This document shows, piece after piece, positions 1 to 34,983 of a stretch of DNA of 34,983 bases. The stretch is from Candidatus Thorarchaeota archaeon (GTDB lineage Archaea; Asgardarchaeota; Thorarchaeia; Thorarchaeales; Thorarchaeaceae): the NCBI GenBank assembly GCA_004524565.1, contig SDNZ01000011.1:1-34983 (forward strand). Reading direction: 5' to 3'. Made by a program: the position numbers and the translations under genes. How positions within the stretch are numbered: the first letter of the stretch is position 1; each line of letters opens with the position of its first letter. The notes below the pieces were generated by a model, which saw nothing but the letters and a program-made list of their open reading frames with translations, had not been told where the DNA came from and did not search any database.

Positions 1-134
1 CAACATTCAGTTCTTCGCTTTCACCCTCGTCTGACTCAAGACTAATCACAACCTTTCTCAACGTCTGTCAGGGGATTGATGGAACACAGAAGTCGACGTT
101 ATGGGTTCACTCACCCGCTAACCCGCACAGAATT

Positions 135-211
135 TGGTGCGGCCACCGGGATTCGAACCCGGGTTACGAGCTTGGAAGGCTCGGATCATAACCAGACTAG
201 ACTATGGCCGC
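135..211 (-). tRNA. tRNA-Gly (anticodon UCC), CCA encoded
   Basis: Reverse strand folds as cloverleaf: acceptor GCGGCCA/TGGCCGC, anticodon stem CGAGC-CTTCCAA-GCTCG, T-arm CCGGG-TTCGAAT-CCCGG, discriminator A followed by CCA. Confidence 0.95.
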
Positions 212-341
212 TGCGAAAGCAGAACACTAGGCGTTATGATTTAAGGATATTGATAGTATGGACCCTACAAACAGAGAATTGATGTCTAGAAACGCATAAT
301 ACCTCATTCTAGTATGTATATATCTTAGGAGTGGAGTAATC

Positions 342-743
342 GTGCAAACTGGCAGCTTTAACCCTTTTGTGTTCTTTGTGGCATTTCTGGGGTTCATGAT
401 TGGTTTCATAGCATACGGATACTACAAAGGATTATTATGGTTCCAGCAAGATAGTGCAAAGAGATCTGAGAGTTTACTTGCCTCATTTAACGTGAGAGAC
501 GAAGCGAGTGGAGGGTGGTTCCGTAGGTTTGGGAGGGGACTCGTCGTTCTGCTTTTTATAACCCTGATATCCTACCCGATTGTAACGAATCTGATTGTAC
601 TTTCACCATTCCAATTATTCATCTTTATTTTTGTGTTTCACTTACCATCAGAACTAATTCTGCTCATTATTTTAACAGTAATATACTGGAGAATCCATAA
701 GCAGCCCATAACAGAAGAAATGGGTCTAGACCAGACTGACTAG
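342..743 (+). CDS. Small membrane protein of unknown function
   Basis: 133 aa ORF with GTG start after GGAGTGG-like SD; several hydrophobic segments. Confidence 0.6.
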   Translation: MQTGSFNPFVFFVAFLGFMIGFIAYGYYKGLLWFQQDSAKRSESLLASFNVRDEASGGWFRRFGRGLVVLLFITLISYPIVTNLIVLSPFQLFIFIFVFHLPSELILLIILTVIYWRIHKQPITEEMGLDQTD

Positions 744-767
744 TCAATCCATGAGAGTAAATAGTGC

Positions 768-1484
768 TTAGACCGAGGAATATCGACTGTGAATCACTCC
801 TATTCTTGAAGAATACATCCAGAGTATTTCAGCACAAACATGCCAAGCCATCATTACCTCTCTATCAAGTTCAATTTGGGTATCAAATAGCTTCTTCAAG
901 TCTTCAGAAAAGTCGCCATGAGGAAAGGCTCCAACTCCAAAAATGAGTGGAACTGATACATCAAGAGGGAGTATGGACCGAAGAGAATCGATTGGCGTCC
1001 TCTGTCCATTCTCAATTGCAAGCATCGACTGAGCCTCTGAACCACCTTTCTTCAAATCGGAGATGAGTGCTGGAAGACTCTTTCTGGTAAAGTGTAATAG
1101 AGGTGTACCATCGACTGGTACTTGTCCTTTAGTGAACAATTGTTCAAGAAGACCAACAAATCTATCGTAGTTGCGCGGGAGACGAACTTCGGGATTGACT
1201 TCGATGATTCTACCATCTTGAAGATGAAGATGTATTGTAAGATTGCCACTCTTACAGAGAGGCGTTTCTAGAAGAGACATAAGAGAGAAAAACACAATAT
1301 CAGGACGTCCTCTTTGAAGCCCATTTTCTAAACGAGTCATTTCTCTTCCGTGATGAGATTGATCTAGAAGTATCTCGATTGGTTTCTTTCCTCTTCGCGC
1401 GGCATGTTTCTGAATCTGTTTCAAGGCTGAGATTTCAGAGGGAACCAGTTCCAATGCGCACTCTAATAGAATCATATGAAGCAT
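768..1484 (-). CDS. nep1: Nep1/Emg1-type rRNA pseudouridine methyltransferase
   Basis: Nep1-like motifs GRPDIVFFSLMSLLETPLCKSGNLTIHLHLQDGRIIEVNPEVRLPRNYDRF. Confidence 0.85.
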   Translation of the reverse strand: MLHMILLECALELVPSEISALKQIQKHAARRGKKPIEILLDQSHHGREMTRLENGLQRGRPDIVFFSLMSLLETPLCKSGNLTIHLHLQDGRIIEVNPEVRLPRNYDRFVGLLEQLFTKGQVPVDGTPLLHFTRKSLPALISDLKKGGSEAQSMLAIENGQRTPIDSLRSILPLDVSVPLIFGVGAFPHGDFSEDLKKLFDTQIELDREVMMAWHVCAEILWMYSSRIGVIHSRYSSV

Positions 1485-1562
1485 TCTTTATCCCAATGAA
1501 GAGAGGGACACGAACGATTTAAGCAGTTTGAAGCTTGCTAAAAGATAGGAAGCGGTATTTCT

Positions 1563-1898
1563 TTGTCTAAGAGAGGTTTTGCAAAAGAACGAATCAAACG
1601 TCTGGCACAAACAAGAGTGGAGATTCTATGGCAGCAGGCTATCAGCAATAGCAAGAGTCGTCCAGAGATTGCGCGATTACAGATGAGAAGTGCACGCAAA
1701 ATCGCACAACGGTCTAGGACAAAGATACCGTGGAATATCAGCAGAAGATTATGTAAACAGTGTGGAGCAATTCTAATTCCAGGAAAAACATGCAAAGTAC
1801 GAATGAGGCACAATAGAGCCAAACACATGGTAGTGACTTGCACGGAATGTGGGAAAGTAAAGAGATACTACTTGACAAATCTACGGTCACACGCATAG
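1563..1898 (+). CDS. rnp4: Ribonuclease P protein component 4 (Rpr2/Rpp21 family)
   Basis: Basic protein with CKQCGAILIPGKTCKVRMR...VVTCTECGKVKRYYL zinc ribbon. Confidence 0.85.
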   Translation: MSKRGFAKERIKRLAQTRVEILWQQAISNSKSRPEIARLQMRSARKIAQRSRTKIPWNISRRLCKQCGAILIPGKTCKVRMRHNRAKHMVVTCTECGKVKRYYLTNLRSHA

Positions 1899-1936
1899 CT
1901 TAATCAGAGTTGAAAATGGGCAAACGGTGAATTACA

Positions 1937-2218
1937 ATGAAGGACGAAACGCACCGCACTAGAATCAATATTGCATGGCAAGATCCAGCAATAATTCAGA
2001 TTGGAAAAGGTGGGGTCTCGGAAAATCTAGTGAAAGAAACGGTAAGACTTCTCAAAAAACACAATTACATCAAGGTCCGCATGCTCCGGAGTGCACTAGA
2101 TACCATGACTAAACAAGAATTAATGACTACACTTTGCGAGCGAACTGGTGCAACTTTCGAGGGACTTCGCGGGAACACCGGGGTAATTTACAAGATTCGT
2201 GCAGGTCAAGGTCGTTAA
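1937..2218 (+). CDS. YhbY/CRS1-type RNA-binding protein
   Basis: IQIGKGGVSENLVKETVRLLKKHNYIKVRML pattern of the YhbY/CRM domain. Confidence 0.8.
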   Translation: MKDETHRTRINIAWQDPAIIQIGKGGVSENLVKETVRLLKKHNYIKVRMLRSALDTMTKQELMTTLCERTGATFEGLRGNTGVIYKIRAGQGR

Positions 2219-2350
2219 CTCAACAGGTTTTAGTGAAACACAACGACAATCTTATATGGCAACTCTAGACGGTGACTCCAGCCTTTTGAGGTAAGTCATC
2301 GGCCCAATTTGTGTTAGGTGACAAATCTTCAAGAAAAATGGTGACTGACA

Positions 2351-2803
2351 ATGCCCACTGTCTATGATATTCCCGCCAACATCCTAATTCGGCGACTCGC
2401 ACAGGACCTTAAGTCCAGAGATGAAATTGCTCCCCCAGAGTGGACGCCGTTCGTTAAAACGGGTGCTCACAAAGAGAGAGCTCCAGATGATGCAGACTTC
2501 TGGTTTGTCAGATGTGCAAGCATTCTACGGAAAGTCTATCTCAAAGGACCTATTGGGACAGAGAAGTTAAAGATTGATTATGGAGGCAGGAAAAGACGTG
2601 GGACCAAACCAAACAAATTCCACAAGAGTGGTGGTGCAATCATCAGGACTGCACTACAGCAACTTGAGAGAGCTGGCTTTGTGAAAAAGCGAGGTACTCA
2701 AGGAAGGGAAATGACCGATATTGGTAGGTCATATATGGATAAATTGTCAGCGGCATTGAAGACTGAACTCTCAGAAGCAATCCCAGAGCTTGGAAAGTAC
2801 TAG
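2351..2803 (+). CDS. rps19e: Ribosomal protein S19e
   Basis: VYDIPANILIRRLAQDLK...PEWTPFVKTGAHKERAPDDADFWFVRCASILRKVYLKGPIGTEKLKIDYGGRKRRG. Confidence 0.95.
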   Translation: MPTVYDIPANILIRRLAQDLKSRDEIAPPEWTPFVKTGAHKERAPDDADFWFVRCASILRKVYLKGPIGTEKLKIDYGGRKRRGTKPNKFHKSGGAIIRTALQQLERAGFVKKRGTQGREMTDIGRSYMDKLSAALKTELSEAIPELGKY

Positions 2804-3152
2804 GCCAGGAGACTTGGCACAAATGAGTGATGAGGAGTTAGAGGCGATCCGTAGAAGGAAAATGGCTGAACTTCAAGAACAAGCACTCAGAGAACAGTCC
2901 CAGGAACAAGCAATTGCCGAAGCACAAGCCCAGAAAGAGGCTATACTACGGCAGATTCTGACGCCTGAGGCACGTGCTCGGTTATCCAACATCAAGATGG
3001 TAAAAACACAATTTGCAGAGCAAATTGAAATGCAACTGATTCAACTGGCCAGTTCAGGAAGACTCAGGGGTCAAGTAACAGACGAGCAACTAAAAGCGCT
3101 CTTGGTACAATTGCAGGAGAAAGAGCGTGAACGGAAAATAACGTTCAGATAA
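2790..3152 (+). CDS. PDCD5-family DNA-binding protein (true start perhaps ATG at 2823)
   Basis: [19 protein letters not shown]...[37 protein letters not shown]. Confidence 0.9.
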
Positions 3153-3171
3153 AGCTGCACAGGTGATAAAT

Positions 3172-3327
3172 ATGGCACGAAACAAGCCACTCGGCAAAAA
3201 ACTCAGAATGGCAAAAGCAATGAAGAGTAATTCCTCAGTCCCCACATGGGTCGTAGTCAAGACTGGTGGAAGGGTCAGAAGGACACCGGCGCAGCGTAAC
3301 TGGAGACAGAGTAAGCTAAAGCCATAG
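3172..3327 (+). CDS. rpl39e: Ribosomal protein L39e (51 aa; missing from ORF track)
   Basis: Translation [51 protein letters not shown]; lies between PDCD5 and L31e as in many archaea. Confidence 0.95.
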
Positions 3328-3331
3328 TCAG

Positions 3332-3766
3332 GTGGGCATAATGTCAAAGAAAAAGAAAGAAGCAGAAACCGAGGTCTCTGAGGAAGAACCAGAAATTGAA
3401 GAGATCGAGGAGATTGAAGAAGTAGAAGATGCACCAGCTGACGATAAAGCACCGACAGTTAAAGCACCTGATAGTGTTGAAGATGAAGAAGCAGAAGAGG
3501 AAGAAGAGATCATAGATGAACGCATCTATACTGTTCCTCTACGAAAAGCATACTGGACTGGCAGTAGACTTAGACGTGCAAATAGGTCAGTCAGAATTCT
3601 TAGAGAGTTTGTTCAAAGGCATATGAAGCCCGAAGACCTCTTAATTCAACCAGAAGTTAACGATCACATCTGGTCAAGAGGAATGCAGAAACCTCCTCGA
3701 AGAGTAAGAATTCGAGCGACAAAGAACGCAGACAATCTTGTTCGCGTATATCTTGCGGAGGGATAG
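3332..3766 (+). CDS. rpl31e: Ribosomal protein L31e with acidic N-terminal extension
   Basis: C-terminal half ERIYTVPLRKAYWTGSRLRRANRSVRILREFVQRHMK... is L31e; N-terminal ~60 aa is Glu/Asp-rich. Confidence 0.9.
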   Translation: MGIMSKKKKEAETEVSEEEPEIEEIEEIEEVEDAPADDKAPTVKAPDSVEDEEAEEEEEIIDERIYTVPLRKAYWTGSRLRRANRSVRILREFVQRHMKPEDLLIQPEVNDHIWSRGMQKPPRRVRIRATKNADNLVRVYLAEG

Positions 3767-3772
3767 ATTAGA

Positions 3773-4438
3773 ATGATCGCCCGAACAAACTTTGAGGGCG
3801 ATTCTAATGTTGGAGCCTACGGAATCGCCACAGACCGCTTTGTATTTGTCAGCTCTAATATTTCTGAAAAAGGAATAAGTGCAGTTGAGAAAACATTCAA
3901 TCTACCATTAGTTCAATCAACTGTAGCAACACTAGATGCAATTGGTCTTGTAGCTGTAGCCAATTCAAATGGAATTCTTCTCCCTTACACAACAACAGAT
4001 GATGAGCTAAAACAAGTAAAGCAAACAGCGGAAGTTCCAGTAGACTGGATTGATGATAAAATGACTGCGCTGGGGAACATCATTATCGCAAATGATAGTG
4101 GTGCGATGTGTCACCCAGATTTCAGTCCTGAGGCAATACGGAAAATCTCAGATGTTCTTGGTGTTGAAGTGATACCCGGAACTATAGCCAAACTCCCCAT
4201 TGTCGGTGCTAATGTAGTAACGACAAATCATGGTGCAGTGGTTCATCCTCTCGCTACGGATGATGAGATGGACCAGCTATCACAGCTGTTAAAAGTACAC
4301 ATCGAAGTTGGAACAGTCAATAGAGGTAGCCCATATACTAGTCTAGGTGTGCTTGCCAATATTGATGGAATGATTGCAGGATCTGATACGACAGGTGTGG
4401 AACTTGCACACATAAGCCAGGTCCTTGGTTTCGTATAG
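3773..4438 (+). CDS. eif6: Translation initiation factor aIF6
   Basis: FEGDSNVGAYGIATDRFVFV...GNIIIANDSGAMCHPDFSPEA; pseudo-repeat eIF6 pattern. Confidence 0.95.
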   Translation: MIARTNFEGDSNVGAYGIATDRFVFVSSNISEKGISAVEKTFNLPLVQSTVATLDAIGLVAVANSNGILLPYTTTDDELKQVKQTAEVPVDWIDDKMTALGNIIIANDSGAMCHPDFSPEAIRKISDVLGVEVIPGTIAKLPIVGANVVTTNHGAVVHPLATDDEMDQLSQLLKVHIEVGTVNRGSPYTSLGVLANIDGMIAGSDTTGVELAHISQVLGFV

Positions 4439-4454
4439 ATGAGGTGTGAATTAG

Positions 4455-4700
4455 ATGAGTCAGAAAATCTGGATAGCAACAGGTGAATTCAAGAAGAAGA
4501 AAAGAACGTTCACTTTTACTCGAGAACTACTCGGTGATAAGGAATCACATGTCCGTGAGAGGATTCTCTCTGAACTTGGTAGTCGCCATAGAGTGAAGAG
4601 AAAAGAGATTACAATCTCAGAAATCAAAGAGATTAAGCCAGAAGATGTAAAGAGTCTTGAACTGCGGAATTTCCTAGGACTGGAGAGCGAATTTACATGA
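4455..4700 (+). CDS. rpl18a: Ribosomal protein L18Ae/LX
   Basis: 81 aa, position between eIF6 and prefoldin alpha, SRHRVKRKEITISEIKEI motif. Confidence 0.85.
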   Translation: MSQKIWIATGEFKKKKRTFTFTRELLGDKESHVRERILSELGSRHRVKRKEITISEIKEIKPEDVKSLELRNFLGLESEFT

Positions 4701-5152
4701 GTGAAGAACAGCAACAGCTGCTCCAAAGGATATACCAAGAGCAACAGTTGACTGAATCAAATATTACACTACTTCAGCAACGTTTGGAACTTTTGCAGGC
4801 ATATCTAACTAACTTCAGAGCTGGACTTATGGTACTCAATGAGATTGAAACTAGAAAGGAAGGCGAAGAGATGCTGATGAACGTTGGAGGAAGTATTTTC
4901 GTTCAAGCAAAACTAGTCAATCCTCAAAGTGTCACTCGAAGTATTGGTAGTGGCGTAAGAATTGAACAGAATGTAGCAGATGCAAAAACTGCTGTCCAAG
5001 AACAAATCAGTGGCTTAGAAAAACAATACGAAAAATTGGCAGAAGAATATCAGAAAATGATAGCTCGTGCCTCAGTATTAAACTCCCAATTCCAACAACT
5101 CGCTGCTCAAGTACAAGGTCAAGACGGGACACCTCAAAGTTCGGAGGAATAG
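4697..5152 (+). CDS. pfdA: Prefoldin alpha subunit
   Basis: Coiled coil ends with VGGSIFVQAKLVNPQSVTRSIGSGVRIEQNVADA beta-hairpin motif. Confidence 0.9.
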   Translation: MSEEQQQLLQRIYQEQQLTESNITLLQQRLELLQAYLTNFRAGLMVLNEIETRKEGEEMLMNVGGSIFVQAKLVNPQSVTRSIGSGVRIEQNVADAKTAVQEQISGLEKQYEKLAEEYQKMIARASVLNSQFQQLAAQVQGQDGTPQSSEE

Positions 5153-5156
5153 TCCT

Positions 5157-6068
5157 GTGTTCGATAAGCTCAGGAAAGCTCTTGACACGGCTGTCACCAA
5201 GACAACAACAAGAGAACTGAGCGATAAGAACCTTGAAGATGCTGTCTGGCAACTACAGATGGTTTTGATTCAGAATGATGTAGCAGTTGAAGTTGCTGAG
5301 CAGATATGTGAATTGACAAAAAAGAAGATACTGGGAACCAGAGCTGGGAGATTAGAGAACCTGGGTAAGTTGTTCAAACAAGCCATTCTCGACTCTATTC
5401 TTGAAATCTTAACTCCAGAACATCCCCTCGATCCTTTGGCATTTGCATCTGAAAGGAAACAGAGAGGGGAAATTACAACAATCCTTTTCGTAGGCGTTAA
5501 CGGAACTGGAAAGACGACTACTCTAGCAAAAGTCGCCAACCTGTTTAAAAAGAATGGATTTTCAGTTGTTATTGCTGCAGGAGATACATTCAGAGCTGGA
5601 AGTATTGAACAACTAGAACGACATGCAGAACGTCTGGGGATACGGGTCATCAAACAAGATTATGGATCAGACGCGGCAGCTATTGCTTTCGATGCGATTG
5701 CTCACGCAAAGGCTAGACATATCGATATTGTACTCATCGATAGTGCTGGAAGAATGCAAAGTAACAAGAACCTCCTTGATGAGATGAAGAAGATTGCACG
5801 TGTTGCCAATCCGGACATCAAACTCTTTGTGGGTGATGCTCTCGCGGGAAATGATGCACTTTCCCAAGCAAAGGAGTTTCATAAGGCCATAACTATCGAT
5901 GGCGCAGTTCTAACAAAAGTTGATGCAGACCCATCTGGAGGTGCTGCTTTATCCATAGCATATGTGACGGGTCGACCTGTTGTGTTCATTGGAGTGGGTC
6001 AAGAATACGATCACATCGAGCGATTTGATCCAGAATGGTTTGCACATAGAATTGTTGGTGATAATTGA
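5157..6068 (+). CDS. ftsY: Signal recognition particle receptor FtsY
   Basis: SRP GTPase motifs GVNGTGKTTTLAKVA, DTFRAGSIEQLERHAERLG, DSAGRMQSNKNLLDEM, TKVDADPSGGAALSI. Confidence 0.97.
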   Translation: MFDKLRKALDTAVTKTTTRELSDKNLEDAVWQLQMVLIQNDVAVEVAEQICELTKKKILGTRAGRLENLGKLFKQAILDSILEILTPEHPLDPLAFASERKQRGEITTILFVGVNGTGKTTTLAKVANLFKKNGFSVVIAAGDTFRAGSIEQLERHAERLGIRVIKQDYGSDAAAIAFDAIAHAKARHIDIVLIDSAGRMQSNKNLLDEMKKIARVANPDIKLFVGDALAGNDALSQAKEFHKAITIDGAVLTKVDADPSGGAALSIAYVTGRPVVFIGVGQEYDHIERFDPEWFAHRIVGDN

Positions 6069-7057
6069 GCAAGTGGAGAGCTTTTTATACGAGGCCTTAC
6101 GATGGGCAATATAGAAGCCTTGAGGTGTTGCTATTGAGCCTGAGAGGTAAAAGTGTAATAGATTTGTCTGATTTCGAGAGGTTCGAACTAAGACAATTTT
6201 TAGATACTGGACATGACTTGAAGAGAAAACAGAAACGGGGAGAACCCCATGAGATTCTGAAAGGCAAGTCCATGGCAATGATTTTCATGAAATCTTCAAC
6301 AAGAACACGCGTTTCATTCGAAGTGGGTATGACTCAACTTGGAGGACATGCACTCTATTTACAGCCAAGTGGAACACAACTTGGTCGGGGAGAAACTATC
6401 GGAGATACCGCTCAGGTTCTTAGCAGATATTGTGATGTGATAATGGCCCGAGTCTTCGGACATGACGAGGTTATGGGACTAGCAGAGTTCAGTACAGTTC
6501 CTGTTATTAATGGACTCTCAGATCTTCTTCATCCTTGCCAAATCATGGCGGATATGATGACAATAGAAGAACACAGAGGAAATCTCGAGGGGCAAAAGAT
6601 AGTATATGTTGGTGACTCGAATAACGTAAGCAATTCAATCATGCAGGGTTGCACGATTATGGGAATGGATGTGACCATAGGCTCACCAAAGGGATATACT
6701 CCATCTGAAGAAATTCTAAAGAAAGCCACTCAACTGAGTAAGAGATATGGTACGACTCTTGAGGTCAGCACCAATCCAGATGAGGCTGTGAAAGGAGCAG
6801 ATGTAATCTACACTGATACTTTCTTTAGTATGGGTCAAGAAAGATCGAAAGAGAAAGAAGATGCATTGATGGCTTTTCAAGTGAATAAAGCCCTAGTTGG
6901 AAAGGCAAAAAGTGATGCCATAGTGATGCACTGTCTTCCCGCACATAGAGATGAAGAACTAACCTCAGAAGTAATGGATGGTCCTCACTCAGTAGTCTTT
7001 GATCAAGCTGAGAACAGACTTCATGCTCAGAAAGGAATTCTTGCTCTAATAGTCTAA
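6065..7057 (+). CDS. argF: Ornithine carbamoyltransferase
   Basis: MKSSTRTRVSFEVGMTQLGG, HPCQIMADMMT, MHCLPAHRDEE motifs; start uncertain (overlaps ftsY stop). Confidence 0.95.
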   Translation: MSKWRAFYTRPYDGQYRSLEVLLLSLRGKSVIDLSDFERFELRQFLDTGHDLKRKQKRGEPHEILKGKSMAMIFMKSSTRTRVSFEVGMTQLGGHALYLQPSGTQLGRGETIGDTAQVLSRYCDVIMARVFGHDEVMGLAEFSTVPVINGLSDLLHPCQIMADMMTIEEHRGNLEGQKIVYVGDSNNVSNSIMQGCTIMGMDVTIGSPKGYTPSEEILKKATQLSKRYGTTLEVSTNPDEAVKGADVIYTDTFFSMGQERSKEKEDALMAFQVNKALVGKAKSDAIVMHCLPAHRDEELTSEVMDGPHSVVFDQAENRLHAQKGILALIV

Positions 7058-7069
7058 GAGGATGATTGT

Positions 7070-8035
7070 TTGGTAGGCGAGTTTGTATCAATTGGCAGAA
7101 TCAATATCGACATCGATATGTATGTCGATAGACTTCCAAAGCGAAATGACCACATCATGTGTGATGAGGGCCATGTATCATTAGGAGGTTCTGCAGCAAA
7201 CTTCGCCACTCAGGCAACACGATTAGGTGTCAAGACCACACTCATGAGTTGTGTTGGAGATGACGTTTATGGTGAACTTGTAATTAAGGAATTGACAAAG
7301 ATTGGTGTAGACACGAGTAATATTCTTGTTCTCGATAAAAATGAGACTGGAATCTTCTTCTATGCACACGATCCTCAAAATGACCAAATAGTTGTAGCTA
7401 AACCTGGTGCAAACAAGTTCCTAGAGAAGAGGTTCTTCGAAGATGATAGCATTGCAGATGCCAAAGTCATTCATGTTGCTGGTTCATTTCCGATGATGAT
7501 AGGTCGCGCATCAGAAATGACAACGACACATGGAATGGTCCTATCCCTAGATCCTGGAAGAGCAGCCAAAGACCTTGATTTTAATAGAATTCTAAAGCAA
7601 ACGGACTTATTGTTTTTGAATAGTGATGAGTTGAAGGAATACTTCAAACTGGAACCGACTGAATCAGCATTGCGTAAGTTTGCTAAGACATTTCCTGGTG
7701 TTGTAATTCTCAAAATGGGGAAGAATGGCGCCATAGCTACTGATGGATTTGAATATTGTACGTCTCAAATATTTGATGTACCTGTTAAGGACACTTTAGG
7801 GGCAGGAGATTCATTTGCAGCTGGTTTCATTACAGCTTGGACTAGATCCGAGAGAATCCCACAAGCACTTAATGTAGCAAATGCTACAGCTGCATTGACG
7901 ATTAAACATGAGGGAGCTCAACAAGGGCAACCAAACTTGGAAGAGGTAGCTAGATTGTTACGCAATCATAACATCGCAATAGACTCAATTCTCAAGACTT
8001 TCAAATCTCACTCAAGGAGCCATCGTAGTAGATGA
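7070..8035 (+). CDS. PfkB-family carbohydrate kinase
   Basis: GGSAANFATQATRLG and DTLGAGDSFAAGFITAW signatures. Confidence 0.9.
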   Translation: MVGEFVSIGRINIDIDMYVDRLPKRNDHIMCDEGHVSLGGSAANFATQATRLGVKTTLMSCVGDDVYGELVIKELTKIGVDTSNILVLDKNETGIFFYAHDPQNDQIVVAKPGANKFLEKRFFEDDSIADAKVIHVAGSFPMMIGRASEMTTTHGMVLSLDPGRAAKDLDFNRILKQTDLLFLNSDELKEYFKLEPTESALRKFAKTFPGVVILKMGKNGAIATDGFEYCTSQIFDVPVKDTLGAGDSFAAGFITAWTRSERIPQALNVANATAALTIKHEGAQQGQPNLEEVARLLRNHNIAIDSILKTFKSHSRSHRSR

Positions 8036-8104
8036 GTATTACCTAGGTAGTATTCTAGTTTTTACTGTCACATTACACGGGTAATAACATAGAATTAGAA
8101 GTGA

Positions 8105-9241
8105 GTGGTAATTATGCACCCATTATTAGAAGAGGTCCTTAGTTCGGGCGGAAAACGCGACACGAAACCTAAACGAAGAAAGAATGAACCAAGGTCAGCA
8201 ACAACTGATGAGGAACTTGCAGAGTTACTTGATTCAGTAAGCGCAAGGATTCTTGTTGCAGGCGTTGGAGGCGCAGGTAACAATGCGATAACTCGTCTTA
8301 TGGAAGTAGGAGTAGAAGGAGCAGAAACCCTCGCACTAAACACTGATGCACAGGACTTATACTTCTGCAATTCCCATCATAAATTGCTTCTAGGAAAGGA
8401 AACATGTGGTGGATTGGGTGCAGGTAACAATCCAGATGTTGGCGAAGCTGCGGCAATAGAGTCCTATGAAACCATCAAAGATGTAGTCAGGGGCGATCTT
8501 GTATTCATTACAGGAGGAATGGGCGGAGGTACGGGCACTGGAGCAGCTGCACATGTTGCTAAGGCAGCCAAAGAAAATGGTGCTTTGACCGTTGCGATTG
8601 TATGCCTACCATTTGATGTTGAAGGTGCAACAAGAAAGAAGAATGCCACTCGCGGTCTTAATGCACTGATGGAACATGTTGACACCCTTATTGCAATACC
8701 AAATGAGAAATTATTGGAGATAGCACCAGACCTCTCAATGCCTGAAGCATTCATGGTCGCTGATGAGGTGCTTGTGCGTGCTGTAAAGGGTATTGCTGAA
8801 CTGATTTCCAAACCAGGTTTAGTGAATCTGGACTTTGCTGATGTGAGGACTACCATGAAGAATGGTGGTGTATCAATTATCGCTCTAGGTGAAGGTGTTG
8901 GAGAGGATAGAGCTGAACAAGCGGTTATCAACGCATTACGCAATCCTCTCATTGATGTATCCATAGAGAATGCTCGCAATATACTAGTAAACGTCAGTGG
9001 TAGTGCAGACTTGCAACTTATAGAGGCAAAACGTGCAGTTGAACTTGTTACTGAACAGGTTCATCCAGGTGCAGAGGTAATCTATGGTGCATTGATTGTG
9101 CCAGAACTAGAAGATAGACTAAGGGTCACAATTATTGCTTCAGGGGTGAGCTCACCCTATGTCTTTGATAAAACAGAACCGTTTACTCCCTTAGTAGATG
9201 ATCTCAAGTCGGATTTGGGAGTTCCTCGGCTCTCTCAATAA
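8105..9241 (+). CDS. ftsZ: Cell division GTPase FtsZ
   Basis: GVGGAGNNAITRL, FITGGMGGGTGTGAAAHVAKAAKE tubulin/FtsZ signature. Confidence 0.97.
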   Translation: MVIMHPLLEEVLSSGGKRDTKPKRRKNEPRSATTDEELAELLDSVSARILVAGVGGAGNNAITRLMEVGVEGAETLALNTDAQDLYFCNSHHKLLLGKETCGGLGAGNNPDVGEAAAIESYETIKDVVRGDLVFITGGMGGGTGTGAAAHVAKAAKENGALTVAIVCLPFDVEGATRKKNATRGLNALMEHVDTLIAIPNEKLLEIAPDLSMPEAFMVADEVLVRAVKGIAELISKPGLVNLDFADVRTTMKNGGVSIIALGEGVGEDRAEQAVINALRNPLIDVSIENARNILVNVSGSADLQLIEAKRAVELVTEQVHPGAEVIYGALIVPELEDRLRVTIIASGVSSPYVFDKTEPFTPLVDDLKSDLGVPRLSQ

Positions 9242-9294
9242 AGTACACACTCAGCAAACGTTAAAAGAGAACCAATCTAGATTGCTGACGAACC

Positions 9295-9323
9295 CCCTGA
9301 CTGCTTTTGCAGTCTTTTCAGGG
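9295..9323 (+). promoter_or_regulatory. RNA hairpin in ftsZ-secE gap / secE leader
   Basis: GACTGC-TTTT-GCAGTC perfect stem flanked by CCCT/AGGG; 13 nt upstream of the likely secE ATG. Confidence 0.55.
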
Positions 9324-9336
9324 ATGTGATTACAAA

Positions 9337-9525
9337 ATGGGTGTTGGTTCATTCATAAACGACAGCAGAAGAATTCTGAAATTGGCTACCAAGCCCTCCA
9401 GAACAGAACTATGGACAAGCACAAAGATTAGCTTGCTTGCTATGGTGATAGTAGGAGCGCTCAGTTTCATTATTCAGGTTATTATGACTGTAATAACATC
9501 CGGTTGGGGTACAACAGCTACATAG
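9337..9525 (+). CDS. secE: Preprotein translocase subunit SecE/Sec61-gamma
   Basis: MGVGSFINDSRRILKLATKPSRTELWTSTKISLLAMVIVGALSFIIQVIM; between ftsZ and spt5. ATG at 9337 preferred over track start 9307. Confidence 0.9.
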   Translation: MGVGSFINDSRRILKLATKPSRTELWTSTKISLLAMVIVGALSFIIQVIMTVITSGWGTTAT

Positions 9526-9637
9526 ACCAATATTTGGATTGAATATTGACCAATCCGAATCTTCATATCAAACATATGGATTCCCCAATTTGATTTGTAG
9601 TTTAAACTATAATATTCAGCAGGAAGTGTAAGAAAAA

Positions 9638-10333
9638 GTGGAGCCTAGTACAAGCATCTACGCAATCAGAACGACTATTGGTCAGGAACGTAGTGTCACT
9701 GACTTGGTCACAACAGCTGTGATAGGTGAGAGTGATATTTGGGAATGTCCATTCTGCAAAGAGGATTTCTCCTCAGAAAAAGCAACCAAACAGCACATGA
9801 AGAGCTGTAAAAAGATGGGTAAGAAATCAGGAGATCCTGTACTTATTTCCACAAACCAATTGAAGGGGCGAGTGAAAGCTATTCTTGTTCCTGAAACCCT
9901 GCGAGGGTATGTTTTCATTGAGACAACTGAATTCCGTGATGTAGAGATTGCGATTTCAGGAGTCCCCCATGTTCGCGGTCGGGTTGGCGGTAAAGTTAGT
10001 CTAAGTGAGATTGACAAATTCTTAGCACCACCACCTGCAGCAGAAGGAATCTCAGAGGGAGATGTTGTAGAGATAATCTCAGGTCCATTCAAGGGAGAAC
10101 GTGCAAAAGTAGTACGTGTTGACGCAGGTAAAGAGGAACTCATCCTTGAGCTTCTTGATAGTCCATATACTATTCCGGTAAGAGTCCATGCAGACTTTGC
10201 TAAGATTGTTGAGCGAGCTGAGCGTGTTGAGGTAGTAGGTGGATCTGCTGAAGGTGCAGAAGAGAAAGAGTCAACAAGTGATGACTTTGATGATGAAGAC
10301 TCGTTCTGGGCACACTCAACAGATGATGAATAG
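9638..10333 (+). CDS. spt5: Transcription elongation factor Spt5/NusG with inserted zinc finger and acidic tail
   Basis: NGN pieces SIYAIRTTIGQERSVTDLV and VKAILVPETLRGYVFIE...GVPHVRGRVGGKVSLSEIDKFL; KOW EGDVVEIISGPFKGERAKVVRVD; CPFC...HMKSC insert. Confidence 0.95.
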   Translation: MEPSTSIYAIRTTIGQERSVTDLVTTAVIGESDIWECPFCKEDFSSEKATKQHMKSCKKMGKKSGDPVLISTNQLKGRVKAILVPETLRGYVFIETTEFRDVEIAISGVPHVRGRVGGKVSLSEIDKFLAPPPAAEGISEGDVVEIISGPFKGERAKVVRVDAGKEELILELLDSPYTIPVRVHADFAKIVERAERVEVVGGSAEGAEEKESTSDDFDDEDSFWAHSTDDE

Positions 10334-10544
10334 TATCTTCGAACCATGACGTTTGTTGCAAAGGATTCCCTACAATAGACATCAAAGAAGTATAATCAGT
10401 TTGAGAATTGACATTGTTATGCGTCCTTGATATTTCCTTTGCCACCCATGTCATAATCCTTATAACCAAATTAGAAGGCGACGGCTTGACTCCTTAATAT
10501 GATACGGTCGTTTCGAATGCTGTGTCTGGAGTTAACTTCGTGAT

Positions 10545-10587
10545 ATGCAGTAGACCATGCATTTGGTCGAAAATTACCATACTGCAT
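10545..10587 (+). promoter_or_regulatory. Structured mRNA leader upstream of rpl11
   Basis: ATGCAGTA (10545-10552) pairs perfectly with TACTGCAT (10580-10587); inner GACCA/TGGTC stem (10553-10557/10564-10568). Confidence 0.55.
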
Positions 10588-10604
10588 TCAGGAGCGTTAT
10601 ACAA

Positions 10605-11105
10605 ATGAGTGAAAAACCAATAACAGTAGAGGCTTTGGTAGAAGGTGGAAAGGCCAGCGGCGGACCTCCAATTGGACCAGCTCTGGGACCAACGGGAGTG
10701 AACATCTTCCAGGTCGTTACCAAAATCAATGAGATTACAGCGCCTTTCACAGGATTGAAAGTACCTGTAACAATCATAGTGAATCCCAATGACAAAAGCT
10801 TCGAAATAGAAGTAGGTACACCCCCTACAAGTGCATTGATACTGAAAGAGGTCGGTGTTTCAAAGGGTTCAGGAGAACCTAGCACCAAGATTGTTGGTAA
10901 CCTAACAGTCGACCAATTGAAGACCATCGCTAAAGGAAAAGAAAGCGCTTTGTCAGCCCAAACAATGAAAGCAGCAGTAATGATAGTATCAGGTAGCTGT
11001 GGACAAATGGGCGTTACAATTGAGGGGAAGACAGCAAAGAAGTTCCAAGCAGAAGTCCGCGAAGGTACATGGGATGCTCAGCTGGATGGACCATTAAGGG
11101 AGTGA
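10605..11105 (+). CDS. rpl11: Ribosomal protein L11
   Basis: EALVEGGKASGGPPIGPALGPTGVNIFQVVTKIN; ATG at 10605 preferred because the track start (10557) lies inside the leader hairpin. Confidence 0.95.
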   Translation: MSEKPITVEALVEGGKASGGPPIGPALGPTGVNIFQVVTKINEITAPFTGLKVPVTIIVNPNDKSFEIEVGTPPTSALILKEVGVSKGSGEPSTKIVGNLTVDQLKTIAKGKESALSAQTMKAAVMIVSGSCGQMGVTIEGKTAKKFQAEVREGTWDAQLDGPLRE

Positions 11106-11111
11106 TAGTGC

Positions 11112-11768
11112 ATGTCGTCAAATATTGGATCAATTGAAGCGTCAGTTGCTGAGGCAAGGGCTAAGGGTACTGAAAGAGATATCAAATTCGAACAAAGCTT
11201 TGATCTAGCAGTCAACTTCAGGAAAAAAGAGTTGGATGTTACCAAACCTGAGAACAGGTTCAATCAAGAGCTTATTCTTCCAAATATCCTCGTTCCAGTA
11301 CCAAAGATTTGTGCATTCGGAGATGGCGAGTTCGCAGATGCAGTAACCGCTGCAGGTGCAGAACGTGTTGTATCAAAGGATGATATACCCAGATTAGGCG
11401 AAGAGAAAAAGGAAAGGAAGAACTTGGCAAAGAACTATGATTTCTTCATAGCAGCCACAGATGCTATGCCCCTTATAGGTCGGTATCTGGGACAAGCTCT
11501 TGGTTCAAGAGGAAAAATGCCACGTCCATTCCCACCACAAGCAGACTTCTCTGCGATTGTAAATCAGTATCATCGTACAGTTCGTATCAGAATGAGAAAC
11601 ACACCCACATTTCATGTCAAAGTTGGACATGTGAAAATGAGTGATAGAGAGATAGCAGATAACATCGTTGCAGTGCTAAACCTAGTTGAGAGTAAAGGAT
11701 TCAAAGATAGGATTAGTAATGTTGTTCTGAAGACAACCATGGGACCTGCAATTGTAATATCCATCTAG
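11112..11768 (+). CDS. rpl1: Ribosomal protein L1
   Basis: YDFFIAATDAMPLIGRYLGQALGSRGKMPRPFP and TMGPAIVISI C-terminus. Confidence 0.95.
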   Translation: MSSNIGSIEASVAEARAKGTERDIKFEQSFDLAVNFRKKELDVTKPENRFNQELILPNILVPVPKICAFGDGEFADAVTAAGAERVVSKDDIPRLGEEKKERKNLAKNYDFFIAATDAMPLIGRYLGQALGSRGKMPRPFPPQADFSAIVNQYHRTVRIRMRNTPTFHVKVGHVKMSDREIADNIVAVLNLVESKGFKDRISNVVLKTTMGPAIVISI

Positions 11769-11782
11769 GTCGGTGATTAATA

Positions 11783-12793
11783 GTGTCAGCATATGAAAAA
11801 ACAATCCCCCAATGGAAAGTTGACTCAGTTGAAACCCTAACGGCAACTATCAATGATAGTAAGATGATAGGTCTTGTGAACGTTGAAGGTGTCGGAGCTA
11901 AACAGCTTCAGGGGATTCGTGATAGTCTGAGAGGTTCTGCAGTCATTAAGATGTCGCGTAACACTCTGATGATCAGGGCACTGGAGAAATCCACGAAGAA
12001 AGGTATCAAGGACCTGACTGCTTATGTCACAGGACCTGTTGCTTTTGTCTTTAGTGAACAAGACCCCTTTGTTTTGAGCAAATTCCTTGCTGCAAACAAG
12101 GCTGCTGCTCCAGCAAAAGGTGGTCAGACTTCTCCAAAGGATATCATAGTCCCAGCCATGAACACTGGGGTTGCACCTGGACCGTTCATTAGTGAACTTG
12201 CAGGTCTCAAAATCCCATCCAGAGTAAAGGGTGGTTCAATTCACATTACCGATGATACTGTCGCTGTCAAAGCTGGAGGAGTAATCTCCAATGCTATGGC
12301 TATGATGTTGAGCAGACTTGGGATTGAACCCATGGAACTTCAACTCAAACTCATCGCAGCTTACACGGATGGCGAAGTTCTTACTGCAGATAGCTTCGAA
12401 GTCGATCTGGAGTCCTTGTTCAGCCAGGTTCTCTTAGGTCATCAATACGCAGTCAATCTGTCGGTCAATACTGGATTCCCAACTGAGGAAACAATGCCAC
12501 TAATCATAGCAAAGGTGAACATGGAAGCCAAGAGTCTAGCACTGAAAATTGGGTTCTTTGTACCTGAAATGCTGAATGAGTTCCTTGCAAAGGCTAACTC
12601 TGAAGCAGCTGCTTTGGCAATGGCAGCATTCGAGAAGGATCCAGAAGCAATACCCTCCGAAATCTTAGGTCAAGTTAGGACAGCTGTAGCTACGTCAGAA
12701 GTAGCAACTACTGAAGCGGCGCAGCCAGATGAGCCTGAAGAAGAAGAAGAGGCGGAAGAAGAAACAGCAGGCATAGGAAGCCTGTTTGGATAA
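11783..12793 (+). CDS. rpl10: Ribosomal protein L10/P0
   Basis: [36 protein letters not shown], acidic tail ending GIGSLFG. Confidence 0.95.
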
Positions 12794-12813
12794 ACAAACA
12801 CGAGGTAATAACA

Positions 12814-13113
12814 ATGGAATACGTATACGCAGCACTTCTGCTCCATAAAGCAAGTGGAAAATTGACTGCCAAGGCAATGGAAGATGTTCTAACCGCAGCA
12901 GGCTCCACACCTGACAAAGGTAGGATCAAGGCTTTGCTCGCAGCCCTCAAAGATGTTGATATCGATGAGGCTCTAAAGAGCGCAGCCGCTATGCCAGTTG
13001 CAGCAGCTCCCGCCGCAGCCGGTGCAGCAGCACCAGCAGAAGCTAAGAAAGAAGAAGAGGAAGAAGAGAAAGAAGAAGAGTTCACCGCTGGACTTGGAAG
13101 TCTATTCGGTTAG
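12814..13113 (+). CDS. rpl12: Ribosomal protein L12/P1
   Basis: [30 protein letters not shown], Ala-rich hinge, acidic tail ending GLGSLFG. Confidence 0.95.
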
Positions 13114-13236
13114 AATATTCTTGTTCTTCTCGTCTGATTCCTTTAGCATAGAGGACAGGCAGGTCGCGAGCTTGCCTTGTCCACTGAATTATTTTCAACC
13201 CACACACAGATATCGCAAGATGTGTATTTGTAACCT

Positions 13237-14004
13237 ATGAAAATTATCTACCATCCGCTCATGCTGGAAACATATGACAGCACACCAGCAGGAGCTCTTG
13301 GTCGTCTGGAGTCTGCTGTAGAGATTCTCAGTAAACAGTCGGGCTATGAATTCATTGAACCATCACTAGCCACAGAAGAACAAATTCTTAGAGCCCATAC
13401 TAAACGATTAATGAAGAAGGTTGAGAGACGATCTCATCTCTCGCGAATGTCGTTACTTGCTGCTGGAGGAGCAATACTGGCAGGAGAACTAGCGGTGAAA
13501 GGAGAACCCGTATTTGCATTAATACGACCTCCAGGACATCATGCCTCCGAAGACTCTCATTGGGGATTTTGTTATTACAATAATATCGCTGTTTCACTAT
13601 TAGATTTGTGTGCAAAAGGTCTCATCAACTCAGCATTCATCCTCGATTTTGACCTTCATGATGGAGATGGAAATATCAATATCCTTGGAGATGACAAGAG
13701 ATTCACTATCTACAATCCGAATGGGAATGGTGATGAACAGTATCTTGCTGATACAAAGCGAGCACTTGATGATTCACCGGATGTTGATATCATAGTAGCT
13801 TCTGCAGGATTTGATGAGTATGAAGGTGACTGGGGAGGAAATCTTTCTACTGACGCATTCAGGAAGATAGGCAAATTGATGTACGATTTTGCTGAGGAAC
13901 GTTGTCAGGGTCGTCGATATGGATTACTCGAAGGAGGGTATAATTTTGGAGACCTAGGAAAGAATGTGCTTGCATTCTGTGAAGGATTGAGGGGGAATCA
14001 CTAG
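13237..14004 (+). CDS. Histone deacetylase / acetylpolyamine amidohydrolase family protein
   Basis: RPPGHHASEDSHWGFCYYNNIAVSLL, DFDLHDGDGN, ASAGFDEYEGD, LEGGYN. Confidence 0.9.
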   Translation: MKIIYHPLMLETYDSTPAGALGRLESAVEILSKQSGYEFIEPSLATEEQILRAHTKRLMKKVERRSHLSRMSLLAAGGAILAGELAVKGEPVFALIRPPGHHASEDSHWGFCYYNNIAVSLLDLCAKGLINSAFILDFDLHDGDGNINILGDDKRFTIYNPNGNGDEQYLADTKRALDDSPDVDIIVASAGFDEYEGDWGGNLSTDAFRKIGKLMYDFAEERCQGRRYGLLEGGYNFGDLGKNVLAFCEGLRGNH

Positions 14005-14007
14005 AAT

Positions 14008-14463
14008 ATGATGTACAAGATGATAGTTTCTGCGGTTCGAAGACACCTCGAAGAGACCCTACCATTAGTCAAACAGCTTACTGAAGTCAATGTAATGAGT
14101 AGACCTATTGATGGAGGCAGAGAGATAGGGGAGGTTGTTCTCCACCTAGTGAGATCCCTCGAGTATTATTTGAAGGGAATCACAACTAGTCAATGGGAAC
14201 CTCCTCCGTATTTCCTTGAAACCTACGACTCTGCGGAATCAATTATAGAACTAACTGAAAAGGTCTTCAAACAAGCTAAGGTATATACAAGCCTGATTTC
14301 AACAAGTGATTTGGGACGAAAGATAGAGTCTTTCAATCGACCTACAACTGTAGCAGAATTAATTCTGGAAATGATTGAACATAGTATACACCATCGAGGA
14401 CAGATTACTGTATACTATAGACATCTTGGAGTGGACCCAACACCAATTCCCTACATCATCTAA
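14008..14463 (+). CDS. DinB-like four-helix protein
   Basis: GREIGEVVLHLVRSLEYYLKG...ELILEMIEHSIHHRGQITVYYRHLG; spaced His pattern of DinB/YfiT. Confidence 0.75.
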   Translation: MMYKMIVSAVRRHLEETLPLVKQLTEVNVMSRPIDGGREIGEVVLHLVRSLEYYLKGITTSQWEPPPYFLETYDSAESIIELTEKVFKQAKVYTSLISTSDLGRKIESFNRPTTVAELILEMIEHSIHHRGQITVYYRHLGVDPTPIPYII

Positions 14464-14501
14464 AGCTAGCGAAGGGGGGAAGAATATCCCCCAGCAAAGC
14501 A

Positions 14502-14840
14502 TCAATTATCAAGTCCTTCAAAGACCTTTTCAAGCATTTTTCGATAATTCTCAAATGCAATCCGACCCGACTTAGTCATGCTAAGGATAGTATGAGGTTT
14601 CTTTTCTTGAAACTCCTTTGTTACTTCGATATATCCAACATCCTCGAGCTTAGTCATATGAGATGAGAGATTGCCCCAAGTAAGACCAGTTTGACGCATG
14701 ATATAGATAAAATCTGCTTCATCTACTACGTAAAGCTGTGTCATAATCTGCAGTCGAGCAGGTTCATGGATGATCTTATCAATCTCAAGTGGGGAATCTC
14801 TATCTTCATTGCTCACTCGAACTATCCTCCTGGATATCAA
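14502..14840 (-). CDS. Winged-helix transcriptional regulator (ArsR/MarR-like)
   Basis: IIHEPARLQIMTQLYVVDEADFIYIMRQTGLTWGNLSSHMTKLEDVGYIEVTKEF. Confidence 0.85.
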   Translation of the reverse strand: MISRRIVRVSNEDRDSPLEIDKIIHEPARLQIMTQLYVVDEADFIYIMRQTGLTWGNLSSHMTKLEDVGYIEVTKEFQEKKPHTILSMTKSGRIAFENYRKMLEKVFEGLDN

Positions 14841-15453
14841 TCACGGGATTTGAGTGAAGAAAGTATGCAAATTTTACGATACCAACTATAAGCAACCCAA
14901 AGCCTAGCAAAATTGAGAAAGCTAGTAGACCATCAAAAGGTCCGTCGGGAGGGTAGGTCAAAGTGATCGTGGACATCACCAATCCAAAGATAGTTGCTAC
15001 TATACCAAAACCCCAGTATATCTTCGCTCCTGTTCTATATACCAGATATGCACTTGGTGCAAGCAGTGCCGCTCCAAGGATGAATGGAAATACTAGGAAC
15101 CAATTATAGTAATTCGCTACGTCTTGAGTCATCAGCATGATGAGTATTCCTGAGGATATAATTACAATAAACAACAGCGTAAGCAGAGCTTTCGGTCTAT
15201 AGTCTAAGGGGTCAGTCCGTAATTTTACATACCCTACACGAGGGTTGGTATACTTCTTACGGAATATTTCAGTATATTGTGGAAGGAATAGGACATATAT
15301 CAAAACGAAGATACCAACGAAAGCTGGTTGGATGAAGATAACTGGAGTCATCATGAAGAAGAATCCAGCCAATATCTCAATGAAACCATCTTTCATGGTT
15401 GCTCTGTAAGCATCCTGTCCTGTTTTTACCAAATCTTTATCGTTCATTATCAA
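14806..15453 (-). CDS. Multi-pass membrane protein, operon partner of the winged-helix regulator
   Basis: 215 aa with multiple hydrophobic helices; overlaps the regulator start by about 35 bp. Confidence 0.75.
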   Translation of the reverse strand: MIMNDKDLVKTGQDAYRATMKDGFIEILAGFFFMMTPVIFIQPAFVGIFVLIYVLFLPQYTEIFRKKYTNPRVGYVKLRTDPLDYRPKALLTLLFIVIISSGILIMLMTQDVANYYNWFLVFPFILGAALLAPSAYLVYRTGAKIYWGFGIVATIFGLVMSTITLTYPPDGPFDGLLAFSILLGFGLLIVGIVKFAYFLHSNPVIDIQEDSSSEQ

Positions 15454-15460
15454 TCACTGT

Positions 15461-15491
15461 ACAAAGTGCTTTGTATTGCAAAGTGCTTTGT
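15461..15491. promoter_or_regulatory. Tandem palindromic operator sites
   Basis: ACAAAGTGCTTTGT (15461-15474) and GCAAAGTGCTTTGT (15478-15491), between a minus-strand TATA-like element (~15496-15503) and the start codon at 15453. Confidence 0.75.
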
Positions 15492-15573
15492 AAGCATATA
15501 AAGTCTTACAACCACGTAATGCAAAGGACCTTTCGGAAAGCTTTATGTCCTAACAAAAATCTCGGAAATTATA

Positions 15574-15683
15574 GGGCCCGTTGCCTAGCCCGGTACCTTA
15601 TGCAATCAATGCGTTGTGTGGGAACATAGGGCGCCAGCCTTCTAAGTTGGAGTTCGTGCGTTCGAATCGCACCGGGCCCGCCA
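15574..15683 (+). tRNA. tRNA-Arg (anticodon UCU) interrupted by a ~32-34 nt intron in the D-loop; CCA encoded
   Basis: Acceptor GGGCCCG/CGGGCCC, D-stem GCCT/GGGC, anticodon arm CCAGC-CTTCTAA-GTTGG, T-arm GTGCG-TTCGAAT-CGCAC, G + CCA; extra sequence (~15594-15627) inside the D-loop. Confidence 0.85.
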
Positions 15684-15711
15684 TTTTGCATTTTGAAAAT
15701 AACTAAGTGAA

Positions 15712-17433
15712 CTAATTCTCAAAGGAGAAGGATTGTTCTAACCAGTCAGGGATCTCCATATCTAATACAGTCGAAACATCACTCAAAGATTCAAGGGTTT
15801 TAGCAGCCTTGAGTCGTACAGCTCGTTTTCCTCCGATTCCGGGAATAGTTTTCCATTGCGCCATTGATGCCTCTTTTGGTTTGAAAGGATAAGGAAGGAC
15901 TGTTAGAGACCTTGGACCATGATCTACTACAAATACATCATGAGGAATTTGATTGTCACCTACTAATGGCATATGACATAGGAGAGGGTAAGTGCCAAGC
16001 TGCCGAAGGAGCATATGATTGCCTTCTACTGCATCAAGAAAAACAGAGTGAAGAATGGTTCCTGCTGGTGCGACTCTTCGAATCATTTCACTATCGACGG
16101 TATCACGAATTTCCTGTCGATGTTTGAAGAACTGGTTCCTCTTGATGCCCTTGCCTGAGGTTTTTCCAAGCATAGTTCCTTCAAGTCCGATGACTTGCCT
16201 GATGTTGATTCTTCGCACGATTAATCCTTCATCTAGAATCTGTCTGAGGAAATTCATATTGTGCTCAAGTGTTTTCTTTGACTCTCCAGGAAGACCATAG
16301 AGTAGGTTGATACCAGGGAGAAGATGTGGAAGTCCTCGCGGTTCTCTCGTTCCACCTACTTCATTTAGGATACGAACTGCTTCAATCATTTCATCTACAG
16401 AGCCCTTGAGATTATTCTTTTTTACAACCTCAGGATCAGTAGATTCCACGCCGAATGCTGCTACATCTCCAGGTGTATGATACTTCATTATTGCTTTCGC
16501 AACCTGTTTCGATTCAGTAGGATGATGAGCAATTGTTCCTGGATTTACATTATCAATATGAAGTACATCTAACTCAGGAGCTATCTGTCTGATTGTAGAG
16601 AATAAGTCCTCAATAGCGTTAGCATTGGGTGTAGGGAACTCTTCTTCACCGATCTCTTTTGATCCATAAGAAAACAGATCCGCCTGATGACCAAGACGAA
16701 ATGCTCGTACTCCTAATTCATAGAGCGACTCAATTTCAGCAGCTATACTCTTGACGGTCCTCTGTTGGGGAATTCCATAGGAAGGCTCGATACAAAAAGA
16801 ACAGCCACCTGTCAGGAAACGTGGACAGCCACGATAGGTTTCTATCTCGCAGATTATGTGGTTTGTGTGATATCCAGGATGCTGTGCAACAATCCTTGAC
16901 CCTTTTACAATGAACTCCTCAATTTCAGCTGCACTCTCTCTTGTTGCCCCCATATCTGCGGATTCAAGTCCAATTGAGTGGTCGAAAATCTGTGAGAAGA
17001 CAACTTCAGCATCCCCCTTGACAACATAGTCAAACGGTGGAACCAATACATCGGAACTGAGTGCGATTTTCCCGCCTTCTATCCCACATCCGAAATTTCC
17101 CCAAGGGCCTACCAGAACCTTAGGGATATCTTCTAAAATCGGAGAAGAAAAGAGTGTACGAGCCTCTCGAATGGAGATTGGGGTTCCACCTACATATTTC
17201 CCGGGGACAATCATTCCAGCTATCAAGATAAGGAGGTCCATCTTCGACCATTCTCTTTGCGCATTCTCAAAACTCGTACGCACTTGGTCAATTGTCCGAT
17301 AATGGATTTGTATCTTGGAAGACTGTGCCCAGATAGCACCAGCAACATAGCGAGGGTAGATGCTTACATAGGGAGGAACGCCCAAGACAGTGGGCTCGTC
17401 AACATACCCATCAAGTATTGCTATTCGTTCCAA
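15712..17433 (-). CDS. Radical SAM protein with C-terminal helix-hairpin-helix
   Basis: IETYRGCPRFLTGGCSFCIEPSYG cluster motif; C-terminal WKTIPGIGGKRAVRLKAAKTLESL HhH. Confidence 0.85.
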   Translation of the reverse strand: MERIAILDGYVDEPTVLGVPPYVSIYPRYVAGAIWAQSSKIQIHYRTIDQVRTSFENAQREWSKMDLLILIAGMIVPGKYVGGTPISIREARTLFSSPILEDIPKVLVGPWGNFGCGIEGGKIALSSDVLVPPFDYVVKGDAEVVFSQIFDHSIGLESADMGATRESAAEIEEFIVKGSRIVAQHPGYHTNHIICEIETYRGCPRFLTGGCSFCIEPSYGIPQQRTVKSIAAEIESLYELGVRAFRLGHQADLFSYGSKEIGEEEFPTPNANAIEDLFSTIRQIAPELDVLHIDNVNPGTIAHHPTESKQVAKAIMKYHTPGDVAAFGVESTDPEVVKKNNLKGSVDEMIEAVRILNEVGGTREPRGLPHLLPGINLLYGLPGESKKTLEHNMNFLRQILDEGLIVRRINIRQVIGLEGTMLGKTSGKGIKRNQFFKHRQEIRDTVDSEMIRRVAPAGTILHSVFLDAVEGNHMLLRQLGTYPLLCHMPLVGDNQIPHDVFVVDHGPRSLTVLPYPFKPKEASMAQWKTIPGIGGKRAVRLKAAKTLESLSDVSTVLDMEIPDWLEQSFSFEN

Positions 17434-18426
17434 CTAATCCCATCCCTTTACATTATCATAACCTGATTCAGGGATATCTATGTAGCCTTCTTTCGTTTCA
17501 TACACGACTCCTTCTCCCATCTTGGTATATCCAATGTTGTAAAGTGGTACTTTCTGCTTTTGAGCAATATCTAATGCAGTTTCCCATTTTTCTTCCGGGA
17601 TTGATAGAACGAGTATGAATTCTTCTCCACCCTGCATTACATAATTGAATTCCATAATATTGTTGTTACGAGCGAATTTCATCACTTCTGTAGGAATGGG
17701 TAGACTATCAATAACAAACGCCAATCCACTCTGTTTCGCCATCGTGTGAAGTGTGATACCCAAGCCATCGCTACTGTCCATTGATGCATTAACTGCACCT
17801 TCTTTAGCTAAGGCATGGACAAATTCGTGATGAATATGAGGATTAAGAGCAGCTGCTAGAGCATCATATTTCAGATTGTTTTCGATTGATTTTCCATGTA
17901 ATAGATGGTCAAATGCAACTCTGGTCAGACCAAGCTCCCCGGTTACTGCGAGAATATCATTTGGTTGTGATCCACCTCTGGTTATTATTCCATTAGCGGG
18001 TGCAAACCCAATTCCAACCCCAGTAAGGACTACATCGCTTGCAATTCCAAAGTCTCCACCGATAAACGCTATGCCAGTCTTCATACAATATTGAGAGTAT
18101 CCACGAACGAGGTCTTCAGCATCCTCAACAGGATAGTCTTTTGGAACACATAATGAGAGCATAGCCACTTTTGGTATAGCCCCTTTTGCTGCGACATCAC
18201 TAATTGTCATTACTGCAGTCTTCTTTCCTGCTTGAGCTGCAGTCATCTCAGGCAACCAATCAGTCTTACGAACAAAAGTATCGACATTAACAACAAGATT
18301 TTGTCCATTTTCCATGGGAATATCTGATGCATCTTCATCAAAACCTAGTATGGCTCCTTCGAGAGAGTGTACATAGTTCTTTATCCGCTGAAGAAATTCC
18401 CGCTCACTGGGCATTGATATATCCAT
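17434..18426 (-). CDS. thiL: Thiamine-monophosphate kinase / AIR synthase-related protein
   Basis: GFDEDASDI, MTISDVAAKGAIPKVAMLSLCVP, GGDFGIASDVVLTGVGIG, ASMDSSDGLGITL, VMQGGEEFILVLSI. Confidence 0.85.
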   Translation of the reverse strand: MDISMPSEREFLQRIKNYVHSLEGAILGFDEDASDIPMENGQNLVVNVDTFVRKTDWLPEMTAAQAGKKTAVMTISDVAAKGAIPKVAMLSLCVPKDYPVEDAEDLVRGYSQYCMKTGIAFIGGDFGIASDVVLTGVGIGFAPANGIITRGGSQPNDILAVTGELGLTRVAFDHLLHGKSIENNLKYDALAAALNPHIHHEFVHALAKEGAVNASMDSSDGLGITLHTMAKQSGLAFVIDSLPIPTEVMKFARNNNIMEFNYVMQGGEEFILVLSIPEEKWETALDIAQKQKVPLYNIGYTKMGEGVVYETKEGYIDIPESGYDNVKGWD

Positions 18427-18504
18427 ACCTAGACCTCATAGATTGACAAGATGGTTTCATGATAAAGTTTTATTAGAGAACTTAAGAGGTCAGCGTTTAG
18501 GTGT

Positions 18505-18580
18505 GCCTCGGTGGCTTAGGGGCTATAGCGTCTGCTTCGTAAGCAGAATGTCGCGGGTTCAAATCCCGCCCGGGGCTCCA
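18505..18580 (+). tRNA. tRNA-Thr (anticodon CGU), CCA encoded
   Basis: Acceptor GCCTCGG/CCGGGGC, anticodon arm TCTGC-TTCGTAA-GCAGA, T-arm GCGGG-TTCAAAT-CCCGC, T + CCA. Confidence 0.95.
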
Positions 18581-18740
18581 TTCTTTACTAAATTAACTAT
18601 AACTAATATTGATTGCGTGCAATCCATACATCCTAGGAAGGGGCTATAATGCCGTAAATGTACACTTCTAAGTCATGTGCAGGTTCCCACAGCTTTATAC
18701 ACTTTCGTAGGTACCTTATAATTTACAAGGTGAAATATTA

Positions 18741-18827
18741 ATGAAAACTGATAAAAAAGACGAGAAAGCCCCCACTAGGGCTAATAAACCAGGCCTCTTT
18801 GAGTGGCTGGCTGGCGCTACCAGATAA
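18741..18827 (+). CDS. Candidate small protein, 28 aa (not in ORF track)
   Basis: ATG after AAGGTGA SD-like element and upstream TATA-like CTTATAATTTA; MKTDKKDEKAPTRANKPGLFEWLAGATR. Confidence 0.4.
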   Translation: MKTDKKDEKAPTRANKPGLFEWLAGATR

Positions 18828-18851
18828 TTGAGGTAGACCAACGAAACAAAC

Positions 18852-18889
18852 GAACAGAGCGGACTGTCACATCGTGACTCCTTCTGTTC
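18852..18889. other. Stable hairpin
   Basis: Outer GAACAGA/TCTGTTC (7 bp) and inner GTCAC-ATC-GTGAC. Confidence 0.5.
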
Positions 18890-18975
18890 TGAACAATTTA
18901 CGTCTCTTATGAAATTCTCACTATACAAACTAAGTATAGATAAAAGACTCTGAGTTTGGCATCCAATATTGAACA

Positions 18976-19266
18976 ATGAACGAAGGTCTTGCCAAGATTT
19001 TGGAAACTGATTTTGACCACTGGGTAGTTTCACCAGATGAGAGTAAAGTTGTTGCGTGGAAAAACCAAGGAAAGAATGCGATTATCTTCGAAACTAAGAC
19101 AGGTGAGAAACTTCTAACCATTGATACTGAGAAGGACAGGTGGTACTGGTCGCCAAATGGGAAGGAGTTAATTTCGCATGATTATATTATAACTAGCATC
19201 TGGGATGCATCAACAGGAAAATTCCTTCGTTGTGTCGAGGCAATGTATGATCGACCAGATGAGTAG
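18976..19266 (+). CDS. Small WD40/beta-propeller-blade-like protein or fragment
   Basis: 96 aa: WVVSPDESKVVAWKNQGKNAIIFETKTGEKLLTI...WYWSPNGKELISHDYIITSIWDASTGKFL. Confidence 0.5.
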   Translation: MNEGLAKILETDFDHWVVSPDESKVVAWKNQGKNAIIFETKTGEKLLTIDTEKDRWYWSPNGKELISHDYIITSIWDASTGKFLRCVEAMYDRPDE

Positions 19267-19343
19267 AGTAGTTGGATGAATACAGGGTTCAACAGAAATC
19301 CTTATCATACAAACTTCTACGAAAAACGATGAACTCCAAAGTA

Positions 19344-19382
19344 CAATGCTCCGGAAGCGCCTTCCTGGAATACGGAGTATTG
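19344..19382. other. Stable hairpin immediately upstream of tRNA-Leu
   Basis: CAATGCTCCG/CGGAGTATTG (10 bp, one wobble) enclosing GAAG-CGC-CTTC. Confidence 0.5.
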
Positions 19383-19399
19383 CCATTTTTCTTGCATAT

Positions 19400-19517
19400 G
19401 CGGAGGTTGCCCAGCCAGGTTAAAGGCGCTAGGTTGAGGGCCTAGATTTTGTGGTGTTTCACCACGGAAAGGCTATCTCGTAGGAGTTCGCGAGTTCAAA
19501 TCTCGCCCTCCGCACCA
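19400..19517 (+). tRNA. tRNA-Leu (anticodon GAG) with ~29 nt insertion/intron in the variable region; CCA encoded
   Basis: Acceptor GCGGAGG/CCTCCGC, anticodon arm CTAGG-TTGAGGG-CCTAG, V-arm CTC-GTAG-GAG, T-arm GCGAG-TTCAAAT-CTCGC, A + CCA; extra 19447-19475 with GTGGTG-TTT-CACCAC hairpin. Confidence 0.85.
19487..19517 (+). repeat. R0: 3' end of tRNA-Leu, reference copy of the repeat
   Basis: TTCGCGAGTTCAAATCTCGCCCTCCGCACCA. Confidence 0.95.
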
Positions 19518-19545
19518 TTATCGTTCTTCTTTGAAATAATCTCAT

Positions 19546-20214
19546 TTAGAAAATATCATTGGTTTTCTTTGCTCCAACTATACCTGCAGGGAGAGATGAT
19601 ATTCCCAATAGATGAATACATTTTCCAAGTATATAAAATCGACAATCAAAACCACCATGGAAACGGAAATTAGCAAATGTTTCATAAATTGAATATTCGT
19701 TGTTAGCAATTATGTAATATGACCTCTCGACAGAGCGCCATCCTGAATAGTTCTCTTTTTGTTCACCAACCAAAAACTCGAATAAATATCTCCCTGTGAG
19801 ATTATCAAAAGATTCAGAAATTAGAGCCGAAGCTTCTCGAACGGTAGAAAATATATTTTGAAGGAATGGAAAAATAGGCTTAGTCCTATGAGCTAGCACA
19901 CCAGATTCTACTTCGAGAAAACATTTACTTATGCTAGCTAGTTCACCCTCACCTCCACCCATTTTTGACATTAAATTCACAATTGTAAATTTATTATCCA
20001 ATAGAGGCGTTTCATCAAGAATTGATATTTCCTTTTCAATATCAAACCTTATTCTATCTTTGAATTCTGCGTTATCTATACAATCGTCTTTCATGACTAG
20101 ATTGATTGCTTCGTCTTTGGTTCTTGAAAGAATCCATCCTTCATAGATGAGATTTGAATTGTCCGCGTCTGCTGGATCTGAAATACAGACTCTATAGATT
20201 TTTCGAGAATTCAA
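19546..20214 (-). CDS. Hypothetical protein, cassette 1
   Basis: 222 aa ORF, no family recognised; lies between R0 and R1. Confidence 0.65.
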   Translation of the reverse strand: MNSRKIYRVCISDPADADNSNLIYEGWILSRTKDEAINLVMKDDCIDNAEFKDRIRFDIEKEISILDETPLLDNKFTIVNLMSKMGGGEGELASISKCFLEVESGVLAHRTKPIFPFLQNIFSTVREASALISESFDNLTGRYLFEFLVGEQKENYSGWRSVERSYYIIANNEYSIYETFANFRFHGGFDCRFYILGKCIHLLGISSLPAGIVGAKKTNDIF

Positions 20215-20300
20215 ACAATCACTCCTCCTTTGTGCGATGTTGATTCCGTTGAAAAGGATAATAATTCTCCTAGTCGATATAAATAAAATTCAATAAATAA

Positions 20301-20331
20301 TTCGCGAGTTCAAATCTCGCCCTCCACACCA
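20301..20331 (+). repeat. R1: tRNA-Leu 3' remnant
   Basis: TTCGCGAGTTCAAATCTCGCCCTCCACACCA, 30/31 identical to R0. Confidence 0.95.
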
Positions 20332-20807
20332 TTTCTTCTATCTAATGACTTCTCAAGCCATACATGATAACCCCATGGATTTTCATCCTTCTGAAAGACA
20401 GAATACCCATGTTTCTTATAGAAATTAATTGCCCACTTTGCTTCACTATCTGTTTCAAGCTGGATACTTTTGTAGTCGAGGGTTTTTGCTTTCGTCTCAA
20501 GATATTCCATTAGTGAAGATCCAATCCCCATTCTCTGATAATTGTCTTCAACATGCATCAATGGAATCCAAGCTGTATTTTCATCTCTTGAGCTAAATGA
20601 CCCTACAGCAATGATTTGACCTTCTCTTCTTATAACAAAGAAATCCATGAATGTCGCCATCTGGTTGAACTGTTTCTGTGATAGAAATGGTTCTTTGTAG
20701 TATTCTTTTGGTATGATTTTGATAAACCACTCAGCAACCACTTTGTTAACGAGAGAAAGAATCTCGGACAAATCAGAGTCTACTGCAGGTTCGATTTCGA
20801 TTGCCAC
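20310..20807 (-). CDS. GNAT-family N-acetyltransferase, cassette 2
   Basis: AWIPLMHVEDNYQRMGIGSSLMEYLETKAKTLDYKSIQLETDSEAKWAINFYKKHGY. Confidence 0.9.
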   Translation of the reverse strand: MAIEIEPAVDSDLSEILSLVNKVVAEWFIKIIPKEYYKEPFLSQKQFNQMATFMDFFVIRREGQIIAVGSFSSRDENTAWIPLMHVEDNYQRMGIGSSLMEYLETKAKTLDYKSIQLETDSEAKWAINFYKKHGYSVFQKDENPWGYHVWLEKSLDRRNGVEGEI

Positions 20808-20852
20808 TATATTTCAATCTTGGAGATACATCAACTTGAATAAGAATTCTTT

Positions 20853-20866
20853 CACCCTCCGCACCA
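20853..20866 (+). repeat. R2: short tRNA-Leu 3' remnant
   Basis: CACCCTCCGCACCA, 13/14 identical to the tRNA-Leu 3' terminus. Confidence 0.7.
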
Positions 20867-20871
20867 CTTAT

Positions 20872-21330
20872 TCATTCTAATACGATTGGTTCCATCCTAA
20901 ATTTTCTCATCCGCCCATCAATTTTCGAACCAAATGGAGCCATAAATCTCTGAATGGATGTAAATATCTCTTCAGGAACCTCTAATGCAGCCTCAATGCA
21001 CTGAGTGAGATCATCCTTTGAGAGGTGTTGGGTCAGGGGACAATGAACTAGAAAATGTTCCTCACCATCTGTTGAGAAGATGGGGTATTTTTGGCATAGT
21101 AATGGACGTATGTGATAAATTTCGCAGGTGGAATCTTTGAGATAAGGACAGACCAACTCCTTTCCAAAATCAGTAACATAGCAGTTCTCTGTAATTTCGA
21201 TGAACTGGTTCGGATATCCGGCCGCAATAATTCGGTCTACTTCTGACTTTGTAGCAAGAGTGCCTCCTAATTTGCAACAGTATCCACCACATCTTTTGCA
21301 AATGTTCGAGTGATTGTTATCTACCATCAA
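20872..21330 (-). CDS. YkgJ-type Cys-rich zinc/iron-chelating protein, cassette 3
   Basis: CKRCGGYCCKLGG...CPYLKDSTCEIYHIRPLLCQKYPIF. Confidence 0.85.
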   Translation of the reverse strand: MMVDNNHSNICKRCGGYCCKLGGTLATKSEVDRIIAAGYPNQFIEITENCYVTDFGKELVCPYLKDSTCEIYHIRPLLCQKYPIFSTDGEEHFLVHCPLTQHLSKDDLTQCIEAALEVPEEIFTSIQRFMAPFGSKIDGRMRKFRMEPIVLE

Positions 21331-21356
21331 ATAATCACAATTGTCGTATTCCTATA

Positions 21357-21378
21357 TCAAATCTCGCTCTCTGCATCA
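21357..21378 (+). repeat. R3: tRNA-Leu 3' remnant
   Basis: TCAAATCTCGCTCTCTGCATCA vs TCAAATCTCGCCCTCCGCACCA: 19/22, all differences C-to-T. Confidence 0.85.
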
Positions 21379-21447
21379 CTCATTCTTCTAATACTATGTG
21401 AGAAGATCTTGGTTGATTAAATCAAAGGGCATCAAAAAGAGAATTTT

Positions 21448-21473
21448 GTGAGCAATCAATAACGATTACTCAC
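21448..21473. terminator. Hairpin 3' of the OB-fold gene (copy 1)
   Basis: GTGAGCAATC/GATTACTCAC; counterpart at 22812-22836 partly covaries. Confidence 0.5.
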
Positions 21474-21518
21474 AATCAAACAGCTAATGCTGTGTTAGAT
21501 TATTTCTAGGATAAAGAT

Positions 21519-22091
21519 CTAGTATCTACGACGTCTGTCGCCGCCTCCGCCGCCACCTCGGCTGCCACCACCGTAGCCACCGCCGCTGCTTCTGCCGCCA
21601 CCGCCATATCCACCGCCACTGCTGCGACCACCGTAGCCGCCGCCGCCGCCACCTCGGCCGCCACCACCGTAGCCACCACCACCGCCACCACTGTAGCTTC
21701 TACGGGGGCGGTCGTCTTCGTGCTCTTCGGCAGACATATCTATAGATTCGTTGATTTCTTCAATAGCTTCTTCAGCTGCATCGAGCTTGCCGTACCTACC
21801 AACATTCAAACGCAGGTTTCCGCGAAAGAGTCCTGTGTATCCATTAGTTAGATTGTAGGTTGAACCTTCTTCAACTGCATCGATAGTATCATCCCATAGT
21901 GGAACCTGTACGATTCCGCTAGCATCACCAACAGTGATATCACAGACACGGTGGGAGGTTCCATCTTTTCTAGACTCGATTTCACGCTGTTCACCTATGC
22001 TGATCACCTTGAAAGAAATGGTGACGTTCTTCATTCGTGGCTTTAGTTCTGCCACAGTAGCCTCAATTGGCTCACGTTCTTCATAACCCAT
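21519..22091 (-). CDS. OB-fold single-stranded nucleic-acid-binding protein with Gly/Arg-rich tail, copy 1 (cassette 4)
   Basis: RPA/SSB-like OB core VCDITVGDASGIVQVPLWDDTIDAVEEGSTYNLTNGYTGLFRGNLRLNVGRYGKL; tail of GGYGGGGRGG repeats. Confidence 0.9.
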   Translation of the reverse strand: MGYEEREPIEATVAELKPRMKNVTISFKVISIGEQREIESRKDGTSHRVCDITVGDASGIVQVPLWDDTIDAVEEGSTYNLTNGYTGLFRGNLRLNVGRYGKLDAAEEAIEEINESIDMSAEEHEDDRPRRSYSGGGGGGYGGGGRGGGGGGYGGRSSGGGYGGGGRSSGGGYGGGSRGGGGGGDRRRRY

Positions 22092-22284
22092 TGTTATTCA
22101 CTCGCTTAATGCGATTTATGCAAGTCGTCAAAACTAGTGTATCATTCTGTGAAATTTACGATGCTGAAAAAATAACTCTCGATAATTCCTGCGATAGAAA
22201 ACTCTTCTCGTGTACCTGCAAGGAGATTTTCAGAATGGATGCTTAAGTACTTGTATACAGGGTCTATTTTCACGAAAGTTGGAA

Positions 22285-22305
22285 CAAATCTCGCCCAACG
22301 CACAA
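22285..22305 (+). repeat. R4: tRNA-Leu 3' remnant
   Basis: CAAATCTCGCCCAACGCACAA vs CAAATCTCGCCCTCCGCACCA: 18/21. Confidence 0.8.
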
Positions 22306-22332
22306 TTTATTCTAGTTCGAGGTACATGTAAT

Positions 22333-22677
22333 CTATTCAGTTTCATATCTTGCTGGCTCAGCGAAGAAATCCATTATTTTACAGAAAGTCTTGAACTCCG
22401 CTGAGTGAACAACTCCTTCAGGTATATAGTATGAGTCACCTCTCTTGTAGAGGTTCGTTTTATCACCAATAGTCAGTAGCATCTCACCTTCGATTACAAA
22501 ACCATATTGTGCATTATGACTATGTGGGGGGACTGTTCCAATTGGTTCAATCTCAAAAAATGCGATTTGAAAGGCAACACCTTGTGCAATCCGTGCTTGC
22601 ACTCCTTGCATTGGAATCTTTGCTTTTGGCAATTCTTTGATACAATCTGGGTATTCCTCAACGTCCATTGATCTCAC
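22333..22677 (-). CDS. Cupin-domain protein, cassette 5
   Basis: GTVPPHSHNAQYGFVIEGEMLLTIGDKTNLYKRGDSYYIPEGVVHSAEF. Confidence 0.9.
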   Translation of the reverse strand: MRSMDVEEYPDCIKELPKAKIPMQGVQARIAQGVAFQIAFFEIEPIGTVPPHSHNAQYGFVIEGEMLLTIGDKTNLYKRGDSYYIPEGVVHSAEFKTFCKIMDFFAEPARYETE

Positions 22678-22731
22678 AAGTGAAGGTTCGAGAAATGGGA
22701 TATTAATATTTCATAGCTTATTCTAAAGGGT

Positions 22732-22751
22732 TAATCCATCTCTCAACACCA
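22732..22751 (+). repeat. R5: strongly degenerate tRNA-Leu 3' remnant
   Basis: TAATCCATCTCTCAACACCA, about 13/20 to tRNA-Leu 3' end; in the expected inter-gene position. Confidence 0.4.
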
Positions 22752-22811
22752 CTTTTCTTATTGTTTCTTAAGATAGTTAATTTGGCTTAGAGATTTGAAA
22801 AAGAAGAATTT

Positions 22812-22836
22812 GTGAGCGATCATTAAAACCGCCCAC
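22812..22836. terminator. Hairpin 3' of the OB-fold gene (copy 2)
   Basis: GTGAGCG/CGCCCAC, counterpart of 21448-21473. Confidence 0.45.
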
Positions 22837-22881
22837 AGTTGTACATCAAATGCTGTATTAGATTAATTCTAGAATTATGGT

Positions 22882-23475
22882 CTAGTATCTACGACGTCTG
22901 TCGCCGCCACCGCCGCCACGGTCTCTACCGCCGCCACCGTAACCACCGCCACCGCCGCCACGGTCTCTACCGCCATAGCCACCGCCACCACTTCGGCCAC
23001 CACCGCCGTAACCGCCGCCACCTCGGCCGCCGCCACCGCCATAGCCTCCGCCGCCACGACCACCACCGCCTCCACCGTAGCTTCTACGGGGGCGATCGTC
23101 TTCGTGCTCTTCAGCAGACATGTCTACTTCCATGTTGACATCTTCGATTGCTTCATCAGCTACATCGAGTTTGCCGTACCTACCTACGTTCAAACGCAGG
23201 TTTCCGCGAAAGAGACCTGTGTATCCGTTTGTAAGATTGTAAGTGGAACCTTCTTCAACTGCGTCAATAGTGTCATCCCACAGTGGAACCTGTACGATTC
23301 CGCTAGCATCACCAACAGTGATATCACAGACACGGTGGGAACCGCCATCCCGTCGGGACTCGATTTCACGCTGTTCACCTATGCTGATCACCTTGAAAGA
23401 AATGGTGACGTTCTTCATTCGTGGCTTTAGTTCTGCCACAGTAGCCTCAATTGGCTCACGTTCTTCATAACCCAT
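22882..23475 (-). CDS. OB-fold protein with Gly/Arg-rich tail, copy 2
   Basis: Near-identical OB domain to 21519-22091; longer RGG/DRGGGG tail. Confidence 0.9.
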   Translation of the reverse strand: MGYEEREPIEATVAELKPRMKNVTISFKVISIGEQREIESRRDGGSHRVCDITVGDASGIVQVPLWDDTIDAVEEGSTYNLTNGYTGLFRGNLRLNVGRYGKLDVADEAIEDVNMEVDMSAEEHEDDRPRRSYGGGGGGRGGGGYGGGGGRGGGGYGGGGRSGGGGYGGRDRGGGGGGYGGGGRDRGGGGGDRRRRY

Positions 23476-23708
23476 TGTTATTCACTCGCTTAATGCGATT
23501 ATGCAAGTCGTCAAAACTAGTGTGTCCTTCTGTCAAATTTGCGATGTTGAAAAAAATTCTCTCGACAATTCCGATGATAGAAAACGCTTTCCGCTTTTCG
23601 TGTACCTGCAAATAGCTTTTCAAAAAGAGTGCTTAAGAACTTGTGCACAGGGATGTCTGTCACCTAGAACATTAATTACTGCATCAATATCAAATAGCAA
23701 TATGAAGT

Positions 23709-24452
23709 CTATCGCGCAGGTAGAATGATTTGTACTAATGATTCGATGTTGTCAACAGGTCGTAAATCAATAAAATCCAGTGGATTATAGGCAAGATTAA
23801 GGTATTCTAATTTTGTGCAATAAGACAACGGAGCCAATTGGATTTCCTCTAGTCGATTTATTTCAAGATTCAATGATTTCAGATTCGTACAAAATTCTAA
23901 GGGTGATAGGTCAAGTGATTTCAAAGAGTTATAATTTAAGTTGACAGTTTCGAGATTCAAACTTGATGAGAGTGGAAATAAATCAATCTCTGTGAGTTTG
24001 CAGAAACTCAAATCGAGAGATTTCAGTTCGGGAAGATCAACAAGATGGATAGAACTTAGCCTATTCTGAGAAAAGTTTACGGTTTCAATGCTTGGAGATG
24101 ATTCTAGCGGTTTACAATCAATTGATTCTATGTGGTTGCTCTGGAGATTGATCTCATGGAGGTGATGCAAATTGGATAGAGGAGTAAGATCAATTCCTTT
24201 CAAATCACATGATGAAACAATCAATTGTTCTAATTTATCGCATCTCTGTAATTCGGTGATATCAATATCTAAGACACCGACTTTGAATTTGAATTCAATG
24301 ATTTTGGAATCTTTAGGATATTCAATACTCTGTTCAGACTTGATCAGAGACCATACCCATCGCGTGCCATCATCATAAGTAGTTCTAACTGCATTTTCAA
24401 ATTCTCCGGGCACCCATTCTTCCTGCTTATATCGAATTGCAACCTGTGTCAA
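23709..24452 (-). CDS. Leucine-rich-repeat protein
   Basis: Repeats such as LKSLDLSPLEFCTNLKSLNLEINRLEEIQLAPLSYCTKLEYLNLAYNPLDFIDL. Confidence 0.9.
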   Translation of the reverse strand: MTQVAIRYKQEEWVPGEFENAVRTTYDDGTRWVWSLIKSEQSIEYPKDSKIIEFKFKVGVLDIDITELQRCDKLEQLIVSSCDLKGIDLTPLSNLHHLHEINLQSNHIESIDCKPLESSPSIETVNFSQNRLSSIHLVDLPELKSLDLSFCKLTEIDLFPLSSSLNLETVNLNYNSLKSLDLSPLEFCTNLKSLNLEINRLEEIQLAPLSYCTKLEYLNLAYNPLDFIDLRPVDNIESLVQIILPAR

Positions 24453-24541
24453 ACTATTTCACAAGTAGGCAACAAAGATATTGATATCAAAGTGTCTTGT
24501 ACGATATATTTGGAGATTTCAAAAACAAGACCAATTTAAAA

Positions 24542-24666
24542 GGACCCACCCACAGCACGGTAGAAGCGGGAGCATGCTGGGTCCACGGGTGGGTCCGGGG
24601 GAGGGAGTTTGTCTGTGATTGCTACAGAAGTCGTAGCAGGAGCACGATTCCAAAGAGAGGGAATCG
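24542..24666 (+). ncRNA. Candidate structured RNA, unknown class
   Basis: GGACCCACCC/GGGTGGGTCC (24542-24551/24587-24596), TGCTAC/GTAGCA (24620-24638), CGATTCC/GGAATCG (24645-24666); GC-rich island with TATA-like GATATATTT about 35-40 bp upstream; no convincing ORF. Confidence 0.5.
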
Positions 24667-24877
24667 CTCAGGGTCTGTTACTTTTGTTCCACTACTAAGT
24701 ATGTTACTTGAAATATAAAGACCTCATAAGAGTGAGTGCTGTTTTTGGCTATCTAAATAGAAAAACTATCACATTTTATCATTACGTAGTTTAAGCCGCT
24801 CTACTCATAACAATGTATAAAGGAGGTAATTGAGCCGGAAAGCCTGAATAACTCTGGAGTGAAATAAAACGACACGC

Positions 24878-25870
24878 TTGAAGATTGGAATCGTTGGTGT
24901 GGGAAATATGGGCAGGATTCATGCTCGTATTCTAAATGACATGAATGTGCTAGTAGGTGTTGCAGATTCTGCGTTAGATATTGCTAATCAAACTGCAGAT
25001 GCATACAAAGTCCCTGCATTTGATGATTTTCGTGGACTAATTGAGGAAACATCCCCCGATGCCTTGGTCATTGCAACCCCAACTTTCACTCATGCAGAAA
25101 TAGCAGAAGAGGTTGCATCAAAGTATGCGTGTATTCGCGGGTTACTAATCGAGAAGCCCTTGGCTAGTACGTTAGAAGATGGAAAAAAAGTAGCAGGCAT
25201 TGTTCAAAAGAAGGGGATAGTTACCTTAGTGTCGCACTCTGAAATCTATAATCCAATTGTTGGGAGAGCAATATCTCTTATCAAAACAGGGGCTATTGGT
25301 GATCCTCAATCCGTGATTCATGACAGGAGAGGTTTTGTACCACCTTCGAGAATTCCATCTTTAGGAGATGTCTTTGAGGATATTGGCGTTCATGACTTCG
25401 ATATCATGGCAAGGATTAGCCAAGGAAGAGCCAAGCTCTACGCAAATAGTAGTTCGGAGGGAGGAATATTCAATAGAGGAACAGTGATTGTTAATTTCGA
25501 GTCAGGATTAGAACACTCCTTCCATCTCTCACGTCAGTATGCTGGGCGTCGTAGATTCATGGATGTTTCAGGAAGTAAGGGTTCGTTGATGCTTGATTTG
25601 TTTGGACAAATTATCAAGGTACAGCATCTTGATCAAGCCCCTATGGCTGCAAGTGACACAATACAACTCCCAGAAAGAGGTGCTACTATCAAGGTATATG
25701 GAGAACCAGTAAGAGAAGTTCTCAATGATTTTGTATCTTGTATCAAATCTGGAGGGACCCCCAGAGTAAGCGTTGATGATGCACTTTGTGCCCTAGAAGT
25801 TGTGGAAGCAGCAAGAAAAAGCGTAATTACTGGAAAGATTGTTGATATCGAGATCAAGTCTAAGAGATAG
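24878..25870 (+). CDS. Gfo/Idh/MocA-family oxidoreductase
   Basis: IGIVGVGNMGRIHARIL Rossmann motif, GLLIEKPLASTLEDGKK. Confidence 0.9.
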   Translation: MKIGIVGVGNMGRIHARILNDMNVLVGVADSALDIANQTADAYKVPAFDDFRGLIEETSPDALVIATPTFTHAEIAEEVASKYACIRGLLIEKPLASTLEDGKKVAGIVQKKGIVTLVSHSEIYNPIVGRAISLIKTGAIGDPQSVIHDRRGFVPPSRIPSLGDVFEDIGVHDFDIMARISQGRAKLYANSSSEGGIFNRGTVIVNFESGLEHSFHLSRQYAGRRRFMDVSGSKGSLMLDLFGQIIKVQHLDQAPMAASDTIQLPERGATIKVYGEPVREVLNDFVSCIKSGGTPRVSVDDALCALEVVEAARKSVITGKIVDIEIKSKR

Positions 25871-27149
25871 TTTCGCCAAACAGATGTGTCCGTTCAGCTT
25901 CGATTATACGAATTGATACGGTATCTCCTAACTCAAAATCATCATTGACTATGATTGGTTTGTATGAAGAGTTGCGGCTCATAAGACCCCCACGCGATCC
26001 TTTCTCAGTTATGATAACTTCACCAGTCCAACCAATCCAAGATTTATTATTCTCTTCAAGTATTTCATTAACCAGTTTGGTTAATCTTCGACTGCGATTC
26101 TTCTTTGCTGAAGTATCAACTTTGTTTTCTGCTTTCGAAGCGACCGTGCCAGGGCGATCACCATATTTTGAAATATTTACAACAGGAGGCCTGACCTTTG
26201 CGATAAGATCCATAGTCAATTCGAAGTCCTGTTCAGTTTCACCCGGAAATCCAACTATGATATCGGTGGCAATTGTTGAGTCATTGAAGGTTCCCCTAAC
26301 AACATTCACAATTTGTTCCCATTCCAACACGGTATATTTACGCTGCATAGAACTTAGAATGGTATCACTTCCAGATTGTAGGGGTATATGGAAGAACTTG
26401 AAAAAGTGGTCTGATTTCATTACTCGAACTAATTCACCAATCGAATCTATGACCAAATTAGGATTGAACATCCCTAACCGAAATTTGTGTTGCCCATCAA
26501 TCTTGTCTATCATTGCCACCAGATCAACAAGATTACTATCAATATCAGTGCCGTATGTACCAAGGTCTTGGGAAGTAATGCGAATCTCTCTATAACCTGA
26601 ACGAACACATTTCTCAATAGTGTCAAAGATATCCCGTTTGGAATGACTCCTGACACTACCTCTAGCAAATCTTACAGCACAATACGTACAACTACCAAGA
26701 CAGCCTTCGCAGATTGGAATTGTGCAGATCACACTATTTGGTGGTCCTTCTAGCCAGTTCAGCTTTGAAACATCATTCGAATCAAGATGAACAATACCTA
26801 CCTCACCCTTGAGAACACGTGGTACTACATCAATGAGTGACTCAATGGATTGAGGACCGATTATCGCGGCGAAATCAGGGATTGCTTTTTCAATTCTTGT
26901 TAGGGATATCTTAGGCAGACAACCAGCAACTATTACTGGAATATTTTCAGTAGATAATTTCTCCAGTCTACTGATAATCCGATCTTCAGTAGGCTCCTTC
27001 ACCCCACAAGTGTTTAGGATGATTAGATTCGCAGAATCAATGGATTGTACACGAGTACCATCCATATTCGCTAACGTACCTACAATCACATCTGAATCAG
27101 CAGAGTTTAGAGAACAGCCATAGGTTTCCAAATAGAAGTTGATTGTCAT
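25860..27149 (-). CDS. MiaB/MtaB-type (CDKAL1-like) tRNA methylthiotransferase
   Basis: FYLETYGCSLNSADSD, CEGCLGSCTYCAVRFARG radical SAM cluster, C-terminal TRAM-like domain. Confidence 0.9.
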   Translation of the reverse strand: MTINFYLETYGCSLNSADSDVIVGTLANMDGTRVQSIDSANLIILNTCGVKEPTEDRIISRLEKLSTENIPVIVAGCLPKISLTRIEKAIPDFAAIIGPQSIESLIDVVPRVLKGEVGIVHLDSNDVSKLNWLEGPPNSVICTIPICEGCLGSCTYCAVRFARGSVRSHSKRDIFDTIEKCVRSGYREIRITSQDLGTYGTDIDSNLVDLVAMIDKIDGQHKFRLGMFNPNLVIDSIGELVRVMKSDHFFKFFHIPLQSGSDTILSSMQRKYTVLEWEQIVNVVRGTFNDSTIATDIIVGFPGETEQDFELTMDLIAKVRPPVVNISKYGDRPGTVASKAENKVDTSAKKNRSRRLTKLVNEILEENNKSWIGWTGEVIITEKGSRGGLMSRNSSYKPIIVNDDFELGDTVSIRIIEAERTHLFGETIS

Positions 27150-27157
27150 CCGAGTAC

Positions 27158-27457
27158 CTAACCACCCTGAACATGGGGAAGCAAAGCAATTTCATCTCCA
27201 TTAGATACAGTCAAATCTACTCCGCCAATGGTTGAAACGTCCTTCTTGTTAAGCATCACAATCAGATTTCCATCGATTTTTCCGTTTTTCAATATCAAGT
27301 CTTTTAATGCAGAACCGCCCAAATCCGTGATTTTCTGAACAACTTCAAGTACAGTAGTTCCTTCTGGAACCTCTACTTCTATCAGCTGCTTATCAAGAAG
27401 CCTACGAATTGGTCCAAAGGACTTGAATCTCACCAGCATTATTCTCAGAATCTTCAA
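27158..27457 (-). CDS. MoaD/ThiS-like ubiquitin-fold sulfur carrier
   Basis: Small beta-grasp-like protein ending NGDEIALLPHVQGG with C-terminal GG. Confidence 0.85.
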   Translation of the reverse strand: MKILRIMLVRFKSFGPIRRLLDKQLIEVEVPEGTTVLEVVQKITDLGGSALKDLILKNGKIDGNLIVMLNKKDVSTIGGVDLTVSNGDEIALLPHVQGG

Positions 27458-27467
27458 TCATGGAGTA

Positions 27468-27842
27468 CTATTCAGCCTTTGCATAGTGAGATAGAATGTC
27501 TTCAACTAGAGCATCAACAGTATTGATTATTTCATCAATGTCTCTCTTTGTAGCTTTGTCATAATGAATGCCAACTGTGACTACAGTTGATCGTTTAAGC
27601 ACCTTGCAGATTTTCTCAGCTGCTGAGTTTGCTACTATGTAGTCCTTGTGTCCTGGAAAAGTCAATGAGCTAAGACTTACGGTGGATGCATCCCTATAAT
27701 GACTTGGAGTTACATATGCAATCGAAACACCACCAATGTGGTGCTCATCGCCTCCATGAATTGATATGAGAAGATCTTTTCCAATCTCTTTCACCTCAAG
27801 ATAGATAGTATGACTGCCAGCGTTGCGTTCGAACATCATCAT
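27468..27842 (-). CDS. Small conserved protein, possibly LpdD-like
   Basis: GGDEHHIGGVSIAYVTPS motif; family assignment tentative. Confidence 0.5.
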   Translation of the reverse strand: MMMFERNAGSHTIYLEVKEIGKDLLISIHGGDEHHIGGVSIAYVTPSHYRDASTVSLSSLTFPGHKDYIVANSAAEKICKVLKRSTVVTVGIHYDKATKRDIDEIINTVDALVEDILSHYAKAE

Positions 27843-29404
27843 TCTTCTTCTCCCTGTGCAATGCGTTCTTGGTACATCTTGTACGACAGAGTAAGAGTCT
27901 TTGGATGTGCGGACCGATATTCATCAAGGAGTCTTACTGCGGTAGTATGAGGGGCTGTTTTAACTATCTCTGGATTTTCATGGGCTTCTTTTGAAATTTG
28001 ACGGAGCGCGTCAATAAGATGATCTAATTCTTGTTTAGATTCGGTTTCGGTAGGTTCAATCATGAGCGCTTCAGGCACGATTAGTGGAAAGTAAACAGTG
28101 GGAGAATGCAAGCCAAAATCGAGTAAGCGCTTTGCAACATTCATAGCAGTAACACCAGTAGTTTCTTTCAGCTCTTCTGCAGAGATAACACATTCATGCA
28201 TTCGTGGAGCATCCTGAGAGAATGGTAATGTGAAACCAGGAATCTTTCTGACATGATGAGCAATGTAGTTTGCATTCAATACAGCAATCTCAGATGCCCG
28301 TTTGAGACCTTCTCTTCCAAGGGAGTATGAATAGGCATAGGCTCGTACAAGTACCCCAAAGTTTCCATAGAATGATTTCACTTTGCCAATGGATTTGGGA
28401 AAATCGTAATCCAAATCAAAAAGACCGTTTTCGGTCTTTACAACTCTCGGAACGGGTAAGAACTCTTGAAGAGATTTCTTTACTCCTACGGGACCAGCCC
28501 CTGGACCTCCGCCTCCATGAGGTGTTGAGAAGGTCTTATGCAGGTTCAAATGAACAACATCAAAGCCCATGTCACCAGGTCTAACCTTGTGCATTATCGC
28601 ATTGAAGTTAGCACCATCGTAATAGACCAGTCCCCCAGCATCGTGCACTATTCCCGTGATTTCACCAATATCTTTCTCAAAAACTCCAATAGTGTTGGGA
28701 TTGGTAAGCATCAAACCCGCTGTCTTTGGTCCTGCAACTGCCTTTAGAGCTTCAATATCAACAAGACCTTCCTTACTAGAGGGAATTACAACCACGTTGT
28801 ATCCAGCCATAGCAGCTGATGCGGGATTGGTACCATGTGCTGCATCTGGAATGAGCATCTCATTTCTTTGTTCACACTCGTTGGTAACGCAACGATGATA
28901 CTCTCGCATCATCAGAACCCCGGTCCACTCACCTTGTGCTCCTGCTGCAGGTTGTAAAGTGACTGCATCCATTCCCGTGATTTCACTTAACCACTGCTCA
29001 AGTTCCCACATCAATTCTAATGCACCTTGAACTGTGGAAACATCTTGTAATGGGTGAATCCATGAGAAACCAGGATTTGCGGCAGCCAGATTATTCTGCT
29101 CAGGATTGTATTTCATAGTACAGCTTCCGAGTGGATATGTTCCAAGACTCACTGAGTAGTTCATTTGAGAGAGTCGAGTAAAATGACGTACAATGGCAGG
29201 TTCTGACACCTCAGGTAGCTTAGGTGAAGTCTTACGTATCATAGATTTGGGAATGATATCCGTAAGTTTTCCTACTTCTTTTCGAATGTGATCTTCTGGA
29301 GTTGGAAATCTGTGTGCGATAACACCAGGATTTGTTCGCTCAAAGAGAAGTGGCTCATCCCACTTAGCTTGCCTACCTTTGTTTCCAGTTGAACCATTGC
29401 TCAT
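27839..29404 (-). CDS. gcvPB: Glycine dehydrogenase (decarboxylating) subunit 2
   Basis: PLGSCTMKYNPEQN, DAAHGTNPASAAMAGY, LNLHKTFSTPHGGGGPGAGPVGV. Confidence 0.97.
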   Translation of the reverse strand: MSNGSTGNKGRQAKWDEPLLFERTNPGVIAHRFPTPEDHIRKEVGKLTDIIPKSMIRKTSPKLPEVSEPAIVRHFTRLSQMNYSVSLGTYPLGSCTMKYNPEQNNLAAANPGFSWIHPLQDVSTVQGALELMWELEQWLSEITGMDAVTLQPAAGAQGEWTGVLMMREYHRCVTNECEQRNEMLIPDAAHGTNPASAAMAGYNVVVIPSSKEGLVDIEALKAVAGPKTAGLMLTNPNTIGVFEKDIGEITGIVHDAGGLVYYDGANFNAIMHKVRPGDMGFDVVHLNLHKTFSTPHGGGGPGAGPVGVKKSLQEFLPVPRVVKTENGLFDLDYDFPKSIGKVKSFYGNFGVLVRAYAYSYSLGREGLKRASEIAVLNANYIAHHVRKIPGFTLPFSQDAPRMHECVISAEELKETTGVTAMNVAKRLLDFGLHSPTVYFPLIVPEALMIEPTETESKQELDHLIDALRQISKEAHENPEIVKTAPHTTAVRLLDEYRSAHPKTLTLSYKMYQERIAQGEEE

Positions 29405-30807
29405 TTGATTGCACCTCCCTTTGCAACAATATCTCCAACCGTTTCTACCAGTTTATCGATATCTTGTTGTGTATGGATCTCGGTCACGCAGAATAGCATA
29501 GATTCTCCAAGTTCCGGAAATTCCTCATTTAGCATCTTACCGCCTTGAATTCCATGTTGTAACAGATGTTCATGTACCTGCTGTGCTGTGATACCATTCT
29601 CAAACTGAACTACAAATTCTTTCCAGATTGATTCACCGATAGCTGGTGCTTTGACACCTTTGAGCGCGTTGAGTTTTTTCGCAGCATAGTTAGCCTTCAG
29701 AGCAATAGTCTCACCAATCTGCTCTATGCCTGTTGGGCCAAGAACTGACATGTAGATTGCAGCAGTGACCGCTGCTAGAGCTTGATTAGAGCAAATATTA
29801 CTCGTAGCTTTCTCCCTGCGTATGTGTTGCTCTCTTGGACTAAGTGTGAGCATATATCCAACTTCGTAGGGTTCTTCTTCGGTTCGAGTTAAGCCAACCA
29901 AACGACCAGGTAATTGATAAATCAACTTTCTATCATTGATACAACCAAAAATCCCAAGTAACGGACCTCCAAAGCTTACCGGAGAACCGAGGTGCTGCCC
30001 TTCAGCAACAATGATGTCTGCACCGTAATCCCCAGGCGGTCTCAAGATGCCCAATGAGAGAATGTCTACACCTGCAACAAGGAGGGCGTCCTTTCCGTGA
30101 GCAATTCGAGCAATCTCATCAACTTGGGTCTCAATGAATCCAAGATAACTAGGAGTTTCAACATAAACACCCGCAACTTGCTCATCCATCTTTGACTCGA
30201 GGTCAGAAAGGGACATTAAACCTGTATTTTTGTCGTATTCAATCTTGATTACTTCAATACCGGCAGGTTCTGTGTACGTGTGAAGGACCTCGTAGAATTC
30301 GGGATTGATTGTACCGGGTACAAGAAATTTTGAACGTTTCTTCTTCACTCGGACCGTCATCCGTGCGGCTTCTGCGACTCCAGTGGACATATCATACATT
30401 GAAGAATTTACAACATCAATCTGCAATATCTCTGCCAGCAGGCTTTGATACTCGAACAGGGTCTGCAGCATCCCTTGACTTATTTCTGCTTGATAACTTG
30501 TATAAGATGTCACAAATTCAGATCTCCCCGCTAAGGCAGGGACAATAGCAGGAATATAGTGCATTCCAACACCTGCTCCAAGAAAGACGCTACCATCAGA
30601 AGCGGATTTGTTTTTCCCAGCAAGTTCTTGTATTCTTTCAGATACTTCAAACTCCGAATGGGAGGCTGGAAGATTCAGATTATGCTTAACTCTGAACTTC
30701 TCAGGAATATTAGAGAAAAGATCATCGAGACTCTTCTTTCCAATAGAAGCTAGCATCTCTTTCTCAGTATCCTTTGTAATTGGAATCCAGGGATGTTTGT
30801 ACTCCAT
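29401..30807 (-). CDS. gcvPA: Glycine dehydrogenase (decarboxylating) subunit 1
   Basis: FLGAGVGMHYIPAIVPALAGRSEFVTSYTSYQAEISQGMLQTLFEYQSLLAEI; start set at MEYKHPW (30807), track N-terminus to 31005 looks spurious. Confidence 0.95.
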   Translation of the reverse strand: MEYKHPWIPITKDTEKEMLASIGKKSLDDLFSNIPEKFRVKHNLNLPASHSEFEVSERIQELAGKNKSASDGSVFLGAGVGMHYIPAIVPALAGRSEFVTSYTSYQAEISQGMLQTLFEYQSLLAEILQIDVVNSSMYDMSTGVAEAARMTVRVKKKRSKFLVPGTINPEFYEVLHTYTEPAGIEVIKIEYDKNTGLMSLSDLESKMDEQVAGVYVETPSYLGFIETQVDEIARIAHGKDALLVAGVDILSLGILRPPGDYGADIIVAEGQHLGSPVSFGGPLLGIFGCINDRKLIYQLPGRLVGLTRTEEEPYEVGYMLTLSPREQHIRREKATSNICSNQALAAVTAAIYMSVLGPTGIEQIGETIALKANYAAKKLNALKGVKAPAIGESIWKEFVVQFENGITAQQVHEHLLQHGIQGGKMLNEEFPELGESMLFCVTEIHTQQDIDKLVETVGDIVAKGGAIK

Positions 30808-30943
30808 CGTCCTTGTCTCCGAGTGTACACTGGGTCTGAAGGCGGATTGTTTCACCAAAATAGCTTTCGGGTAGAACAAAATTGTTAGAATGATTTTTAA
30901 CCACAATTGATGAAACGACGACAAGCCACAGGAGTGACACCAA

Positions 30944-31258
30944 GTGAAGCATTGGCTCATGGATATTCTTGCCTGCCCTGAAAGTGACTGTAGAAGCAAA
31001 CTCAAACTTGAGGTCTACAAGTCACATATGTTGGAATCAGAAGGCGAAGAAATCGAAGAGATTGATGAAGCATTAATCCGGTGTGACAAATGTGGTAGAT
31101 GGTATCCTGTAATTGATGGGATTGCATGTATGCTCCCTGATAATTTACGAATGGATGGCAAACAGCATATTGAAGAGACTGCCTTTCTTGAGAGATGGAA
31201 GGAGAAAGTACCTACCGACATCTTGAAGAATGGAATACCCTTTAGCCTTTCAAAATAG
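30944..31258 (+). CDS. trm112: Trm112-like methyltransferase activator
   Basis: MDILACPESDCRSKLKLEV...LIRCDKCGRWYPVIDGIACMLPD. Confidence 0.85.
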   Translation: MKHWLMDILACPESDCRSKLKLEVYKSHMLESEGEEIEEIDEALIRCDKCGRWYPVIDGIACMLPDNLRMDGKQHIEETAFLERWKEKVPTDILKNGIPFSLSK

Positions 31259-31332
31259 CCCCGTGGTGTAGTGGTCCAGCATCGAGGGTTTTGGTCTCTT
31301 GGACCTAGGTTCGAATCCTGGCGGGGCTACCA
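31257..31332 (+). tRNA. tRNA-Gln (anticodon UUG), CCA encoded
   Basis: Acceptor AGCCCCG/CGGGGCT, anticodon arm GAGGG-TTTTGGT-CTCTT, T-arm CTAGG-TTCGAAT-CCTGG, A + CCA. Confidence 0.93.
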
Positions 31333-31336
31333 CTTC

Positions 31337-32200
31337 CTATTTTTCTTTAACCGGAGGTATATCTCCAGAATTCGCCATTTGAACTCTGAAGAGCCGTTTA
31401 ACGTGAGATAGAACTAAACGGTCTCCATTGACGAGCACGTCGATATCCACGTGGTCTTGAAGACTGGATGTAGAGAGCTTCTTTTCAAGAACTGCCTGAA
31501 CTTGGAAGACTCCAGCAGGATTATCCATTGCAACAGTGATTCTCAAAGGCTTCTTGTCACCTTTTTCCAGAATGATATTATTGATTGCCATAGCACTGAC
31601 AGAGTGTATGTCTACCTTTCCTTTTTGGAATGGTACAATCGTACGACCCTTTGTCATATCAGCACCATCGCCAATCTTTGTTATACCAGCTTCAAGAGTG
31701 AGGCACTGAGTGTCATCATCATGTGCATAAATTCCATGAAAAATGAAGGAAAGGATATCTGTGGCTTTTGCAGGATCATTATAGATATTCATCAACTTAT
31801 TTTCAAGAATCGGACCTGCAAGCTGAACTGCTGCCTGGTTATGTTCATTACGATGTACTACCATACCGATATCGTGAAGATATGTAGACGCAAGGACAAT
31901 GAGTCGAGCGTCATCAATATCACCAATTCCCTCTGCAACAACATTGGGTTGAAAGGTTTCATCAAGAATATCAAAGACTTTGAGAGCATTCCATGTGGCC
32001 ACTTCAGCATGAACTGGACCATGGTCAGTATAGCCTAATCTTGAAACTGCCATCCTATTTGCTGTTCGTAGATAGGATTGTACTTTTGGAGAACCAGAAA
32101 GATATTGGTACATCTCCAGAGCTCGTGTATTATCTGGAATTAGTTCTCTAGCGCTTATTTTTTCGCGATCTATTACATCATGAATATTCATTGAAACCAC
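31337..32200 (-). CDS. HD-domain phosphohydrolase
   Basis: DHGPVHAEVATWNALKVFDIL, LASTYLHDIGMVVHRNEHNQAA. Confidence 0.85.
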   Translation of the reverse strand: MVSMNIHDVIDREKISARELIPDNTRALEMYQYLSGSPKVQSYLRTANRMAVSRLGYTDHGPVHAEVATWNALKVFDILDETFQPNVVAEGIGDIDDARLIVLASTYLHDIGMVVHRNEHNQAAVQLAGPILENKLMNIYNDPAKATDILSFIFHGIYAHDDDTQCLTLEAGITKIGDGADMTKGRTIVPFQKGKVDIHSVSAMAINNIILEKGDKKPLRITVAMDNPAGVFQVQAVLEKKLSTSSLQDHVDIDVLVNGDRLVLSHVKRLFRVQMANSGDIPPVKEK

Positions 32201-32305
32201 TCTTGAGGGACAGAGATGAGATTCCTCTGTTTTGATAAGACTTACTGAAACGGTAAAATCACTCTTTTGGAAAAAAAGAGAATACTAGATAGACAAAGTG
32301 TCTAT

Positions 32306-34983
32306 CTAGACTTCTCCAGCTTCTTCCTGAATTGAGAGAAGGATTCTGTCAGTAGCACTTGTTGCTTTCTGGATTGTTTTGAGGTAATCCTGTCTGGACT
32401 TCTCAAAGGCAACACGACTGATACGCTGCTTCTTCTTTCTGAGGAGTAACTGACGTAGACCTGCTTTCGCACCTTCAATTCGCTCATTCTGAAGCTCGAG
32501 TTGAGCAACTAAGTCGCGATATCGAGGTCCATAACGTGTCATATCCTCCTTGACTTTAGGAAGCTTAGAATCTATCTCTTCAATTTGCTTCTTCAAATCT
32601 TTTTCACGAAGCATGTACTCACGTTTCTTGACCTTACCTCTTCTTCTGGAAGCTTCAAGTTTTTCAAGATCCATATTGAGCGAAGTCTTTCGGGAATAGA
32701 GATTAGCAAAGTCGTTGAGGAGTTCTGCAGGTGCACCTATCTGTCGTGGCTGTGATGTGTCGGTGCCATGATCTACTTTTGGTCCAACGATTTCTTCAGG
32801 CAGCTCTACTTTCCTATATGAAACATAGATAGCCGCAATAAGACCCACGATTAATGTGAAAAGCATGGGCCTAGCTGCTGCTCCGATTGTTATTTGATAG
32901 ATAACCGCGATTGAAGCAGGATTTCGCTGAGTTTCATTGTAGAAGACGTATTGGTATGTGGTATCAAAGATACCATAGAGAGTCCTGTATCCTTCGGATG
33001 CTTCTGCAGCGGATACAGACACAGGAAATACAACATTGATTGTGTGGGTTAATATCAGATTATCACCCAGAAGTCCTATAGGAATATCCAGCTGATTACC
33101 ACCTGCTTCTGCACTTTGATACTCACTTGCTTGAACTATGAATGATACATGGAATGTGTATTTGTATGTTGGAGCGAAGCCTGTGCCGCTAAATCTATCG
33201 CTTGCTAGATGGATTGATACATCATTTGTTTCGTTGTAGTCACCGGTTGTAGTTAATTGAGATAGTGCGAGTATACCAACTTCATCGTAGACTTTGATAT
33301 TCTTTGCATAGGCAGGAACTTGGAAGACAAGAGATGTGACCGAACTTCCACCAGTATTCTCCAAAGTGAATGTCTCTTCATAGCTTATCCAACCCCATGC
33401 ATCGACCACAGCTACTGTAGTTCGTTGAACAAGAATATTCTCGGTGAACAATCGAAGCCCGCTCTGGAAGACTGATTCAGTAAAAGGCGCTAGATTCTGA
33501 AGTTGTTCGTCAGGTAGTTCTTCTCCTGGCACTAGTTGGCCCTCTTCCTCAAAGGATAGAGAGAATTTTGCAGTTCTAAGCACATATGGTAAGATGGGAT
33601 ATCGAAGGAAACTCAGTTGATATTCAAACTCAGTCGGATCTGATAACCAGAATAGCGAGTGCATGTACATAGTTGTATCAAAACTATATGCATCCTGGTA
33701 CCCAACTGATTCTGGAAAGTGGAGTTTCCAGTGCATCATGCCACCTTCATTTGCATGACGCACAATCTTGATTGTATTATCAGACTCATCAACTGCTTCC
33801 ATTGACAAGAAATGAATTTCATATTTTTCGGGCAGGTATATGTCAATCGCACTAATTGGTGCTGATCCATTGTTGAGAACCGTGTAAGAGTCTTCAACTC
33901 TTGATCCATAACTTGCGGTAGTTATGAAATTGCGTTCGACTTGAATTCGCATGCCAAGCAGAGATAGGAATGGTCGAGCAATTGTGAAATTAATGACCGA
34001 AACTCCTGTTGCATTTGACATATCTGTTGCATTGAATGTAAAAGTATGAGCTCCTTCATCACTGGCAGACAAATCAAAACTGCCTTCCCAAAGTCTAGTA
34101 AGGAAATTGTAGCTTAGTAATGCCCAAGGTTCATCATCAATTCGATACGATGCTTGTTTGACAAAGCTATCAGTGGCATTGAGAACTATATCTGTGACCC
34201 ATTCTAGTGTTGAGTCAGCCTCTGGACTAATAATATTTAGAGATGGGGGTGAATTCGGAACCAATTCAACCATTGCTGGGTCAGTCCAGTAGGTATGTTG
34301 AACAGGAAGACCATTGAGTTCCTCAGTGTTTCCAAACATGAAAACAAAGGGATATCGCTCAGCAGTTGCTTCGAGAAGTGAAATATCCTGAGAGTCTGTA
34401 CTGTTCAGCAAGATTGTAAATTCTATCTGGGTCACAGTACCATTATCATACCCTCCAGCTTCTATAACCTGTGATTGATTTTGGTCAGGCAAGTGCTGGA
34501 ATGTATTTATACCATGCTCATCGCTAAAAATAATTTCACCATTTTCAGCAGGGTTTTCAGTTCGTGTACTGCCTTCTCTGTAGATACTGGTAAGCTCAAT
34601 CTCGTAGATTAAGTCTTTGCCATAAAGTTCGTGACCTACGGTATTGTATGCCTCCTCAGCAGGGATGACAAAGTAACGGATTTCACCAATTCGCATTCCA
34701 AAAATTGCATCCTTGTACATTGGGAGTGCATTCAAATCCTGAACTGGGTTTGTTAGCATGGTTTCGTCGGGATAATCATCCTCTTGAATCATTGTCCCAT
34801 TACGCAAGTATAATTTGTAGTGAACTATTGCACCATCTGAACCTATGACTCTCCATAGATCACTGGAAGATTCGCCTGGAACATATCCAACAATGACATC
34901 ACTGTTGTTCAAACCAGCAGATGTGAAATCTGAGCTAGTATTCTGCCAAGCAAATCCAATCCAACCAGAGGTTGCTTTTTCAA
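32306..34983 (-). CDS. Large surface-anchored protein (5'-truncated by window edge): DOMON-like/FKBP-like N-terminal part, Ig-like, ribophorin-I-like region, TM, cytoplasmic coiled coil
   Basis: Frame stays open past 34912 to the window end (...ATSGWIGFAWQNTSSDFTSAGLNNSDVIVGYV); FKBP-like VHYKLYLRNGTMIQ...GMRIGEIRYFVIPAEEAYN; TM PMLFTLIVGLIAAIYVSY. Confidence 0.8.
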   Translation of the reverse strand, partial: EKATSGWIGFAWQNTSSDFTSAGLNNSDVIVGYVPGESSSDLWRVIGSDGAIVHYKLYLRNGTMIQEDDYPDETMLTNPVQDLNALPMYKDAIFGMRIGEIRYFVIPAEEAYNTVGHELYGKDLIYEIELTSIYREGSTRTENPAENGEIIFSDEHGINTFQHLPDQNQSQVIEAGGYDNGTVTQIEFTILLNSTDSQDISLLEATAERYPFVFMFGNTEELNGLPVQHTYWTDPAMVELVPNSPPSLNIISPEADSTLEWVTDIVLNATDSFVKQASYRIDDEPWALLSYNFLTRLWEGSFDLSASDEGAHTFTFNATDMSNATGVSVINFTIARPFLSLLGMRIQVERNFITTASYGSRVEDSYTVLNNGSAPISAIDIYLPEKYEIHFLSMEAVDESDNTIKIVRHANEGGMMHWKLHFPESVGYQDAYSFDTTMYMHSLFWLSDPTEFEYQLSFLRYPILPYVLRTAKFSLSFEEEGQLVPGEELPDEQLQNLAPFTESVFQSGLRLFTENILVQRTTVAVVDAWGWISYEETFTLENTGGSSVTSLVFQVPAYAKNIKVYDEVGILALSQLTTTGDYNETNDVSIHLASDRFSGTGFAPTYKYTFHVSFIVQASEYQSAEAGGNQLDIPIGLLGDNLILTHTINVVFPVSVSAAEASEGYRTLYGIFDTTYQYVFYNETQRNPASIAVIYQITIGAAARPMLFTLIVGLIAAIYVSYRKVELPEEIVGPKVDHGTDTSQPRQIGAPAELLNDFANLYSRKTSLNMDLEKLEASRRRGKVKKREYMLREKDLKKQIEEIDSKLPKVKEDMTRYGPRYRDLVAQLELQNERIEGAKAGLRQLLLRKKKQRISRVAFEKSRQDYLKTIQKATSATDRILLSIQEEAGEV

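Follow-up and report, generated by a model that had tools for sequence, protein, structure and literature searches.

Downstream of a tRNA-Leu(GAG) gene on a Candidatus Thorarchaeota contig, copies of the tRNA 3' end separate a series of single genes, and comparable arrays occur at tRNA genes across the family. We observed the tRNA-end sites, the single-gene intervals between them, serial insertion, empty and occupied sites in relatives, and homologous units at different tRNA genes. These loci are probably integron-like, tRNA-anchored cassette arrays, for which a recombinase acting in trans and circular intermediates are inferred.

tRNA-end remnants separate single genes in the window

The window is the whole stretch of DNA that we analyzed, 34,983 nucleotides in length. 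The anchor of its array, which is attI-like, is an intron-containing tRNA-Leu(GAG) gene on the plus strand at 19400-19517 (RF00005 match at 19400-19514); ARAGORN found this gene only when introns were allowed. As an earlier note on this DNA described, copies of the tRNA 3' end on the same strand divide the downstream region into single-gene intervals. The clearest copies are site 1 at 20301-20331 (30/31 positions), site 3 at 21357-21378 (19/22), and site 4 at 22284-22305 (18/22), which is orthologous to a 22/22 site in genome G010. A short copy noted at 20853-20866 (13/14) proved genuine, since its aligned counterpart in genome G012 is the true tRNA end, and it is thus the 3' end of a decayed full-length site, site 2, at approximately 20845-20866 on the plus strand (15/22 overall). 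The weakest copy, site 5 at 22730-22751 on the plus strand (13/22, counted by hand), is not significant by itself and was accepted only for its syntenic position; the same cupin gene in genome G006 is bordered on its right by a 17/22 site. A 21-nt tRNA-end pattern with up to three mismatches matched four times in the 35 kb, at the tRNA and at sites 1, 3, and 4, and 0.00 matches are expected from shuffled sequences. Within 19518-22900, the best 22-mers score 21, 19, 18, and 15 on the plus strand; the best on the minus strand scores 12.

Each interval holds one minus-strand ORF. The newest cassette (19518-20300) carries cargo 1 (19546-20214), a 222-aa protein without a Pfam match that is present in 2 of the 47 family genomes, both times inside a tRNA-Leu(GAG) array. 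Cargo 2 (20310-20807) is a 165-aa GNAT acetyltransferase (Pfam Acetyltransf_1, E = 6.5e-18), and the antisense of site 1 encodes its C-terminal residues (..GVEGEI) and stop codon; homologous cassettes occur in G002 and G011. Cargo 3 (20872-21330), in a 490-bp cassette, encodes a 152-aa CxxCxxCC (YkgJ-like) protein (Pfam PF03692, E = 5.6e-9), and cargo 5 (22333-22677) encodes a 114-aa cupin (Pfam Cupin_2, E = 1.9e-12) that is also a cassette in G006. Cargo 4 (21519-22091), a 190-aa Ssb-like OB-fold protein with its own 5' flank (Pfam PF21473, E = 2.6e-12), had been listed simply as an OB-fold gene. This description needed correction, as cargo 4 is nearly a duplicate (91% over 300 nt) of a second Ssb-like OB-fold gene located directly past the array on the minus strand (22882-23475).

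Site boundaries

The left boundaries of 42 aligned sites place the inferred crossover region in the T-loop, TTCAAAT, at 19495-19501 on the plus strand of the window. Many sites begin there, with identity starting at the first or second T-loop base, and a few begin in the T-stem; one 89-nt site (L062) begins exactly at the anticodon stem. Integrases are known to use two symmetric positions in tRNA genes, and these are the T-loop and the anticodon stem. At the other end, sites often stop at CCA plus the terminator tract, and an extent from T-loop to CCA and terminator is what would be expected if recombination in the T-loop rebuilds the tRNA. The sites retain the tRNA's pyrimidine tract and therefore were once tRNA ends. 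In most sites the left arm lacks T-stem symmetry, and no shared arm sites, hairpins, or terminal motif were found at cassette ends. The array-bearing tRNA-Leu of genome G013 is apparently interrupted by an intron where the crossover is inferred.

Arrays across the family

The array that the earlier note had recognized in the window is only one example of a family-wide phenomenon. We cataloged 67 intervals in 17 genomes from at least four genera, counting within tRNA-centered stretches rather than whole genomes. Most intervals contain one gene, and none of the 67 contains a recognizable recombinase. Units are mostly about 0.3 to 1.4 kb long with one ordinary gene (median 840 bp for single-ORF units), and array loci are 87% coding; a few intervals span 2 to 4 kb and hold several genes each.

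Copies match the tail of their own neighboring tRNA, whether Leu, Thr, His, Ala, or Ser. Near 98 tRNAs, we detected 36 own-tail copies (≥18/22), with 31 downstream on the same strand, 5 upstream and inverted (confined to two small contigs), and 0 elsewhere. A decoy-tail control was confounded by neighboring arrays in the window's genome (7 decoy versus 8 real matches at 18/22), so we relied instead on these strand and side counts and on two other Asgard families, in which no tRNA 3'-end remnants were detected (0/54 tRNAs). The exact motif has 140-odd matches in the 47 genomes (reversed control, 0). The earlier note would have been refuted by a motif occurring genome-wide at intergenic sites unrelated to tRNA-Leu, or by relatives with the same gene order and no motif. 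The motif is essentially limited to tRNA ends and same-strand clusters, and relatives do not show such an order.

Insertion history

A history of cassettes inserted serially at the tRNA is well supported by the comparison of relatives. The YkgJ-like cassette adjoins the tRNA itself in G012. In G006, G013, and the window, an internal remnant occupies that junction. Identity begins at TCAAATCTCG, the left flanks are unrelated, and other, differing newer cassettes lie between the tRNA and this junction in G006, G013, and the window. That this junction coincides with the tRNA in G012 but is a remnant within the array elsewhere bears out the proposal of one-gene insertions made in series at the tRNA. 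Occupancy also varies: the 222-aa unit is at position 1 in the window and position 3 in G009, tRNA-Leu(TAG) is empty in the window's genome and occupied in G013, and in G024 just 365 bp separate tRNA-Leu(GAG) from a conserved Gfo/Idh gene. The suggestion that the oldest cassettes lie farthest from the tRNA is true in the window but not universal, as deeper sites in G006 are partly more perfect than the first. Judging from the different right-hand neighbors of the YkgJ cassette, internal sites may also be used or refreshed. One internal site is conserved at 22/22 positions in three genomes, compared to 69 to 83% for the adjacent 30 nt of cassette.

Units keep their length, as in the YkgJ cassette (488 to 494 bp across five genomes) and a hydrolase unit (1,090/1,091 bp across two genera). 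Homologous units also occur at different tRNA genes: one pair with 73% amino acid identity is at Leu(GAG) in G006 and Leu(TAG) in G009, and others are at Leu(GAG)/Leu(CAG) and at Thr/Leu tRNA genes. Such pairs are indirect support for cassette excision and reinsertion via circular forms, which remain inferred; neither a circular form nor an excised state was observed.

Proposed mechanism and search for the enzyme

In the mechanism that we propose, a unit would consist of one gene, usually with its own upstream region, a copy of the tRNA 3' end from T-loop to CCA, and a pyrimidine-rich terminator, and it would enter the resident tRNA gene through recombination within the T-loop. The incoming unit would bring a new tRNA 3' end and terminator, leaving the tRNA intact, and the old 3' end and terminator would be displaced downstream as a remnant. 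Repeated insertion would yield an array whose units grow older with distance from the tRNA. The inferred enzyme would be a site-specific recombinase acting in trans, most likely a tyrosine recombinase; some lineages may encode it on the chromosome, and plasmids or viruses outside the assemblies could be another source.

PF00589 recombinases were found in only 18 of the 47 genomes, and roughly half of the genomes with arrays lack tyrosine recombinases. The one PF00589 gene of the window's genome, on contig C101, is weakly XerA-like (39.5 bits versus a cutoff of 220), and no tRNA-tail copies were found near PF00589 recombinases in 20 regions examined. ORFs of array loci gave no true match to IntI or another recombinase; the sole phmmer match, an apparent recombinase in the G001 array, was rejected as an arrestin-like protein. 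None of the cassette cargos examined matches a recombinase, so there is no element-encoded integrase among them. The SSV-type integrase PF16795 was detected in 0 of 47 genomes. Cas1 is present in 11 of 47 genomes (1 of 16 in the window's genus) and absent among cargos, and no IMG/VR virus or plasmid contigs bearing the tRNA-end motif were found. The attC motif (RYYYAAC...GTTRRRY) occurs at 1 of 42 junctions, where 0.8 would be expected from shuffled sequences, and reconstructed circle junctions mostly showed no unusual folding. On these searches, integron attC, Cas1, and SSV-type integrases were rejected as explanations of the arrays. Retro-insertion of mRNA, an idea raised by genes that point back at the tRNA, is disfavored, as units include upstream regions and plus-strand genes exist.

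Alternative explanations

Serial insertion might proceed without a dedicated enzyme, through exchange over short homology (22 to 31 bp) between tRNA-end copies, with selection keeping the events that leave an intact tRNA. Recombination over short homology has been suggested for some archaea, array-bearing genomes do not consistently carry a recombinase, the tRNA end is the only thing that cassettes have in common, and homologous units occur at tRNA-Leu genes with an identical 3' end. However, many sites stop at the T-loop (22 to 24 nt) and one exactly at the anticodon stem, the two outgroup families lack remnants at all 54 tRNAs, and how a fresh gene first gains a tRNA end is left unsaid. We regard this explanation as unlikely, though it deserves to be kept in mind.

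It is improbable that larger integrative elements, such as viruses or plasmids, entered at the tRNA and later lost all but one gene to deletion. Ordinary archaeal elements do enter tRNA 3' ends and leave similar remnants, element arrays are known (PMC6563490), and the few multigene intervals of 2 to 4 kb would fit, but the conserved lengths of compact one-gene units in several genomes largely refute trimming; the 87% coding density, the intact 22/22 sites, and the lack of a recombinase match in any array locus also argue against it. Slightly less credible still is that a transposase- or Cas1-type integrase duplicated the target site by cutting in two places approximately 22 bp apart, the T-loop and the position behind CCA. 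Many duplications are indeed 22 to 24 nt long, and casposons can target tRNA genes (PMC6563490), but the length is not fixed and varies between 19 and 89 nt at comparable sites, Cas1 is missing from 15 of the 16 genomes of the genus, and cassette ends share no terminal motif. Finally, several copies adjoin stop codons, the GNAT stop codon lies within its site, and the internal site is conserved above its flank, but we consider it very improbable that the copies are conserved elements, such as 3'-end processing or termination signals of minus-strand genes, rather than insertion scars, because they lie on the strand opposite most cargos, also flank plus-strand genes, match the tail of a particular neighboring tRNA, and decay in some lineages, and because empty and occupied sites in relatives refute it as a full explanation.

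Comparison with known systems

Archaeal integrons have been described, reportedly with enrichment in Asgard archaea (Ghaly et al. 2022, PMC9668308); the text of that paper never mentions tRNA. Like integrons and CALINs, the tRNA arrays hold mostly single-gene, promiscuous cassettes between recombination sites, with a fixed anchor and an enzyme outside the cassette, and they meet the integron criterion of single-gene units added singly at that anchor. Unlike integrons, they use tRNA 3' ends rather than attI/attC, and no IntI adjoins them. They also meet the criterion for archaeal tRNA-targeting elements (SSV/pNOB8-type and thaumarchaeal iMGE), namely insertion in the 3' part, a restored tRNA, and a 3' remnant downstream; arrays of integrated elements are known, and att sites in Thaumarchaeota are short, with a median of 17 bp (PMC6563490). 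Those elements are multigene and normally carry their own integrase, whereas the units described here are mostly one gene and none carries a recognizable integrase. Casposons can likewise enter tRNA genes with target duplication, but they carry Cas1 and PolB, and with Cas1 missing from nearly all genomes of the genus and from the cassettes, the casposon criterion of a Cas1 casposase with terminal inverted repeats fails. Tycheposons and other tRNA-site satellite elements likewise form cargo islands at tRNA 3' ends, some of them helper-dependent, but they are reportedly larger, multigene, and equipped with tyrosine recombinases, and are not known as arrays of one-gene cassettes.

Significance

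The arrays most likely represent a new form of tRNA-site integration in which the tRNA is the docking site of integron-like arrays and the enzyme is inferred. A broader proposal, which we offer tentatively and with slightly more doubt than belief, is that Thorarchaeota own a dedicated platform for gene capture, separate from integrons, whose docking and cassette sites would both be tRNA 3' ends. The integrity of the tRNA would act as the selective filter, and a recombinase supplied in trans, whether resident or borne by mobile elements, would shuffle single-gene cassettes between tRNA loci and species. Arrays of this kind would show that IntI/attC are not needed for integron-like cassette capture to arise. 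They also bear on the question of why introns occur in archaeal tRNA genes, given the apparent intron at the inferred crossover in the G013 tRNA-Leu. Thorarchaeota are relatives of the ancestors of complex cells, and Asgard archaea have unusually mixed gene repertoires, for which the route of single-gene uptake is open. A tRNA-gene array with ordered gene gains would provide both a mechanism and a relative clock, testable in any Thorarchaeota genome.

The tRNA-Leu(GAG) array of the window

The window corresponds to contig C61 in a genome of 3.13 Mb that is 86% complete (G000). One of its proteins, thiamine-phosphate-kinase-like, shares 80% identity with a protein of 'Candidatus Thorarchaeota archaeon isolate C14-20', so the window derives from an Asgard archaeon of the Thorarchaeota. 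An intron-containing tRNA-Leu(GAG) lies at 19400-19517. When we allowed ≤3 mismatches, a pattern of its 3' end matched only the tRNA and three further places in the window (20301-20331, 21357-21378, and 22284-22305), all in the orientation of the tRNA, and there were no matches in shuffled sequences; these are copies that the earlier note had claimed. The short copy it placed at 20853-20866 proved to be a full site that has decayed, as shown by the alignment of its flank with a genuine tRNA end in the related genome G012. The last proposed site (22730-22751) is supported by its syntenic position, but its sequence match is weak. Each interval holds one minus-strand ORF, as had been claimed, and the cargos encode, in order, a 222-aa unknown protein, a GNAT protein, a CxxCxxCC protein, an Ssb-like OB-fold protein, and a cupin.

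The tRNA 3' end, read in antisense, supplies the last codons and stop codon of some minus-strand cargos (window 20310-20331; stretches L216, L044, and L050), which is why these finish with G(A/V)EGEI-stop or a variant of it. Separately, the Ssb-like gene occurs as two near-identical copies with their upstream flanks, one within the array (21434-22262), taking in some 170 bp ahead of the start codon, and the other just past the array end (22798-23652).

Serial insertion of cassettes

Conserved genes flank tRNA-Leu(GAG): ThiL and tRNA-Thr lie to one side, a Gfo/Idh oxidoreductase gene and a MiaB-like gene to the other. The gap between tRNA and Gfo/Idh gene is only 365 bp in G024, and in the window's genus it is filled by different cassettes genome by genome. 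The CxxCxxCC cassette comes straight after the tRNA in G012; the homologous junction is a site inside the array in G013, G006, and the window, where two other units of differing content precede it. The same junction is thus a tRNA end in one genome and internal in three others, which upholds the proposal that cassettes were inserted one by one at the tRNA. Gene order after the tRNA is GNAT-CxxCxxCC in G002 and 222aa-GNAT-CxxCxxCC in the window. The 222-aa unit, present in only two of the 47 family genomes, occupies position 1 in the window and position 3 in G009. Unit lengths are stable: 488 to 494 bp for the CxxCxxCC unit across five genomes, and 1090 and 1091 bp for a hydrolase unit in two genera. 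At tRNA-Leu(TAG), which is empty in the window's genome, G013 carries a 2.2-kb insert; to the right of the site in G013, starting at the tRNA end, the sequence is the same as that flanking the empty site. We regard this insertion history as close to certain.

Distribution and cargo

The search for tRNA 3'-end copies covered the surroundings of tRNAs in the window's genome, in G043 (a closed genome from a different genus), and in other relatives. Most copies (31 of 36) were downstream and on the same strand; the other five were upstream and inverted, on small rearranged contigs. Inverted copies upstream of an intact tRNA-Leu, reflecting either inversion between sites or assembly error, are seen in L044 (G007:C48), L052 (G013:C123), and L060 (G015:C22). 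In L060 there are in addition a TnpB-like gene, a detached tRNA 5' half, and an ORF of 1876 aa that has no Pfam match. The tRNAs concerned include Leu (GAG, CAA, CAG, TAG), Thr, His, Ala, Glu, Gly, Cys, and Ser. The exact Leu-type motif gave 140-odd matches in 44 of the 47 genomes (reversed control, 0), and neighbouring copies ≤5 kb apart shared a strand in 26 cases and were on opposite strands in one, in 13 genomes (hand count). None of 54 tRNAs in two other Asgard families had a 3'-end copy. A tRNA-Ala-type 3' remnant (L119; G000:C120:146-188), about 40 nt long and located where a contig begins, is probably a piece of another array broken by assembly. The tRNA-anchored array is not peculiar to the window's locus.

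Our catalogue comprises 67 intervals (41 in a first set, 26 in a second) from 17 genomes and at least four genera (hand counts for genomes and genera). A single ORF of ≥70 aa is present in 30 of the 41 intervals of the first set; in that set the coding fraction has a median of 87%, and the median single-ORF unit is 840 bp. In most tRNA-Leu arrays the leading genes are antiparallel to the tRNA, but plus-strand cargos are often found at other tRNAs.

Homologous units occur at different tRNA genes. One protein (240/225 aa, 73% identical) is shared by the Leu(GAG) array region of G006 and a Leu(TAG) cassette of G009, and a 162/160-aa unit is shared by Leu(GAG) of G013 and Leu(CAG) of G009. The tRNA-Thr gene of G013 has an HTH-containing protein whose homologue in G007 adjoins Leu(GAG) (44% over 353 aa), and a PrcB_C-domain protein adjoins Leu(GAG) in G017 and lies within a Leu-type array in G015 (63%).

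Cargos include enzymes (hydrolase, GNAT, prephenate dehydratase, octopine-dehydrogenase-like), a permease, metal-binding and TPR proteins, JAB, AbiV-HEPN with an OLD/GajA-like ATPase, and many unknowns; no recombinase was found among them. The AbiV-HEPN and ATPase genes belong to a five-interval array (L059; G009:C124), and the cargo suggests that defence genes move as cassettes. An arrestin/Vps26-fold protein is encoded immediately 3' of tRNA-Leu(GAG) in L049 (G001:C7, 14041-14943), a position that cassettes occupy in other genomes, but no tRNA remnant was detected there.

Recombination site and enzyme

Identity between site and tRNA often begins at T-loop T 1 or 2 and runs 22 to 24 nt to CCA; elsewhere it begins in the T-stem or variable arm, and once exactly at the anticodon stem (an 89-nt remnant in L062, G021:C82, 4969-7576, with a 2.5-kb unit carrying a TnpB/Cas12f-like gene). 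We infer that crossover occurs inside the T-loop, with the incoming unit providing the tRNA 3' part and terminator; tyrosine integrases reportedly cross over typically in the T-loop and anticodon loop (Williams 2002). The pyrimidine-rich tract that follows real tRNAs also follows the sites, as expected if each remnant was once a working tRNA end. Beyond the tRNA end, cassette ends showed no common arm motif and no hairpin. One internal site is identical in three genomes, with the neighbouring 30 nt only 69 to 83% identical, a hint from sequence alone that internal sites may remain in use or be refreshed. In array-bearing G013, tRNA-Leu(GAG) has an extra hairpin insertion of about 30 nt in the T-loop (L050; C94, 4358-4506), exactly at the inferred crossover point; it resembles an intron and might shield the site from further insertion.

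Tyrosine recombinases (PF00589) occur in 18 of 47 genomes. Where examined, none of their genes adjoined tRNA-end sites, and the family is absent from several array-bearing genomes (G002, G003, G004, G006, G010, G011, G015, and G050). SSV-type integrases are absent from the family genomes, and Cas1 is nearly absent from the window's genus. The only PF00589 protein of the window's genome (393 aa; G000:C101:18568-19041; L065 1306-2487) has plausible catalytic residues, with YxxR where HxxR is expected, is 85 to 86% identical in G005, G009, and G013, and only weakly resembles XerA; its substrate is unknown, and it is a candidate array recombinase, no more. A helper recombinase from a plasmid or virus remains open, as does recombination through short homology without an enzyme.

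Integration at tRNA ends and arrays of integrated elements are already known (PMC6563490), but those elements are multigene. Asgard archaea carry integrons (PMC9668308), but these use attC sites, which were not found at the Thorarchaeota array junctions; in Heimdallarchaea, mobile elements lie near tRNA genes (PMC8813620). Our literature search, mostly without subscription journals and preprints, yielded no account of arrays of single-gene cassettes at tRNA ends. Integron-like capture of genes by a site-specific recombinase acting in trans is unproven but likely.
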